Shown here piece by piece: positions 1 through 64,000 of a stretch of 64,000 nt of DNA (the stretch's first letter is position 1; every line of letters starts with the position of its first letter). The translations under genes and the position numbers were made by a program. The notes below the pieces were generated by a model. The model was not told where the DNA came from and ran no database searches. It saw nothing but the letters and a program-made list of their open reading frames with translations. Source of the DNA: Rubrivivax sp. (GTDB lineage Bacteria; Pseudomonadota; Gammaproteobacteria; Burkholderiales; Burkholderiaceae_C); contig JAEUPB010000096.1 in assembly GCA_016789955.1 (NCBI GenBank), forward strand, positions 62,001-126,000. Direction: 5' to 3'.

Positions 1-639
1 GTGCCGCGCGATGGTGTAGTCGAGCAGCTGCTTGAGCCGCCCCACCTCGCCACGCCCGGCGAAGTACTGGAAGGTGCCCACGCGCAGGTGGCTCGCGGCC
101 ACGCGCGTGAGCACGGCGCCGGGCAGCTCGACCTCGCGGTACACCGCCTCGCCGGTGGCGGCCACCGCCAGCGCACGCGTGGTTGGGATGCCCAGCGCGT
201 GCATGCCCTCGCTGATCAGCACCTCGCGCAGCATGGGGCCGACCGCGGCCTTGCCGTCGCCGCCACGCGAGAACGGCGTGCGGCCCGAACCCTTCCAGGC
301 GATGTCGCGGCGGCGACCCTGGCGGTCGACCACCTCGCCCAGCAGCAGCGCGCGGCCGTCGCCGAGCTGTGGCGAGTAGTGGCCGAACTGGTGCCCCGCA
401 TAGGCTTGGGCGATCGGCTCGGCGCCATCGGGTACGAGGTTGCCGGCGAAGATCGCCGCGCCCAGTTCGCTGCCCAGTGCCTCGGCGTCCAGGCCCAGTT
501 CGGCGGCCAGCGTGCGGTCGAGGTGCAGCAGCCGCGGCGCCGGCACGGCGGCGGGCTTCCATGCGACGTAGAAGCCCGAGAGGTCGCGGGCGTAGCTGTT
601 GTCGAAGGCGAAGGTGGGCAACCGCGGCGGGGCATTCAT
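1..639 (-). CDS. selO: Protein adenylyltransferase SelO (YdiU family), 3' part missing
   Basis: The minus strand is open from an ATG at 639 to the window edge (213 codons), so only the N-terminal part is seen. The protein begins [20 protein letters not shown] and contains the family's AYAGHQFG-type segment, a [15 protein letters not shown] stretch and the R[18 protein letters not shown] region that is highly conserved in SelO/YdiU, then ends near [10 protein letters not shown] at the edge. SelO is a pseudokinase-fold enzyme that transfers AMP to protein Ser/Thr/Tyr and is linked to redox stress. The ctaA-like gene lies 113 bases upstream on the same strand; whether they are cotranscribed is not clear. 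The identification rests on motif recognition of about 45% of the usual length. Confidence 0.9.
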
Positions 640-752
640 CCGGCGCAGTGTGCCGCCGTTGCCGGGCCCTTGCCGCGCAGGGGTCGGGCTGGATCCGCGA
701 TTGCGCCGCTTCCGTCACGCGCGGTGTCGGCGCGCCAGCGTGGGTGATGCGC

Positions 753-1592
753 CTACCCGGCTTCGGCGTCGACGGGCCAGGCGGCCAGCGTCGCCACGCC
801 GAGCGCCGCGCCGAGGTTGTGCAGCAGCACCGAGGCCACCGGGGCATCGAGCATCGCGGCGACCCCGCCGGCCAGCGGCTGCAGCACCGCCAGCGCGAGC
901 AGCGCGGCAGCCGTGCGCCGATGCCGGGCCAGCAGCGCGTGCCGCGCGAGCAGCACGGTGCACGTGAGCACCGCCAGCGCGAGCAGCAGGTGCCCTTGCG
1001 GCGCGATGCGCAGGGCGCCGGCGCCCGAGAGCGCGCCCAGCGCGGCCTGCGCGAGCCACAGCACGAGTGCCGGCGCGAGCAGCATCGGCGGTGGGCGGGC
1101 ACCGCCGCAGGTCGCGTGCACCGGCCTGCGGGCGCAGGCCCACAGCCTCGCGGCCGCAGCCACCATCGCCAACCCGCCGACGAGGTTGCCGAGCATCACC
1201 ATCGAGGCCGTCGCCGCCGATCCCGCGCGCGAGCCGCCGGTGGCCACGCCGAGCGCCGACAACGCGAGCGCGAGCGCGAGCAGCCCCGCTGCGGCCCCGC
1301 GTACGCCGCGGGGTGCCGACTTGCCGCGCAGCGCCAGCAGCAGCGCGATCGTTCCGAGCAGCACCGCACTGGCGGCCACGCGGTGCAGCGTGCGCACGGC
1401 GCGTTCGGTGTCCGACGGAGCCTGCGCGAACGTCATCGTTGCCGGCTCCGCCTGCAGGCGGCAGGCCGGCCAGTCGATGCACGGTTCCCTCGGCGCCGAC
1501 AGGCGCAGCCACGCGCTCGCGCTCGTCACCACGAGCATCAGCACGAGCAGGGCATGGGTGCAGGAGCGCAGCAGCGCAGGCATGGGCCGCAT
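753..1592 (-). CDS. ctaA: CtaA/COX15-like heme A synthase family membrane protein
   Basis: This is a hydrophobic 279-aa protein with about eight membrane segments. The TLHR motif around residue 70 and C-terminal histidines near 201 (GHLLLAL) and 258 (HNLGAALG) match three of the four heme-ligand positions of CtaA, which oxidises heme O to heme A. The fourth position, in the helix around residue 136, reads GNLVGG, so Asn stands where His is expected (my alignment by eye). It is also short for the family. The start at 1592 was chosen because it opens directly onto a signal/TM segment; 1583 is an in-frame alternative. It lies divergent from the oxidase-like operon that carries ctaB and sco, so it probably makes or binds heme for that enzyme. 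It could also be a degenerate paralogue without activity. Confidence 0.75.
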   Translation of the reverse strand: MRPMPALLRSCTHALLVLMLVVTSASAWLRLSAPREPCIDWPACRLQAEPATMTFAQAPSDTERAVRTLHRVAASAVLLGTIALLLALRGKSAPRGVRGAAAGLLALALALSALGVATGGSRAGSAATASMVMLGNLVGGLAMVAAAARLWACARRPVHATCGGARPPPMLLAPALVLWLAQAALGALSGAGALRIAPQGHLLLALAVLTCTVLLARHALLARHRRTAAALLALAVLQPLAGGVAAMLDAPVASVLLHNLGAALGVATLAAWPVDAEAG

Positions 1593-1619
1593 CTTGTGCG
1601 CTGCGGTACCGCGGAATCC

Positions 1620-1633
1620 TTGACCTGGTTCAT
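1620..1633 (+). promoter_or_regulatory. DNR/FNR-type box and promoter of the oxidase-like operon
   Basis: TTGACCTGGTTCAT matches TTGA-N6-TCAA at seven of eight key positions. An AAGAAT hexamer at 1656-1661 starts 22 nt after the box, which is the class II FNR geometry (box centred near -41.5). The first gene of the plus-strand operon starts at 1691. In the other orientation the expected -10 would fall inside the ctaA start, so the box most likely drives the plus-strand operon only. Confidence 0.7.
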
Positions 1634-1690
1634 TTCCCGCCGAGGGGCCGACACGAAGAATCGCCGGCACCCCGAGACAGGAGATTCGAC

Positions 1691-1849
1691 ATGGGCACAC
1701 ACGACGACGACGCGACGGCCCCGGTGCCGTGGATGCAGCAGGTGCTGGACAACCCGTTCCTGCTGCTGTTCCTCGGCGTGCTCGTGCCGATGCTGCTCTA
1801 CACGGTGTGGGGTGTCGTCGACATCCTCACCCTGCCCGTCTCGAAGTAG
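1691..1849 (+). CDS. Small single-pass membrane protein, putative oxidase accessory subunit
   Basis: This 52-aa protein has an acidic N-terminus (MGTHDDD), then a hydrophobic helix at about residues 22-43, and ends in VSK. It is the first gene behind the DNR-type promoter and stops 11 bases before the CuA subunit. A single-helix peptide at this place recalls the small subunit IIa of ba3-type oxidases, but I see no sequence signature that proves this. ATG at 1691 was taken because it is the only start in frame that fits the operon and the promoter. It is real by position, and its function is inferred. Confidence 0.7.
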   Translation: MGTHDDDATAPVPWMQQVLDNPFLLLFLGVLVPMLLYTVWGVVDILTLPVSK

Positions 1850-1860
1850 CGGAGGCCCGC

Positions 1861-2400
1861 ATGAGCGCCATCCTTCCGCCCGCCGAGAGGCTGTGGTACC
1901 GGCACCCGATCGATCGTGTCGAGGGCACCTGGATCGCCCTCGCGCTGGCGTGGTGCCTGATCATGTTCGCGATGATGGTCGGGTGGCACATCTGGGGCTC
2001 CCAGAACCTGTCCACCGAGACCTACCGCACTGCGCCCGACCGCTTCCAGGGCAAGGTGCAGGCGATGGTCGACAAGTACACGGTGCGCACCGAGACCGAC
2101 GAAAAGACGCCGGTGGTCGCACCGCCTGCGGGCAGCGACGTCTACCTGCTCGCGCGGCTGTGGGCCTTCTACCCGATCCTCGAGCTGGAGAAGGGCAAGA
2201 CCTACCGGCTGCACCTCTCGGCCATGGACTACAACCACGGCTTCTCGCTGCAGCCGGCCAACATCAACATCCAGATGGTGCCGGGCTTCGAGCACGTGGT
2301 GACGATCACGCCGAACCAGAGTGGCACCTACTCGGTGGTGTGCAACGAATACTGCGGCATCGGGCACCACAAGATGGTCGGCCGCATCCACATCAAGTGA
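1861..2400 (+). CDS. Heme-copper reductase/oxidase subunit II with CuA site
   Basis: This 179-aa protein has one N-terminal membrane helix (about residues 24-46) and a periplasmic cupredoxin domain. A complete binuclear CuA site is visible: His126, Cys161, Glu163 (through its backbone), Cys165, His169 and Met172, in the order CNEYCGIGHHKM. The short single-helix layout resembles B-family (ba3-like) subunit II rather than the two-helix A-family form. CuA accepts electrons from a periplasmic cytochrome c or cupredoxin and passes them to subunit I, which starts 7 bases downstream. The start ATG follows a GGAGG ribosome binding site. CuA-bearing subunit II also occurs in sNOR-type NO reductases, which fits the nirS neighbourhood. 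Confidence 0.9.
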   Translation: MSAILPPAERLWYRHPIDRVEGTWIALALAWCLIMFAMMVGWHIWGSQNLSTETYRTAPDRFQGKVQAMVDKYTVRTETDEKTPVVAPPAGSDVYLLARLWAFYPILELEKGKTYRLHLSAMDYNHGFSLQPANINIQMVPGFEHVVTITPNQSGTYSVVCNEYCGIGHHKMVGRIHIK

Positions 2401-2407
2401 GGCGGGC

Positions 2408-4102
2408 ATGACCACCACCTACCGTACCTGCCCCCGTTCGGGGCTGCAGTTCGAGGCCCAGGCCGAAGCGCTGATGAAGGTCAACGCCTTCGTCGCCGTC
2501 GTCTGGCTGCTGATCGGCGGCCTGCTCGCCATCGGCGTCGTGCTGACGCGCTGGCCGGCGTTCCGCTGGCTCGAGGCCGAGACCTTCTACATGGTGCTCA
2601 CGGCCCACGGCATCGACATGCTGATCTTCTGGATCATCTTCTTCGAGATCGCGGTGCTGTACTTCGCCAGCTCGACGCTGCTGCGCTGTCGGCTCGCGAC
2701 GCCGAAGATCGCCTGGCTCGCGTTCGCGCTGATGCTGATCGGCTCGGTGACGAACAACATCGCGGTGTTCCGCGGCGCCTCCAGCGTGATGATGACCAGC
2801 TACGTGCCGATGATGGCCGAGCCGAGCTTCTACCTCGGGCTGATCCTGTTCGCCGTCGGCGCGCTGATCGCGTGCTTCGTGTTCTTCGGCACGCTGGTGG
2901 TGGCCAAGCGCGAGAAGACCTACGAGGGCTCGGTGCCGCTGGTGACCTTCGGCGCCATCACCGCGGCGATCATCGCGGTGTTCACGATCGCCTCGGGCGC
3001 GATCATCCTGATCCCGACGTGGCTGATGTCGATCGGCGTGGTCAAGGAGGTGAACCCGCTCGTGTACCGCACGATCTGGTGGGCCTTCGGCCACAGCTCG
3101 CAGCAGATCAACGTGGCGGCGCACATCTCGGTGTGGTACCTGGTGGCCGCGGTGGCCTTCGGCGCCAAGCCGATGAGCGAGCGCGTGAGCCGCGTCGCGT
3201 TCTTCCTCTACATCCTGTTCCTGCAGATCGCCAGCGCGCACCACCTGCTGGCCGACCCGGGCCTGTCCACCGGCTGGAAGGTCGTCAACACCAGCTACTT
3301 CATGTACTTCGCGGTGCTGGCGTCGATGCTGCACGGCCTGACGATCCCCGGCGCGATGGAAGTGGCGCAGCGGCAGAAGGGCTACACGCGCGGCCTGTTC
3401 GAGTGGCTGCGCAAGGCCCCGTGGGGCAACCCGACGTTCGCCGGCGTGTTCATCGCGCTGATCGGCTTCGGTTTCCTGGGCGGCATCTCGGGCGTGATGA
3501 TGGGCACCGAGCAGCTGAACATGATCATCCACAACACGATCTACGTGCCGGGGCACTTCCACGCCACGGTGGTGATCGGGACCACGCTCACGTTCATGGC
3601 GCTCACCTACTACCTGGTGCCGGTGCTGTTCAGGCGCGAGCTGGTGGCGCCCAAGCTGGCGCTGGCGCAGGTGTACCTGTTCGGCTTCGCGATGTACGCG
3701 CTGTGCCTGGTGATGATGGGCGCCGGCACGCTGGGCGTGAGCCGGCGGCACTGGGACATGGCCTTCGGCGGCGCCGCGCTGGCGCACGAGTGGCCGGGCG
3801 CGGCCTACCTGATGATGGCCGGCGTTGGCCTGCTGGGGCTGGTGGCGATCATCGGCGGCGCGATCTTCTGCGGCGTGGTGGTGGCTTCGCTGCTGTTCGG
3901 GCGCAAGCTTGAGTCGGGCGCCACCAGCGCGACCTTCACGCCGGTGCCGCGCGCCGCACCCACGGTGGTGGCGCAGAGCTACGGCTCGATGGGCTTCGCC
4001 GCGCCGGGCACCTTCACGCTGGCGATGGTGTTCCTGGTGGCCTTCGTGCTGTACTACTTCATCAACTGGAAGTACCTCTCGACCCTCTGGGGGCTGAGCT
4101 GA
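2408..4102 (+). CDS. Heme-copper subunit I, Tyr-less B-family type; candidate sNOR-like NO reductase
   Basis: This 564-aa protein has about 13 membrane helices. Ligands seen: His67 (AHGIDM) and His385 for the low-spin heme, His383 for the high-spin heme (PGHFH), and His229, His278 and His279 for CuB. In oxygen-reducing enzymes the helix VI motif is GHPxxY; here it reads GHSSQQ, so the crosslinked Tyr position is Gln233. Loss of that Tyr is typical of NO-reducing members of the superfamily. Neighbours are the CuA subunit, ctaB and sco, the same companions as in the Nitrosomonas norSY-senC locus (from memory). Regulation by a DNR-type box and proximity to nirS support NO reduction. A true oxidase with an unusual active site cannot be excluded. 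Confidence 0.85.
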   Translation: MTTTYRTCPRSGLQFEAQAEALMKVNAFVAVVWLLIGGLLAIGVVLTRWPAFRWLEAETFYMVLTAHGIDMLIFWIIFFEIAVLYFASSTLLRCRLATPKIAWLAFALMLIGSVTNNIAVFRGASSVMMTSYVPMMAEPSFYLGLILFAVGALIACFVFFGTLVVAKREKTYEGSVPLVTFGAITAAIIAVFTIASGAIILIPTWLMSIGVVKEVNPLVYRTIWWAFGHSSQQINVAAHISVWYLVAAVAFGAKPMSERVSRVAFFLYILFLQIASAHHLLADPGLSTGWKVVNTSYFMYFAVLASMLHGLTIPGAMEVAQRQKGYTRGLFEWLRKAPWGNPTFAGVFIALIGFGFLGGISGVMMGTEQLNMIIHNTIYVPGHFHATVVIGTTLTFMALTYYLVPVLFRRELVAPKLALAQVYLFGFAMYALCLVMMGAGTLGVSRRHWDMAFGGAALAHEWPGAAYLMMAGVGLLGLVAIIGGAIFCGVVVASLLFGRKLESGATSATFTPVPRAAPTVVAQSYGSMGFAAPGTFTLAMVFLVAFVLYYFINWKYLSTLWGLS

Positions 4103-4121
4103 CCTCCGCGGGGCACGCGAC

Positions 4122-5027
4122 ATGGAACCGCAAGGCCTGGCCCCGATCGCCGCCGCCACTGCCGCGCCGGCCCGCTGGCGCACCGTGCTCAGCGTCTTCA
4201 AGCTGCGCATCGGCGTGCTGATCATGGTCACCGCGCTGGCGGGCCTGGCCGCGGTGCCGGCCTCGCAGGCCAGCTTCTGGCAGGTGCTGGTGCTGTCGCT
4301 GTCGGTGCTGGGGGCGTCGGCCGCCGCGGGTGCGCTGAACCAGTACCTCGAGGCCGACAGCGACCGCCTGATGGCGCGCACGCGCCGTCGCGCCTTCGCC
4401 AGCGGCGCGCTGCCGCGCAGCCCGGCGTGGCTCGCGGCCATCGCGCTGCTGCTGGCGGTGTCGCTGGGGGCGGCGGCGTGGGTGGTGAACGGCCTGGCGG
4501 CGACCTTCGTCGGGCTGGGCGCCATCACCTACGGCGTGGTCTACACGATGTGGCTCAAGCGCCGCACCGCGTGGAACATCGTGATCGGCGGGCTGGCCGG
4601 CAGCTTCGCCGTGCTGGCAGGCGCCGCGGCGGCGAGCCCGCAGATCGGCGCGCCCGCGCTGCTGCTGGCGCTGGTGCTGTTCCTGTGGACGCCGCCGCAC
4701 TTCTGGAGCCTGGCGATCGCCTGCGAGGAGCAGTACGCGGCGGCCGGCGTGCCGATGCTGCCGGTAGTGGTGGGGCGCAGCCGCGCCGCGGCCATCGTGC
4801 ACGCGCACGCGCTGGCGCTGGTGGTGGCGTCGCTGCTGCCGTTGCTGTACGGCGCGGGCTGGGTGTACGGCGCGGCCGCGCTCGCCGGCGGCGTGCACCT
4901 GCTGCACCGCACCTGGGCGCTGGCCCGCGTGCCCGAACGGCGCACCGCGATGGCGGCGTTCTTCGCGTCGATGGTGCAGCTCGCCGTGCTGCTGGCCGGG
5001 GTGGTGCTTGATGCTGCGTTGCGCTGA
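4122..5027 (+). CDS. ctaB: Protoheme IX farnesyltransferase (heme O synthase)
   Basis: This 301-aa UbiA-family prenyltransferase has about nine membrane helices. It adds a farnesyl group to protoheme, giving heme O, the precursor of heme A. The first Asp-rich motif is present in the form NQYLEADSDRLMARTRRR, and the WTPPHFWSLAI segment is diagnostic of CtaB/CyoE. It starts 19 bases after subunit I and its 3' end overlaps sco by 17 bases, so it belongs to the same operon. Its presence implies that the linked heme-copper enzyme carries an O- or A-type heme, although the companion ctaA-like protein looks degenerate. Confidence 0.93.
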   Translation: MEPQGLAPIAAATAAPARWRTVLSVFKLRIGVLIMVTALAGLAAVPASQASFWQVLVLSLSVLGASAAAGALNQYLEADSDRLMARTRRRAFASGALPRSPAWLAAIALLLAVSLGAAAWVVNGLAATFVGLGAITYGVVYTMWLKRRTAWNIVIGGLAGSFAVLAGAAAASPQIGAPALLLALVLFLWTPPHFWSLAIACEEQYAAAGVPMLPVVVGRSRAAAIVHAHALALVVASLLPLLYGAGWVYGAAALAGGVHLLHRTWALARVPERRTAMAAFFASMVQLAVLLAGVVLDAALR

Positions 5028-5961
5028 CGTCTGGAGGCGGGCACTCGGCGGGTTCGCCGTGCTGGTCGCCGCATGCGGCGCACCGTCGGGTGCGGCCGCG
5101 GCCGACCCGTCGGTCGTGCAGCGCGCCGATGAGACCGGCGTGCCGCGCCTGGACGAGCGCGAGGCGCTGCGTGCCGGCGAGGCGGTGGTCGGCACGCAGC
5201 CGCCCGACTTCGCGTTCACCAGCCGCCACGGCCAGCCGGTGCGGCTGTCGGATTACCGCGGCAAGCCGCTGCTGGTGAGCTTCATCTACACCGGCTGCTT
5301 CCAGGTCTGCCCGACGCAGACCCGTGCGCTGAACGAGGCCGTGCAGGGCCTGGACAAGCTGCTCGGCCCCGACCGCTACCACGTCGTCAGCATCGGCTTC
5401 AACCAGCCGTTCGACAGCCCCGAGCAGATGCGCGCCTACGCCGCGCAGCACCGCATCCAGGCCCGCAACTGGGAATTCCTGAGCCCGCCCGCGGCCGCCG
5501 TGGCGCCGCTGACGCGCGCGTTCGGCTTCAGCTACCTCGCCACGCCGGCGGGCTTCGACCACGTGCTGGGCGTGACCGTGCTCGATGCCGAAGGCCGCGT
5601 GCGCGCGCAGGTGTGGGGCGACGCCCTGCGCGCCGACCAGCTCGGCGGGCCGCTGCGCCAGCTGCTGCTGGGCGCGCCGGTGGTCGGCACCGATGCCGGC
5701 ACGACGATCGCCGCGCTGGTCGACCGCGTGCGCGTGCTGTGCACGGTGTACGACCCGAACACCGGCACCTACCGCTACGACGTCAAGCTGGTCGCCGAGC
5801 TGATCGGCGGCTCGCTGTTCTTCCTCACCGCGTTCGCCTACCTGTGCGTCGAATGGCGCCGGCAGCGGCGCTCGCGCCTGGCCGTGCCACCCGCTGTATG
5901 CCTTCCGCTGCACCCCGCGCCGACGCCGGAGCCCGCCCCGGTTTCCGGTCGCACGGCCTGA
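5011..5961 (+). CDS. senC: SCO1/SenC-family copper chaperone with C-terminal membrane helix
   Basis: This 316-aa protein has an N-terminal signal or anchor (residues 10-32, with a possible lipobox at Cys22) and a thioredoxin-like SCO domain. The copper-binding CxxxC motif is CFQVC at Cys96-Cys100, and the third ligand His lies in the FDHVLGV segment. A further hydrophobic helix follows near residues 260-285, so the protein is held in the membrane at both ends or at its C-terminus. SCO proteins deliver copper to CuA of subunit II. ATG at 5011 was preferred to the adjacent TTG. It overlaps ctaB upstream and the cytochrome b fusion gene downstream, which indicates translational coupling. Confidence 0.92.
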   Translation: MLRCADVWRRALGGFAVLVAACGAPSGAAAADPSVVQRADETGVPRLDEREALRAGEAVVGTQPPDFAFTSRHGQPVRLSDYRGKPLLVSFIYTGCFQVCPTQTRALNEAVQGLDKLLGPDRYHVVSIGFNQPFDSPEQMRAYAAQHRIQARNWEFLSPPAAAVAPLTRAFGFSYLATPAGFDHVLGVTVLDAEGRVRAQVWGDALRADQLGGPLRQLLLGAPVVGTDAGTTIAALVDRVRVLCTVYDPNTGTYRYDVKLVAELIGGSLFFLTAFAYLCVEWRRQRRSRLAVPPAVCLPLHPAPTPEPAPVSGRTA

Positions 5962-7451
5962 CCCTCTGTCGCGCCGCCGAGCGTGGCCTCGACGCCGCGG
6001 TGGGCGCGCAGGCCAATCCGCTGCGCCACCTCGGCACGGTGGCGTGCGGGGCGTTCTGGCTGCTCGCGGCCACCGGCGTGGTGCTCTACGCCGTGCTCGA
6101 CACCTCGGTGCAGGGTGCGTGGACATCGATCGAGGCGCTGCACGACGCGCCGCTGCACGCCGGGCAGCTGCTGCGCGGGCTGCACCGCTACGCCGCCGAC
6201 CTGCTCGTGCTGGCGACGCTGGCGCACCTGCTGCGCGAGTGGCTGCACGCGCACGAGCGCGGCGCCCGCCGCTACACGTGGCTCACCGGCGTGCCGCTGA
6301 TCGCCTTCGCCGCGGCCAGCGGCGTGGGCGGCTTCTGGCTCAACTGGGACCAGCTCGGCCAGTACTCCGCGATGGCCACCGCGGCGTGGGTCGACGCGCT
6401 GCCGCTGCTGTCGTCGCCGCTGTCGCGCAACTTCCTCGACGCCGCTGCGGTGGGCGACCGGCTGTTCTCGCTGTTCGTGTTCGTGCACCTGGGCGTGCCG
6501 CTGCTGATGCTGTTCGGCCTGTGGTTCCACGTCCAGCGGCTGTCGCGGGCCGCGGTGCTGCCGCCGCGGCCGTTGGCCGTCGCGCTGGCCGCGGCGCTCG
6601 CTGCCGCCGCACTGCTGTGGCCGGTGGTGTCGCATCCGCCCGCGCTGGCCGGCGCCGAGCCCGCGGTGCTGCGGCTGGACTGGGTGCTGCTGCTCGTGCA
6701 CCCGCTCACCGAGGCCACCTCGCCGGCCGCCGTGTGGGCGCTGGTGCTCGGCGGCGCGGTGCTGCTGTTCGTGCTGCCGTTCCTGCCGCAGCCGCCGCGG
6801 CCGCCGGTGGCGGAGGTGGCGCCGCAGGCCTGCAACGGCTGCACGCGCTGCGTGGACGATTGCCCGTACGCCGCGATCACGATGGTGCCGCACCCGAACC
6901 AGCGCATCGGCCGGCAGCTCGCGGTGGTGGATGCCGATCTGTGCGTGGGCTGCGGCATCTGTGCCGGCGCCTGCCCGTCGGGCACGCCGTTCCGCAGCGC
7001 CGGGGCGCTGGTCAACGGCATCGACCTGCCGGGGCTCACGGTCGACGCGCTGCGCTCGCTGCTGCGCGGCCGGCTGGCCGCGGCGCGCGATCTGCAACCG
7101 GTCGTCGTGTTCGGCTGTGCGCACGGGGCCCGGTTGCCGGTGGGGCGCGACGTCGTCGCGATGGCACTGCCGTGCGCGGCGCAGTTGCCGCCGAGCTTCG
7201 TCGAGTACGCGCTGCGCGACGGGGCCGGCGCAGTGGTGGTGGCCGCGTGCCGCGAGTCGGGCTGCGAGTTCCGCCTCGGCGAGCGCATCACCGCCGAGCG
7301 GCTGCACGCCCGGCGCGAGCCGCACCTGCGCCTGCAGCACCTGCCTGCGGGCCGCGTGGTGCTGGCACACGCCGGTGCCGGCGACGAGGCCGTGGTGGCC
7401 GCCGCGGTGCAGCGGCTGCGGGCGGGCGTGCGCACGGAGGCTGCCTCGTGA
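5898..7451 (+). CDS. Diheme cytochrome b fused to 2x[4Fe-4S] ferredoxin and MvhD/FlpD-like domain
   Basis: This is a 517-aa three-part protein. Residues 40-290 form a cytochrome b N-terminal-type bundle with two His pairs spaced 14 apart (His96/His110 and His197/His211), enough for two b hemes. Residues 310-362 hold two [4Fe-4S] motifs (Cys312, 315, 318, 322 and Cys349, 352, 355, 359). Residues 400-510 resemble the MvhD/FlpD adaptor of heterodisulfide reductases, with Cys407, Cys426 and a CRESGC motif at 451-456. The quinol-site GYxLPW motif of its paralogue at 9554 is changed to GFWLNW here. ATG at 5898 overlaps sco by 64 bases; no better start is seen. The role is inferred to be electron transfer between a soluble donor and the membrane enzyme. 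I know no named family with this architecture. Confidence 0.85.
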   Translation: MPSAAPRADAGARPGFRSHGLTLCRAAERGLDAAVGAQANPLRHLGTVACGAFWLLAATGVVLYAVLDTSVQGAWTSIEALHDAPLHAGQLLRGLHRYAADLLVLATLAHLLREWLHAHERGARRYTWLTGVPLIAFAAASGVGGFWLNWDQLGQYSAMATAAWVDALPLLSSPLSRNFLDAAAVGDRLFSLFVFVHLGVPLLMLFGLWFHVQRLSRAAVLPPRPLAVALAAALAAAALLWPVVSHPPALAGAEPAVLRLDWVLLLVHPLTEATSPAAVWALVLGGAVLLFVLPFLPQPPRPPVAEVAPQACNGCTRCVDDCPYAAITMVPHPNQRIGRQLAVVDADLCVGCGICAGACPSGTPFRSAGALVNGIDLPGLTVDALRSLLRGRLAAARDLQPVVVFGCAHGARLPVGRDVVAMALPCAAQLPPSFVEYALRDGAGAVVVAACRESGCEFRLGERITAERLHARREPHLRLQHLPAGRVVLAHAGAGDEAVVAAAVQRLRAGVRTEAAS

Positions 7452-7984
7452 ACGCACCCGCGACCGACACCGCCCCGGTGGCCCGCGGCCCGCGCGCGTG
7501 GCTCGGCCAGGTGCTGCTGTACGGCCTGTTCGCCGCGGCCATCGGCACCTTCTCGCAGTGGCCGCCGTACCACCACCTCGGCCCCGACGATGCGCTGGTG
7601 AAGGTCAGCTTCTCGCGCGTGGGCCGGCCGGTGGGGGACTGCCGCACGCTGTCGGCCGAGGAGCTGGCGGCGCGGCCGCCGAACATGCGCACGCCCACGG
7701 TGTGCCCGCGCGAGCGTTCGGCCGTGGTCGTGGAGGTCGACATCGACGGCGCCCCGCGGCTGCGGCGCACCGCGCAGCCCGGCGGCGTGGCGCGCGACGG
7801 CGCCTCGGCGGTGTACGAGCGCCTCGTCGTGCCCGCCGGCGCCCGGCGCATCGCCGTGCGGCTGTCGGACGACCAGCGCGCGCGCGAGCGGCCCTGGACG
7901 CGCGAGGGCACCGTGACGCTGGCTGCCGGCCAGGTGCTGGTGGTCGACTTCGATGCCGAGCAGGGCGGCATCACCTTCCGATGA
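7448..7984 (+). CDS. Membrane-anchored protein of unknown function in the oxidase-like operon
   Basis: This 178-aa protein starts with GTG in a GTGA overlap with the cytochrome b fusion gene, so it is translationally coupled. It has one membrane helix (about residues 19-38, LGQVLLYGLFAAAIGTFSQW) followed by a largely hydrophilic, probably periplasmic, domain that looks beta-rich and has two Cys (about residues 64 and 82) that could form a disulfide or bind a cofactor. I do not recognise the family. Its fixed place between the two cytochrome b/heme-copper pairs suggests a structural or assembly subunit of the same complex. Confidence 0.75.
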   Translation: MNAPATDTAPVARGPRAWLGQVLLYGLFAAAIGTFSQWPPYHHLGPDDALVKVSFSRVGRPVGDCRTLSAEELAARPPNMRTPTVCPRERSAVVVEVDIDGAPRLRRTAQPGGVARDGASAVYERLVVPAGARRIAVRLSDDQRARERPWTREGTVTLAAGQVLVVDFDAEQGGITFR

Positions 7985-8007
7985 GTTGCTGCGGAGAGCC
8001 GCGATGA
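7981..8007 (+). CDS. Eight-codon ORF bridging two genes (possible translational coupler)
   Basis: ATG at 7981 overlaps the stop of the previous gene (ATGA) and its own TGA at 8005-8007 overlaps the ATG of the next gene (ATGA). It would encode MSCCGEPR, and a GGAGAG ribosome binding site for the downstream gene lies inside it. It fits a ribosome hand-over device; a functional peptide is not shown. Confidence 0.35.
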   Translation: MSCCGEPR

Positions 8008-9521
8008 ACCTCCACACGAGCTGGACCCACCCCCACCCGCTGCAGCCCCGTGCCGCAGCGCCCGTCACCGCGTCGAGCCCGGCCGAGTACCTGCTGCCCG
8101 AGGTGCACGCCGAGGTCCGGCCACTGGCCCGCGCGTGGCTGGTCATCGCGATGGCCGCGCTGGTCGGCTCGGGTCTGTATTCGGTGCTGCTGGTGCTGGC
8201 GCGCACGCCGGCGATCAACGCGTGGCTGCCGGCGGGCGACTTCTTCCGCGTGGCGCTGGTCGTGCACGTCGACCTGTCGGTGCTGGTGTGGTTCACGGCC
8301 ATCGCCGCGATGCTGTGGGCGCTCGTGCAGCGGCCGCCCGTGCACCGCGGGCACCGGCTGCTGGCGGGCGCGCCGGTGGTGCTGTGCGGGGCCGGCGCGG
8401 CGACGATGGCGCTGGCCGCGTTCGTCGACCCGGGCACGGCGGTGATGGCCAACTACATCCCGATGCTCGACAGCGGCACGTTCCGCGTGGCGCTGGCGAT
8501 GTTCGGCCTGGGCGCGCTGCTGCTGGTGCTGGGCGGCCTGGTGCGTGCCCGGCCCGTGGGCGCGGCGGTGGACGGCGCCGGCGCGCTGCGCTTCGGGCTG
8601 AACGCGAGCGTGGTGGCGGCCGCGGTGGCGCTGCTGGCGTTCGGCTGGTCGCTCGCGGTGGTGCCGACGGCGCTGCCGTCCAAGGCCTACTTCGAGATCG
8701 CCTGGTGGGGCGGCGGGCATGCGCTGCAGTTCACGTGGACGCTGCTGATGCTGGTGGGCTGGCTGGCGCTGGCGCAGGCCTGCGGCGCCCGCGTGCCGCT
8801 GTCGCCGCGCGTCGTGCTGCTGCTGTTCGCGGTGGCGCTGGCGAGCGTGTTCGCCACGCCGCTGGCCTACCTGATGCACGACGTGGCCACCGTGGAGCAC
8901 CGCAACCTGCACACCTGGGCGATGCGCTTCGGCGGCGGCGTGGCGATCGCGCCGCTGGCGCTGGCGGTGCTGCTGGCGCTGCTGCAGGCGCGCGGCACGG
9001 CGCTCACGTCCGAGCAGCGCCCGCTGCGCGCCGCGCTGACCCCGGAGCAGCGGCCGCTGCGCGCGGCGCTGACCCCGGAGCAGCGCCCGCTGCGCGCGGC
9101 GCTGATCGCCTCGATGCTGCTGTTCGTCTCCGGCGGTCTGATCGGCCTGACGATCGGCGGCAGCAACGTGAAGATCCCCGCGCACTACCACGGCTGCATC
9201 GTCGGCGTGACGCTGGCGCTGATGGGGCTCGTGCACCTGCTGCTGCCGCGCCTGGGCGGGCGCGCGCCGCAGGGGCGGCTGGCGGTGCTGCAGCCGTGGC
9301 TGTACGGCGGCGGCCAGCTGCTGCACATCATCGGCCTCGTCTGGTCGGGTGGCTACGGTGTGCAGCGCAAGGTGGCCGGCAGCGAGCAGGTGCTGCGCAG
9401 CGGGGCCGAGGTGGCCGGCATGGGGCTGATGGGCGTGGGCGGGCTGCTGGCGATCGTCGGCGGCCTGATGTTCGTGGTGGTGGTGCTGCGCGCGATCCGG
9501 CCGCAGGGCCCGCGGCACTGA
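8004..9521 (+). CDS. Heme-copper subunit I homologue apparently lacking the CuB His pair
   Basis: This 505-aa protein has about 12 membrane helices. Histidines for the hemes are kept: His88 (VVHVDLSVLVW) and the HYH motif at 394-396 (IPAHYHG). One CuB-type His is kept at 239 in GGGHALQF, where Phe replaces the catalytic Tyr. Counting from His239 to where the His-His pair should be (+49/+50) gives Ala-Tyr in PLAYLMHD; only a single His292 is close. So it may bind hemes but not a normal CuB or FeB. A three-unit 33-bp tandem repeat expands the loop at residues 333-366. It lies between the two cytochrome b fusion genes. It could be a divergent NO reductase-like subunit or a purely heme-bearing electron-transfer subunit. 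Confidence 0.8.
   Translation: MNLHTSWTHPHPLQPRAAAPVTASSPAEYLLPEVHAEVRPLARAWLVIAMAALVGSGLYSVLLVLARTPAINAWLPAGDFFRVALVVHVDLSVLVWFTAIAAMLWALVQRPPVHRGHRLLAGAPVVLCGAGAATMALAAFVDPGTAVMANYIPMLDSGTFRVALAMFGLGALLLVLGGLVRARPVGAAVDGAGALRFGLNASVVAAAVALLAFGWSLAVVPTALPSKAYFEIAWWGGGHALQFTWTLLMLVGWLALAQACGARVPLSPRVVLLLFAVALASVFATPLAYLMHDVATVEHRNLHTWAMRFGGGVAIAPLALAVLLALLQARGTALTSEQRPLRAALTPEQRPLRAALTPEQRPLRAALIASMLLFVSGGLIGLTIGGSNVKIPAHYHGCIVGVTLALMGLVHLLLPRLGGRAPQGRLAVLQPWLYGGGQLLHIIGLVWSGGYGVQRKVAGSEQVLRSGAEVAGMGLMGVGGLLAIVGGLMFVVVVLRAIRPQGPRH
9002..9100 (+). repeat. 33-bp tandem repeat, three copies, in frame
   Basis: Units at 9002-9034, 9035-9067 and 9068-9100 encode the 11-residue unit L-T-x-E-Q-R-P-L-R-A-A three times. 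Units 2 and 3 differ by one base; unit 1 has more changes. It forms a charged extramembrane loop between two helices of the heme-copper homologue. The copy number probably varies between strains. Confidence 0.95.
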
Positions 9522-9553
9522 ACCGGTTGCTGCACAGGCACCGCGAGCACCCG

Positions 9554-11476
9554 ATGGCCACTGCCCCGCAACGCGTGCTGCAGGCGCTGTTCATGCGCGC
9601 CGAGCGTGTGTTCAACCGAGCCTTCGGCGACCGCGCCAACCCGCTGTACCACCTGGGCGCGACGGCCTTCTTCCTGTTCTGGGTGGTGGCGGCCACCGGG
9701 CTCGTGCTGTACGCGTTCTTCGACACCAGCGTTGGCGGCGCCTACCGCTCGGTGGCGCGTGTGTCGGCGTTCGCCGGCGGCGCCGGCGGTGCGCTGCGCA
9801 CCGTGCACCGGCACGCCAGCGATGCGATGGTGGCGGTGATGCTCGCGCACCTGCTGCGCGCCTGGGCCTTCGACCGGCTGCGCGGCTTCCGCTGGTTCTC
9901 GTGGATCACCGGCGTGGCGCTGCTGTGGTTCGCCTACGTGGCCGGCATCAACGGCTACATGCTGCCGTGGGACCAGCTCGCGCAGTTCGTGACGCAGGCC
10001 ACCTTCGAGTGGCTGGACTGGCTGCCCGGCTTCGGCGGCACGCTGAGCCGCAACTTCATCCTGCCCGAGCACGTGAACGACCGGCTGTTCTCGCTGCTGG
10101 TGTTCATCCACATCGGCGTGCCGCTGGCGATGCTGCTGCTGATGTGGGTGCACGTGCAGCGTGTGCCGAAGGCCGCGACGCTGCCGCCGCGCCCGATCGC
10201 GCAGGCGCTGCTCGTCATGCTGGTGCTGCTGGCCGCGGCCGCACCGGTGGCCGGCCACCTGCCGGCCGACCTGCACCGCGCACCGCAGGTGCTGGCCTTC
10301 GACTGGTTCCTGCTGCCGGTGCTGGCCGGGCTGTACGCGGCGTCGCCTGCCGCGGTGTGGGCCACGGTGGCCGGCGGCACGCTCGGGCTCGCCCTGCTGC
10401 CGTGGCTGCCGTGGCGCCGCACGGGCGCGGCCACCGCGCGGATTACGCTGCACCCCGGCCCGGTGCAGGCGACGGCGCGCCCGGGCGAGACGCTGCTGGA
10501 AGCCGGCCTGCGCGCCGGCCTCGTGCTGCCGTTCGACTGCCGCGCCGGCGGCTGCGGGCGCTGCGTCTGCACGGTGCTGGGCGGGCGCGTGGAGCAGGGC
10601 CCGGCGCAGGCAGCGGTGCTGACGCCGGCGATGCGCTCGCGCGGCCAGGCGCTGATGTGCTGCGCGGTGCCGCAAGGCGAGGTCGAGATCGAGGTACCTG
10701 GCGTGGCGTCGCTGGCCGCGGCCGATGCGGTGCGCGTGCGGCGCTGGCAAGGCGTGGTGCAGCGGCTGGAGCGGCTGTCGCCCGAGTTGATGCGCGTGTT
10801 CATCGCGCTGCCACCGGGCGAGCGCATCGCCTACGCGCCCGGCCAGTACATCGACATCCTGCTCGACGACGGCGAACGCCGCTCGTTCTCGTTCGCCGCC
10901 GCGCCGCCCGATGCCGGTGCCGAGCGCATCGAGCTGCACGTGCGGCGCATCCCCGGCGGCCGCTACACCACCCATGTCTTCGAGGCGATGCGCGAGGGCG
11001 ACCGGATCTCGTTCGAAGGCCCGCTCGGCCGCTTCGGGCTGCTGGCCGAGAGCCAGCGGCCGATCCTCCTGCTCGCCGGGGCCACCGGCTACGCGCCGAT
11101 CCGCAGCATCCTCGAAGACGCCTTCGGCCGCGGTGTGCGCCGCCCGATCGAGCTGTACTGGGGCGTGCGCGCGCGCGCCGACCTGTACCTGCTCGAGCAG
11201 CTCGAGGCCTGGCAGCGCGCGCAGCCGGCGTTCCGCTTCGTGCCGGTGCTCTCGCATGCCGCCGACGACAGCGGCTGGACCGGCCGGCGCGGCAACGTGC
11301 ACGAGGCGCTGCTGCAGGACCACCCCGACCTCACCGGCTGGGAGGTCTACGCCTGCGGCTCGGTGGCGATGGTGCGCACCGCGGTGCCCGACTTCCTGGC
11401 GCACGGGCTCTCGGAGCAGTTGTGCTTCTCCGACGCGTTCGTGCCGAACGCGGCCGCCGGGGCTGCCCCGGCATGA
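9554..11476 (+). CDS. Diheme cytochrome b fused to [2Fe-2S] ferredoxin and FAD/NAD(P)H reductase
   Basis: This is a 640-aa fusion. Residues 30-285 are a cytochrome b N-terminal half with His85/His99 and His186/His200 and the classical quinone-site motif GYMLPW (residues 134-139). Residues 296-380 form a plant-type [2Fe-2S] ferredoxin (Cys329, 334, 337 and 369/370). Residues 390-630 form a ferredoxin-NADP reductase-like module with RSFSF (flavin), GATGYAPIRSI (pyridine nucleotide) and a CGS motif near 601. The expected path is NAD(P)H to FAD to [2Fe-2S] to b hemes, then quinone or a partner. It lacks the C-terminal cytochrome b half, and no Rieske gene is present. The paralogue at 5898 shares the cytochrome part only. 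The regulator gene overlaps its stop by 4 bases. Confidence 0.88.
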   Translation: MATAPQRVLQALFMRAERVFNRAFGDRANPLYHLGATAFFLFWVVAATGLVLYAFFDTSVGGAYRSVARVSAFAGGAGGALRTVHRHASDAMVAVMLAHLLRAWAFDRLRGFRWFSWITGVALLWFAYVAGINGYMLPWDQLAQFVTQATFEWLDWLPGFGGTLSRNFILPEHVNDRLFSLLVFIHIGVPLAMLLLMWVHVQRVPKAATLPPRPIAQALLVMLVLLAAAAPVAGHLPADLHRAPQVLAFDWFLLPVLAGLYAASPAAVWATVAGGTLGLALLPWLPWRRTGAATARITLHPGPVQATARPGETLLEAGLRAGLVLPFDCRAGGCGRCVCTVLGGRVEQGPAQAAVLTPAMRSRGQALMCCAVPQGEVEIEVPGVASLAAADAVRVRRWQGVVQRLERLSPELMRVFIALPPGERIAYAPGQYIDILLDDGERRSFSFAAAPPDAGAERIELHVRRIPGGRYTTHVFEAMREGDRISFEGPLGRFGLLAESQRPILLLAGATGYAPIRSILEDAFGRGVRRPIELYWGVRARADLYLLEQLEAWQRAQPAFRFVPVLSHAADDSGWTGRRGNVHEALLQDHPDLTGWEVYACGSVAMVRTAVPDFLAHGLSEQLCFSDAFVPNAAAGAAPA

Positions 11477-12267
11477 CCGGCGGGCTTGACCGGGATCAAG
11501 ACCCTGCGGGGGGCGAGGCGCGAGCATCCGCGCCGGCTGGCACCTCGGAGGTGCACGCCGACGCCGTGCTCGACACCCGCACCTACGACATCCCCCGCTT
11601 CCTGGCCCGGTTGCCGCTGTTCAGCGACATCGGGCCCGAGGCGCTGGAGCGCCTGGCGCTAGGCTGCACGCTGCACCGGCACGAGCGCGGCGGGCTCGTG
11701 TTCCGACAGGGCGACCCGTGCGAGAGCTTCAAGGTCGTGATGATGGGCCAGGTGAAGCTGTTCGTGATCTCTCCGTCGGGACACGAGAAGGTGATCGAGC
11801 TGATCGGCCCCGGGCACAGCTTCGCCGAGGCGCTGATGTTCCTCGGCAAGCCGTGCATGGTGAGTGCGCAGACGCTGGCCGACTCGATGCTGCTCAGCGT
11901 GAGCCGCGCGGTGGTGATGAGCGAGCTGGCGCAGGATCCGCAATTCTCGATGCGCATGCTGGCCGGCCTGTCGCGCCGCCTGCACGGCCTCGTCAGCGAC
12001 GTGCAGGCCTATGCGCTGCAGAACGGCGTGCAGCGCGTCATCGGCTACCTGCTGCGCGACCAGCTCACCGACGAAGGCACGCCGGCCGAGGCCGTGACGG
12101 TCTCGCTGCCGGTGAGCAAGGCCACGCTGGCCTCGCGGCTGAGCCTGACGCCGGAATACTTCTCGCGCGTGCTTCGCGAGCTGGAAGACGCGCAGCTGAT
12201 CCAGGTCGACCGGCGCGACATTCGCATCCTCGACGTGAAGCGGCTCGCGGCGTATCAGAGCGGCTGA
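11473..12267 (+). CDS. Crp/Fnr-family regulator, DNR/NnrR-like
   Basis: This 264-aa protein (if ATG 11473 is used) has an N-terminal cyclic-nucleotide-like sensor domain (about 40-160, LPLFSDIGPEAL onward), a dimerisation helix and a C-terminal winged helix (TKATLASRLSLTPEYFSRVLREL-like recognition region near 215-240). The N-terminal Cys cluster of FNR is absent, so it is more like DNR/NnrR, which sense NO through heme. ATG 11473 overlaps the previous stop (ATGA), but a DNR-type box and promoter lie within codons 5-9, so GTG at 11566, just before LDTRTYDIPRF, is a plausible second start. It probably controls the four boxes described here. Its 3' end overlaps the convergent d1-propeller gene by 13 bases. 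Confidence 0.9.
   Translation: MTGGLDRDQDPAGGEARASAPAGTSEVHADAVLDTRTYDIPRFLARLPLFSDIGPEALERLALGCTLHRHERGGLVFRQGDPCESFKVVMMGQVKLFVISPSGHEKVIELIGPGHSFAEALMFLGKPCMVSAQTLADSMLLSVSRAVVMSELAQDPQFSMRMLAGLSRRLHGLVSDVQAYALQNGVQRVIGYLLRDQLTDEGTPAEAVTVSLPVSKATLASRLSLTPEYFSRVLRELEDAQLIQVDRRDIRILDVKRLAAYQSG
11486..11499 (+). promoter_or_regulatory. DNR/FNR-type box inside the 5' end of the regulator gene
   Basis: TTGACCGGGATCAA is a full TTGA-N6-TCAA dyad. GAGCATCC begins 22 nt downstream at 11522, with the same spacing and the same octamer as in the nirS promoter. This marks an internal promoter for the Crp/Fnr gene, and suggests autoregulation and a shorter protein started downstream. Confidence 0.65.
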
Positions 12268-13451
12268 GGCGGTATCGCGAGCCCGCGGCCGCGAAAGCCT
12301 GCGGGCAAGGACCAGGTGTCGGTCGTGCGGCCCTCGCCGTCGAGTGACGTGACCGCGGGCGGATCGCTGCCCATCACCAGCAGGCGACGCCGCGCCGTGT
12401 CGGCCACGCAGCTCGTCGGGTGGCGCGCGGCGCCGTCGAGCCAGGTCCAGGCGCCGCCGATGCGCGTTGCCAACCGCACGCGGCCACCGACCTCGAACAG
12501 GCCCCAGAGGCGCACGGCGTCACCGCCGATCCCCGCGGGCAGCGCCTGCAGCGCGAGCACCGCACCCGGCGCGTCGTGCCGCGCCGCGATCACCCAGCGC
12601 CGCGGATCGATCTCGACGATCGCGTTGCCGTGCGGCAGCCACCAGCGCGGGCCGCGGCCATCGTCGTGCCCGCACGCGCCCTGCGGCCGCGCGCCGGGCA
12701 GCTTCCAGCGCGCGATCTCGCGGCGCACGTCCAGGTGCACCACCGCCACGTCGTCGCCGGCACGGCCGGCCACCCAGGGCTGCGTGGCACCGATGTGGTC
12801 GGGCGTCGGCATCGCATCTCCGAGCGGTGCACGGCGCACGGCCAGGTAGCCCGGCGTGGGCAGGCCTTCGCCCATGCGGTGGTCGTGCACCAGGCCTTCG
12901 TAGAGCGGCGGCGCGGCGGGATCCAGCGAGACTTCCCACCATTCGCCCAGGCTCGGCCAGGTGGCGAGCAGGCTGCGCCGCGAGGGCAGGGCTCGCAGCG
13001 CGGCGGCGCGGGCACGCCGGCGGCGTTCGACGTCGGTGCCGGCGTAGACCTTCAGCGGGGGCGCATCGGGCGGCGCCGTGGCATCGAGCAGCACCAGCGC
13101 ATCGGCCTGCGCCAGCGCCACCACGCGGCCGTCGGCGCTGGCGGCCAGCGCGTGCGGCGTGGGCGCGAGCAGGCGGGTGTCGCTCTGGCCCGGGCTGGCG
13201 ACGAACGGCCAGCGCTGCAGTCGGCCCGACGCGGTGAGCGTCCACACCGCATCGGCGGTGAGCGCGGGGGCATCGGCGAGCGGGCCGTCGAGCGTGTGCA
13301 GCCGGGCGGCCTCGCCGAGGCGCAGCACGGCCAACGCATCCATGCCCCAGGCCACGCCAGCGGTCGGGCCGGAAACGCCGCCGCCCCGGGCAGCGAGGTG
13401 CACCGGGGCGGCGAGCGCCGCGCAGCCTGCCAGGGCCTCGCGGCGGTTCAT
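12255..13451 (-). CDS. d1-type beta-propeller protein (NirF/NirN-related, divergent)
   Basis: This 398-aa protein has an Arg-Arg signal (MNRREALAGC), read as Tat-like or possibly lipoprotein-like, followed by repeated short beta blades. The segment EWWEVSLDPAAPPLYEGLVH, continuing DHRMGEG, recalls a motif I know from cytochrome d1 domain proteins. The C-terminal half matches poorly. It has no CxxCH, unlike NirN. It is the third gene of the nirS transcript (17 bases after the c551 gene). NirF-type proteins act in the last steps of heme d1 synthesis in the periplasm, and a role of that kind is inferred. The other d1 genes (nirE, nirJ, nirDLGH) are not in the window. Confidence 0.6.
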   Translation of the reverse strand: MNRREALAGCAALAAPVHLAARGGGVSGPTAGVAWGMDALAVLRLGEAARLHTLDGPLADAPALTADAVWTLTASGRLQRWPFVASPGQSDTRLLAPTPHALAASADGRVVALAQADALVLLDATAPPDAPPLKVYAGTDVERRRRARAAALRALPSRRSLLATWPSLGEWWEVSLDPAAPPLYEGLVHDHRMGEGLPTPGYLAVRRAPLGDAMPTPDHIGATQPWVAGRAGDDVAVVHLDVRREIARWKLPGARPQGACGHDDGRGPRWWLPHGNAIVEIDPRRWVIAARHDAPGAVLALQALPAGIGGDAVRLWGLFEVGGRVRLATRIGGAWTWLDGAARHPTSCVADTARRRLLVMGSDPPAVTSLDGEGRTTDTWSLPAGFRGRGLAIPPQPL

Positions 13452-13467
13452 CGCCGGGCTGCCGGCG

Positions 13468-13800
13468 CTACTGCTTGAGCACCCACTCCACCGCCGCCTT
13501 CAGGTCGGCATCGGAGATCTTGTCGGCGCCGCTGGGCGGCATCGGCACCGGGCCCCAGACGCCCTGGCCGCCCTTGCGGATCTTCTCCGAGAGCTTGGCC
13601 ACGGCGTCGGCCTGGCCCTTGTACTTGGCGGCCACGTCCTTGTAGGCCGGGCCGACCAGCTTCTTGTCCTTGGCGTGGCAGGCCAGGCAGCCGGCCTTGT
13701 TCATCGCCGCCTCGACGGCGGCCTGGGCGCTGGCCGGCGCGGGGGTGGCCAGCAGGGCCACCGCCATGGTGGAGCCGAGGGCCGTGATGAGGGTGCGCAT
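13468..13800 (-). CDS. nirM: Cytochrome c551-type electron carrier
   Basis: This is a 110-aa protein with a signal peptide cleaved near ASA-QA (residue 26) and one c-type heme site CLACH at 38-42. The distal Met is in GPVPMPPS (Met87). Length and motifs fit class I cytochrome c551/c552, the electron donor to cytochrome cd1. It follows nirS by 21 bases and so is cotranscribed. It could also feed the CuA subunit of the linked NO reductase candidate. Close paralogues elsewhere in the genome are likely, so the symbol is by context. Confidence 0.88.
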   Translation of the reverse strand: MRTLITALGSTMAVALLATPAPASAQAAVEAAMNKAGCLACHAKDKKLVGPAYKDVAAKYKGQADAVAKLSEKIRKGGQGVWGPVPMPPSGADKISDADLKAAVEWVLKQ

Positions 13801-13821
13801 GGAACGATCTCCTTCGATGGG

Positions 13822-17782
<3,961 letters not shown>

Positions 17783-17822
17783 CGGCGTCGGGGCGCATTC
17801 CGCGCCGCCACAATCGCGGCGC

Positions 17823-18233
17823 ATGACCGAGTGGATCGCGCTGTATCCGCAGCTGAAGTCGACCCACATCGCGCTGGCCGTGACCAGCGTGGGCCTCTTC
17901 GCGCTGCGTGGCGCCTGCGTGCTGGCCGGTGCGCGCTGGCCGCTGCACCGCGCCGCGCGCATCGCCAGCGTGTGCATCGACACGCTGCTGTTCTGCGCCG
18001 GCGTGGCGCTGTGGTCGATGCTGTCGCTGCACCTCGGGCGCGACCACTGGCTGTTCGTGAAGCTGGTGCTGATCGTCGCCTACATCGTGCTGGGCTCGCT
18101 GGCGCTCAAGCGCGCGCCGACCCGGCTGTCCAAGGCGGCGGCGTATGCGGCGGCGCTGGCCTGCATCGCCTCGGCGGCTCTGGTCGCCGTGCGGCACGAC
18201 GCGATGGCGCCTCTGCGCGGGCTCGCCGGCTGA
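17823..18233 (+). CDS. SirB-family integral membrane protein
   Basis: This 136-aa protein has four membrane helices starting near residues 12, 45, 76 and 108. The layout ([19 protein letters not shown] and later [16 protein letters not shown]) fits the SirB2 family, a small membrane protein family of unknown function often found alone in proteobacteria. It starts 40 bases after the TonB receptor and could be on the same transcript, though it has no known link to denitrification. It ends 16 bases before the convergent ppsR gene. Confidence 0.75.
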
Positions 18234-18249
18234 CGTTCGCGGTGTCCCG

Positions 18250-19074
18250 TCAGTACATCAGGCGATCCGGCCGGATGTCCCGCAGGATCGTCGTGGCGAT
18301 CTCCTCGATCGACTTGTGCGTCGACGACAGCCACGAGATGCCGGCGCGCCGCATCATGGCCTCGGCCTCCCGCACCTCGTAGCGGCAGTTCTCCAGCGAC
18401 GCATAGCGGCTGCCGGGCTTGCGCTCGTGGCGGATCTGCGCCAGCCGGTCGGGGTCGATCGTCAGCCCGAAGCACTTGCGCTGGTGCGGGATCAGCGAGG
18501 AGGGCATCCGGCCGCGCTCGAAATCTTCCGGGATCAGCGGATAGTTCGCGGCCTTGATGCCGTGCTGCATCGCCAGGTAGAGCGACGTCGGCGTCTTGCC
18601 GCTGCGGCTCACGCCCACCAGGATCACCTCGGCGAGGTCGAGGTTGCGCGACGACTGCCCGTCGTCGTGCGCCAGCGAGAAGTTGATCGCCTCGATGCGC
18701 TCGTTGTACTCGGTGCTCTGGCTGGCGTCGGAGAAGCGCCCGATGCGGTGGTTGCTCTTGACGCCGAACTCCTGCTCCAGCGGCTCGACGAAGGCGCGGA
18801 ACATGTCCATCACGAAGCCCTTGCAGCCGGCCCCGGTGACGATGTCGCGCACCTCGTCGCGCACCAGCGTGATGAACACCACCGGCCGCCGGCCCTCGCG
18901 CTCGGCGACGTCGTTGATCTCCTCGACCACCGCGGTGGCCTTCTCGACGCTGTCGATGAACGGCCGGCGCACGTGCCGCGGCCGCGTGGGGAACTGCGCC
19001 AGGATCGAGTTGCCGAAGGTCTCGGCGGTGATGCCGGTGCCGTCCGAGACGAAGAACACGGTGCGTTCGGGCAT
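18250..19074 (-). CDS. ppsR: PEP synthase regulatory protein (kinase/pyrophosphorylase, DUF299)
   Basis: This 274-aa protein begins [20 protein letters not shown], the classical DUF299 start. A P-loop-like [15 protein letters not shown] is near residue 155 and the family's [10 protein letters not shown] and PLIPEDFE blocks are present. PpsR both inactivates PEP synthase by ADP-dependent phosphorylation of a Thr next to the catalytic His and restores it by Pi-dependent dephosphorylation. It is transcribed divergently from its target ppsA, the usual arrangement. Length is normal. Confidence 0.95.
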
Positions 19075-19278
19075 GGGAGGGTCATCATACGGACGCGGCC
19101 GCGTGGCCTCCTTAGAATCGGCGGCAATTTCCGAATCGCGGCGTCCCGGGCCTCCCGGCCGCCGCCCGTGCCGCGCCGTGAGAGCCCCGAGCCGATCACA
19201 ACCCCGACACCACGCCTCGAGCGGGCCCGGGCGTGCGCATGCGGAAGCACCGGTTTCTCATCATCACGGAGCTTTCCC

Positions 19279-21675
19279 ATGTCTGGCACTGCATTGGCGA
19301 CCGCCCTGGTCGTCCCGTTTGAACATCTGAGGATGTCCGACGTCGAGTCGGTGGGCGGCAAGAACGCCTCGCTCGGCGAAATGATCAGCCAGCTCTCCGG
19401 CGCCGGCGTGCGCGTGCCCGGCGGCTTCGCCACCACGGCGCACGCGTTCCGTCGCTTCCTGGCGCACGGGGGCCTGGCCGAGCGCATCCGCCAGCGGCTG
19501 GCCACGCTGAACATCGACGACGTGCGGGCGCTGGCCGAGGCCGGCGCGCAGATCCGACAGTGGGTGGTGGACACCCCGCTGCCGCCGGACCTCGAGGACG
19601 CGATCCGCACGCACTACGCGGCGCTCGCCGACAGCGACCCCACCGCCAGCTTCGCGGTGCGCTCGTCGGCCACCGCCGAGGACCTGCCCGACGCGTCGTT
19701 CGCCGGCCAGCAGGAGACGTTCCTGAACGTCACCGGCATCGAGCAGGTGCTGCACCGCGTGAAGGAGGTGTTCGCGTCGCTATACAACGACCGCGCCATC
19801 GCCTACCGCGTGCACAAGGGCTACGCGCACGCCGACGTGGCGCTGTCGGCTGGCGTGCAGCGCATGGTGCGCAGCGACCTGGGCGCCGCCGGCGTCATGT
19901 TCACGATCGACACCGAGAGCGGCTTCAAGGACGTGGTGTTCATCACCTCCAGCTACGGCCTGGGCGAGCTGGTGGTGCAGGGCGCGGTGAATCCCGACGA
20001 GTTCTACGTCTTCAAGCCGGGGCTGCGGCTGGGCCGCCAGGCGCTGATCCGCCGCGCGCTGGGCTCCAAGCTGCAGCGCATGGAGTTCGCCACCCCGGAG
20101 GAGAAGGCCGCCAGCGGCCGCCTCGTGCGCACGGTGGACACGCCGCCCGAGCAGCGCAACCGCTACTCGATCAGCGACGCCGACGTCACCGAGCTGGCGA
20201 AGTACGCGCTGATCATCGAGCAGCACTACGGCCGTGCGATGGACATCGAGTGGGGCAAGGACGGCGCCGACGGCCGCATCTACATCCTGCAGGCGCGGCC
20301 CGAGACCGTGAAGAGCCAGGCCGAAGGCCGCATCGAGCAGCGCTACCGCCTGAAGGGCACGGGCACGGTGCTCGCCGAAGGCCGCGCGATCGGCCAGAAG
20401 ATCGGCACGGGACCCGTGCGGCTCGTGAACTCGATCGCCGAGATGGAGCGCGTGCAGCCCGGCGACGTGCTCGTCACCGACATGACCGACCCGAACTGGG
20501 AGCCGGTGATGAAGCGCGCCAGCGCCATCGTCACCAACCGCGGCGGGCGCACCTGCCACGCGGCGATCATCGCGCGCGAGCTGGGCATCCCGGCGGTGGT
20601 GGGCTGCGGCGACGCCACCGACAAGGTGTCCGACGGCGCGCTCGTCACGGTGGCCTGTTCCGAGGGCGACACAGGCTACGTGTTCGACGGGCTGCTCGAG
20701 ACCGAGGTCACCGAGGTGCGGCGCGGCGAGATGCCGTACTGCCCGATCAAGATCATGATGAACGTCGGCAATCCGCAGCTGGCGTTCGACTTCGCGCAGA
20801 TGCCCAACTCGGGCGTAGGCCTCGCGCGGCTCGAGTTCATCATCAACAACAACATCGGGGTGCACCCGAAGGCGATCCTCGACTACCCGAACATCGACCC
20901 CGAGCTGAAGAAGGCGGTGGAGTCGGTGGCACGCGGGCATGCGTCGCCGCGCGCCTTCTACGTCGACAAGCTCACCGAGGGCATCGCGACGATCGCCTCG
21001 GCGTTCTGGCCCAAGCCGGTGATCGTGCGGCTGTCGGACTTCAAGAGCAACGAGTACCGCAAGCTGATCGGCGGCACCCGCTACGAGCCCGACGAGGAGA
21101 ACCCGATGCTCGGGTTCCGCGGCGCCAGCCGCTATATCAGCGGCGAGTTCAGCGACGCGTTCGCGATGGAATGCGAGGCGCTCAAGCGCGCGCGCAACGA
21201 GATGGGCCTGACCAACATCGAGATCATGGTGCCGTTCGTGCGCACCGTGAAGCAGGCCGAGCGCGTGGTGGCGATGCTCGCCGAGCGCGGGCTGCCGCGC
21301 GGCGGCCAGGGCCTGAAGCTGATCATGATGTGCGAGGTGCCGAGCAACGCGATCCTGGCCGAGCAGTTCCTGCAGCACTTCGACGGCATGTCGATCGGCT
21401 CGAACGACCTGACGCAGCTCACGCTCGGCCTCGACCGGGACTCGGGGCTGGCCCAGCTGGCCGGCGACTTCGACGAGCGCGACCCGGCGGTGAAGGCGCT
21501 GATCTCGCGCGCCATCGCGGCCTGCCGGGCCACCGGCAAGTACGTGGGCATCTGCGGCCAGGGGCCGAGCGACCACCCCGACTTCGCCGACTGGCTGGCG
21601 GCCGAGGGCATCGTGTCGATCTCGCTGAACCCCGACACGGTGGTCGACACCTGGGAGCGGCTGGCGCGCGGCTGA
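19279..21675 (+). CDS. ppsA: Phosphoenolpyruvate synthase
   Basis: This is a 798-aa enzyme that makes PEP from pyruvate and ATP for gluconeogenesis. In order it has the N-terminal ATP-grasp domain ([35 protein letters not shown]), the swivelling His domain with [18 protein letters not shown] (catalytic His about 427, Thr next to it as PpsR target) and the C-terminal PEP/pyruvate barrel ([35 protein letters not shown]). ATG 19279 gives the usual N-terminus; an upstream TAGAAT at 19113-19118 is a possible -10. A lipoprotein gene follows after 6 bases. Confidence 0.97.
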
Positions 21676-21681
21676 GCTTCG

Positions 21682-23592
21682 ATGCGCACGCGGCGGGATG
21701 GCGGCGTCGTGAGGGCAGCCGCTGCCGCGGCCGCTGCCTCCGTGTTGGGGGCGCTGGCCTCGGGCTGCACGCTGGCGCGACTGGATGCGCAAGCCCAGGC
21801 CTACTACGAATCGACGGTCTTCGTCGGCCGAGTCGACTGCGCTCGGCCCTGCACGGCGCCGATCCGCGTGGCCGCGCTCCGCGCCGAAGCGCCGCCCGAC
21901 GCGGAACCCGAGCACGAGGTGCTGCTGCATGAAGCCGGCGGCTACGAGCTGATCGTGCGTCGCGGCGACTACCGGCTGCTGGCGTACGCCGACGACAACG
22001 GCAATCGCCGCCCCGACGCCGGCGAGCCCTGGGCCCAGCTCGGCGTGCCCATGCCGGTGGGGGCTTCCGGCACGGGCGTGGTGGCGGCGCTCGACATGGT
22101 GCTGGCGCCGGCGGCAGAGGCGCCGCCGCGCATGGCGCCCGCCGGCGCGCGCCACAGCACGCAGGCGGGCGCGGTACGGTCGCTCGACGACCCGGTGTTG
22201 TCGGCGGAGGCTGGGCGGCGTGGCTACTGGAGCCCGATGGACGCGTTCAAGGCGGACGGCGGCAACATCCACTTCCTCGAGCCCTACGACCCGCATCGCA
22301 CGCCGGTGCTCTTCGTGCATGGGGCCGCCGGTTCGGCGCAGGACTGGCGCGCCGCGGTGGCGACACTGGACCGCACCCGTTTTCAGGCCTGGCTCTACCA
22401 GTACCCTTCGGGCGCGGCGGTGCGCTCGATGGCGTACCTGCTGTACTGGAAGCTGCTGAACCTGCAGCTCCGCCATCGGCACGAGTCGCTGGTGATCGTG
22501 GCGCACAGCATGGGTGGCCTGGTCGCCCGCACGCTGCTGGCGGACCACGGCGCCGAGTTGCCGCAGGTGCGGCTGCTCGTCACGCTGTCGACGCCCTGGG
22601 GCGGCGAACCCGGCGCGGACCTCGGCGTGACGTACTCGCCGGCGGTGGTGCCTTCCTGGCGCGACATGCAGCCCGACGGGCCGTTCCTGCAGACGTTGTT
22701 CACGCGGCCGCTGCCGCCGCAGCTCGAGCACGTGCTGTACTTCGGCCATCGCGGCGGGTACAGCCTGCTGCGGCCCAACCACGATGGCGCGGTGACGCTG
22801 GCCAGCCAGCTGCGCATGCCGGCGCAGGCCGGGGCGCGGCTGGTGCTCGGCTTCGACGAAGACCACACGAGCATCCTGTCGTCGCCGCAGGTGCTGGCGC
22901 AGTTGCGCACGCTGCTCGCGGGCCACGGGCCGCGCGGCGACCAGGGCGGCCGCGTGGCGGTGAGCTACGCGCGCAGCGACGGCCTCGGGCTGCCGGGCGG
23001 CACGGCGATGCTGCTCCTGCAGCCGCTCGACGACGCCGCGCGGGGCGAGGCGCCGATGGCCGTTGCGCTGCGCTCGGTGACCGGAGAGGACGCGGCCGGC
23101 CCGGTGGCACCGGGGCGCTACCGGGCGAGCCTGGTGGTCGCAGGGTTCGCGGCGACGCCGCAAGCCACCGACATCACCGTCGGGCCGCAGGCGTCTGCGC
23201 GACTCGCCTACACGCTGCAGGCCCAGGGAACGCTCGCCGGTTACATCGGCGACGATGGCGACAGCGTGGCCCGCCCGGCCGGCAGCTGGCGGCCGCCGCA
23301 TCCGTCCATCCGCATCCGCTCGGTATCGGTCGAAGGCGCCGGCGTCTCGCGCCGCCTCGAGCCCGCCACCGGCGGTCTCGACGAGTTGCTGTCGCGATAT
23401 GTTCGCGGCGAGGACTATGCGCGGGGCGCCATGTTCTCTTTCGTCGCGCTGCCCCAGGGCCGCTACCGGTTGACGATCGTCGCCGACGGCTACGAGTCCT
23501 ATCACGCGTGGCACGACGTGGTGCCTGGCCGGCCCGCGCCTTACACGCCGATCGTGCTGCAGCGGCGACGAGGGGCATCCGATCCCGGGTAA
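21682..23592 (+). CDS. Lipoprotein alpha/beta hydrolase with C-terminal beta-domains
   Basis: This 636-aa protein has an Ala-rich signal with lipobox LASGC (Cys29), so it is probably anchored in the outer membrane. Residues 200-410 form an alpha/beta-hydrolase: oxyanion region VLFVHGAAGSAQDW and nucleophile elbow AHSMGG (Ser near 275), with a candidate catalytic His in the EDHTSIL segment. The N-terminal 40-150 and the C-terminal 420-630 look like small beta-sandwich or carboxypeptidase-regulatory-like modules (GRYRASLVVAGF, GRYRLTIVADGY). It could act on lipids, esters or polymers; the substrate is unknown. It lies 6 bases behind ppsA, but a functional link is not evident. Confidence 0.75.
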   Translation: MRTRRDGGVVRAAAAAAAASVLGALASGCTLARLDAQAQAYYESTVFVGRVDCARPCTAPIRVAALRAEAPPDAEPEHEVLLHEAGGYELIVRRGDYRLLAYADDNGNRRPDAGEPWAQLGVPMPVGASGTGVVAALDMVLAPAAEAPPRMAPAGARHSTQAGAVRSLDDPVLSAEAGRRGYWSPMDAFKADGGNIHFLEPYDPHRTPVLFVHGAAGSAQDWRAAVATLDRTRFQAWLYQYPSGAAVRSMAYLLYWKLLNLQLRHRHESLVIVAHSMGGLVARTLLADHGAELPQVRLLVTLSTPWGGEPGADLGVTYSPAVVPSWRDMQPDGPFLQTLFTRPLPPQLEHVLYFGHRGGYSLLRPNHDGAVTLASQLRMPAQAGARLVLGFDEDHTSILSSPQVLAQLRTLLAGHGPRGDQGGRVAVSYARSDGLGLPGGTAMLLLQPLDDAARGEAPMAVALRSVTGEDAAGPVAPGRYRASLVVAGFAATPQATDITVGPQASARLAYTLQAQGTLAGYIGDDGDSVARPAGSWRPPHPSIRIRSVSVEGAGVSRRLEPATGGLDELLSRYVRGEDYARGAMFSFVALPQGRYRLTIVADGYESYHAWHDVVPGRPAPYTPIVLQRRRGASDPG

Positions 23593-23683
23593 GCCCTGAG
23601 AGGGCAAGTCAGCAGAGCCGGCCCTACTGTCAGAAACCAGTAAGGACCCGGGAAAAGAGTCCGGCAACTTCCCGAGTCCGGAC

Positions 23684-23980
23684 GTGCTGACGTTCCTCAA
23701 CATTGCCCAGTTGGTCCTGTACATCGCGCTGCTGGCGCTGCTCGGACAGGGCTTGCTTTACGTGCTGGCGGGCGCGCGCCGGGAAGGAAACCTGTTCTAC
23801 AAGCTGCTGCAGGTGGTGACCAAGCCCTTCACGCTGGTCATGCGCAAGGTCACGCCGGCGCAGGTGGCCGATCGCCACGTGCCGGTGGCCACGTTCTTCG
23901 TGCTGCTGGTGGTCTACGCGATCGTGACCTTCGAGAAGATCGACCGCTGCGTGGCCGCGAACATGGTGGGGTGCCGCTGA
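23684..23980 (+). CDS. Conserved small membrane protein, two helices
   Basis: This 98-aa protein starts with GTG (23684) and has helices at about residues 6-28 and 66-84 flanking a basic loop (KLLQVVTKPFTLVMRKVTPAQV). I recognise it only as a hypothetical seen in front of TPR proteins in Burkholderiales. Its TGA overlaps the next ATG (TGATG), so it heads an operon with the TPR protein and the symporter pair. The role is unknown. Confidence 0.7.
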   Translation: MLTFLNIAQLVLYIALLALLGQGLLYVLAGARREGNLFYKLLQVVTKPFTLVMRKVTPAQVADRHVPVATFFVLLVVYAIVTFEKIDRCVAANMVGCR

Positions 23981-24552
23981 TGGCGCTTCCCTGGCTCGCG
24001 CTGAAGTGGCAGGCCATCGCATGGCTGGTGCTGGGCCGGACTGAACGTGCGCACGCGGTGTTCGACGAGATGCTGCGCCGCAGGCCCGACGACGCCTACG
24101 CGCTGGCCAGCCGCGCGCACGTGCTGTCGCAGGCCGGGCAGCGCGACGCGGCGATCGATGATCTGTCGCGGCTCGTGGCGCTGGATCCGCAGAACGCGCA
24201 CCATGCCTTCAACCTCGGCTTCCTGCTCGAGGAGGCCGGCCGCTACGACGAGGCGCTCGCGGAGTTCGAGCGCGCCACGCGGCTCTCGGACAAGCTCGAC
24301 CGCGCGTGGTACGGCAAGGGCCTCGTGCTGATCCGCCTCGGGCGGCTCGACGAGGCCGTGGCCGCGCTGAAGCGCAACACCGAACTGCAGCCCATGAGCC
24401 CGTACGGCTGGTACCAGCTGGCACGGGTGCATGCCGACCGAAGAGATCCCGATGCGGCGGTGCAAGTCATCCGCCACCTCAAGGGGTTCGAGCCCAAGGT
24501 GGCTGCACAGTTGGAAAGGGAGACTGGTCTTTATGCAACCGAGAAGGGGTGA
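23980..24552 (+). CDS. TPR-repeat protein
   Basis: This 190-aa protein has a short hydrophobic N-terminus (WLALKWQAIAWLVLG) that may anchor it, then about four tetratricopeptide repeats (for example RRPDDAYALASRAHVLSQAG, LDPQNAHHAFNLGFLLEEAG and LDRAWYGKGLVLIRLGRLDE). TPR proteins hold together complexes, so a role in assembly or stability of the neighbouring membrane proteins is possible. ATG at 23980 was chosen for its TGATG overlap; GTG 23971 is in frame. The DUF4212 gene starts 3 bases downstream. Confidence 0.85.
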   Translation: MALPWLALKWQAIAWLVLGRTERAHAVFDEMLRRRPDDAYALASRAHVLSQAGQRDAAIDDLSRLVALDPQNAHHAFNLGFLLEEAGRYDEALAEFERATRLSDKLDRAWYGKGLVLIRLGRLDEAVAALKRNTELQPMSPYGWYQLARVHADRRDPDAAVQVIRHLKGFEPKVAAQLERETGLYATEKG

Positions 24553-24555
24553 GCG

Positions 24556-24813
24556 ATGCAGGTGAGTGCGAATCACCAGGCCTACTGGTCGAAAAACCTC
24601 AGGATCACCGCGATCCTGATGGCGATCTGGTTCTTCGTGACGTTTGTCGTGAGCTACTTTGCCCGCGACCTCAACTTCAATTTCTTCGGCTGGCCGTTCA
24701 GCTTCTGGATGGCCGCCCAGGGCGCATTGGTCGTGTACGTGCTGATCATCTGGTACTACGCGCACTACATGAACAAGCTCGACCAGGAACACGGCGTCGC
24801 CGAGGAGGAATGA
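24556..24813 (+). CDS. DUF4212 small subunit of sodium:solute symporter
   Basis: This 85-aa protein has two membrane helices (about 15-35 and 50-70) and the family signature YWSKNLRITAILMAIWFFVTF followed by NFFGWPFSFWMAAQG. DUF4212 proteins are always found next to a large VC_2705-type symporter and are thought to be its small subunit, as here with one base between the genes. Such pairs probably import acetate or other short carboxylates. Confidence 0.93.
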   Translation: MQVSANHQAYWSKNLRITAILMAIWFFVTFVVSYFARDLNFNFFGWPFSFWMAAQGALVVYVLIIWYYAHYMNKLDQEHGVAEEE

Positions 24814-24814
24814 C

Positions 24815-26947
24815 ATGGCAGGCTTGAGTTTCGAGACCGGCACCGGCAGCGGTCGTGCCGCCAACGACGCCTTCAAGAAGCAGTTGAACAAGGTGTACGG
24901 TTGGTACACCGGCGGCTTCCTCGCGTTCATCGTCGTGCTGGCGATCGCCGAGCAGATGGGCTTGTCGCGCAGTGCGATCGGCCTCATCTTCCTGTTCGCC
25001 ACGGTGGCGCTGTATGCCGGCATCGGCATCATGAGCCGCACCAACGACGCGGCCGAGTACTACGTGGCCGGCCGCCGCGTGCCGGCGATCTACAACGGCA
25101 TGGCCACCGGTGCCGACTGGATGAGCGCAGCGTCGTTCATCGGCATGGCCGGCACGCTGTACCTCACCGGCTACGGCGGCCTGGCCTTCATCATGGGCTG
25201 GACCGGCGGCTACTGCCTGGTGGCGCTGTTCCTGGCGCCGTACCTGCGCAAGTTCGGGCAGTTCACGATCCCCGACTTCCTGGGCGCGCGCTACGACGGC
25301 AATCTCGCGCGCATGGTCGGCGTGGTCGCGGCGATCCTGTGCTCGTTCACCTACGTGGTGGCGCAGATCTACGGTGTCGGCCTGATCACCACGCGGCTGT
25401 CGGGCCTGGCGTTCGAGATCGGCATCTTCGTGGGTCTCGGCGGCATCCTCGTGTGCTCGTTCCTCGGCGGCATGCGCGCCGTGACGTGGACGCAGGTGGC
25501 GCAGTACATCATCCTCATCATCGCGTACATGGTGCCGGTGGTGTGGCTGTCGGTGAAGCAGACCAGCTTCCCGATCCCGCAACTGGTGTACGGCCAGCAG
25601 CTGCAGAAGGTCACCGAGCTCGAGAAGAAGCTCATCGACGACCCGAAGGAGAAGGAGGTCATCGCGATCTTCAAGCAGCAGAGCGACGACCTGGCCGCCA
25701 AGCTGAAGGACGTGCCCGGCTCGCTGAAGGCCGACAAGGACGCCGCGGCCAAGAAGCTCGAGGACCTGAAGGCTGCCAACGCCCCGCTCGCCGAGGTGCA
25801 GGCCGCCGAGAAGGCGATCGCGGCGCTGCCCAAGGACGAGGAGGCTGCGAAGAAGGCGTGGACGGCGGCCAAGGGCGTGGCCGACGGCCGGGCCAAGCCG
25901 CTGGCCGGCATGCCTCGGCATGCAGCGCAGTACGCAGGCGATCCCAACGGCGATGCGGCGGCACAGAAGACCTACAACGAGTCGCGGCGCAATTTCCTGG
26001 CGCTGGTGTTCTGCCTCATGGTGGGCACGGCCGCGCTGCCGCACATCCTGATGCGCTACTACACCACGCCGTCGGTGAAGGAGGCGCGCTCGTCGGTGAC
26101 ATGGTCGCTGTTCTTCATCTTCCTGCTGTACTTCACCGCCCCGGCGTTGGCGGTGCTCGTGAAGTACGAGATCTTCTCGGCGCTGGTGGGCACCCCGTTC
26201 GACAAGCTGCCGGACTGGATCGCTGCGTGGAACCGGGTCGACGCGTCGCTGCTGTCGGTGGCCGACGTCAACAAGGACGGCATCTTCCAGCTCGGTGAAC
26301 TGCGCATCGGCGGCGACATCATCGTGCTGGCCACGCCGGCCATCGGCGGGCTGCCGTACGTGATCTCGGGCATGGTGGCCGCCGGCGGCCTGGCGGCGGC
26401 GCTGTCCACCGCCGACGGCCTGCTGCTGACGATCGCCAACGCGCTGTCGCACGACCTGTACTACAAGATGATCGACCCGAACGCGCCGACGGCACGCCGG
26501 GTGATGATCTCCAAGGTCCTGCTGCTGGTGGTGGCGGTGCTGGCGGCGCTGGTGGCCGCGCAGAAGCCTGCGGACATCCTGTTCCTGGTGTCTGCGGCGT
26601 TCTCCTTCGCGGCGGCGGCGTTCTTCCCCGCGCTGGTGCTGGGAGTGTTCTGGAAGCGCGCCAACAAGTGGGGCGCGGTGCTCGGCATGATCTCCGGCCT
26701 GGGCATCACGTTCTACTACATGGTGACCACGCAACCGTGGCTGCGCGGCATCTTCGGCGTCACCTCGCCGATCGCCGACAACATCTGGTGGGGCATCCAG
26801 CCGATCTCCGCCGGCGTCTTCGGCGTGCCGCTGGGCTTCGCGGTGATCATCATCGTCAGCCTGCTGACCCCGGCACCGAAGCCCGAGGTGCAGGAACTGG
26901 TCGAGCATGTGCGCTACCCGAACCTGAAGACGGCTCCGGCGCGCTGA
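24815..26947 (+). CDS. Sodium:solute symporter, VC_2705 subfamily (acetate/carboxylate type)
   Basis: This 710-aa protein has about 13 membrane helices of the SSS fold ([20 protein letters not shown] and [20 protein letters not shown] are typical ActP-like blocks). Residues about 258-388 are a charged Ala/Lys/Glu-rich insertion with coiled-coil character between two helices, which makes the protein longer than plain ActP. The large symporter subunit works with the DUF4212 protein. Transport of acetate or a similar monocarboxylate is inferred from the family. A strong terminator follows 19 bases after the stop. Confidence 0.92.
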
Positions 26948-26966
26948 GCACCGGTCGGTCGACACG

Positions 26967-26991
26967 AGGGGCCCCGCGAGGGGCCCCTTTT
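26967..26991 (+). terminator. Intrinsic terminator after the symporter operon
   Basis: Arms AGGGGCCCC (26967-26975) and GGGGCCCCT (26980-26988) pair perfectly around a GCGA loop and are followed by T residues (26989-26991). A TATACT at 27000-27005 just beyond may be the -10 of the rpsF operon. Confidence 0.93.
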
Positions 26992-27120
26992 CGTTGGTCT
27001 ATACTCCGCAGTTTTCCACCTTGCCGCACCCTGCTGGCGCCGCGGACGCACGTGGCGCAGACAGAGGCGGCTTCCCCGAAGGCCGATCCCGCGCCGGAAG
27101 GGAATCCACGAGGAGAGTCC

Positions 27121-27483
27121 ATGCGTCACTACGAAATCGTGCTGCTGATCCACCCGGATCAGAGTGAACAGGTGCCGGCCATGCTCGAGCGGTACCGCGG
27201 CCTGGTCGCCACGGCCGGCGGCAAGGTCCACCGCGTCGAGGACTGGGGCCGTCGCCAGCTGGCCTACATGATCCAGAAGCTCGCCAAGGCGCACTACCTG
27301 TGCCTGAACATCGAGTGCAGCAAGCAGACGCTGGACGAGCTCGAGACCGGCTTCCGCTTCAACGACGCCGTGCTGCGCCACCTCACCGTGGCCAAGGACA
27401 AGGCCGAGACCACGCCGTCGGTGATGATGAAGGCCGTCGAGCGCGAGGAAGCGCGCAAGGAACGCCAGGAGGCGGCGACCTGA
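27121..27483 (+). CDS. rpsF: 30S ribosomal protein S6
   Basis: This 120-aa protein starts [20 protein letters not shown], typical of S6, with [17 protein letters not shown] and [14 protein letters not shown] blocks. S6 binds S18 on the small-subunit platform. ATG 27121 follows a GAGGAGAG ribosome binding site. It is the first gene of the rpsF-priB-rpsR-rplI operon; a TATACT about 115 bases upstream is a plausible -10. Confidence 0.98.
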
Positions 27484-27532
27484 GGGTCGCTGCCGCGTCG
27501 CTCCCTCGGGTGCGCCTCGGCACCGGGCCGGC

Positions 27533-27820
27533 ATGAACCGGCTGGTGCTCTCGGCGAGCCTGGTGGAGCGGGGCGTGCTGCGCTACACCCCGGCCGGACT
27601 GCCGGCCCTGGATCTCGGCCTCAGGCACGAATCCACGGTCAGCGAAGACGGCCAGCCCCGCAAGGTCTCGATGGAGATGCGAGCGGTGGGCATCGGGGGG
27701 ATCACGCAGCCGCTCTCGGCGCTGGCGCTGGGGTCGCAAGCCACCTTCGCGGGCTTCGTCACCAGCGCACGCAACGGCCGCGGATGGATCTTCCACGTCA
27801 CCGAACTCGAACCCTCGTAA
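27533..27820 (+). CDS. priB: Primosomal replication protein N
   Basis: This 95-aa single OB-fold protein begins MNRLVLSASLVERGVLRYTP and contains GFVTSARNGRGWIFHVTELE near the end, the PriB signature. It binds single-stranded DNA and helps PriA restart stalled forks. Its place between rpsF and rpsR is the standard one in beta- and gammaproteobacteria. Confidence 0.96.
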   Translation: MNRLVLSASLVERGVLRYTPAGLPALDLGLRHESTVSEDGQPRKVSMEMRAVGIGGITQPLSALALGSQATFAGFVTSARNGRGWIFHVTELEPS

Positions 27821-27847
27821 TCCTCATTCCCTGCTGAAGGAACCATC

Positions 27848-28138
27848 ATGCCCCCACCCCGCGGTAAAGGCCGTTTCTCCAAGGACAAGCGTCCGAAGCG
27901 CAACTCGCAATCGCTGCTGTTCCGCCGCAAGCGCTTCTGCCGCTTCACGGTCGCCGGCGTCGAGCACATCGACTACAAGGAGATCGACACGCTGCGCGAC
28001 TTCATCGGCGAGAACGGCAAGATCACGCCGGCCCGCCTGACCGGCACGCGCGCGTTCTACCAGCGCCAGCTGACCGTGGCGATCAAGCGCGCGCGCTTCC
28101 TGGCGCTGCTGCCGTACTCCGACCAGCACCGCGTCTGA
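27848..28138 (+). CDS. rpsR: 30S ribosomal protein S18
   Basis: This 96-aa protein has the S18 core ([49 protein letters not shown]). The N-terminal 25 residues are a basic extension usual in this order. It is a partner of S6 in the 30S platform. It follows priB by 27 bases with a GAAGGA ribosome binding site. Confidence 0.98.
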
Positions 28139-28154
28139 GCGCGAGGCACCCATC

Positions 28155-28607
28155 ATGCAAATCATTCTTCTGGAAAAGGTCGGCAAGCTCGGTGACCTCG
28201 GCGATGTCGTCAAGGTCAAGGACGGCTACGCGCGCAACTTCCTGATCCCGACCAAGCAGGCGCGCCGCGCCACCGAGGCCGCGATCAAGGAATTCGAGCA
28301 GCGGCGCGCCGAGCTCGAGAAGGTCGCCGCCGAGAAGCTGGCGGCCGCCAAGGCGCTGGGCGAGTCGCTCGCCGGCAAGACCGTGCGCATCGCGCAGAAG
28401 GCCGGCGTCGACGGCCGCCTGTTCGGCTCGGTCACCAACGCCGACGTGGCCGAGGCGCTGACCAAGTCGAACATGGCCGTCGCGAAGGCGCAGGTGCGCA
28501 TGCCCTCGGGCCCGCTGAAGACCGTTGGCGAGCACACCGTCAGCGTCTCCCCGCACCACGACGTGGTGGTCGAGATCACCGTGCAGGTGGTCGCGCAGGT
28601 CGAATAA
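28155..28607 (+). CDS. rplI: 50S ribosomal protein L9
   Basis: This 150-aa protein starts [20 protein letters not shown] with the GYARNFLIP motif of the RNA-binding N-domain, a long connecting helix and the C-domain ([14 protein letters not shown]). Full length for L9. It is the last gene of the ribosomal operon. Confidence 0.98.
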
Positions 28608-28644
28608 GCCGCTGTCCGCGCCGCGCATCCTGAACCCCCGAACG

Positions 28645-29325
28645 GTGCCGGTGGCCGGCACCGACGGCCACCTCGCGGCGATCGATCCGCAGCGCCTCAC
28701 CCCCCAGGCGCTGCGTGAGCGGCTGGCCCTGGCGCATGACGCGCAGCCCGAACTGCCGGGCGACGGCGGCCGTTTCCCCAACAGCGGCCGTGCGCCGAGC
28801 GCGGCCTCCGTGCTGGTGCCGCTGGTGCGGCGCGACGATGCGCTGCACGTGCTGCTGACGCGGCGCAGCGAACACCTCCGCGACCACGCCGGGCAGATCA
28901 GCTTCCCCGGCGGCCGGGCCGAGCCCGGCGATGCCGACGCGGTCGACACTGCGCTGCGCGAGACCGAGGAGGAGATCGGGCTGGCGCGCGTGCACGTCGA
29001 GGTGATCGGGCGGTTGCCCGTCTACGCGACGGTGTCGAGCTACGTCGTGACGCCGGTGGTCGGGCTGATCGAGCCGCCGTTCGAACTCCGCCTGGACCGC
29101 TCCGAGGTCGACGAGGCCTTCGAGGTGCCGCTGCCCTACCTGATGACGCCGGCGCACCACCGCCGCCACGTGTTCCCCTTCGACGGCGGGCAGCGCCAGT
29201 TCCTGTCGATGCCGTGGCTGTCGACCGGGCGGGAGTACTTCATCTGGGGCGCGACCGCGGCGATGCTGCGCAACCTGTACCGGCTGCTGTCCGATGCCGA
29301 TGCGGGTGGCGACCCCGGCCGCTGA
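28645..29325 (+). CDS. NUDIX hydrolase, CoA pyrophosphatase-like (NudL type)
   Basis: This 226-aa protein has a NUDIX box reading G-x5-E-x7-RETEEEIGL, starting near residue 91 (PGGRAEPGDADAV then ALRETEEEIGL). The preceding VLLTRRSEHLRDHAGQISFP is the UPF0035 signature of CoA pyrophosphatases such as NudL and PCD1, which split CoA and its derivatives. GTG 28645 was chosen because the longer frame would run deep into rplI. It lies 37 bases after rplI and may be read from the same transcript. Confidence 0.88.
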   Translation: MPVAGTDGHLAAIDPQRLTPQALRERLALAHDAQPELPGDGGRFPNSGRAPSAASVLVPLVRRDDALHVLLTRRSEHLRDHAGQISFPGGRAEPGDADAVDTALRETEEEIGLARVHVEVIGRLPVYATVSSYVVTPVVGLIEPPFELRLDRSEVDEAFEVPLPYLMTPAHHRRHVFPFDGGQRQFLSMPWLSTGREYFIWGATAAMLRNLYRLLSDADAGGDPGR

Positions 29326-29394
29326 CGACCACCTCGGCGTCGTCTGTCGCTCGCCGCGCGGCGGCTGCGAAGGCCGTCGCTATGATCCGCGCCG

Positions 29395-30378
29395 ATGAGC
29401 TTCCTGGCTGTGCTCCTCGCGCTGCTCATCGAGCAGTTGAAGCCGTTGCCGCGCGAGAACACGGTGCACGACCGGCTCGTGGCCTGGGTCGGCTGGACCG
29501 GCCGCAACTTCGACGCCGGGCAGCCGCACCACGCCTGGGTGGTGTGGTGCGTGTCGGTGCTGGCGCCGGCGGTGCTCGTCGGTGCGTTGTACGTGGCGGT
29601 GAGCCACGTGAGCCTGCTGCTCGGGCTGGCCTTCGACGTGGCGCTGCTGTACCTCACGCTCGGCTTCCGGCAGTTCAGCCACTTCTACACCGACATCCGA
29701 GAGGCCCTCGAGGCCGGTGACGAGACGCGCGCACGCTCGCTGCTGGGTGAGTGGCTGCACCTGGACGCGAGCGAGCTGCCGCGCGGCGAGGTGCTGCGCC
29801 ATGTGCTGGAGCACGCGCTGCTGGCGGCGCACCGGCATGTCTTCGGCGTGTTCTTCTGGTTCGTGCTGCTGTCGGCACTGGGCCTGGGGCCGGCGGGCGC
29901 GGTGCTCTACCGCATGTCGGAGTTCGCCAGCCGCTACTGGAACTATCGCCACCGCGCGCTCGACGCGCCGACCAACGATGCCTTGCTCGAACGCTCGCGC
30001 AGCCTGTTCGACCTGATCGACCACGTGCCCGCGCGGCTGACGGCGGCTGGCTTCGCGGTGGTCGGCAACTTCGAGGAGGCCGTCAACGGCTGGCGCCGCG
30101 ACGCCGCGCTGTGGAGCCGGCCGAACGAGGGCATCATCCTCGCGGCCGCCGCCGGCGCGCTGGGCGTGCAGCTCGGCGGCGCCTCGGCCCCGGGCGTGAC
30201 GCCCGATCGCTCGAAGACCTTCAGCGGCAGCGCCGAGGCCGCCGAGGCGGCGGGCCACACGCCCGGCGTGCCACCGCAGCTCGGCCACCTGCAGAGCGTC
30301 GTCGGCCTCGTGTGGCGCTCGGTGGTGCTGTGGATGCTGCTCGTGGCGCTGCTGTCGCTGGCGAACGTGCTCGGGTGA
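29395..30378 (+). CDS. CobD/CbiB-family membrane protein
   Basis: This 327-aa protein has about five membrane helices, starts MSFLAVLLALLIEQLKPLPR, and has the EWLHLDASELPRGEVLRHVLEHAL and FGVFFWFVLL blocks seen in the betaproteobacterial CobD/CbiB-like family. True CbiB joins the aminopropanol arm to cobyric acid. No other cobalamin gene lies near, and related AmpE-type proteins have other roles, so the function here is open. A large imperfect dyad lies between it and rsgA. Confidence 0.75.
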   Translation: MSFLAVLLALLIEQLKPLPRENTVHDRLVAWVGWTGRNFDAGQPHHAWVVWCVSVLAPAVLVGALYVAVSHVSLLLGLAFDVALLYLTLGFRQFSHFYTDIREALEAGDETRARSLLGEWLHLDASELPRGEVLRHVLEHALLAAHRHVFGVFFWFVLLSALGLGPAGAVLYRMSEFASRYWNYRHRALDAPTNDALLERSRSLFDLIDHVPARLTAAGFAVVGNFEEAVNGWRRDAALWSRPNEGIILAAAAGALGVQLGGASAPGVTPDRSKTFSGSAEAAEAAGHTPGVPPQLGHLQSVVGLVWRSVVLWMLLVALLSLANVLG

Positions 30379-30429
30379 CAAGGTGTGAGAGAACCTACTG
30401 CGCGACCCGATCTCGGCCCTGCGCTGCTC

Positions 30430-30447
30430 GCCGTACCCTAGTACGGC
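30430..30447. other. Hairpin core of an intergenic dyad between convergent genes
   Basis: GCCGTAC (30430-30436) and GTACGGC (30441-30447) pair around CCTA. Weaker complementary blocks lie further out (GATCTCGGCCC with GGGCCGGGCTGATC, and CTACTGCG with CGCTAGTAG), so that about 30393-30480 can fold as one long imperfect stem that includes the rsgA stop codon. There is no T-run. It may act as a bidirectional terminator or be one copy of a REP-like repeat. Confidence 0.55.
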
Positions 30448-30464
30448 TGGGCCGGGCTGATCCG

Positions 30465-31379
30465 CTAGTAGCGACTCGCCGACAGCTCCTCGTGCAGCGC
30501 CAGGTACAGCCGCCAGCGGCCCTCGTCCACGTCGCCGCGCGCCACTGCGGCGCTGATCGCGCAGCCCGGCTCGCGCCGGTGCGTGCAGTTGTGGAAGCGG
30601 CAAGGCTCCTGCACGGCCGCCAGGTCGGGCATCAGCGAGGCCAGCCGCTCGGGGCCGATGTGGCGCAGCCCGAACTCCTGGAAGCCCGGCGAGTCGATCA
30701 GCGCAGTGCCGTCGAAGCCCGCGCCGCGCTCCAGCCAGTACAGCAGCGTGCTGGTGGTGGTGTGCCGGCCCGCCGCCAGCGCTTTCGAGATCTCCCCCAC
30801 CTGCGCCTGCGCGTGCGGGACCATGAGGTTGATCAGCGTGCTCTTGCCGGCGCCGCTGGGGCCGAGCACGAGCGTGGTCCGGTGCGCCAGCAGCGGGGCC
30901 AGCAGTTCCTGCGAACGCTGCGGCTCGGCCTTCAACGCCAGCTCCACCACCGGCACACCGGCACGACGATAGGGGGCGAGCTTGGCGCGGGCGATGTCTG
31001 CCGATGCGAGGTCGACCTTGTTCAGGCCGATCGCCGCGCCGATCCGCGCATCGGCCGCGGCGATCAGCGCCCGCGCGAGCTGCCCCTCGCCGATCATCGG
31101 CTCCGGGGCCACCAGCACGAGGATCTGGTCGAGGTTCGCGGCGAACGACTTGGTGCGCCACTCGTCCTGCCGGAACAGCAGGTTGCGCCGCGGCTCCAGC
31201 CGTTCGACCACGCCCTCGTCGCCCGCGGGCTGCCAGCGCACGCGGTCGCCGACGACGAGCTCGCTCTTCTTGCCCCGTGGATGGCACAACACGCGCGTGC
31301 CCTCGGGCGTCTCGACCATCACGTGGCGGCCGTGGGCCGCGACCACGAGGCCGACGGCCAGCGAGTCGTGTGCGCTCAA
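30465..31379 (-). CDS. rsgA: Ribosome small subunit-dependent GTPase A
   Basis: This 304-aa circularly permuted GTPase has an N-terminal OB domain (LVVGDRVRWQP), the G4 motif NKVD before the P-loop GPSGAGKSTLIN, DSPGFQEFG as G3, and a C-terminal zinc knuckle (Cys-x-FHNCTHRREPGC). It helps late 30S maturation. The start TTG at 31379 shares the TTGA overlap with the stop of the M48 protease gene, so translation is coupled; no ATG or GTG fits better. Confidence 0.95.
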   Translation of the reverse strand: MSAHDSLAVGLVVAAHGRHVMVETPEGTRVLCHPRGKKSELVVGDRVRWQPAGDEGVVERLEPRRNLLFRQDEWRTKSFAANLDQILVLVAPEPMIGEGQLARALIAAADARIGAAIGLNKVDLASADIARAKLAPYRRAGVPVVELALKAEPQRSQELLAPLLAHRTTLVLGPSGAGKSTLINLMVPHAQAQVGEISKALAAGRHTTTSTLLYWLERGAGFDGTALIDSPGFQEFGLRHIGPERLASLMPDLAAVQEPCRFHNCTHRREPGCAISAAVARGDVDEGRWRLYLALHEELSASRY

Positions 31380-32644
31380 GTCGCCATCGGCAGCGCGGCC
31401 AGGCGCTCCGCCGCCGGCGGGTGCGAGTAGTAGAAGCGCACGTAGAGCGGATCGGGCGTCAGCGTCGAGGCGTTGTCCTCGTGCAGCTTCAGCAGCGCCG
31501 CCGCCAGCGCGCGGCCGTCGGCCTGCGCACAGGCGTAGCGGTCGGCCTCGAACTCGTGGCGGCGCGACAGCTGCGACAGCAGCGGCGAGAGGAACGTGGC
31601 GAACGGCGGCACCGCCAGCATGAACAGCAACAGCGCCAGCGCGTCGTTCGGCGCACCCAGGTTCGGCGACACGCCGAGCCCTGCATAGAAGCCCGCCTGC
31701 CCGGCCAGCCAGCCCAGCAGCGCCAGGCCCGCCAGGCTCATGCCGAAGATGCCGACCAGCCGCTTGAGCACGTGCCGGTGGTGGAAGTGGCCGAGTTCGT
31801 GCGCGAGCACCGCCTCCACCTCGCCGGGCGTCAGGCGCGACAGCAGCGTGTCGAAGAACACCACGCGCTTGGACGAACCCAGCCCGGTGAAGTAGGCGTT
31901 GGCATGCGCCGAGCGGCGGCTGCCGTCCATCACGAACAGGCCCTGCGCGCGGAAGCCGCAGCGCTGCATCAGCGCGTTGACGCGTGCCGCCAGCGACTCG
32001 TCGGCCAGCGGCGTGAAGCGGTTGAAGATCGGCGCGATGACGGTCGGGTACAGCACCAGCAGCACGAGGTTGAAGCCGACCCACGCCACCCACGCCCACA
32101 GCCACCACAGGCCGCCGCTGGCGCCCATGATCCACAGCACCAGCGCCGCCAGCGGCAGCCCGATCAGCGCGCCGACCAGCGTGCTCTTGGCCAGGTCGCC
32201 GAGGAACATCGCCGGCGTCATGCGGTTGAAGCCGAAGCGCTGCTCGATGCGGAAGGTGGCGATCCACTCCAGCGGCAGTTCGACGAGCGAGCCGATCACC
32301 GTGAACGCCGCCAGCAGCGCGAGCTGGTAGGCCATCGGCCCCCAGCCCGGCAGCAGCGCCTCGCGCAGCGCGGTGTTCAGCGCATCGAGGCCGCCGAGCA
32401 GCGTCCACGCCAGCAGCGTGGCGGCGCCGAGCGCGATCGAGACCAGCCCGAGCCGCCCCTTGGCGAGCGTGTAGTCGGCCGCGCGGCGGTGGGCGTCGAG
32501 CGTGACGGTGGCGGCGAAGGCCGGCGGCACGGCGTCGCGGTGCGCGGCCACGTGCCGCATCTGCCGCGTGGCCAGCCACAGCTTGACCAGCAGCGAGGCC
32601 AGCAGCGCGGCCACGAAGGCGGCGGTGACGAGGGACGCGGGCAT
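31376..32644 (-). CDS. M48-family (Ste24-type) membrane metalloprotease
   Basis: This is a 422-aa protein with about seven membrane helices. The zinc site is AHELGHFHH (near residue 282-290) with the third ligand Glu in the RRHEFEADRYA motif. It has the N-terminal Ste24-like region (EQRFGFNRMTPAMFLGDL), so it is of the long CAAX-protease-like class and not of the short HtpX class. It probably works in membrane protein quality control. Start ATG 32644 lies 36 bases from the divergent orn start. rsgA is overlapped downstream. Confidence 0.93.
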   Translation of the reverse strand: MPASLVTAAFVAALLASLLVKLWLATRQMRHVAAHRDAVPPAFAATVTLDAHRRAADYTLAKGRLGLVSIALGAATLLAWTLLGGLDALNTALREALLPGWGPMAYQLALLAAFTVIGSLVELPLEWIATFRIEQRFGFNRMTPAMFLGDLAKSTLVGALIGLPLAALVLWIMGASGGLWWLWAWVAWVGFNLVLLVLYPTVIAPIFNRFTPLADESLAARVNALMQRCGFRAQGLFVMDGSRRSAHANAYFTGLGSSKRVVFFDTLLSRLTPGEVEAVLAHELGHFHHRHVLKRLVGIFGMSLAGLALLGWLAGQAGFYAGLGVSPNLGAPNDALALLLFMLAVPPFATFLSPLLSQLSRRHEFEADRYACAQADGRALAAALLKLHEDNASTLTPDPLYVRFYYSHPPAAERLAALPMAT

Positions 32645-32680
32645 GGGCCGGCAGTGTAGTCGTGGGGGACAATCGCGCCG

Positions 32681-33274
32681 ATGAGCGACACCCCTTCCAC
32701 GCCCGTGCCGGCCGCCTCCGCGGCCACGCTGCCGCGCAGCGAGCACAACCTGATCTGGATCGACCTCGAGATGACCGGCCTGGTGCCCGAGCGCGACCGC
32801 GTCATCGAGGTCGCCGTGGTCGTCACCGACCCGCAGTGCACGGTCCGCGTCGAAGGGCCGGTGTTCGCCATCCACCAGAGCGACGCCGTGCTCGCCGGCA
32901 TGGACGCGTGGAACCAGGGCACGCACGGGCGCAGCGGCCTCACCGCGCGCGTCAAGGCCTCCACCGTCGACGAGGAGGCCGCGCAGCGCGCCACGATCGC
33001 CTTCCTCGAGCAGCACGTGCCGGCGGGCAAGAGCCCGATGTGCGGCAACACCATCTGCCAGGACCGGCGCTTCCTGGCCATCCACATGCCGGCGCTCGAG
33101 GCGTTCTTCCACTATCGCAACCTCGACGTGAGCACGCTGAAGGAGCTGGCGCGGCGCTGGAAGCCCGCAGCGCTGGAAGGCTTCACCAAGCGCCAGGCGC
33201 ACACCGCGATGGCCGACATCCACGAGTCCATCGACGAGTTGCTGCACTACCGGCGCACGCTGCTGGCGCTCTGA
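32681..33274 (+). CDS. orn: Oligoribonuclease
   Basis: This 197-aa DEDDh 3'-5' exonuclease degrades 2-5-nt RNAs, including pGpG from c-di-GMP. ExoI motif WIDLEMTGL, Exo[14 protein letters not shown] and Exo[17 protein letters not shown] with the catalytic His are all visible. The N-terminus has about 20 extra residues before NLIWIDLEM. It is divergent from the M48 gene with a short shared promoter region. Confidence 0.97.
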
Positions 33275-33464
33275 AGACGCCCGGAGCGGCCGGCCGAAAA
33301 CGGCCGCACGCATGAGCCGTCAGCCGCCGGCGCGTCGATCCGCTTGACACTGTCGCGCCATGCCCGGTGGGGCCCGATCCGCAAGTCCTTGTCCGCGGGT
33401 CAGTACCGTCGCTTCGGTACAGAAATTGCATTCCTCCGAATGTTTTTGTAGGCGGAGGTTCCAC

Positions 33465-34007
33465 ATGCGTCGGTTCGTACCCCTTCTCGCGCTGGCTGGC
33501 CTGCTCTCCATGGCGCCGGCGCAGGCTGCCGTCACGACGACGGCCGATCTGGTTGCTGTGGCGCCGGCGGGCGTCGGGAGCTGGACCTACTCGGTCGGCG
33601 GTTGGCTGGGCGGCGGCGTCGTGACCGGTTCGTTCGCCGGTACCGACACGGACGCCGATGGTCAGCTGTCTTGGTTCGACGGTGAAGTCACCGCCTTCAC
33701 GATGGCATACAGCGGCGGATCGATCGTCGCCCCGGTTGCGCTGGGTTTCGGCGACTTGTTCGGCTTCGTCTACGACCTCGACGGCGGCCCGCTGGGCGAC
33801 GGACTGGCGCTGGACGTCGAGGGCATCGGCGCGACCGGCGGTGGCGTCTTCTTCGCGATCGGCCCGGGTCCGGTAGGGCTGTGCGGCACCGGTGCGGTGT
33901 GCGGCTCGATCGACGGCCCTGCTGCGGCGATTCCCGCCGCGCCGGCCCTGCCGTTGGCGCTGGCCGGCTTGATCGCGCTGGCAGCCACGCGCCGCCGTAC
34001 GCGCTGA
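33465..34007 (+). CDS. PEP-CTERM-like secreted protein
   Basis: This 180-aa protein has a signal peptide (MRRFVPLLALAGLLSMAPAQA) and a Gly/Thr-rich, acidic, low-lysine body. It ends in a tripartite C-terminus of the PEP-CTERM kind: AAPALPLALAGLIALAA followed by RRRTR. The core motif is not a strict V-P-E-P, so it may be a VPxPA-like variant sorted by an exosortase/rhombosortase system. No sorting enzyme or polysaccharide genes are nearby. A GGAGG site lies 8 bases before ATG 33465. A GTACCG/CGGTAC hairpin sits at 33403-33420 in its leader. Confidence 0.7.
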   Translation: MRRFVPLLALAGLLSMAPAQAAVTTTADLVAVAPAGVGSWTYSVGGWLGGGVVTGSFAGTDTDADGQLSWFDGEVTAFTMAYSGGSIVAPVALGFGDLFGFVYDLDGGPLGDGLALDVEGIGATGGGVFFAIGPGPVGLCGTGAVCGSIDGPAAAIPAAPALPLALAGLIALAATRRRTR

Positions 34008-34050
34008 CCGCTCGGCGGGCCGGTCCGGCCCGCGCGGCCGACCCGGACCC

Positions 34051-34070
34051 CCTACGCCTTTCGGCGTAGG
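34051..34070 (+). promoter_or_regulatory. Palindrome upstream of the sensor kinase operon
   Basis: CCTACGCC (34051-34058) and GGCGTAGG (34063-34070) form a perfect 8-bp dyad around TTTC, with no T-run. The sequence nearly matches a second palindrome at 37234-37251. It starts 76 bases before the kinase ATG and about 35 bases before a TACAGT hexamer (34105-34110). An operator for the regulator pair is more likely than a terminator. Confidence 0.6.
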
Positions 34071-34126
34071 CCCTTCGGACCGGCCCGTGCGTGGCGGTGG
34101 CGTCTACAGTCGGGTCGGTCACGACG

Positions 34127-36592
34127 ATGTCGCCCGCCACCGACCGCTCCCGCCCGATGGCAGCGCCTGCCGCGCTGCTGCCCGCGCGATGCTGCGCGGC
34201 GCTGCGGCCCCGCGGGGCCTGGGTGCTGCTGCTGTGGGCCGCGACGCTGCTGCTGCCGGCGCCTGTGCGCGCCGAGGACGGCGTGCAGCGCATCGCCGAG
34301 GCCGAGCGCCGCTACGACGACGGCTCCGTGGTGCGCGTGCCGCTGCCCGATTGGCCGATGGAGCCGCCGCCGCAGCCGGTGCCGGCGCGCGTGCACTACC
34401 GGGTGGCGCTGCCGCCGATGCCCCCGGGCTGCGACTGCGGGCTGCGCGTGCAGAGCTTGCTGGCCAACGGCGAGGTGCGCTTCAACGGCGCGCTGCTGCG
34501 CACCGCGGTGAACCCGCAGGCCGCGGCGCTGCCGCGCGGCGTCGAGCGGCTGGTGCTGCTGCCGCTGCCGGCGGCGCTGTGGCGGCTGCAGGGCAACGAG
34601 CTGGAGTTCGACCTGCGCGCCCAGCCGCGGGCATCGCTGGCGGCGGTGGACATCGGCCCGCTGGCGGTGCTGGCGCGGCTGCACCGCACCAGCGTGCACG
34701 CGATGGTGATCGGCCCGGCGCTGGTGGCCGCCGTGGTCGGCACGCTCGGGCTCGTGATGCTGTGGCTGTGGGTGCGGCAGCGCGAGCCGCTCTCGGCGCT
34801 GTTCGCCACCGGTGCGCTGGCCTGGGCGATCAACACGTGGATGCCGCTGTCGCCGTGGCCGCCGCTGGGCGGGCGCATGTACGCGCTGGTGTGGGAGAGC
34901 CTGTACGGCGTGGTGGTGGCCGCGTTCACCGCGTTCTGCCTGCGCTTGGCGCGCTGGCGGTGGCCGTGGCTGGAGCGTGCGCTGTGGGCGGTGGCACTGC
35001 TGGCGCTGCCGGCGATGGTGGCCGGCGAGGCGCTGCACCTGCTCGACGAGACCTCGCGGCTGGTGCGCGGCCTCTACCTCGCTGCCGTGGCGCTGGCGGT
35101 GGTGGCGGTGGTGCGCGCGGCCTGGCGCTGGCGCAACGGCTCGAGCATCGCGGTGGCCGTCAGCGGCGCGGTGGCCGCGGCGTTCGGCGTGCGCGACTGG
35201 ATCAACGACCTCGACTACGGGCAGAACCACCCGCTGCTGCTGACGCCGTATGCCGCGCTGCCGTTCGCCGCGACGATGCTGGCGGTACTGGCCGAGCGCT
35301 ACGTGGCCACGTCGCGCGAGCGCGTGCAGCTCAACCGCGAGCTCGAGGCGCGCGTGGCCGCGCAAGGCGCCGAGCTGCGCGAGACGGTCGCGCAGATGCG
35401 CGCCGCGCGCGACGAGGCGCGCGCGGCGGACCGCGCGAAGTCCAGCTTCCTCGCGGTGGCCAGCCACGACCTGCGCCAGCCGGTGCATGCGCTCGGCCTG
35501 TACCTCGCGGCGATGCCGGCCGAAGGGCTGCGCGACGAGCAGGCCGACGTGCTGCAGCGCATGCGTGAGTCGCTGCGGGCGCTGGAGGGCCAGTTCGACA
35601 CGCTGCTGGATGTCTCGCGCATCGATGCCGGCGCCGTGACGCCGCAGCGCGGCGTGATGCGGCCGTGGGAACTGCTGCGGCGGCTGGCCGACGAGATGGC
35701 GCCGCAGGCCGACGCGCAGGGGCTGCGGCTCTCCCTGCGCTGCGCGCGCGGCGCCGAGGACGTGCGGGTGCTGACCGACCCGCTGCTGTTCGAGCGTGTG
35801 CTGCGCAACCTGCTGGCCAACGCGCTGAAGTACACGCGAGAGGGCGGCGTGCTGCTGGCGCTGCGGCTGCGCGGCGAGGGCGCCGACCGGCGCTGCCGGA
35901 TCGACGTGTGGGACAGCGGGGTGGGCATCGCGCCGGACGACCAGCCGCGCGTGTACGACGAGTTCTTCCAGGCCGGCGGCGGGGCGCGCACGCGCTCGGG
36001 CGGGCTCGGCCTCGGGCTCGCCATCGTGCAGCGCCTGGCCCGGCTGCTCGAGCTGCACGTGGCGTTGCGGTCGGTGCCCGGCCGCGGCTCGGTGTTCACG
36101 GTGCTGCTGCCCATCGTGGCCGCGCCGCCGCTGCCGCCTCCCGCCGCGGCCCCGTCGGCCGACGACGACGGCGCGCTGCGCGGGCGCCGCATCGGCCTCG
36201 TCGAGGATGATCCCGAGGTGCTCGACGCGATGACGATGCTGCTGGCGCGCTGGGGCTGCACGACCTGCGCCGGCCCGGATGCGGAGGCGCTGCTGTCCGC
36301 CTGCGGCGGGCCGGCACCGGATCTGCTGCTGGTCGACTACAACCTCGGTGGCGGCCGCACCGGGCCCGACGAGGCGGCACGCGTCTTCGCTTTCCTGGGG
36401 CACACCGTGCCGGTGCTGGTGGTCACCGGCGAGCAGTCGGCCGAGCGCGTGGGCGAACTGCAGCGGCTGGGCTGGCGCTGGCTGTCCAAACCCGTGGCGG
36501 CACAGGCGCTGCGGCAGGCGCTGGTCGAGGCGATCCTGGCGGCAACCCCCGACGGCCGCGCCGTGCGCGGCGCCCAGGAGACGACGACGTGA
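34127..36592 (+). CDS. Hybrid sensor histidine kinase (7TM sensor type) with C-terminal receiver
   Basis: This 821-aa protein has a signal/anchor (to about residue 47), a periplasmic domain (to about 200), about seven membrane helices (205-400; 7TMR-DISM-like), a coiled coil (405-435), a HisKA box FLAVASHDLRQP (His near 447), an ATPase domain with NLLANALKYT, DSGVGI and GGLGLGLAI, and a receiver with phosphate-accepting Asp in LLVDYN (near 736). The sensed signal is not known. It overlaps the response regulator gene by 4 bases. ATG 34127 was chosen as it leads directly into the signal region. Confidence 0.92.
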   Translation: MSPATDRSRPMAAPAALLPARCCAALRPRGAWVLLLWAATLLLPAPVRAEDGVQRIAEAERRYDDGSVVRVPLPDWPMEPPPQPVPARVHYRVALPPMPPGCDCGLRVQSLLANGEVRFNGALLRTAVNPQAAALPRGVERLVLLPLPAALWRLQGNELEFDLRAQPRASLAAVDIGPLAVLARLHRTSVHAMVIGPALVAAVVGTLGLVMLWLWVRQREPLSALFATGALAWAINTWMPLSPWPPLGGRMYALVWESLYGVVVAAFTAFCLRLARWRWPWLERALWAVALLALPAMVAGEALHLLDETSRLVRGLYLAAVALAVVAVVRAAWRWRNGSSIAVAVSGAVAAAFGVRDWINDLDYGQNHPLLLTPYAALPFAATMLAVLAERYVATSRERVQLNRELEARVAAQGAELRETVAQMRAARDEARAADRAKSSFLAVASHDLRQPVHALGLYLAAMPAEGLRDEQADVLQRMRESLRALEGQFDTLLDVSRIDAGAVTPQRGVMRPWELLRRLADEMAPQADAQGLRLSLRCARGAEDVRVLTDPLLFERVLRNLLANALKYTREGGVLLALRLRGEGADRRCRIDVWDSGVGIAPDDQPRVYDEFFQAGGGARTRSGGLGLGLAIVQRLARLLELHVALRSVPGRGSVFTVLLPIVAAPPLPPPAAAPSADDDGALRGRRIGLVEDDPEVLDAMTMLLARWGCTTCAGPDAEALLSACGGPAPDLLLVDYNLGGGRTGPDEAARVFAFLGHTVPVLVVTGEQSAERVGELQRLGWRWLSKPVAAQALRQALVEAILAATPDGRAVRGAQETTT

Positions 36593-37224
36593 AGATCCCG
36601 ATGCGCGTGCTGGTGGCCGACGATCACCCGCTGGTTCGCGATGCGCTGGCGCGCACGCTGGCCGGTGCGTTGCCGCTGTCGGAGGTGCTGCAGGCCCAGG
36701 ACTGGGCCGGGGTGCAGGCGCGGCTGCGCGACGGCGGCGTCGACCTCGCGCTGGTCGACTTGCACATGCCCGGCATGAACGGCCTCGACGGCGTGCGCGC
36801 GTTGCGCCAGGCCCACCCGGCGCTGCCGATCGTCATCGCGTCGGGCGACGGAGACCCCGCCACCATCCGCAATGTGCTCGCGCTGGGCGTGCGCGGCTAC
36901 CTGCCCAAGAGCGAGAACCCCGACGTGCTCGTGCAGGCGCTGACGCTGGTGGGTGCCGGCGGCACCTACGTGCCGGCGCGCGCGATGGACGATCTCGCCG
37001 CCGCCGCGACCCCCGCCCGCAGCGACGTGCACGGCCTCACGCCGCGCCAGCTCGACGTGCTGCGCTGCCTGGTGCGCGGGCTGCCGAACAAGCTGATCGC
37101 GCGCGAGCTCGCGCTCACCGAGGGCACGGTGAAGATCCACATCGCCGCGATCCTGCGCGTGCTGGGTGCGCGCAACCGCACCGAGGCCGTGGTGCGCGCC
37201 CGCGAGGCCGGCCTCGCGCCTTGA
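36589..37224 (+). CDS. NarL/LuxR-type response regulator
   Basis: This 211-aa protein has a receiver at 5-120 (VADDHPLVRDAL, Asp57 in LVDLHMPGMNG, Lys in YLPKSENP) and a LuxR-type HTH at 145-205 (LTPRQLDVLRCLVRGLPNKLIARELALTEGTVKIHI). It is phosphorylated by the kinase just upstream, and the genes share an overlap. It is a candidate for binding the palindromes at 34051 and 37234. Confidence 0.95.
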   Translation: MKIPMRVLVADDHPLVRDALARTLAGALPLSEVLQAQDWAGVQARLRDGGVDLALVDLHMPGMNGLDGVRALRQAHPALPIVIASGDGDPATIRNVLALGVRGYLPKSENPDVLVQALTLVGAGGTYVPARAMDDLAAAATPARSDVHGLTPRQLDVLRCLVRGLPNKLIARELALTEGTVKIHIAAILRVLGARNRTEAVVRAREAGLAP

Positions 37225-37233
37225 ACCCGGCTG

Positions 37234-37251
37234 CTATGCCGGAAGGCATAG
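37234..37251 (-). promoter_or_regulatory. Palindrome upstream of the LuxR-type regulator gene
   Basis: CTATGCC (37234-37240) and GGCATAG (37245-37251) form a dyad. Read on the minus strand it is CCTATGCC-TTCC-GGCATAG, so it differs from the palindrome at 34051 by one pair of compensating changes (C to T and G to A) and one loop base. It lies 92 bases before the next gene and could also cap the response regulator transcript. Confidence 0.6.
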
Positions 37252-37343
37252 GCCTCGTGACGCCAGCGGATCGGCCGCGTGAGAGATGCCCCCAGGGGGA
37301 GGCGTCGATAGAGTGATCCGCACACGCAGACGGGGAGCGGAGC

Positions 37344-38057
37344 ATGGGCTGGATGGAGGGTGGTGGCGGGAAGGGTCTCGACGATGGCCGGCTGATGCGA
37401 CACGGCCGCCCGGCTTGCGGGGACCCGGATGAGGTGCCGGCAACGACGGGCCGCGACGGACCGGCGCTGGCGAACTCGCTGCTGCAGTCGCTGGCCGCGG
37501 CGCTCGAGCAGATCGACTACGGCGTGCTCGTGGTCGGCGCGCGCACCCGGGTGCAGTGGTGCAACCGTTCGGCGCAGGCCGAGATCGAGCACGGTCAGGC
37601 GCTGACGATGGCCGCCGGGCGCTTGCACGCGAACGACCCGGTCCAGCAGCGCCGACTCGAGCAGGCAATCGCGCAGGCACAGACACGCGGGCTGCGTTCG
37701 CTGCTTGCCCTCGGGCGCGGCGAGGCCGTCGTGCATGCCGCGGTGCTGGCGCCCTGCGCCGGCGAGCCCGACGGCAGTGCGCTGGTGCTGTTGTCGCGAC
37801 GGCGGCTGTGCGAGACGCTGTCGGCCGACGGCTATGCGCGCCACCATGGGCTCACGCCGGCCGAGTGCACCGTGCTGCATGCGCTGATGCGGGGCGACGC
37901 GCCGCCGCAGATCGCGCGCGAGACCGGCGTGGCGCTGTCCACCGTGCGCTCGCACGTGCAGGCGATCCGACGCAAGACCGGTGCGCGCCGCATCCAGGAC
38001 ATCGTCGTGCAACTCGCCACGCTGCCGCCGCTGCCGCTGGCGTTCGGCGTGAACTGA
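37344..38057 (+). CDS. LuxR-type transcriptional regulator with PAS-like N-terminus
   Basis: This is a 237-aa protein. Residues 45-150 resemble a degenerate PAS domain (ALEQIDYGVLVVGARTRVQW), and 165-225 form a LuxR-type HTH (LTPAECTVLHALMRGDAPPQIARETGVALSTVRSHV). It has no receiver domain, so it is not a partner by phosphorylation. It stands alone behind a palindrome that resembles the one before the kinase operon, so the three regulators may form one circuit. The ligand is unknown. Confidence 0.85.
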   Translation: MGWMEGGGGKGLDDGRLMRHGRPACGDPDEVPATTGRDGPALANSLLQSLAAALEQIDYGVLVVGARTRVQWCNRSAQAEIEHGQALTMAAGRLHANDPVQQRRLEQAIAQAQTRGLRSLLALGRGEAVVHAAVLAPCAGEPDGSALVLLSRRRLCETLSADGYARHHGLTPAECTVLHALMRGDAPPQIARETGVALSTVRSHVQAIRRKTGARRIQDIVVQLATLPPLPLAFGVN

Positions 38058-38090
38058 CCGCGCCGGGATGGGCTGCGGCCCTGCCACCCC

Positions 38091-39893
38091 TCACCGCCGC
38101 ACGTCGACGTACTCGTACCAGTTGTAGCGGAAGAGCGGCGGCCGGTAGCCGGCCACCCACGGCTGCGTGAGCGACATCTGCACCGGGTGCGTGCGCAGCT
38201 TGTAGGGCATCCACACCGCGGCCAGGCGCTTGGCCTCGCGGAACACGGCGTCGCGCTCGGGCCCGTCGGGCAGCGCCAGCAGCCGCGCGATGGCCGCCTG
38301 CATCTCGGGCCGGTCGAAGCGCGAGAGGTTGATGCCGCCGGAGGCTGCGGCGTCGTAGCGCTGCAGGCCGTTCAGGCCGTCGGGCGAACCGGCGCGGCCC
38401 ATCGTCGACCACAGCATCAGCTTGCCGGCGCGCGCGGCCTTGTACTGCACCGGCCACAGCGCCGGCGTGAACTGGATGCGCAGCCCGATGGCGGCCATGT
38501 CGCGCTTCATCAGCTCGTCGTAGCGGCGCGTCTCCTGCGTCGGCTGCGTGGCCATCTCGAGCATCAACGGCTGTCCGTCGGGCTGCTCGCGCCAGCCATC
38601 GCCGTCGCGGTCGCGCCAGCCGTACAGGTCGAGCAGCGCGCGGGCGCGCGCCGGGTCGTAGTCGCCCATCTCGCAGCGGAAGCCCGGCTCGAAGCCCGAC
38701 AGGTGCACGGCCACCGGCGACTGCGCCGTCATGCCGGCTCCGTGGCGCAGCAGCCGGATCTCGCGGTCGACGTCGATCGCCAGCCCGATGGCGCGGCGCA
38801 GCGCCACCTTCTCCGGCGTGTAGCCGCCCACCAGCGGATGCTCCATGTTGAACATCGTGTAGTAGGTGGCCGGCAGCGGCAGCGCGTGCGCCTGCACGCC
38901 GCGGCGCGCGAGGTGCGGCGCGAGCTGGCCGCCCGGCACCGCGGCCTGCAGGAACTCGTCGGGCAGGCTCACCACGTCGGCCTCGCCGTTGAGGAACGCG
39001 AGCCAGGTCGGCTGCCCCTCGTCGATGATCGCGATCTCGACGCGGTCGACCATCGGCAGCCGCCGCCCTTCGAGAGCCTCCGCGATGCGCCGCCCTTCCT
39101 CGTCGCCTTCGGCCGGCTCGGCGTGGTAGCGCACGTCGCGCCACAGCGGATTGCGTTCGAGCACGATGCGCGACGCGCGCCGCCACGCGCCCAGGCGGAA
39201 CGGCCCGGTGCCCACCGGGTGCTCGCCCGACGCCTCGCCCCAGTGCTCGATGACCTCGCGAGCGACCGCGCCGGTGGCCGTGTCGGCGAGCAGCTGCGCG
39301 AAGCGCGGGCGCGCGACGTCGAGCTGGAAGCGCACCGTGTGGCGGTCGATCGCCTGCAGCCCGGGGATCGGCCGCGCGTAGTCGAACGGCGCCTTCTTCT
39401 CGAGCGCCTCGCGGCGCAGCGCCGCGAGGCCGCTGATGCCGTTCTGCTCGATCGTGCTCCAGTGCGGGCTCTTGGTGGCCGGGTCGGCGAAGCGCTTGTA
39501 GGTGTAGACGATGTCCTCGGCCGTCAGCTCGCGCGGGCGGCCGCCGAAGACCGGGTCGTCGATGAAGCGGATGCCGGGCTGCAGCCGCACGGTCCAGGTG
39601 CGGAAGTCGTCGGAGACCTCGGGCATGCCGGCGGCGGTGCGTGGCCGCATCCGCACCGGCCGCGCCAGCGGGTCGTAGCCGTACAGCGGCTCGAACAGGT
39701 GCGCCAGGATGGCCAGCGACGGCACGTCGTTGGCGCGCTGCGGGTCGAACGCGGTCTCGCTGCGCGAGATCAGGCGCAGCACCTGGGGCCCGCCCGCGGC
39801 ATGCGCCGGCGCGGGCAGCGCCAGCGGGCCGAGCGCGCCCCAGGTGCCGGCCGCGCCCAGCGCGTGCAGCGTGCGGCGTCGCGTCGGGGTCAT
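38091..39893 (-). CDS. Extracellular solute-binding protein, family 5 (peptide/oligopeptide type)
   Basis: This 600-aa protein begins with a twin-arginine-like signal (MTPTRRRTLHALGAAG, cleaved near AHAAGG). SBP_bac_5 landmarks: LFEPLYGYDPLARPV, the YTYKRFADP region, GTGPFRLGAW and ATYYTMFNMEHP. Such proteins deliver peptides, opines or other solutes to an ABC permease. No permease or ATPase gene is next to it; instead it is coupled by an ATGA overlap to a sodium symporter gene, which is unusual. It may use permeases encoded elsewhere. Confidence 0.92.
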   Translation of the reverse strand: MTPTRRRTLHALGAAGTWGALGPLALPAPAHAAGGPQVLRLISRSETAFDPQRANDVPSLAILAHLFEPLYGYDPLARPVRMRPRTAAGMPEVSDDFRTWTVRLQPGIRFIDDPVFGGRPRELTAEDIVYTYKRFADPATKSPHWSTIEQNGISGLAALRREALEKKAPFDYARPIPGLQAIDRHTVRFQLDVARPRFAQLLADTATGAVAREVIEHWGEASGEHPVGTGPFRLGAWRRASRIVLERNPLWRDVRYHAEPAEGDEEGRRIAEALEGRRLPMVDRVEIAIIDEGQPTWLAFLNGEADVVSLPDEFLQAAVPGGQLAPHLARRGVQAHALPLPATYYTMFNMEHPLVGGYTPEKVALRRAIGLAIDVDREIRLLRHGAGMTAQSPVAVHLSGFEPGFRCEMGDYDPARARALLDLYGWRDRDGDGWREQPDGQPLMLEMATQPTQETRRYDELMKRDMAAIGLRIQFTPALWPVQYKAARAGKLMLWSTMGRAGSPDGLNGLQRYDAAASGGINLSRFDRPEMQAAIARLLALPDGPERDAVFREAKRLAAVWMPYKLRTHPVQMSLTQPWVAGYRPPLFRYNWYEYVDVRR

Positions 39894-41347
39894 GGGCACG
39901 CAGTGTAGGCAGGCCGCGAGGCCAGCCACAGCCCTGCCGCGGTGAGGGCGCCGTTGATCACCAGGATCTCCAGGCCGATGCGGTAGTGCGTGAACAGCAG
40001 CGGCTGGGCCGCGTCGAGCGCCGCGCACAGCAGCGGCGACGCCAACGCGATCCACGGCGTCCAGCCCGGCCGCACGCGGCGCGTGCACAGCAGCCCGAAC
40101 GCATACAGGCCCAGCAGCGGGCCGTACGTGTAGGCGGCGATCTTCAGGATCAGCCCCACCATCACCGGGTCGTCCAGCGCGCGGAAGCCCAGCACCAGCG
40201 CGAAGAAGAGCACGGCCCAGGCCAGGTGCACGAGGCGGCGCGTGCGGCGCCGCTGCGCATCGGTCCAGCCGGCGCGTTCGGGCACGCGCATCAGGTCGAT
40301 GCAGGTCGACGAGGTCAACGCGGTCAGCGCGCCATCGGCACTGGGGAACAGCGCCGAGATCAGCGCCAGCACGAACACCAGCTGCAGCAGCGCCGGCAGG
40401 TGGCCGGTGACCACCGCCGGGAACAGCCGGTCGCCGGCCACGGCGATCCCCTGGGCCTGCGCGTACAGGTGCAGCGCGCCGCCGAGGAACAGGAACAGCG
40501 TGACGACGCCGAGCAGGATCAGCGACATCACGATCATGTTGAGCTGCGCGCCGCCGACGGTGCGCACCGAGATGTTCTTCTGCATCATCTCCTGGTCGAG
40601 CCCGGTCATCGCCACCGCGATGAAGACACCGGCCACGAGGTGCTTGAGCCAGTACGCCGGGCTCGCCACGTCGGTGGCGAACACGGTGGCCAGGCCCGCC
40701 GAGCGCATCGCGTCCAGCGCCTGCAGCGGCGACAGCTCCAGCCGGCCCAGCAGCACCGCGGTGCAGGCGACGAGCCCGGTGAGCATGCCCGCGGTCTGCA
40801 GCGTGTCGGTCCACACGATGGTCTTCACGCCGCCTTCGAGCGTGTACAGCACGATCATCGCGAGGATCACCAGCGTGGTCGCCCAGAACGGCAGCCCGAG
40901 GCCGGCGAAGGCCACGTCCTGCAGGATGCGCACCACGAGGTACAGGCGCGCCGTGGCGCCCAGCGCCCGGGACACCAGGAAGAACACCGCACCGGTGGCG
41001 CGCGCCTCGGGGCCGTAGCGCGCCTCGAGGTAGCCGTAGATCGACGTGAGGTTCAGCCGGTAGTACAGCGGCAGCAGCACGAAGGCGACGATCGCGTAGC
41101 CGATCACGTGGCCGAGCACGATCTGCAGGTAGTGCCACGAGCCCGTGCCCACGCTGCCCGGCACGCTGACGAAGGTCACGCCCGAGAGCGACGTGCCGAT
41201 CATGCCGAACGCCACCAGCGGCCACGGGCTGCGCCGGCTCCCGACGAAGAAGGCCTGTTCGTCGGCCCCGCGCGACGTGCGCCAGGCCACCGCCAGCAGC
41301 ACGAGGAAGTACGCCGAGACGGCGAGGGCGAGCGCGGCGGGCGGCAT
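39890..41347 (-). CDS. Sodium:solute symporter (SSS family)
   Basis: This 485-aa protein has about 13 membrane helices; GMIGTSLSGVTFVSVPG and LISALFPSADGALTALTSS are the sodium-site helices of the SSS fold. Its substrate cannot be read from the sequence; sugars, amino acids or vitamins are all possible. It starts 5 bases after the M50 protease gene and its stop overlaps the binding-protein start, so the three genes form one operon. Confidence 0.92.
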   Translation of the reverse strand: MPPAALALAVSAYFLVLLAVAWRTSRGADEQAFFVGSRRSPWPLVAFGMIGTSLSGVTFVSVPGSVGTGSWHYLQIVLGHVIGYAIVAFVLLPLYYRLNLTSIYGYLEARYGPEARATGAVFFLVSRALGATARLYLVVRILQDVAFAGLGLPFWATTLVILAMIVLYTLEGGVKTIVWTDTLQTAGMLTGLVACTAVLLGRLELSPLQALDAMRSAGLATVFATDVASPAYWLKHLVAGVFIAVAMTGLDQEMMQKNISVRTVGGAQLNMIVMSLILLGVVTLFLFLGGALHLYAQAQGIAVAGDRLFPAVVTGHLPALLQLVFVLALISALFPSADGALTALTSSTCIDLMRVPERAGWTDAQRRRTRRLVHLAWAVLFFALVLGFRALDDPVMVGLILKIAAYTYGPLLGLYAFGLLCTRRVRPGWTPWIALASPLLCAALDAAQPLLFTHYRIGLEILVINGALTAAGLWLASRPAYTACP

Positions 41348-41352
41348 GGCGG

Positions 41353-42096
41353 TCAGCGCGTGCGCGGTGCGCGGCGATGCAGGAATCCGAGCACGCCCAG
41401 CACGAGGATCAGCACCGACACGGCCGCGATCACCCCGCCCCACACCCAGTACGGCGCGACGACCAGCGCCTCCGCGACCACCGCCACGTCGGAGGGGCCG
41501 TTGCCCTGCGCCGTGCGCGCCGTGGCGGTGAACAGGTAGTCGCTGCGCGAGAACACGCTGAGCGCGAGCTGCACCGCGAGGAACACCACGGCGAGCTGCG
41601 CGGCCGGCCCGCGGCTGCGGAAGGCGATCAGCAGCAGCAACGCGGCCAGCGCCGACACGTAGACCCAGCCGAACAGGTTGCGCACCACCCACACGTCGGC
41701 CACCAGCAGGCCGACGCCGAACGCGCCCAGCGCCGCGCGCGAGGCGCCGGCACGTCGCCCGGCCACGAACAGCAGCGCCGCACACACCGCCGGGCCCAGC
41801 AGGCCGCCGGCGGCCACCGCGGCGCGCGCCAGCCGCCCGGGAGCGCCCCGGTACGCCGCCATGCCCGAGCCATCGGGCCACAGCACGAACGACTCGAAGC
41901 TGCCGCCCACGGCCACCGCCGTCAGGCCATGCCCCAGCTCGTGCACCAGCGTCGACAGCCACAGCAGCGGCCACGCGACGTAGTGGCCGTAGGGCACGGC
42001 GTAGATCGCCACGGTGAGCGCCACCGACAGCAGCAGCGCCATGGCGGCACCGGCGCCCGGGCGCGGCGGGGCGGAGATCGTGCGGGAAGCGGCCAT
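41353..42096 (-). CDS. M50B-like membrane metalloprotease
   Basis: This 247-aa protein has about seven membrane helices. The zinc-binding motif is VHELGH (about 51-56) inside helix 2, and a second conserved region (WVVRNLFGWVYVSAL) near residue 135 may carry the remaining ligand Asp in ADVW. It is the compact M50B-like type often annotated only as hypothetical. It is the first gene of an operon with a symporter and a solute-binding protein, so it may process or turn over a membrane partner. The substrate is unknown. Confidence 0.85.
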   Translation of the reverse strand: MAASRTISAPPRPGAGAAMALLLSVALTVAIYAVPYGHYVAWPLLWLSTLVHELGHGLTAVAVGGSFESFVLWPDGSGMAAYRGAPGRLARAAVAAGGLLGPAVCAALLFVAGRRAGASRAALGAFGVGLLVADVWVVRNLFGWVYVSALAALLLLIAFRSRGPAAQLAVVFLAVQLALSVFSRSDYLFTATARTAQGNGPSDVAVVAEALVVAPYWVWGGVIAAVSVLILVLGVLGFLHRRAPRTR

Positions 42097-42128
42097 GCAG
42101 CCGCGAGGCTAACCGCGGCCGGTGGCGA

Positions 42129-45056
42129 TCACCCCTGGGGCGTGTACTCGATGCCCGTCGCCACCAGCCCGACCAGGTCGACGCTGTCGGCGTTCAGCGT
42201 GAACTGGCAGGCCGTGACGGCCAGCGATTCGCGCGTGTACGTGCCGTTGGCGATGAGGCCGGCGAAGTACTGGATGTCCGCCACCGAGGGCGCCGAGCCC
42301 ATCACGTTGCGGTACAGCACGTTGACCAGGGACTCGTTGGAGCCGTCGCCGGTGAGGTTGCGGAAGACCTCGGTGCCCAGCGCCAGCCGCACCACCTCGG
42401 CATACGACACACCGGCGTCGAACAGCTGCAGCCCGATGCCGACGAACAGCTTGTTCGCCAGCGACGACTTGCCGAACACGCCGCGCAGGATCTCGGCGAC
42501 CGAGCCGGCATGGCCATCGAGGTCGAGCGCGATGGCGGTGTCGGTGAAGCGAAGCCGCTCCACGGCGGCGAGCGTGTCGCGCCCCTCGCCGCCGCTGGCG
42601 TGCTCCACCGTCCAGCCGAAGGGTGCCGTCTGCACACGGTACACCGCGCGCGCGCCGCCGTAGACGGCGGTGTCGATGTCGCTGCCACCGTCGAGCAGGT
42701 CGTTGCCGCCGGCACCGGTGAGCCGGTCACGCCCTGCGCCGCCGCGCAGCGCATCGGCAGCGGCACCGCCGGCCAGCGTGTCGGCAGCGGCGGTGCCCTC
42801 GGTGAGCGTGGTCACCGGCACCACCTGCAGGTTGATGGTGTAGAGGTTGGTCCCGCCCACGCCGTCGGACACCACGAACGTGAAGGCGTCGGTGCCGGCA
42901 TAGCCGGCGGCCGCGCGGTAGGTGTAGCTGCCGTTGCCGGCCACCGCGACCTCGGCGTTGCGGCTGCCGCTGGCGTACGAGTAGCTGACCGGGTCGCTGT
43001 CGGGGTCGACGGCCGCCGGCAGCGTGGCCGTCACGCTCACGCCGCCGGGCATCAGCACGGTGGGGTTCTCGCGCACGACCGGCGGGCCGTCGTTGACCGG
43101 ATCGACGCGCACGAAGGCCACGTAGCGGTTGCTGGCGCCCCCGCTGCTGATCTGCCAGGTGACGGTGTCCTCGCCCCAGAAGTCGGCCACCGGCGTGTAG
43201 GTGAGCGTGCCGGCGCCATTGACACTGGCGGTGCCGTGTGCGGGCGTGCCAACGAGGCTGTAGCTCACCGCCGAGCGCGCCACGTCGGTGGGATCGGGCA
43301 GCGACCCCGACACCGTGGCGTCCTCGTCGACGCGCATCGCGGTGTCGCCTGAGACCACGGTGGCGGACAGCACCAGCAGGCCGTCCGCGAACTGCAGGCG
43401 CTCGACGTTGACCAGCGTGTCGAAGCCGCTCCGGCCATCGCGCGCCTCGACGTAGGTCTTGCCGTAGGCGTTGCTCAGCTCGTACTCGGCGCGGCGGCCG
43501 GTGTATGCCGCGGTGTCTGTGCCCGCGGCGCCGTCGATCCAGTCGTTGCCCAGGCCGCCGGTCAGCCGGTTGTCCAGCGTGTTGCCGAGCAGCACGTCGT
43601 CGAACGCCGAGCCGATCGCGTGCTCGATCACCGTGGCGCCGGTGGTGGCGAGGTTGTCGACGCCGTACAGGCCGGCGGGCGTCATGCCGGTCGAGTTGGG
43701 ATGCCCCGGCACCAGGTCGAGCTGGACGCCGGTGACCGACGCGCCGGCATCGAGCGTGTCGTCGCCGCCGTCGTCGACGATGGTGCTCATCGCGGCGCTC
43801 TCGCGCTCGCCCAGCGTGTACCAGGTGTCGCCGGTGTTCGCCTGGCGCGTGCCGTACAGGTGGCGCAGCGCCAGCACGTCCAGCGGGCCCCAGTCGGAGC
43901 GAAACAGACCGTCCACCGAGGCCACCTGGGACATCACCGTCAGCGCGGGGCGGTCGTCCTGCTCGCGCACCTGCAGCGGCCAGGCGTCGCCGGCATCGAC
44001 GTTGCGCGGGTGGCGCAGCCCGACCGCGTGGCCGATCTCGTGCAGCAGCGCCTGGTAGCCCTCGGTGCCGGGCGCCAGGCCCGTCATCGACTCGACGTCC
44101 ATCCACACGTCGCCGGCCTGGTCGCCGCCGGTGCCGGGCAGCATCGTCTGCCCTTTGGTGGCGGCCTGCTGGCTCACCCCGAAGCGCAGCTGGCCGGCCG
44201 CGCCGCCCGCTTCGCTGACCTCGGTGAAGGTGAGCTGCGTGAGGGCCGCCGTGCGCGCGAGGATGTCGCGCACCAGCTGCTGTTCCGCGGCATTGAAGGC
44301 GCGGAAGCCCGGCTGCGTGGACGACAGCACGAAGCTGTAGCTCACCGTCGCCGCGCTGCCCGTCGGTTGTGCCGCGTTCCAGCGTGCGCTGCCGCCGGCG
44401 GCGATGGCCTGCTCGGCCATGCTCTGCGGGGTGATGAAGTCGGCGATCGTGTAGGGCAGCGTGTTCAGCACCCCGTCGGCACGCACGATGCCGTCCCAGA
44501 TGTTCAGGATCTCCACGTCGGTGGTCGTGATCGTGAACTTGCCGTTGAGCATGCGCAGCGTTGCGCTGCGGCCGTCGGGCGTGACCTGGATGTCCAGTTC
44601 ACTGAGCAGCGCAGGCCGGAAGCGGTCGGTCGCCTGGTGCCAGAGCGTCACGTTGTCGGTGCCGCCACGGCCGTCGATGGCATCACTGCCGCCCTGCGTG
44701 TTGAAGCTGTTGGGGTTGGCGTTGCCGGACAGGCGGTCGTTCCAGCTGCTGCCGGAGATGTTGTTGATGCCCACCAGCGTGTCGCGCGTGCCGTAGCCGT
44801 CGTCGGCGGTGCCGGCGGCGAGGTCGACGGTCACGCCGGCCGGCGAATCCCAGTACGCGACGAACGTGCTGCGCCAAGGCTCGCCGGCGAACTCGATGCG
44901 CTCGATGCGGTCGTTGCCCGCACCGCCGATCGCCTGCCCCATGTAGAAGCGGATCGTGTCGTTGCCCGCCTCGCCGAAGTAGTGGTTCCACTCGAACCGG
45001 TCTGCGTCGGGTTCGGTGTAGGTGTCGTTGCCCGGGCCCAGGCGGAAGTCGGCCAT
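42129..45056 (-). CDS. Secreted RTX-type M10 metalloprotease with cadherin-like and DUF4214 domains
   Basis: This 975-aa protein has no signal peptide, which is usual for type I export. In order: calcium-type repeats at the N-terminus (GPGNDTYTEP), the metzincin zinc site HEIGHAVGLRHP (near residue 340) with a Met-turn at LTVMSQ, serralysin-type RTX repeats (about 430-560), tandem bacterial Ig/cadherin-like modules (about 580-760), a second RTX block (DRLTGAGGNDLLDGG) and a C-terminal DUF4214 domain (about 860-965). It probably degrades proteins outside the cell. No ABC/MFP exporter is in the window. It is the last gene of the DUF1800-DUF1501 operon, 15 bases behind DUF1501. Confidence 0.93.
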   Translation of the reverse strand: MADFRLGPGNDTYTEPDADRFEWNHYFGEAGNDTIRFYMGQAIGGAGNDRIERIEFAGEPWRSTFVAYWDSPAGVTVDLAAGTADDGYGTRDTLVGINNISGSSWNDRLSGNANPNSFNTQGGSDAIDGRGGTDNVTLWHQATDRFRPALLSELDIQVTPDGRSATLRMLNGKFTITTTDVEILNIWDGIVRADGVLNTLPYTIADFITPQSMAEQAIAAGGSARWNAAQPTGSAATVSYSFVLSSTQPGFRAFNAAEQQLVRDILARTAALTQLTFTEVSEAGGAAGQLRFGVSQQAATKGQTMLPGTGGDQAGDVWMDVESMTGLAPGTEGYQALLHEIGHAVGLRHPRNVDAGDAWPLQVREQDDRPALTVMSQVASVDGLFRSDWGPLDVLALRHLYGTRQANTGDTWYTLGERESAAMSTIVDDGGDDTLDAGASVTGVQLDLVPGHPNSTGMTPAGLYGVDNLATTGATVIEHAIGSAFDDVLLGNTLDNRLTGGLGNDWIDGAAGTDTAAYTGRRAEYELSNAYGKTYVEARDGRSGFDTLVNVERLQFADGLLVLSATVVSGDTAMRVDEDATVSGSLPDPTDVARSAVSYSLVGTPAHGTASVNGAGTLTYTPVADFWGEDTVTWQISSGGASNRYVAFVRVDPVNDGPPVVRENPTVLMPGGVSVTATLPAAVDPDSDPVSYSYASGSRNAEVAVAGNGSYTYRAAAGYAGTDAFTFVVSDGVGGTNLYTINLQVVPVTTLTEGTAAADTLAGGAAADALRGGAGRDRLTGAGGNDLLDGGSDIDTAVYGGARAVYRVQTAPFGWTVEHASGGEGRDTLAAVERLRFTDTAIALDLDGHAGSVAEILRGVFGKSSLANKLFVGIGLQLFDAGVSYAEVVRLALGTEVFRNLTGDGSNESLVNVLYRNVMGSAPSVADIQYFAGLIANGTYTRESLAVTACQFTLNADSVDLVGLVATGIEYTPQG

Positions 45057-45071
45057 CTCGTGCGCCTCCCC

Positions 45072-46421
45072 TCACGCCCGCAGCAGCGGGATCGTCTTCT
45101 GCGTGAAGTTCACGAGGTCGGGGAAGACCTCGTGCAGCGCCGAGGACGGCAGCCCGAGCCAGGTGGCCGCGCTGGCCCCGACCTGGTCGGTGGCGGTGGT
45201 CGGCACGTGGCGGCCGTTGTTGCCGATGTCGCCGTCGTCGGGCCCGCCGAGCACCGGGCTGGGGAAGGTGCCCACCACCGTGCCGCCGGCCACCGGCCCG
45301 CCCATCGCGAACCAGTGGTTGCCCCAGGAGTGCTCGCTGCCGCCGCCGGAGCCCGGCCGCACGGTGCGGCCGAAGTCGCTCATCATCAGCGTGACCACGT
45401 TCATGTCCAGGCCGTTGGCGCGGTTGGTGGCGTCGAACGCGCTGAGCGCCTTGGCCATCACCGCGAACTGCGAGTCCTGGGTGTTGGCGTCGGTGCCGCG
45501 CTGGTTGGTGTGGGTGTCGAAGCTGCCCCAGCTCACCAGGAACACCTGGCGCCGCAGCCCCTGGCTGCGGAACTGCGGCAGCACCGAGGCCAGGGCCTTC
45601 AGCCGCAGGCCGAGTTCGCCGCTTCCGAAGTCGGCAGCCGGCGCCGCAGCGGACATCATCGCCTGCGTGATGCGCGTGGCGTCGGCCACCGCGTAGCCGA
45701 AGGTGCGCGCGTACTCGGCCTCGTAGGCGTTGGCGAACTGGAACTGCGCCATGCGGTTGATCGCCTGCGCGGCCTCGGTCCTCGGGTTGGCGAGGTCCGC
45801 CGGGCCCCAGTAGCGCGCACCGTTCTTGTCCATGAACGACACCGGCGAGCGCTTGCCGAGGACCAGCGTCTTGTGGTTGTCCATCGTCACCGCGGCGAGC
45901 GGATTGCGCAGCTGCGACGGCAGCAGCTCCAGCGCTCGGCCGGCCCAGCCGCTGCTGTCGTCGCGCACGGTCCAGCCCTGCTGGATCGCGACCTGGTCGC
46001 TGTGCGACAGCAGGAACGGCGGCACGTCCACCGCGTTCGTGCGGGCCTGCACGGCGGTGGTCGGCTGCACCAGCGGGCCGGCGTTCGCGATGAACGCCAG
46101 CCGCCGGCCGGTGTACAGCGGCACCAGCGGCGACAACGCGGGGTGCAGCGCCAGGGTGTGCCCCGCAGCCGTGCCCGGCAGCGCGGCCAGCGACGCCTTC
46201 GTCAGCGCCAGGTTGGCGCGCGCGATCTGGTAGTCGCCGAACATGGCGTCGGTGGGCACGAGCATGTTGTGCCCGTCGCTGCCGCCCATGAGGAACAGCA
46301 CCACCAGGGCGCGGTAGTCGTCGGCTGTTCCTTCGCTGCGCAGCGAGGGGGCGACCAGCACGCCCGAGGCGGCCGTGGCGGCGGCGGCGCCACCGATCAG
46401 GATGCGACGGCGCGCGATCAT
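45072..46421 (-). CDS. DUF1501 family secreted protein
   Basis: This 449-aa protein has a Tat-type signal (MIARRRILIGGAAAATAASG). The family core is seen in LVVLFLMGGSDGHNMLVPTD, SDFGRTVRPGSGGGSEHSWG and NHWFAMGGPVAGG; the fold is alkaline phosphatase/sulfatase-like, and the function is unknown. It is coupled to the DUF1800 gene by an ATGA overlap. DUF1800-DUF1501 pairs occur widely, and Tat export suggests a folded metal-binding protein in the periplasm. Confidence 0.93.
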   Translation of the reverse strand: MIARRRILIGGAAAATAASGVLVAPSLRSEGTADDYRALVVLFLMGGSDGHNMLVPTDAMFGDYQIARANLALTKASLAALPGTAAGHTLALHPALSPLVPLYTGRRLAFIANAGPLVQPTTAVQARTNAVDVPPFLLSHSDQVAIQQGWTVRDDSSGWAGRALELLPSQLRNPLAAVTMDNHKTLVLGKRSPVSFMDKNGARYWGPADLANPRTEAAQAINRMAQFQFANAYEAEYARTFGYAVADATRITQAMMSAAAPAADFGSGELGLRLKALASVLPQFRSQGLRRQVFLVSWGSFDTHTNQRGTDANTQDSQFAVMAKALSAFDATNRANGLDMNVVTLMMSDFGRTVRPGSGGGSEHSWGNHWFAMGGPVAGGTVVGTFPSPVLGGPDDGDIGNNGRHVPTTATDQVGASAATWLGLPSSALHEVFPDLVNFTQKTIPLLRA

Positions 46422-48094
46422 TTGATGACTCCGAAGGATGGCGTGGACAAGGCGTAGGCCAGCATGCGCATCGGCCCCTCGGTGGGATCGTTCACGTTCC
46501 ACTGCGGATTGCGGATCAGCTGCTCGATGGTGCTGCGCAGGGTCGGCGGCATCGCGCCGCGGAAGTAGCGCAGCGACAGCAGGTCGAGGAAGGCGCGCGG
46601 CGACGACGCGTAGGCATCGGCGAAGGCCTGCGCGTCGCAGCCGGCCGCCGTGTAAAGCGCCAGGTCGTTGACCTGCCGCGAGGGGTCCCAGCGGTTCCAG
46701 TTCAGCTCGCCCAGCCGGGTCGTCAGCTCGGCGCTGTTGATCAGGCGCTGTTCGGGGGCCAGCAGGTTGCTGCCGGGTGCCGTGTCGGTGGGCGCGTAGA
46801 AGCCGAACACGCTCTCGGGGTTCAGTGCGGGCTGGAGCCAGACCGAGTAGTACCAGTCCTCGCCGCGCGACAGCGCGCGCTGGCAGCCCATGCCGCGCAT
46901 CGTGGCCATGCGGTGCAGGTAGGGTTCGCGGAACTTGCCGTCGGCGTTGTTCGCGGTGGCCGGGTTGTCGCCACGGCGCGCCTCGGGGTCCAGCAGCACG
47001 GCCTTGACCACCGCCGAGAGATCGCCCACCGCGCCGGTGCGGCCGTTGTTCAGGAACACGGCGGCCACCCGGCCGACGTAGGCCGGCGTGGGGTCGCTCT
47101 TCACCAGGTGCTGGATGAGCCGCAGGCTGACGAAGGGCGCCGTGTTCGGGTGCGCCATCAGCAGCGCGATCGCGTCGTCGAGGTCCTTGGCCTGTGTCTG
47201 GCCGGCCGGGAACTCCTTGCCGAGCACGACCTTGCGGCCGCCGTCGCGCATCGGCGGCCACGTCGTCGGCGTCATGCGCTTGGCCCAGTTGCCCCAGTTG
47301 CGCTGCGGCCGCGACGGCGGGTTGGGGTCGTGTTCCCAGCCGGTGAGCACTCGGGCGAGTTCCTCCACGTCGCGCTGGGTGTAGGTCTCGATGTAGCGGC
47401 CGCGCGCGTCGCGCTGCGGGGTGCCGTCTGCGTTGAGCTTGAACACGCCGATCGAGAACAGCTGCATCAGCTCGCGGGCGTAGTTCTCGTTGGGGGCGCA
47501 GTGCTGGCACTCGGCGCTCTTCGGGCGGTTCTGGTCGTTGTCGAGGTAGTGCGCCATGTGCGGGTTGAGCGACACCTCGCGCAGCAGGTCGCCGTAGCGG
47601 CCGAGCGACTGCCGGTACAGCATGTTCGCCCACTCGATCCAGCCCGGCACCTCGCCCTTGCTGCGCCCGGCGACGATGAAGTGCGCCAGCGACCACATCA
47701 CCCGCAAACGGAGCTGGTCCGGCACGGTCAACGCCATGCGCATCATCTCGAGGTCGAACTGCGAGATGATGCGGTTGGGGACCTGGACGTTGTTGCCGTA
47801 GCGGTAGATCTCCTGGGCCACCGTCGTGCTCATCGGCGCCAGGGGCAATGCCAGCTGCTCGTCGATCCAGCGTTCGTAGCCCTTGGCCTGGATGTCGGCG
47901 ATCAGCGCGGGGGTCGGCCCGAAGGACACCTGCTCGGCGAATCGCGCGGCTGCGTAGTAGCTCACCCGGGCGGCCTGCGCGGGGGCGGCCACCTGGCCCG
48001 ACGACGCGCTGGGAGCATCGGCGGGAGCCTGGCCGCCGCCGCACCCGGCCAGCAGCACGAGGCCCAGGGCCCCGGACAGCAGTCTTCTGGACAT
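46418..48094 (-). CDS. DUF1800 family lipoprotein
   Basis: This 558-aa protein has a signal with lipobox LLAGC (Cys18) followed by a Gly/Ala/Ser linker. DUF1800 hallmarks: AARFAEQVSFGPTPALIADI, NENYARELMQLFSIG and ARVLTGWEHDP. The family is helical and secreted, with no known reaction. It is the first gene of the operon with DUF1501 and the metalloprotease, so it could help secretion, folding or surface holding of that enzyme; this is only inference. Confidence 0.92.
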   Translation of the reverse strand: MSRRLLSGALGLVLLAGCGGGQAPADAPSASSGQVAAPAQAARVSYYAAARFAEQVSFGPTPALIADIQAKGYERWIDEQLALPLAPMSTTVAQEIYRYGNNVQVPNRIISQFDLEMMRMALTVPDQLRLRVMWSLAHFIVAGRSKGEVPGWIEWANMLYRQSLGRYGDLLREVSLNPHMAHYLDNDQNRPKSAECQHCAPNENYARELMQLFSIGVFKLNADGTPQRDARGRYIETYTQRDVEELARVLTGWEHDPNPPSRPQRNWGNWAKRMTPTTWPPMRDGGRKVVLGKEFPAGQTQAKDLDDAIALLMAHPNTAPFVSLRLIQHLVKSDPTPAYVGRVAAVFLNNGRTGAVGDLSAVVKAVLLDPEARRGDNPATANNADGKFREPYLHRMATMRGMGCQRALSRGEDWYYSVWLQPALNPESVFGFYAPTDTAPGSNLLAPEQRLINSAELTTRLGELNWNRWDPSRQVNDLALYTAAGCDAQAFADAYASSPRAFLDLLSLRYFRGAMPPTLRSTIEQLIRNPQWNVNDPTEGPMRMLAYALSTPSFGVIK

Positions 48095-48220
48095 CGCCCC
48101 TCGCTTTCCCGTCTCGGCAACGGTGATCGTGGGCGCGAGTCTATCGGCCGGCCCTTCCGGCGGAGGGCTCGCCCTCCCTCGTTCAGGGGACGAGCGGCCG
48201 CGAAGGCGGGTGGCCGCTGC

Positions 48221-48718
48221 TCACGCCACGGCGGCGCGCAGCTTCGCTTCCAGCGCCTCGCGATCCTCCAGCCGGAAGCCGCGGTGCACGAGCTGCACGC
48301 TGCGGTCGGCGCCGATCACGAGCGACGTGGGCATCGCCTGGATCGCCAGCAGCTTCGCGGTCTCGGCCGCCGGGTCCAGCGCCACCGGAAACCTCGCCGG
48401 GTGCGCGGCGAGGAATTTCCGCGCATCGGCCTCCTTCTTGTCCAGGCCGATCGCCACGATGCGCAGCCCGCGCGGGGCGAGCTGCTCGTGCACGTCGTTC
48501 ATCCACGGGAACGACAGCTTGCATGGCGTGCACCACGAGGCCCAGAAGTCGATGTAGGTGGCGCGCACCTTGTTCGCGTCGGCCAGCACCGGCAGGCCGT
48601 CGCTGGCGGCCAGCGCGATCTCCGCGAGCTTCTGCGGTTGCGCCCACGCCGGGGCGGCCATCGCCAGCAGGATGGCCTGGACGCAGGAGCGGCGCGGGAT
48701 CGGAGGCAGATCGGTCAC
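48221..48718 (-). CDS. TlpA-like thiol-disulfide reductase
   Basis: This 165-aa protein has an N-terminal signal or anchor (QAILLAMAAPAWAQ) and a thioredoxin fold with active site WCTPC (near 61-65) preceded by YIDFWAS, and a cis-Pro in QAMPTSLVIG. Proteins of this class keep periplasmic thiols reduced, for instance apocytochrome c or CuA cysteines. It stands alone 126 bases upstream of the DUF1800 gene on the same strand. Its target is not evident. Confidence 0.92.
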   Translation of the reverse strand: MTDLPPIPRRSCVQAILLAMAAPAWAQPQKLAEIALAASDGLPVLADANKVRATYIDFWASWCTPCKLSFPWMNDVHEQLAPRGLRIVAIGLDKKEADARKFLAAHPARFPVALDPAAETAKLLAIQAMPTSLVIGADRSVQLVHRGFRLEDREALEAKLRAAVA

Positions 48719-48884
48719 GGTGGGGGCAGGGCATGGGGCCGCGACGGGCCGGGGCTGCCGACGATACCGGCTCGCGGCGCCGCGCGCGGCGACATGGTCG
48801 TACCATGGCCAGCTTGTCCCGGGCGTGACTGACGCTGCCGCCCGCCGTGCCTACCGTCACGGCATCCCCGCTTGAGGAGACCTC

Positions 48885-50156
48885 ATGAACTTCGACCATT
48901 CCCCCAAGGCGCGCGAGCTGCAGGCCCGCCTGTGGGCCTTCATGCGCCAGCACGTCTATCCGGCCGAGCGCGACTACACGGCGGAACTCGCCGCCAATCG
49001 CGCCGCCGGCAACCCGTGGAAGCCGCTGGAGACCATCGAGCGACTCAAGCCCAAGGCCGCCGAGGCGGGGTTGTGGAACCTGTTCCTGCCCGAGTCGTCT
49101 CGTGGCGCCGGGCTCACCAACCTCGAGTACGCGCCGCTGGCCGAGATCATGGGGCGGGTGCCCTGGTCCAGCGAGGTCTTCAACTGCTCGGCGCCCGACA
49201 CCGGCAACATGGAGACCATCGAGCGCTACGGCAGCGAGGAGCTCAAGCAGCGCTGGCTGAAGCCGCTGCTGGCCGGCGAGATCCGCAGCGCCTTCCTGAT
49301 GACCGAGCCGGCGGTGGCCTCCAGCGATGCCACCAACATCGCCACCGAGATCCGCCGCGACGGCGACCACTACGTGATCAACGGTCGCAAGTGGTGGAGC
49401 AGCGGCGCCGGCGACCCGCGCTGCAAGATCCTCATCGTGATGGGCAAGACCGACCCGCAGGCGCCGCGCCACAGCCAGCAGTCGATGATCCTGGTGCCGA
49501 TGGAGACGCCGGGCGTGAAGGTGCTGCGCCCGCTCACCGTGTTTGGCCGCGACGACGCGCCGCACGGCCACATGGAAGTCGAACTGAAGGACGTGCGGGT
49601 GCCGGTGGGCCACATCCTGCTGGGCGAAGGGCGCGGCTTCGAGATCGCGCAGGGCCGTCTCGGGCCCGGGCGCATCCACCACTGCATGCGTTCGCTGGGC
49701 ATGGCCGAGCGCGCGCTGGAGATGACCTGCGAGCGGCTGGACACGCGCGTGGCCTTCGGCAAGGAGATCTCGCGCCAGGGCGTGTGGGCCGAGCGCATCG
49801 CCGACATGCGCTGCCGCATCGATATGGCGCGGCTGCTGGTGCTCAAGGCCGCGTACATGATGGACACCGTGGGCAACAAGGTCGCCAAGGCCGAGATCGC
49901 GATGATCAAGGTGGTGGCGCCGAACGTGGCGTGCGACGTGATCGACATGGCGATCCAGGCGCACGGCGGCGGCGGCGTCTCCGACGACTTCGTGCTCGCC
50001 GGCTTCTACGCCCACGCGCGCACGCTGCGGCTGGCCGACGGCCCCGACGAGGTGCACCGCGCGGCCATCGCCAAGCTCGAGCTGGGCAAGCAGCGCGCAC
50101 AGCGCAGCGGCCTCGTGCAGCCCGAGGTGCACATGCCCATCACGCGGGGGAGCTGA
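48885..50156 (+). CDS. Acyl-CoA dehydrogenase family protein
   Basis: This 423-aa FAD flavoprotein begins [23 protein letters not shown]/substrate motifs [17 protein letters not shown] and the C-terminal [12 protein letters not shown] and [11 protein letters not shown] blocks place it with the long ACAD10/11-like branch. It oxidises an acyl-CoA at the alpha-beta position; chain length cannot be told. It is followed after 2 bases by a quinone reductase-like gene, a common pair in Burkholderiales. Confidence 0.95.
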
Positions 50157-50158
50157 GC

Positions 50159-51139
50159 TTGAGAGCCGTTGTCTGCAAGGCCTGGGGCCCGCCGGAGAGC
50201 CTCGTCGTCGAGGACGTCACCCTGCCGCCGCCCAAGGCCGGCGAGGTGCTGGTGGACGTGCGCGCCGCGTCCGTGAACTACCCCGACGTGCTGATCATCC
50301 AGAAGAAGTACCAGTTCCAGCCGGTGCTGCCGTTCACGCCGGGCAACGAGGTGGCCGGCGTGGTGGCCGCGGTGGGCGAGGGCGTCACGCACGTCAAGCC
50401 CGGTGACCGCGTGATCGCCTTCACCGGCACCGGCGCGTTCGCCGAGCAGATGATCGCGCCGGCCTCGGGCGTGACGCCGATCCCCGAGGGCATCAGCGAC
50501 GAGGTGGCCGCGTCGTTCACGCTGGTCTACGGCACCTCGCACCACGCGGTGGTCGACCGTGCCGCGCTGAAGGCCGGCGAGACGATGCTGGTGCTGGGCG
50601 CGGCCGGCGGCGTGGGCCTGTCGGCGGTGGAGATCGGCAAGGCGCTGGGCGCGCGCGTCATCGCCGCGGCCTCCAGCGACGAGAAGCTCGAGGTCTGCCG
50701 CCAGCACGGCGCCGACGTGCTGATCAACTACGCCACGCAGGACCTGCGCGAGGCGATCAAGGCGGCCACCGGCGGCAAGGGCCCCGACGTGATCTACGAC
50801 CCGGTGGGCGGCGCGCTCGCCGAGCCCGCGTTCCGCTCGATCGGCTGGCGCGGGCGCTACCTGGTGATCGGCTTCGCGGCCGGCGACATCCCGAAGATCC
50901 CGCTGAACCTGCCGCTGCTCAAGGGCGCCAGCATCGTCGGCGTGTTCTGGGGCGACTTCGTCAAGCGCGAGCCCAAGGCCAACCTCGCCGCGATGCGGCA
51001 GATGATGGGCTGGATGGCCGAGGGCAAGCTGAAGCCCCGGGTCTCGGCGCGCTACTCGCTCGAGCAGGTGCCGCAGGCGCTGAAGGCGCTGGAGTCGCGG
51101 CAGGTCACGGGCAAGGTCGTCATCGTGCCGTCGCTGTGA
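50159..51139 (+). CDS. NADPH:quinone oxidoreductase-like (zinc-free MDR family)
   Basis: This 326-aa protein has no zinc-binding cysteines. The nucleotide-binding motif is LGAAGGVGLSAVEIGKALGA (near 145-165) and the family marker is GNEVAGVVAAVGEGVTHVKPGDRV. TTG 50159 is the start, just after the previous stop; no ATG is near. It could reduce quinones or enoyl groups. Its 3' end overlaps the convergent kamA-like gene by 20 bases. Confidence 0.92.
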   Translation: MRAVVCKAWGPPESLVVEDVTLPPPKAGEVLVDVRAASVNYPDVLIIQKKYQFQPVLPFTPGNEVAGVVAAVGEGVTHVKPGDRVIAFTGTGAFAEQMIAPASGVTPIPEGISDEVAASFTLVYGTSHHAVVDRAALKAGETMLVLGAAGGVGLSAVEIGKALGARVIAAASSDEKLEVCRQHGADVLINYATQDLREAIKAATGGKGPDVIYDPVGGALAEPAFRSIGWRGRYLVIGFAAGDIPKIPLNLPLLKGASIVGVFWGDFVKREPKANLAAMRQMMGWMAEGKLKPRVSARYSLEQVPQALKALESRQVTGKVVIVPSL

Positions 51140-52322
51140 ACGGCTCCGGTGCGTGCGGGCCGTGCCGCCCGCCGCACTGGGGGCACGGGGCGGGTGCCGG
51201 CGGACCGGCGCTGCCGGCGTCGGCGTACCGGAACAGCCGGCCCTCGAAGTTGCGCAGCAGGCCCTCGCCGGCGCGGTAGTCGGGCAGCAGCGGGATCTTG
51301 CCGCCGCCGCCCGGCGCGTCGACGACGAACTGCGGGATCGCATAGCCCGACGTGTGGCCCCACAGCGATTCGAGGATCTGAAGGCCACGCTCGATCGGCA
51401 CGCGGAAGTGCGACAGGCCCTGCGAGTGATCGCAGCTGTACAGGTAGTACGGCCGGCAGCGCAGCTTCACGAGTTCGTGCAGGAGGCGCTTCATCACGAC
51501 GGGGCAGTCGTTGACGCCGGCCAGCAGCACGGTTTGGTTGCCGGTGGGGATGCCGGCGTCGACGAGGCGCTCCATCGCGGCGCGGGTGGCCGGTGGCGCC
51601 AGCTCCAACGGATGGTTGAAGTGCGTGTTCAGCCACAGCGGGTGGTGGCGGCGCAGCATCGCCACCAGCGCGGGCGTGATGCGCTGCGGCATCGCCACCG
51701 GTGCGCGCGTGCCGATGCGCACGATTTCCACATGCGGGATTCCGCGCAGCGCCGCCAGGATCTCCTCCAGCCGCCGATCGCCCAGCGAGAGCGGCTCGCC
51801 GCCGGAGACCAGCACGTCGCGCACGGCCGGCGTGGCGCGGATGTAGTCGAGCGCCGCGTGCAGCGTGTCGGAGTGGTTGCCGTCGTGGTCGCCGACGATG
51901 CGCCGCCGCGTGCAGTAGCGGCAGTACAGCGGGCACTCGTGCGTGACGAGCAGCAGCACGCGGTCGGGGTAGCGGTGCACCACGCCGGGCACCGGCCGGT
52001 GTGCATCCTCGTCCAGCGGGTCGGTGTGCTCGAAGGCGGAGGTCGACAGCTCGTCCAGCAGCGGGATCGCCTGGCGCCGCATCGGGCACTGCGGGTCGTC
52101 GGGGTCGATCAGCGTGGCCCAGTGCGGCGTGATGCCCAGGCGGAACAGGTCACGCGAACGGCGGGCCGCATCGCGCTCCGAGGTCGTCAACGGGAACGCC
52201 GCCTCGAGCTGCTCGGGCGTGGCGATGCGGTTGCGGAACTGCCAGCGCCAATCGTCCCAGTCGGCGTCGGGCACGTCGGCCCACGCGGCGAACTCGCGAC
52301 GGGATCTCGGTTGCGAGAGCAT
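51120..52322 (-). CDS. kamA: KamA-family radical SAM aminomutase (lysine 2,3-aminomutase-like)
   Basis: This 400-aa protein has the radical SAM cluster motif CPLYCRYC (Cys130, 134, 137), the SGGEPLSLGD motif and the PLP-binding region (Lys expected in the GGGGKIPLLPDY segment near 340). C-terminal cysteines in CPQCGG may bind zinc. Full-length KamA is about 416 aa, EpmB about 340, so it is nearer to KamA. It turns L-lysine or a related amino acid into the beta-isomer. The usual partner AblB acetyltransferase is not adjacent, but a GNAT gene and two ATP-grasp ligase genes lie 3.4-5.8 kb away. Confidence 0.9.
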   Translation of the reverse strand: MLSQPRSRREFAAWADVPDADWDDWRWQFRNRIATPEQLEAAFPLTTSERDAARRSRDLFRLGITPHWATLIDPDDPQCPMRRQAIPLLDELSTSAFEHTDPLDEDAHRPVPGVVHRYPDRVLLLVTHECPLYCRYCTRRRIVGDHDGNHSDTLHAALDYIRATPAVRDVLVSGGEPLSLGDRRLEEILAALRGIPHVEIVRIGTRAPVAMPQRITPALVAMLRRHHPLWLNTHFNHPLELAPPATRAAMERLVDAGIPTGNQTVLLAGVNDCPVVMKRLLHELVKLRCRPYYLYSCDHSQGLSHFRVPIERGLQILESLWGHTSGYAIPQFVVDAPGGGGKIPLLPDYRAGEGLLRNFEGRLFRYADAGSAGPPAPAPCPQCGGRHGPHAPEPFTATAR

Positions 52323-52335
52323 GGCGATGGGCGGA

Positions 52336-55300
52336 TCAGCCGGCCGGCGCGCCTCGCGCCAGTGCGTCCCGCAGCTCTCCGAGGGTCCGGCCCAGCTCGG
52401 TCGACGGCGGTGCGCCCGCCGTCGCCGCCAGCGCTTCCGCCTCGCGCAGACGCTCCCGCATCTCGGCGATGCGACCGTCGTCCGCCGCCAGCAGTCCCTG
52501 CTGCACGACGACGCAGGCCAACTCCAGGGGCGCGTTGATCGAGCGCTGCAACGCCTCGGCCTCGTTCAGAGCCTGCTCGGCCTCGCACCTGCGACCGAGC
52601 CGGCGCAGCAGCGTCCCGAGCGTGCAGAGATCCCGTCCGATGTCGAGCTTCGCGCCGAGGAGGCGATGCACGGCGAGCGCCTGCCCGATGGCCAGCAGTG
52701 CCGCGTCGACGTTGCCGCGCTCGCCTTCGACCTGCCCGATGTTGGCCAAGATCACCGCTTCGTGTCCACGCTCGCCGAGGCTGCGTGCCACGGGCAGCGC
52801 CTCGCGCCACAGCTCGACGGCGCGATCGATCCGCCCCTGTTCGTAGCACAGCGCACCGAGGTTCGTGAGCACGGCGACTTCCGAGCCGCGGCTGCCGATC
52901 TCGCGGTCGATCGCCAGGGCCTCGAGGAAACTCGCCTCGGCTTCCGCCGCCTCGCCGCGATCGAGATGGACGGTGCCGATGTTGCCGAGAGACCTCGCCT
53001 CGTCGGCCCGGCTGCCGATCGAGCGGGCGACCTCGACCGCCTCCCGGTACAACGCCAGCGCCTGGTCGAGCCGCCCCTGGCGCCGGTGCAAGGTGGCCAG
53101 GTTGCCCAGCGAGACGCCCTGCCAGCGCAGAAAGCCGGCCTCGCGCTGGATCGCCAGCGCCGACTCCTGTGCTTCCCGAGATGCATCGACGTGCCCCTGG
53201 TCGCGCCACAGGTTGGCCAGGTTCGTCAGGAAGCCCGCCTCGTCGAGCCGGTTGCCCATGCGCCGGGCAAGCGCCAGCGCTTCGAGCAGGTTGCGTTCGG
53301 CCAGGTCCGTGCGGCCGAGGTCGCCGACGAGCAGGGCCTGCTTGGAGAGCACCACCGCGCGCGTCGCGTCGTCGAGGCAGTCCGCGCTCGCCGTCACCGC
53401 CTCCTCGAACAGCGGTTCGGCCAGGTCGGCGCGGCCGCCGTCGCGATGCGCCGACGCGAGCGCGGCCGTGGCCAGGACGAAGGCGTCGATCGCGCCGACC
53501 TTCCCGGCCGTCGCACGGGCCGCTTCGAGCTGCTCCGTGGCCTCGCGCAGGTGGCCGCAGGCGACCAGGCAGTCGGCATACGCCAGCTGCGCGCCGACGC
53601 CGAGGCGGTTGTCGGGAGCCGGCATCGACATCACCTGTCGCCCGAGCGCCAGGCCCGCGACCACCGGTCCCTGGAGGCGGAACACCATCCAGGCCGCGCG
53701 GTAGCAGGCCGAGGCCACATCGGCGTCCTGGCGCTCCACGGCGCGCCGGCAGGCCGCAACGAGGTTGTCGATCTCCAGTGCGAACAGACGGCGGGCGCGG
53801 TCGCCGCCGTGGCGCGACAGCGCGGCGATCGCGTCGTCGGCGCCGAGCCGCGCGTAGTGGCGCCCGTGCCGCTGCCGGGCGGCGCGCGCCTCCCCGACGT
53901 CGAGCCGGGCGGCCGCGTACTCGTGGATGCTGATGTACATGCCGAAATAGGTCTCGTCGATGTCGCGGCGCGACTCCCGGGCCGGCGGCCGCACGCGCAA
54001 CAGGCTCTTGTCCAGCAGCGACTGGATCACGTCCATCGGCGGCGGCGCCTCGGGCCACGGCGATAGGTCCAGCAGCTCCTCGGCGGCCTCGATCGTGAAT
54101 CCGCCTTCGAAGACCGAGCACTGTGCCAGTGCCGCGCGCTCCCAAGGCCCGAGCAGTCCCCAGGACCAGTCGATCGCGCGCTCGAGCGTGGCCTGTCGGC
54201 TGTTGCCGCGGGCGTTGCCGAGGATGCGGAAGCGATCGTGCAGGCGCCGCACGAGCTGGCCCGGCGTGAGCGCGCGCATGCGCGCCGCCGCCAGCTCGAT
54301 GGCCAGCGGAAGGCCGTCGAGCAGCCGCACCGCCTCGGCGACGGCCTCCCGATTGGCGTCGTCCAGCTCGAAGTCCCGTGACTGCGCGCGCGCGCGCAGC
54401 GTGAACAGTTCGACGCCGTCTCCGTCGGGCGACAGCGGCTCGACGACCAGCAGCTGTTCGCCCGGCAGGCGCAGCACCTCGCGGCTGGTGACGACCAGCG
54501 CCGCGTGCGGCGCGCGGTCGAGCCATCGGCCCACCGTCGCGTCGCCGTGATCGAGCAGGTGCTCGAAGTTGTCGAGCAGGACCAGGCATCGCCCGCGTGC
54601 GGCGATCGCATGGCCGAGCTGCGCGCCCGCGTCCGCGAGGCTCAGCGGAACCCCCAGTGCCGAGGCAACGGCGTAGTGGATGCCTTCCATCCCGCGCGCT
54701 TCGCTCAGGTCGCAGAAGTACACGCCGCCCGTCCACTCGCCCAGGCGCCTCGTGCCGTAGCGGTGGACCAGGCGGGTCTTGCCCGTGCCGGCGGGGCCGA
54801 CGACGGTCACCAGCCGGGCGCCGTCGTCGAGCAGGTGGGCGAGGGCCGCGAGTTCGGCGCGGCGACCGACGAAGGCATCGCGTTCCGGCAGCAGGTTGTT
54901 CGGCACCTCGCGCACCGGTCGCCACGCGTCACCGGCGCGGACCACGCGCCAGGCCTTCTCGCCGTCGGACGGCGGCTCGAAGGGCAGCGCGCCGTCGGCG
55001 ATCTCGAAGACGCCGATCGGCTCGTCGACGCCCTTCAGCATGTAGTGGCCCCGAGGTTCCGGCACGGCCGCGCCGGTGTCGGCGAGGGCCGCCGCGGCAT
55101 CGGCGCTGAGCAGCGTGCGCCCAGGCCCCGCGAGGGCCATCACCCGCGCGGCGATGGGTTTGGCGAGCCCGTCCACCTCGAGGCGCTTGGCTCCGCGTCG
55201 CACGTCCTCTTCGGCGTTCTCCCTCATCGACACCGGGCCGAGGTGGATGCCGATGCGCGCCTGCAGTCCGAGCTCCGCGCAGGCGCGGTGATAGGCCAGC

Positions 55301-55506
55301 GCGAAGGCCGACGCAGCACGCACATCACCGAAGAGCAGGAAGAAGCCGTCGCTGCGGTCGATCTCCAGCCCGCCGTTGTCGGCCAGCAGGCGCCGCGAAC
55401 GCCGGTCGTGCTCGTCCCACATCGCCGCGGCGCGCGAGTCGCCCAGCCGCTGCACGATCAGCGTGCTGTCGACCACATCGGTGAACACCAGCGTTCGCGA
55501 GTTCAT
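52336..55506 (-). CDS. Class III nucleotidyl cyclase-domain, NACHT/AP-ATPase and TPR signalling protein
   Basis: This 1056-aa protein starts with a class III cyclase homology domain (LVFTDVVDST, SDGFFLLFGD, ARIGIHLGPV, residues 5-175). One substrate-recognition position expected to be Lys reads Asp/Arg in LEIDRSDGF, so cyclase activity is doubtful. Next comes a P-loop ATPase (GPAGTGKTRL near 240, CLVLLDNFEHLL Walker B) and a winged region. From about 600 to 1040 there are about ten TPR repeats (such as ALYREAVEVARSIGSRADEA). It has no DNA-binding domain. It lies 13 bases upstream of kamA on the same strand and is probably cotranscribed with it. Confidence 0.9.
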   Translation of the reverse strand: MNSRTLVFTDVVDSTLIVQRLGDSRAAAMWDEHDRRSRRLLADNGGLEIDRSDGFFLLFGDVRAASAFALAYHRACAELGLQARIGIHLGPVSMRENAEEDVRRGAKRLEVDGLAKPIAARVMALAGPGRTLLSADAAAALADTGAAVPEPRGHYMLKGVDEPIGVFEIADGALPFEPPSDGEKAWRVVRAGDAWRPVREVPNNLLPERDAFVGRRAELAALAHLLDDGARLVTVVGPAGTGKTRLVHRYGTRRLGEWTGGVYFCDLSEARGMEGIHYAVASALGVPLSLADAGAQLGHAIAARGRCLVLLDNFEHLLDHGDATVGRWLDRAPHAALVVTSREVLRLPGEQLLVVEPLSPDGDGVELFTLRARAQSRDFELDDANREAVAEAVRLLDGLPLAIELAAARMRALTPGQLVRRLHDRFRILGNARGNSRQATLERAIDWSWGLLGPWERAALAQCSVFEGGFTIEAAEELLDLSPWPEAPPPMDVIQSLLDKSLLRVRPPARESRRDIDETYFGMYISIHEYAAARLDVGEARAARQRHGRHYARLGADDAIAALSRHGGDRARRLFALEIDNLVAACRRAVERQDADVASACYRAAWMVFRLQGPVVAGLALGRQVMSMPAPDNRLGVGAQLAYADCLVACGHLREATEQLEAARATAGKVGAIDAFVLATAALASAHRDGGRADLAEPLFEEAVTASADCLDDATRAVVLSKQALLVGDLGRTDLAERNLLEALALARRMGNRLDEAGFLTNLANLWRDQGHVDASREAQESALAIQREAGFLRWQGVSLGNLATLHRRQGRLDQALALYREAVEVARSIGSRADEARSLGNIGTVHLDRGEAAEAEASFLEALAIDREIGSRGSEVAVLTNLGALCYEQGRIDRAVELWREALPVARSLGERGHEAVILANIGQVEGERGNVDAALLAIGQALAVHRLLGAKLDIGRDLCTLGTLLRRLGRRCEAEQALNEAEALQRSINAPLELACVVVQQGLLAADDGRIAEMRERLREAEALAATAGAPPSTELGRTLGELRDALARGAPAG

Positions 55507-55714
55507 CCGCTCCCCTGGCGGTCATCGTAGCAGCGGGCGCCGCCGCTCACCCCTGTCATGGCAGCATCGGCGCAGGCCATGGCGCTGACCAGGAGTGACT
55601 TCACCGCGCGCCTGCCAGTCTCGGGCGAGGACGAACGGGCTCATCCCGCTGGCCTGCGCGGGCTGTGAGAGCATGCGGCACCTCTGTGGCAGACCTTCGG
55701 GGTGCCGGCCGGCT

Positions 55715-56731
55715 ATGAGAGTGGCGATCCTGCACAACCCGCGTCCCCGAGATGCTGTGGGCGACGACGACACCTACGAGGAGTACGACGCGCCCGAGAC
55801 GATCGCGGCGATCGCCGCGGCGCTCTCGGCCATCGGCATCGAGCCCTGCCCGGTGGTGGCCGATGCCGGGTTCCCCGCGCGGCTGCGCGACGCGCAGGTC
55901 GACCTCGTGCTCAACCTCGCCGAAGGCTCGGGCGGCCGTTGCCGCGAAGCCGTGCCGGCGGCGATCCTCGAATTCCTCGGGTTGCCGTACACCGGCTCGG
56001 ATGCGCTGACGCTGGCGGTGACGCTGGACAAGGCGGTGGCGCGCCGCCTCGTGTCACCCGAGGTGCCGGTGGCGCGGGCGGTGCTCGTCGAGGACCCCGG
56101 CGACGACGGCGCGCTGGCCACGCTCGCCAGCCCGGTGGTGGTGAAGCCGAACGACGAAGGGTCGAGCAAGGGCATCCGGCTCGATGCGTTGTGCCACGAC
56201 CTCGAAGCCGTGCGCACGGGCTGCCGGCGGCTGTTCGAACGAACGGGCAGGCCGGTGCTCGTCGAGCAGTTCCTGCCGGGCGCGGAGGTGACGGTCGCCG
56301 TGCGCGGCAGCGGCCGCGGGGCCGCGGTGATCGGCGCGATGGAGATCGCGCCGGCCGCGGGGCGCTCCGAGCCGTTCCTCTACGCGCTCGAGGTCAAGCG
56401 CGACTTCCGGCGGCGCGTGCGCTACCACGTGCCGCCGCGGCTGCCGGCGGCCACGCTCGAAGCGATCGGCCGGCATGCACTCGTCGCCCACCGCCTGCTC
56501 GGCTGTCGCGACATCGCGCGGCTGGACTTCCGCCTCGACGCCGCCGGCGTGCCGCACTTCCTCGAATGCAATCCGCTGCCGGGGCTGAACCCGTCGTCCA
56601 GCGACCTGGTGATCCTCTGGCGCGCGCTGCACCCCGGCCCCACCGACGCTTACCCGTCGCTGGTGCAGGGCCTCGTGCGCGAGGCGGCGCGGCGGCTCGC
56701 CCTGCGCCTGCCCAGCGAGGCCGACGCGTGA
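55715..56731 (+). CDS. ATP-grasp ligase, D-Ala-D-Ala ligase-like (first of a pair)
   Basis: This 338-aa protein has a Ddl-like N-terminus (MRVAILHNPRP), ATP-binding VVKPNDEGSSKGI (about 143-155), LVEQFLPGAEVTVAV, and the metal/catalytic loop IARLDFRLD...LECNPLPGLNPSSS near 290-305. The N-terminal substrate part differs from true Ddl, and no murein genes are near. It probably joins two amino acids or an amino acid and another carboxylate. ATG 55715 is the only start that fits. A GTGA overlap links it to the second ligase gene. Confidence 0.9.
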   Translation: MRVAILHNPRPRDAVGDDDTYEEYDAPETIAAIAAALSAIGIEPCPVVADAGFPARLRDAQVDLVLNLAEGSGGRCREAVPAAILEFLGLPYTGSDALTLAVTLDKAVARRLVSPEVPVARAVLVEDPGDDGALATLASPVVVKPNDEGSSKGIRLDALCHDLEAVRTGCRRLFERTGRPVLVEQFLPGAEVTVAVRGSGRGAAVIGAMEIAPAAGRSEPFLYALEVKRDFRRRVRYHVPPRLPAATLEAIGRHALVAHRLLGCRDIARLDFRLDAAGVPHFLECNPLPGLNPSSSDLVILWRALHPGPTDAYPSLVQGLVREAARRLALRLPSEADA

Positions 56732-57636
56732 ACGTGCTGGTGCTGCACACGCTCGCGCCGGCGCAGCCCGGCGCCGGGCACACCGTCGACGAACTCGACC
56801 TCGACGAGGCCGCGCGGCACGTCGCCGACGTGATCCCGGGCGCCGTCGTCCGCGGCGTGCGCGGTGACGTGCGCGAGGTCGTCGGCGTGATCGATGCGCA
56901 TCGCCCCGACGTCGTCTTCAACCTCTGCGAAGCGCCGCTGGGCTCGCCGTGTCTGGAGCCGCATGCGGCCGCCCTGCTCGAATGGCTGGGCGTGCGGCAC
57001 ACGGGGTCGGGCAGCGACACGCTGGCGTTGGCCCGCCACAAGCCGAGGATGAACGCCGTGCTCGCGGCACGGGGCGTGCCGGTGCCGCCCGAGGGCGTGT
57101 ACCCGGCGATCGTCAAGCCGGCCGACGAGGATGGCTCCACGGGCATCGACACCGGGTCGGTCTGTGCCGACGAGGCGGCCGTCGCCCGGGCCCGGGCCCG
57201 CTGGCCCGGCCCGGTGATCGTGCAGGCGTTCCTGCCCGGCCGCGAGTTCGCCGTGTCCCTGTGGGGATGCGAAACGCCCGACCATGCCTCGATCGGCGAG
57301 ACGCTGTTCCGCAACGGCCTGTGCCTGAACACCTACGCGTCGAAGTGGGACGTGGACAGCGCGGAGTACGCCGCGACGCCGCTGGACTACCGCACCGGGA
57401 TCGACGACGCACTGCGCGCGCAGGTGCTCGCGGCGGCGCGCGGGGCCTGGCATGCCTGCGGCGCGCGCGGCTACCTGCGCGTGGACGTGCGCTGCGACGC
57501 GGCGGGCGTGCCCTGCGTGCTCGACGTCAATCCGAACCCCGCGATCGGGCCGGGCATCGGCATCTGCCGAGGTGTCGAGGAGGCGGGCTGGGCCTGGGCC
57601 GATTTCGTCGCGAGGCAGCTCGAATGGGCGCGGTGA
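56728..57636 (+). CDS. ATP-grasp ligase, D-Ala-D-Ala ligase-like (second of a pair)
   Basis: This 302-aa protein starts with GTG in a GTGA overlap. ATP-grasp signs: PAIVKPADEDGSTGID (near 123-140), VIVQAFLPGREFAVSLWG, and the metal loop VLDVNPNPAIGPGIG near 270-285. It is shorter and diverged from its neighbour, so the two are not a simple recent duplication and may act one after the other, or as a heterodimer, on a common product. The substrate is unknown. Confidence 0.9.
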   Translation: MNVLVLHTLAPAQPGAGHTVDELDLDEAARHVADVIPGAVVRGVRGDVREVVGVIDAHRPDVVFNLCEAPLGSPCLEPHAAALLEWLGVRHTGSGSDTLALARHKPRMNAVLAARGVPVPPEGVYPAIVKPADEDGSTGIDTGSVCADEAAVARARARWPGPVIVQAFLPGREFAVSLWGCETPDHASIGETLFRNGLCLNTYASKWDVDSAEYAATPLDYRTGIDDALRAQVLAAARGAWHACGARGYLRVDVRCDAAGVPCVLDVNPNPAIGPGIGICRGVEEAGWAWADFVARQLEWAR

Positions 57637-58097
57637 TCGTGCGCGCGCCGGTGGCGGCCGATCGCGCGGCCTTGCTGGAGGCACTCGAGCGCTGCGGGGC
57701 CTTCAGTGCGCTGGAGGTGGAGATCGCGATCGGCATGATCGACGAGGCGCTGGCCGGCGATTACTCCGTGGTAGGCGTGGAGGTCGACGGCGTGCTGCGT
57801 GGCTACACGCTGCTCGGGCGAGCCACGCTGACCGAGCGCAGCTGGTACCTGTACTGGATCTGCGTGCATCCGGCTTACGAGCGCCGCGGCCTCGCGCAGG
57901 CGCTGCAGCGTGCCGCCGACGACCTCGTGCAGGCCGCTGGTGGCGACAAGATCGTGCTGGAGACCAGCGGCCGGTCCGGCTATGCCCGCTCGCGCGCGTT
58001 CTACGAGCGGGCGGGCTTCGCCGAGACGGGCCGCATCCGCGACTTCTATGCCGCCGGCGACGACTGCATCATCTACTGCAAGACGCTGCCGACGTGA
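57624..58097 (+). CDS. GNAT acetyltransferase
   Basis: This 157-aa protein has the GNAT fold with acetyl-CoA loop VHPAYERRGLAQAL (R/Q-x-x-G-x-G/A form, about 83-96) and a C-terminal ARSRAFYERAGFAETGRI. ATG 57624 overlaps the ligase gene by 13 bases; GTG 57633 in a GTGA overlap is an equally good start. It probably acetylates the amine of the compound made by the two ligases, or transfers an aminoacyl group. Confidence 0.9.
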   Translation: MGAVIVRAPVAADRAALLEALERCGAFSALEVEIAIGMIDEALAGDYSVVGVEVDGVLRGYTLLGRATLTERSWYLYWICVHPAYERRGLAQALQRAADDLVQAAGGDKIVLETSGRSGYARSRAFYERAGFAETGRIRDFYAAGDDCIIYCKTLPT

Positions 58098-58603
58098 CGC
58101 CGCCCATCCCCATCGTCAACCTGCGCACCGCCCGCTTCGACTGCACGTTCGGCCGCGGTTGCGAGGGCATCTGCTGTCGCAACGGGCGGCCGCCGGTGTA
58201 TGCCGAGGAGGTCGCGCGCATCGAGGCCGCCGCGCCGCGTTGGCTGCCGCTGCTGCGCGAGCCGGCGCGCGCCGTCGTCGAGCGCGAGGGCTGGCTCAGC
58301 CGCCGCCGCAAGGCCGGCCAGCCGATGGCCCGCGTGGCCGGCGGCTGGTGCGTGTTCTTCGAGCGGGGTTGCGTGCTGCACAGGCTCGGCGCCGCCGAAG
58401 GCGATTCGTTCCGCTACAAGCCGTGGACCTGCGCGGTGTTCCCGCTGTCCAAGGACGACCGCGGCCACTGGCATGTGCGCCAGAAGGGCCATGACGGCGA
58501 GATCTGGGAGCTGCCCTGCCTCGATCCGGCGTCCACGACCGTGCCGGCCGCCACCTCACTGCAACCCGAGATCGCACTCGTCACCGCCTGGGAGCACCGA
58601 TGA
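58094..58603 (+). CDS. Cys-rich YkgJ/DUF3109-like protein
   Basis: This 169-aa protein starts with GTG in a GTGA overlap. Conserved cysteines occur as DCTFGRGCEGICC (N-terminus), GWCVFFERGCVLH (middle), and WTCAVFPLS with a later LPCLD, a pattern that can hold zinc or an Fe-S cluster. It resembles the YkgJ/DUF3109 group, whose function is unknown. Its ATGA overlap with the GST gene shows that it is part of the same operon. Confidence 0.75.
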   Translation: MTPPIPIVNLRTARFDCTFGRGCEGICCRNGRPPVYAEEVARIEAAAPRWLPLLREPARAVVEREGWLSRRRKAGQPMARVAGGWCVFFERGCVLHRLGAAEGDSFRYKPWTCAVFPLSKDDRGHWHVRQKGHDGEIWELPCLDPASTTVPAATSLQPEIALVTAWEHR

Positions 58604-59325
58604 TCGACCTGCACTACTGGCCCACGCCGAACGGCTGGAAGATCACCTGGATGCTCGAGGAGTGCGCGCTGCCGTATACGCTGAAGCCGGTGAACATCGG
58701 TCGCGGCGAGCAGTTCGAGCCGGCGTTCCTGGCGATCAGCCCGAACAACCGCATGCCGGCCATCGTCGACCACGCGCCCGAGGGTGGCGGCGAGCCGGTG
58801 CCGGTGTTCGAGAGCGGCGCGATCCTGATCTACCTGGCCGAGAAGACCGGCCGCTTCCTGCCTTCCGGCCCGGGCGCACTGCGCGCGCGCAAGGCGGCAA
58901 TCGAGTGGCTGATGTGGCAGATGGGCGGCCTCGGGCCGATGGCCGGCCAGAACGGGCACTTCAAGCTCTACGCGCCCGAGAAGGTGCCCTACGCGATCGA
59001 GCGCTACGGCAACGAGGTGAACCGGCTCTACGGCGTGCTCGACGGGCAGCTCGGCCGCACCGGCGCGCACGTGGCCGGCGCCGAGCTGTCGATCGCCGAC
59101 ATGGCCATCCTGCCGTGGGTGCGCACGTGGAAGGCGCAGCAGGTGCCGATCGACGAGTTCCCGCGCGTCAAGGCCTGGTACGAGCGGCTGATGCAGCGCC
59201 CGGCGCTGCAGCGAGCGCTGGACGTGGGCAAGGAGCTGCGCGCACCAGCGCTCACCGAGGAAGCGCGCAAGGCGCTGTTCGGGCAGACGGCGTCCAGCGT
59301 GAAGGCCGGCACGCACCGCACCTGA
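58600..59325 (+). CDS. Glutathione S-transferase (YfcG/Ure2-like)
   Basis: This 241-aa protein has an N-terminal thioredoxin-like domain (MIDLHYWPTPNGWKITWML; SPNNRMPAIVD; FESGAILIYLAEKTG) and an all-helical C-domain (AELSIADMAILPWVRTW). The GST N-x-x-M-P-A motif and the ESGAIL motif for glutathione binding are intact. YfcG-like enzymes reduce disulfides with glutathione. It is the last gene of the ligase operon; a short GGCCCT/AGGGCC hairpin (59375-59389) follows and may end transcription. Confidence 0.93.
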   Translation: MIDLHYWPTPNGWKITWMLEECALPYTLKPVNIGRGEQFEPAFLAISPNNRMPAIVDHAPEGGGEPVPVFESGAILIYLAEKTGRFLPSGPGALRARKAAIEWLMWQMGGLGPMAGQNGHFKLYAPEKVPYAIERYGNEVNRLYGVLDGQLGRTGAHVAGAELSIADMAILPWVRTWKAQQVPIDEFPRVKAWYERLMQRPALQRALDVGKELRAPALTEEARKALFGQTASSVKAGTHRT

Positions 59326-59485
59326 AGTGAGCCCCCCAGCTCCCTCACGGTCGCGGCCCCCCGGGACCCGCAGGGGCCCTTACAGGGCCTTGGGGGCGGT
59401 CGGCAGCGGACCGGCGGAGCCGGATCCGCGCCGATGCTCGGCCCTTGGCTCGGTGCGAGGCCGCGGTCGCGCGCCCAGGGATTCA

Positions 59486-59926
59486 TCAGCCCTGCTTGCG
59501 CAATTGCTCGGCGCGTGCCTGCAGCTTGTCGAGCGCACGGTCGACGACGGCGCGTTCGTCCGGATCCAGCGCTTCGAGCAGGAAGGCCTCGCGTGCCTGC
59601 ACCATCGGCACGATCTTGCGGAAGAGGGTGGCGCCCGGCGGCAGCAGCCGCACGAGGTAGCCGCGGCGGTCTTCGGGGTCGGCGCTGCGGCCGACGAGGC
59701 CATCGGCCTCGAGCCGCGAGAGCGCGCGGCTCACGCGCATCTTGTCCAGCGTGGTGTGCTCGATCACGCGGGTGGTCTTGGCCTCGCCCAGCACGTGCAG
59801 CGCGGCCAGCACGCGCCATTCGTCGCGCGTCAGCGAGTAGCGCTCGCGGTAGACCTGCGCGGTGGCCTGGCTCACCGTCTCGGCCAGCCGCGCCAGCCGG
59901 TACGGGAAGAAGCGGTGCAACTCCAT
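59486..59926 (-). CDS. MarR-family transcriptional regulator
   Basis: This is a 146-aa winged-helix protein: helix 1 region FFPYRLARLAETVSQA, recognition helix TTRVIEHTTLDKMRVSRALSRLE near 55-75, and wing DPEDRRGYLVRLLP. It is divergent from the ornithine cyclodeaminase-like gene, with 37 bases between, so it probably controls that gene and itself. The effector is unknown, perhaps an amino acid or aromatic acid. Confidence 0.93.
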   Translation of the reverse strand: MELHRFFPYRLARLAETVSQATAQVYRERYSLTRDEWRVLAALHVLGEAKTTRVIEHTTLDKMRVSRALSRLEADGLVGRSADPEDRRGYLVRLLPPGATLFRKIVPMVQAREAFLLEALDPDERAVVDRALDKLQARAEQLRKQG

Positions 59927-59963
59927 GCGGCGATGGTAGCGACGCGGCTATGCTGCACGCCCG

Positions 59964-60917
59964 ATGCAGACCTACGACGCCGATGCCACGCAGGCCGCGT
60001 TGCCGTTCGAGCGGCTGATCCCGGCGCTGCGCGAGGCCTTCGTGCGTGGCTGTACGGTGCCGCCGCGGCAGGTGCTGGAGCTGCCGGTGCCGGGCGCCGC
60101 GCCGGTGGCCTCGCTGATCATGCCGGCGTGGGTGGACGGCGCACGCTACGGCGTGAAGATCGTCAACGTGGCACCCGGCAATGCCGCGCGCGGCCTGCCG
60201 GGGCTGCACGCGGTGTACCTGCTGTTCGACGCGGCCACCGGCGTGCCGATCGCCAAGATCGACGGCGACCAGATCACGGCGCGGCGCACGGCGGCCGCCT
60301 CGGCACTGGCCGCGTCGTACCTCGCCCCGGCCGATGCGCGCACGCTGCTGGTGGTCGGGGCCGGGCGCGTGGCGGCGCTGGTGCCCGAGGCATATCGCGA
60401 GGTGCGTGCGCTGACCCGCGTGCGCGTCTGGGCACGACGCTCCGAGGCCGCCGACGCGCTGGCCGCAGCGTGGCGCGGGCAGGCGTGGGTCGCATCCACG
60501 TCGATCGACGTCGCGCCGGCCACCGACCTCGAAGCCGCGGTGCGCGAGGCCGACATCGTCAGCTGCGCGACGATGGCCACCGAGCCGCTGGTGCGCGGCG
60601 CCTGGCTGCGCGACGGCACGCACCTCGACCTGATCGGCGGCTACACGCCGCAGATGCGCGAGGCCGACGACGACTGCTTCCGCGGCGCGGCGGCCGTCGT
60701 CGACACCGAGGAGGCGCTGCACAAGAGCGGCGATCTGCTCGGGCCGCTGCAGGCCGGCGTGCTGTCGCGCGGCGACGTGCGCGCCACGCTCGGAGATCTG
60801 TGCGGCGGCCGCGCGCGGCGCCTGCGCGAGAGCGAGCGCCGCACCGTGTTCAAGTCGGTGGGCACGGCGCTGGAAGACCTGGCCGCGGCAATGCTCGTGG
60901 AAGCGCATCCGGCCTGA
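59964..60917 (+). CDS. Ornithine cyclodeaminase/mu-crystallin family protein
   Basis: This 317-aa Rossmann-type enzyme has the NAD(P) motif LLVVGAGRVAALVPEAYR near 129-146 and the family markers KIVNVAPGNAARG, IDGDQITARRTAA, and DGTHLDLIGGYTPQMRE. Members are ornithine cyclodeaminases, alanine dehydrogenases or ketimine reductases. The substrate cannot be decided from sequence. It may serve amino acid or cyclic imine metabolism next to the ligase operon, under control of the divergent MarR regulator. Confidence 0.92.
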   Translation: MQTYDADATQAALPFERLIPALREAFVRGCTVPPRQVLELPVPGAAPVASLIMPAWVDGARYGVKIVNVAPGNAARGLPGLHAVYLLFDAATGVPIAKIDGDQITARRTAAASALAASYLAPADARTLLVVGAGRVAALVPEAYREVRALTRVRVWARRSEAADALAAAWRGQAWVASTSIDVAPATDLEAAVREADIVSCATMATEPLVRGAWLRDGTHLDLIGGYTPQMREADDDCFRGAAAVVDTEEALHKSGDLLGPLQAGVLSRGDVRATLGDLCGGRARRLRESERRTVFKSVGTALEDLAAAMLVEAHPA

Positions 60918-60971
60918 AGGCGCGCGCCCGCGGATGCGGTGCGCGCCCCGGCCGGCGCCGCCCTCCCGTCT

Positions 60972-62717
60972 TCAGCGGTTGGGCAGGATCAGCCTGCGCT
61001 GCGACAGCGAGTTGCGGATGTGCAGCAGGTCGCCGGTCTCGACCGAGCTCTCGTTCAGGCGCGGCATCACGCACGTGAAGTTCGCTGCGTCATCGATGCT
61101 GCCGCTGCCGGTGTAGCGGGCCTCGGCCGGATACGGGCACACCGGTCGCTGGCGTGTCGGGGCGCCCTGCGCGTTGAAGGTCGACGCGACGATCTTCTCC
61201 GGCGCGACGCCCTCTTCAACCCACTTCATCAGCGCGCTGACGGCATGCGTCTGCGGGTTGCGATAGGCGGCCGGCGGCTCGGGCATGCCGCCGCCGATCG
61301 AGCTCTGCCCGGTGCTGCCGCCGCAGTGGCCCACCGCCGGCAGCATGAACAGGCGATGGAACTGGCGCACGCGGCCGCCCCACTCCTGCGACACCGCGGC
61401 GACGACCTTCGGCGTGAGCCTGCTCACGATCGTGTCGAACGAGCGGTCCGGCACCGAGTGGAGCCACTCGAACAGCGCGAGCGAGTGGAAGTAGCCGATC
61501 GATCCGTCGGGCGGAACCACCGAGTCGTTCCAGCCGTGCACCTGGACGATCTTGCCGCCGCGCTCTCGGAACGCGCGCAGATCCGGGCTCGGCGCGGCGG
61601 TGATCGGCGTCAGCTTCTGCTTGACGACGTCGTAGTCGCCCGAGTAATTGAGCTGGGTGCGCCAGTTGAAGTTCGCGGCGGGAATCCCGTAGACGTAGTG
61701 CGAGATGAAGTTCCCGTAGCCGCCGTTGTCGGCGAACAGCGGGCTCCAGTCGGCCTCGGAGCCGAGCCGCGCCCCGGTGTAGCGCTGCACGCCGCTCTCG
61801 CTGGTGGTGCCGGCGTACATCGCCTTGAAGGCCGCGACTTCCGAGGCCGTCAGCGTGCCGTCGCCGGAGGGGCCGACGCTGTCGATGTCGAAGGTGCATG
61901 CACGCGGGTTCGTGATCTGGCCGTCGACGAGGCCGTCGGCCGCATCGCACGCGGCGACGACCTTCTGCGTGACCGACTGGCGCTTGGCGGTGCTGACCGC
62001 CGGCGGCCCGAACGGCGCGCTCGGCGTCAACGTCTTGCCGGTCCACAGCAGCCACATCAGCAGGTCGGGATAGAAGTTCGACGGTGCGCCGGCGACGATG
62101 CCGTCGAAGAGCTCGGGGTAGTTCTGCGCCATCATCAGCGCCTGGCGTCCGCCGTTGGAGCAGCCCTCGAAGTACGAGTGCTGCACCGGGTTGCCGAAGC
62201 GCGCCGCGGCGAGCGCCTTCGCAGCGGTCGCGACGGAGTAGTGCGCGCGCAGCCCCCAGTCCTTGACCTTCTCGGGCCGGTTCAGCGTCCAGCTCGCCGC
62301 CTCGCCGCCGTCGTGCCCCATGTTGCTGCCGGCGCTGACGAAGCCGTCGCCGACGTCCTGCCCGAGCCGTGCGTACGGTACCGAGCCGGCGTAGCCGCCG
62401 GTGCCGTTGACCTTCATGCGGCCGGTCCACGCCGCCGCGGTGTCGGGCAGCCAGACCTCGAACTTGATCTCCGAGTCGGCCGAAGGCCGCGCGGTGCCCT
62501 GCACGCGGCACATCGCCACCGGCGTCGTGACGCCGGAGATCACGGTGCCGGCGGGCACCGTGGCGGCGGCGGTCATCGTCGCGTCGGCGGTCGTGACGCC
62601 CACCAGCGCGGCACAGTCGATCGCCGCGTGCGCGCAGGTGCCGATCGCACCGAGTGCGAGGGCTTGCACGATGCGCGTGACCGCGCCATGCGCTGCAGGG
62701 GGATGTTGTCGGGTCAT
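60972..62717 (-). CDS. Tannase/feruloyl esterase family protein
   Basis: This 581-aa secreted esterase has a signal sequence cleaved near THAAIDC or CAHAA (about residue 31). The nucleophile motif is GCSNGGRQAL (Ser near 185), with the family Asp/His region in VHGWNDSVVPP and LPAVGHCGGST near the C-terminus. It hydrolyses gallic or hydroxycinnamic acid esters of plant polymers, or other aromatic diesters as in the MHETase relatives. ATG 62717 gives a proper signal peptide. No aromatic-degradation genes are adjacent. Confidence 0.93.
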   Translation of the reverse strand: MTRQHPPAAHGAVTRIVQALALGAIGTCAHAAIDCAALVGVTTADATMTAAATVPAGTVISGVTTPVAMCRVQGTARPSADSEIKFEVWLPDTAAAWTGRMKVNGTGGYAGSVPYARLGQDVGDGFVSAGSNMGHDGGEAASWTLNRPEKVKDWGLRAHYSVATAAKALAAARFGNPVQHSYFEGCSNGGRQALMMAQNYPELFDGIVAGAPSNFYPDLLMWLLWTGKTLTPSAPFGPPAVSTAKRQSVTQKVVAACDAADGLVDGQITNPRACTFDIDSVGPSGDGTLTASEVAAFKAMYAGTTSESGVQRYTGARLGSEADWSPLFADNGGYGNFISHYVYGIPAANFNWRTQLNYSGDYDVVKQKLTPITAAPSPDLRAFRERGGKIVQVHGWNDSVVPPDGSIGYFHSLALFEWLHSVPDRSFDTIVSRLTPKVVAAVSQEWGGRVRQFHRLFMLPAVGHCGGSTGQSSIGGGMPEPPAAYRNPQTHAVSALMKWVEEGVAPEKIVASTFNAQGAPTRQRPVCPYPAEARYTGSGSIDDAANFTCVMPRLNESSVETGDLLHIRNSLSQRRLILPNR

Positions 62718-62853
62718 GCAGTCTCCTGTTCGTGGGTGGCCAAGCGCCTCTTCCGGGCGCGATGCAGTCTGCGGCGCGCTGAGCCGAGCGTGAAGGCGGG
62801 TCGACCCTAGGCTTCTGCCGCGCAGACTCCTAAGGCTGCGACTGCGGCGGCGA

Positions 62854-63900
62854 TCAGGCCAGCAGCACCGCCCGCCCGCGGATGCGCCCGGCGCGCAGCT
62901 CGTCGAGCACCGCGTTCGCATCGGCCAGCGGCCGCGGCACCAGCGGCATCGGCGGCAGCACGCCGCTGCGGCCGATCGCCATCAGCTCCTGCAGCTCGGC
63001 CAGGCTGCCGACGTACGAGCCGGTGATGCTCACGGCCTTCATCGACACCATCAACGGCACCACCGTGGCCGAGCCGCCGATCAGGCCGACGCACACCAGC
63101 CGGCCGGCCTTGCGCAGCGCGCCGAAGCCGAAGGTGAACGAGGAGCCGCTGCCGACGAAGTCCACCGCCGCGGCCACGCCGCCGGTGGCCTTCAGCAGCG
63201 CTTTCGCGGCGCCCTCGGCGGTGGGGTCGATGACGTCGGCGGCGCCGGCCTCGCGCGCCAGGTCCCACTTCGCGCGGTCGATCTCGGCGACGATCGCCGC
63301 CACGCCGTAGAGCTGCCTGGCCAGCCGCACGCCGGCGAGGCCGAGGCCGCCACCGCCGATCACGAGCACCGCATCGCCAGCGGACAGCGGCGCGAGTTTC
63401 TTCATTGCACTGTACGCGGTGAGCCCGGCGCACGCGTAGGTGCAGGCCTGCTCCAGCGGCAGCTCGCCGGGGTCGACCAGCACGCGCGGGTGCGGCACCA
63501 GCACGTGGTCGGCATAGCCGCCGTCGCGGTTGGCGCCCAGCGCGCGCGGGGCGCCGCACAGGTGCTCGTGGCCGCGCTGGCACACCGCGCAGCTGCCGCA
63601 GCCGATCCACGGGAACACCACGCGGCGGTCGCCCACCTGCACGCCGTGCGCGTCGGGCCCTACCGCGACCACGGTGCCGGCGATCTCGTGGCCCAGCGTG
63701 CGCGGCAGCTGCATCGCCCGCGTCATGTCGATCCTCTGGCCGCCGCCGAGGTCGAACCAGCCGTCCTGCAGGTGCACGTCGCTGTGGCAGACGCCGCAGC
63801 AGTGCACGCGCAGCAGCACCTCGGTGCCCTGTGGCGCGGGCGTGTCGCGCAGCACCTCCGCCAGCGGGCGCCCGTAGGCTTCGACCTGGTAGCTCAGCAT
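62854..63900 (-). CDS. Zinc-dependent alcohol dehydrogenase
   Basis: This is a 348-aa medium-chain dehydrogenase. Catalytic zinc site CGVCHSD (about 34-40) and GHE; structural zinc cysteines in CGSCAVCQRGHEHLC (about 97-111); NAD(P) motif GGGGLGLAGVRLA near 180. It oxidises a primary alcohol or aldehyde carrier; specificity is unknown. It stands alone on the minus strand, 136 bases before the tannase gene start. Confidence 0.95.
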   Translation of the reverse strand: MLSYQVEAYGRPLAEVLRDTPAPQGTEVLLRVHCCGVCHSDVHLQDGWFDLGGGQRIDMTRAMQLPRTLGHEIAGTVVAVGPDAHGVQVGDRRVVFPWIGCGSCAVCQRGHEHLCGAPRALGANRDGGYADHVLVPHPRVLVDPGELPLEQACTYACAGLTAYSAMKKLAPLSAGDAVLVIGGGGLGLAGVRLARQLYGVAAIVAEIDRAKWDLAREAGAADVIDPTAEGAAKALLKATGGVAAAVDFVGSGSSFTFGFGALRKAGRLVCVGLIGGSATVVPLMVSMKAVSITGSYVGSLAELQELMAIGRSGVLPPMPLVPRPLADANAVLDELRAGRIRGRAVLLA

Positions 63901-63940
63901 GGCGGCGATCGTAGCGGCGCACGCGGCGCCGCGCGAGGCG

Positions 63941-64000
63941 TCACACGCCCAGGTACGTGGCCAGCTCGCGGCTGTCGCGAAGCGCGGCCGACCCGCCGGC
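63941..64000 (-). CDS. C-terminal fragment of a gene continuing past the right edge
   Basis: The minus strand carries an in-frame stop at 63941-63943; the peptide upstream of it ends SRELATYLGV. Such an ending is common in branched-chain amino acid ABC transporter ATPases (LivF/LivG ending ...YLG), but twenty residues are too few to be sure. It lies 40 bases upstream of the alcohol dehydrogenase start. Confidence 0.35.
   Translation of the reverse strand, partial: AGGSAALRDSRELATYLGV

Follow-up and report, generated by a model that had tools for sequence, protein, structure and literature searches.

An eNOR-type gene cluster with two cytochrome b fusion proteins in a Rubrivivax genome

The operon and its predicted catalytic core

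The window analysed here is a stretch of 64,000 nucleotides from Rubrivivax sp. (GenBank assembly GCA_016789955.1, contig JAEUPB010000096.1). In it, the genes SUIIa, SUII, SUI, ctaB, sco, CbFeS, hyp178, HCO2, CbFNR and a CRP/FNR regulator gene follow each other on the plus strand, and nirS lies 1.6 kb from this operon:

753-1592, minus strand: CtaA/COX15-like protein (P0007), divergent from the operon; match to Pfam COX15-CtaA (E 1.5e-6, 27.9 bits) just below the cut-off of 29.9
1620-1633, plus strand: FNR/DNR-like box TTGACCTGGTTCAT, three mismatches to TTGAT-N4-ATCAA
1691-1849, plus strand: SUIIa, one-helix protein of 52 amino acids, found with more than 80% coverage in 66 of the 80 loci compared below
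1861-2400, plus strand: SUII, CuA subunit II (Pfam COX2)
2408-4102, plus strand: SUI (P0001), predicted catalytic eNOR subunit I (COX1, 207.6 bits)
4122-5027, plus strand: ctaB, heme o synthase (TIGR01473, above cut-off)
5008-5961, plus strand: sco, copper chaperone (Pfam SCO1-SenC)
5898-7451, plus strand: CbFeS (P0002), N-terminal cytochrome b half, two [4Fe-4S] and an FlpD/MvhD domain (Pfam)
7448-7984, plus strand: hyp178 (P0003), N-terminal helix and beta domain (AlphaFold pLDDT 91.4)
8004-9521, plus strand: HCO2 (P0004), subunit-I-like heme-copper protein lacking the CuB His-His pair
9554-11476, plus strand: CbFNR (P0005), N-terminal cytochrome b half with [2Fe-2S], FAD and NAD(P)H domains (Pfam)
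11473-12267, plus strand: CRP/FNR-family regulator (Pfam cNMP_binding, HTH_Crp_2)
13825-15585, minus strand: nirS, cytochrome cd1 nitrite reductase (Pfam Cytochrom_D1, 500.8 bits, and a cytochrome c domain)

The gene overlaps are those given in the first-pass annotation of this DNA, which passed over SUII, the 52-residue SUIIa, the characteristic glutamine of SUI, hyp178 between the two halves of the gene set, and the missing CuB pair of HCO2.

In SUI, Gln233 stands four residues after H229 in place of the oxidase Tyr, and it is invariant in the alignment (35/35), as are the heme and CuB ligands H67, H229, H278, H279, H383 and H385; the same Gln signature was found in SUI of all 19 sample genomes opened. 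The nearest solved structures are ba3-type oxidases, and the adjoining cupredoxin subunit II retains the CuA residues (H118, C161, E163, C165, H169, M172). The eNOR family, defined by a Gln where oxidases have the cross-linked Tyr of helix VI (PMC8756737), shares with our operon the CuB and heme histidines, the adjoining CuA subunit and the ba3 oxidase relatives, and section 3.3 of that paper already names Proteobacteria among the carriers. Judged from these residues, the operon is expected to encode an eNOR-type, CuA-containing nitric oxide reductase with a predicted activity of converting NO to N2O; SUIIa is taken as its small subunit. The catalytic part thus belongs to an already described, although little studied, family. 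Murali et al. reportedly treated eNOR as a family of heme-copper nitric oxide reductases (PNAS, 2024). The genome, which is 79.6% complete, holds no further PF00115 match beyond aa3, cbb3, SUI and HCO2, and this inventory together with the nirS neighbour would be consistent with NO reduction by eNOR. The eNOR signature and nirS also bear out the proposed tie of this conserved gene set to NO.

HCO2 has the fold of a heme-copper oxidase subunit I, with conserved His residues at 88, 239, 394, 396 and 441 and a partially conserved one at 299. Residues other than His align with H278-H279 of SUI, so that the helix VII pair of CuB ligands is absent and only one NO-reducing site is to be expected from the operon.

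A DNR-type promoter had also been proposed. In the window alone the box is a weak one, as its three mismatches indicate, but across the relatives the proposal holds: of 67 upstream regions, counting that of the window, 49 have a box with at most two mismatches, compared with about 11% of random locus windows and about 6% of mononucleotide shuffles.

Cytochrome b halves with fused redox heads

Both fusions match only the N-terminal half of cytochrome b (Cytochrome_B at residues 44-214 of CbFeS and 29-202 of CbFNR) and carry two His pairs spaced 14 apart, H96/H110 and H197/H211 in CbFeS and H85/H99 and H186/H200 in CbFNR, invariant in 77 and 73 aligned rows, respectively (window included in each). 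In CbFeS the 4Fe-4S motifs and an FlpD domain (411-511, above cut-off) follow; the Cys ligands are likewise invariant in the 77 rows, four of them making up the FlpD set, and in the PDB the profile hits chains of cytochrome b6 and of MvhD. In CbFNR the additions are Fer2, FAD_binding_6 and NAD_binding_1, with a reductase part that is nearest to BenC, below the BenC cut-off. Pfam domains and alignments thus agree with the first-pass description of two transmembrane cytochrome b proteins, one with iron-sulfur clusters and an MvhD/FlpD-like domain and the other with [2Fe-2S] and an FAD/NAD(P)H reductase. Each is predicted to have six or seven hydrophobic segments, a count that by itself does not settle the side of the heads.

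Cytochrome b6 and bc1 share with these proteins the N-terminal half and its two His pairs, the best solved matches being cytochrome b6. They differ in that P0002 and P0005 lack the C-terminal half and bear fused redox heads, and in that a Pfam scan of ten proteins from the operon and its flanks matched no Rieske protein. Quinone reactivity is therefore unproven, a point against the redox-module reading given below. The FlpD domain with its four invariant Cys resembles MvhD/FlpD of the hydrogenase-heterodisulfide reductase system, to which that protein belongs, but here it is joined to cytochrome b and 4Fe-4S motifs. The match between CbFeS and HdrA2 covers only positions 571-766 of 777, an HdrA-type FAD part is absent from the protein, and a search of this 79.6% complete genome for FlpD found no other such domain; MvhD-type electron bifurcation at this locus finds no support in these results. 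A comparable combination (cytochrome b6, DMSOR-beta-like and FlpD domains in one protein, RME88945.1) appears in a table of domains found together with homologues of one query domain (PMC8756737).

The protein encoded next, hyp178 (178 amino acids), is conserved, has two invariant Cys in its beta domain, and matched nothing in Pfam or NCBIfam; its gene lies directly 3' of CbFeS in 121 of 129 stretches, some of which cover one gene twice.

The head of CbFNR resembles BenC-type [2Fe-2S]/FAD/NAD reductases, differing in its fusion to a cytochrome b half. The same difference applies to genome G216, where a CysJ-type diflavin (NADPH) reductase, matched below the curated cut-off, takes the place of the CbFNR head. 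At the DNA level, the cytochrome b half of this protein and that of CbFeS, which lies on the same contig, are 97.6% identical. It should be noted that the swap was seen in this one genome, where misassembly is possible, and that the sister genome G327 has neither the swap nor an eNOR match.

Conservation and co-occurrence

Loci were chosen by HCO2: a peptide pattern matched 199 genome-contig stretches, of which 191 encode a relative, and the best 80 were kept. The whole nine-gene order, all on one strand, is preserved in 50 of these 80 (the best of 191), an arrangement beyond chance. The carriers include Burkholderiales, Lysobacterales and others; the full operon is present, for instance, in the cultured Comamonas granuli and Simplicispira lacusdiani. 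In the alignment of sco (52 rows), C97, C101 and H185 are invariant.

Co-occurrence was followed in a class sample of 274 genomes and a phylum sample of 299, with one genome (G000) common to both. In the former, 23 genomes have both eNOR and CbFeS, one eNOR only, one CbFeS only and 249 neither; in the latter the counts are 28, one, five and 265. CbFeS is hence present in 23/24 and 28/29 eNOR genomes, including those in which the two are not adjacent. In three one-sided genomes that were opened (G324, G275, G393), the contig ends at SUI or sco. Against a strict pairing stand the five genomes of the phylum sample with CbFeS only, which are 69-96% complete and have no eNOR match, as well as one locus of 21 kb (L092) that encodes eNOR, hyp178, HCO2 and CbFNR and lacks CbFeS. 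In nine opened genomes the CbFeS-hyp178 pair is not beside the eNOR genes, the 7.5-8.6 kb upstream being free of SUI and sco, and a shared operon therefore does not explain the pairing. The nirS gene is present in 35 of 40 eNOR genomes and in 7 of 40 non-eNOR genomes; as those seven lack CbFeS, CbFeS tracks eNOR rather than nirS.

In the class sample, by comparison, 5 of the 24 eNOR genomes lack HCO2, and 11 genomes with no eNOR match have it. Neither HCO2 nor CbFNR follows the core in four of the five HCO2-less eNOR genomes or on a Defluviimonas plasmid, and in five opened stretches relatives of HCO2 adjoin aa3 oxidase genes or rpoH. The conserved unit is accordingly eNOR, CbFeS and hyp178, to which HCO2 and CbFNR are extras. 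The first-pass annotation saw instead the four membrane proteins as possibly one complex passing electrons from NAD(P)H or ferredoxin to an NO-reducing site, perhaps with conservation of energy. The order kept in 50 of the 80 loci chosen by HCO2 and the NADPH-type head swap speak for such a complex; the scatter of HCO2, CbFNR far from the eNOR cluster in G142, and the retained CuA in eNOR make it highly improbable.

Near-obligate co-occurrence would be expected of an electron donor, but equally of a factor for assembly or activation. The main rival to a role in electron supply is accordingly that CbFeS, perhaps with hyp178, serves eNOR biogenesis or reductive activation by carrying electrons from the cytosol across the membrane, where they would reduce Cu(II), disulfides of Sco or the binuclear site. 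The models are CcoG, which serves cbb3 oxidase, and NosR, which serves NosZ, both membrane Fe-S proteins devoted to one respiratory metalloenzyme, as CbFeS may be. The position of CbFeS directly 3' of sco in most linked loci, its persistence with eNOR even when non-adjacent, and CuA as another electron supply for eNOR fit this proposal. Once the genes are split, however, sco (and ctaB where found) stays with eNOR in G370, G389 and G408, while CbFeS-hyp178 lies elsewhere, together with nirS in seven of the nine separate stretches. CbFeS further differs in its b hemes and FlpD domain, and the 18 Pfam families listed for CbFeS (P0002) include neither the FixG C-terminal domain, which marks CcoG/FixG, nor the FMN_bind domain, which marks NosR. 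Thermus and Thermomicrobium plasmids with Gln-type homologues, finally, carry no CbFeS. We consider activation less likely than not.

Possible roles of the fusion proteins

Our preferred reading, held tentatively and judged a little short of probable, is that CbFeS-hyp178 is a dedicated redox module of the eNOR of this phylum and that CbFNR provides an additional port for NAD(P)H. The reductase itself (SUIIa-SUII-SUI), with CtaB and Sco for its maturation, would remove the NO that NirS, encoded nearby, produces. CbFeS would contribute a cytochrome b6-like di-heme membrane wire and, on the presumed cytosolic side, a head of two [4Fe-4S] and FlpD, so that electrons could pass between a partner in the cytosol and one in the membrane or periplasm, which may be quinone, a cytochrome c or, possibly in a complex, eNOR itself. 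CbFNR may be a second wire in this lineage, an NAD(P)H-FAD-[2Fe-2S] port joined to a cytochrome b half of the same type, and HCO2, without CuB, is probably a heme electron relay. In favour of this reading stand the invariant Gln of SUI, the co-occurrence of eNOR and CbFeS even at separate sites, and the head swap of G216. Against the module it must be said that eNOR, keeping its CuA ligands, has an adequate donor in cytochrome c and does not need input through CbFeS, and that the absence of CbFeS from the Thermus and Thermomicrobium plasmids counts against this reading as well.

Electrons could also run the other way, from quinol, driven by the proton motive force, by way of the b hemes, and reduce NAD(P)+ or ferredoxin, yielding reductant under anoxia. 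Garcia Martin and co-workers are said to have proposed such a flow in 2006 for a cytochrome b/b6 of Accumulibacter that carries fused NAD(P) and flavin domains. The domain order of CbFNR and the NADPH-type head of G216 would suit it, but it leaves the tracking of eNOR by CbFeS unexplained, and the CbFNR reductase part is nearest to BenC-type proteins, which oxidise NADH. We regard reverse flow as improbable.

A bolder extension of the redox-module reading, which we consider doubtful, is a two-part system of proteobacterial eNOR, in which a near-obligate cytochrome b wire would accept plug-in heads (4Fe-4S/FlpD at the core and, as additions in certain lineages, [2Fe-2S]-FAD-NAD(P)H or a CysJ-type diflavin reductase) and a CuB-less heme-copper protein would act as relay. 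Neither CbFeS-hyp178 nor HCO2-CbFNR is described as a partner of eNOR in the relevant parts of PMC8756737. Titles and abstract openings of the open PMC literature yielded no description of the operon, although Murali 2024, Garcia Martin 2006 and one Accumulibacter paper may hold one.

With CbFeS in 51 of 53 eNOR genome counts (23/24 plus 28/29, the samples sharing G000), the eNOR family gains a second marker gene, and the question is raised why a CuA-type NO reductase stays wired to heads of the Fe-S and NAD(P)H types. The expected product of eNOR is nitrous oxide, a greenhouse gas, and its companion membrane electron carrier has not been studied before. The plug-in arrangement, if true, would represent a new class of respiratory electron-input complex, by which low-potential carriers of the cytosol would be linked to the reduction of NO, perhaps with energy conserved; and if energy is indeed conserved, or if NAD(P)H is channelled into the removal of NO, denitrification and N2O emission in the carriers would have to be modelled differently.

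The operon and its catalytic part

The ten genes of the operon lie on one strand, with short gaps or overlaps between them, in a host assembly of 5.26 Mb (116 contigs, 79.6% complete).

Features in and around the operon (window positions)
753-1592, minus strand: CtaA/COX15-like gene, divergent upstream, pointing away from the operon
1620-1633: TTGAT-N4-ATCAA-like box, upstream of SUIIa
1691-12267: SUIIa, SUII, SUI, ctaB, sco, CbFeS, hyp178, HCO2, CbFNR, CRP/FNR regulator, in this order
12255-13451, minus strand: ORF of 398 aa between regulator and nirS, without a Pfam match at 0.001
13825-15585, opposite strand to the operon: nirS

The SUI gene product is a complete heme-copper subunit I (COX1 match, 207.6 bits), and the solved structures related to it are mostly ba3-type oxidases. 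At His229+4, where an oxidase has the cross-linked Tyr, it carries a Gln that all 35 aligned relatives share and that is present in all 19 sample genomes whose SUI was inspected; SUII retains the CuA ligands. In PMC8756737, replacement of this Tyr by Gln defines the CuA-type nitric oxide reductase eNOR, putative members of which are already reported there in Alpha-, Beta-, Gamma- and Deltaproteobacteria. On sequence criteria, the putative NO-reducing part belongs to this known family, and the window's enzyme would reduce NO. The PF00115 matches of the host genome (79.6% complete) are four, aa3-type CtaD, cbb3 CcoN, SUI and HCO2; as NorB falls within this Pfam family, no NorB was found among them, and NosZ gave no match above cut-off in the same incomplete genome. 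Heme-copper genes with the eNOR Gln also occur on Thermomicrobium and Thermus plasmids (L145, L146), where they are annotated as cbb3-type oxidase subunit I, the Thermus one adjoining Rrf2-family and DUF542 genes; a search of these plasmids revealed no CbFeS.

A box with at most two mismatches to TTGAT-N4-ATCAA precedes SUIIa in 49 of 67 upstream regions. A match this close is present in roughly 11% of random windows and in roughly 6% of mononucleotide-shuffled sequences. The DNR-type promoter proposed in the first-pass annotation is thus borne out among the relatives, but the window's own copy has three mismatches. Box and terminal CRP/FNR gene together would fit control of the operon by NO or low oxygen.

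Pairing of eNOR with CbFeS and hyp178

That the window encodes two cytochrome b fusions was rightly observed in the first-pass annotation, and domain matches bear out their architecture: the N-terminal half of cytochrome b is joined to 2x[4Fe-4S] and FlpD domains in CbFeS, and to a [2Fe-2S]/FAD/NAD reductase part, with BenC as closest match, in CbFNR. In alignments of relatives, the four heme His, eight 4Fe-4S Cys and four FlpD Cys of CbFeS are 100% conserved, as are the four heme His and C329, C334, C337 and C369 of the 2Fe-2S domain in CbFNR.

Genome contigs were scanned with HCO2, a subunit-I-like protein without the CuB His pair; 191 of 199 stretches were confirmed as relatives and the best 80 of the 191 kept, a set biased towards HCO2-bearing loci because HCO2 was the query. 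The nearest named loci among these 80 are MAGs labelled Rubrivivax or Burkholderiales. Of the 80, 77 have the FeS-FlpD half, 73 the FNR half and 79 the one-helix protein hyp178, and the complete nine-gene order is present in 50; of the others, several are truncated by contig ends, five lack ctaB and a few are rearranged. One Thermomonas MAG locus (L092) has eNOR, hyp178, HCO2 and CbFNR, with CbFeS absent from its 21 kb. Low-scoring tblastn matches to the CtaA-like gene occur in 31 of the 80 loci.

The expected co-occurrence of all parts, seen in these HCO2-selected loci, does not extend to HCO2 in the class sample (274 genomes): it occurs in 19 of 24 eNOR genomes, sometimes outside the eNOR cluster, and in 11 genomes without an eNOR match. 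In G171, G227, G274 and G288, inspected eNOR genomes without an HCO2 profile match, and on a Defluviimonas plasmid (L144, NZ_CP156080.1), the cluster reads SUII-SUI-(ctaB)-sco-CbFeS-hyp178, with no HCO2 or FNR match after hyp178; on the plasmid a hemerythrin-family gene follows. In G142, a single-contig genome, some 1.9 Mb of the contig separate CbFNR from the eNOR cluster, or 0.9 Mb in the opposite direction should the contig be circular. The single complex of all parts that had been proposed is therefore very improbable.

CbFeS and eNOR, by contrast, go together. With eNOR profile matches at 1e-100 or better and CbFeS below 1e-80 (next matches from 4e-25), each is present in 24 class-sample genomes and both in 23; in the phylum sample (299 genomes, CbFeS at 1e-60 or better) the counts are 29 for eNOR, 33 for CbFeS and 28 for both. 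In the three one-sided genomes inspected (G324, G275, G393), the contig stops at SUI or sco. The gene immediately 3' of CbFeS is hyp178 in 121 of the 129 stretches fetched, a set in which some genes are covered twice. Four phylum-sample genomes (G456, G520 with L178, G545, G595) have two nearby CbFeS copies on one contig.

In nine inspected phylum-sample genomes CbFeS-hyp178 is apart from the eNOR genes, with no SUI or sco in the 7.5-8.6 kb upstream of CbFeS; the two share a contig on opposite strands in G389 and G408, and lie on separate contigs, which may be linked at long range, in G360, G370, G397, G401, G419, G437 and G500. The pairing thus does not depend on a shared operon. Seven of these nine stretches contain nirS. 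In genomes we selected (40 of 52 known eNOR genomes, 40 of 250 others in the class sample), nirS was found in 35 of 40 with eNOR versus 7 of 40 without; CbFeS does not simply track nirS, since all seven of the latter lack it.

Possibly exchangeable heads and the proposed role of the fusions

In G216, after the HCO2, CtaG and Sco genes of the corresponding cluster, a cytochrome b half carries flavodoxin, FAD and NAD domains as its fused head, with an NnrS gene beyond.

Feature in genome G216
L148:3672-6212, minus strand: cytochrome b half/CysJ-type diflavin reductase fusion

The fusion scores 547.6 bits against NCBIfam CysJ, below the cut-off of 668. The cytochrome b part of its DNA matches that of a CbFeS copy some 6 kb away on the same contig at 97.6% identity (954 aligned columns); provided the assembly is correct, this would indicate recent duplication or gene conversion. 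The fusion was seen in this one genome; the sister G327 lacks both the fusion and an eNOR match. From this single case it would seem that the membrane half keeps one docking partner and that the NAD(P)H heads can be swapped.

HCO2 relatives (38-43% identity, tblastn) in genomes without an eNOR match (L125, L127, L128, L129, L130) adjoin either aa3 oxidase genes accompanied by ctaB or sco, or else rpoH. An inter-helix loop of the window's HCO2 (8998-9105) holds 3.3 copies of a 33-base unit (11 aa, LTPEQRPLRAA), present once in the consensus of a 37-row alignment.

By hydropathy, each fusion has six clear, or possibly seven, membrane segments. Judging by charge bias and by the kind of domains they are, the redox heads are likely to be cytosolic. 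The simplest reading would be a wire linking cytosolic carriers with the membrane or periplasmic side. PMC8756737 includes RME88945.1 (cytochrome b6, DMSOR-beta-like and FlpD domains) in a table of the domains that accompany homologues of one query domain; if that is the cytochrome c one, the entry may be compatible with electron exchange with a c heme. Given the CuA of eNOR, the wire could serve as an additional input, an activation system or an outward route. Electron transfer serving eNOR is our tentative choice, held at somewhat below even chance; biogenesis or activation of eNOR appears rather unlikely, and reverse electron flow improbable.

The catalytic enzyme eNOR is known. For its partnership with CbFeS and hyp178 and for the exchangeable heads, we found no description in the open literature searched, and an earlier account may exist elsewhere; it is in the tightness of this partnership and the exchange of heads that the novelty would lie.
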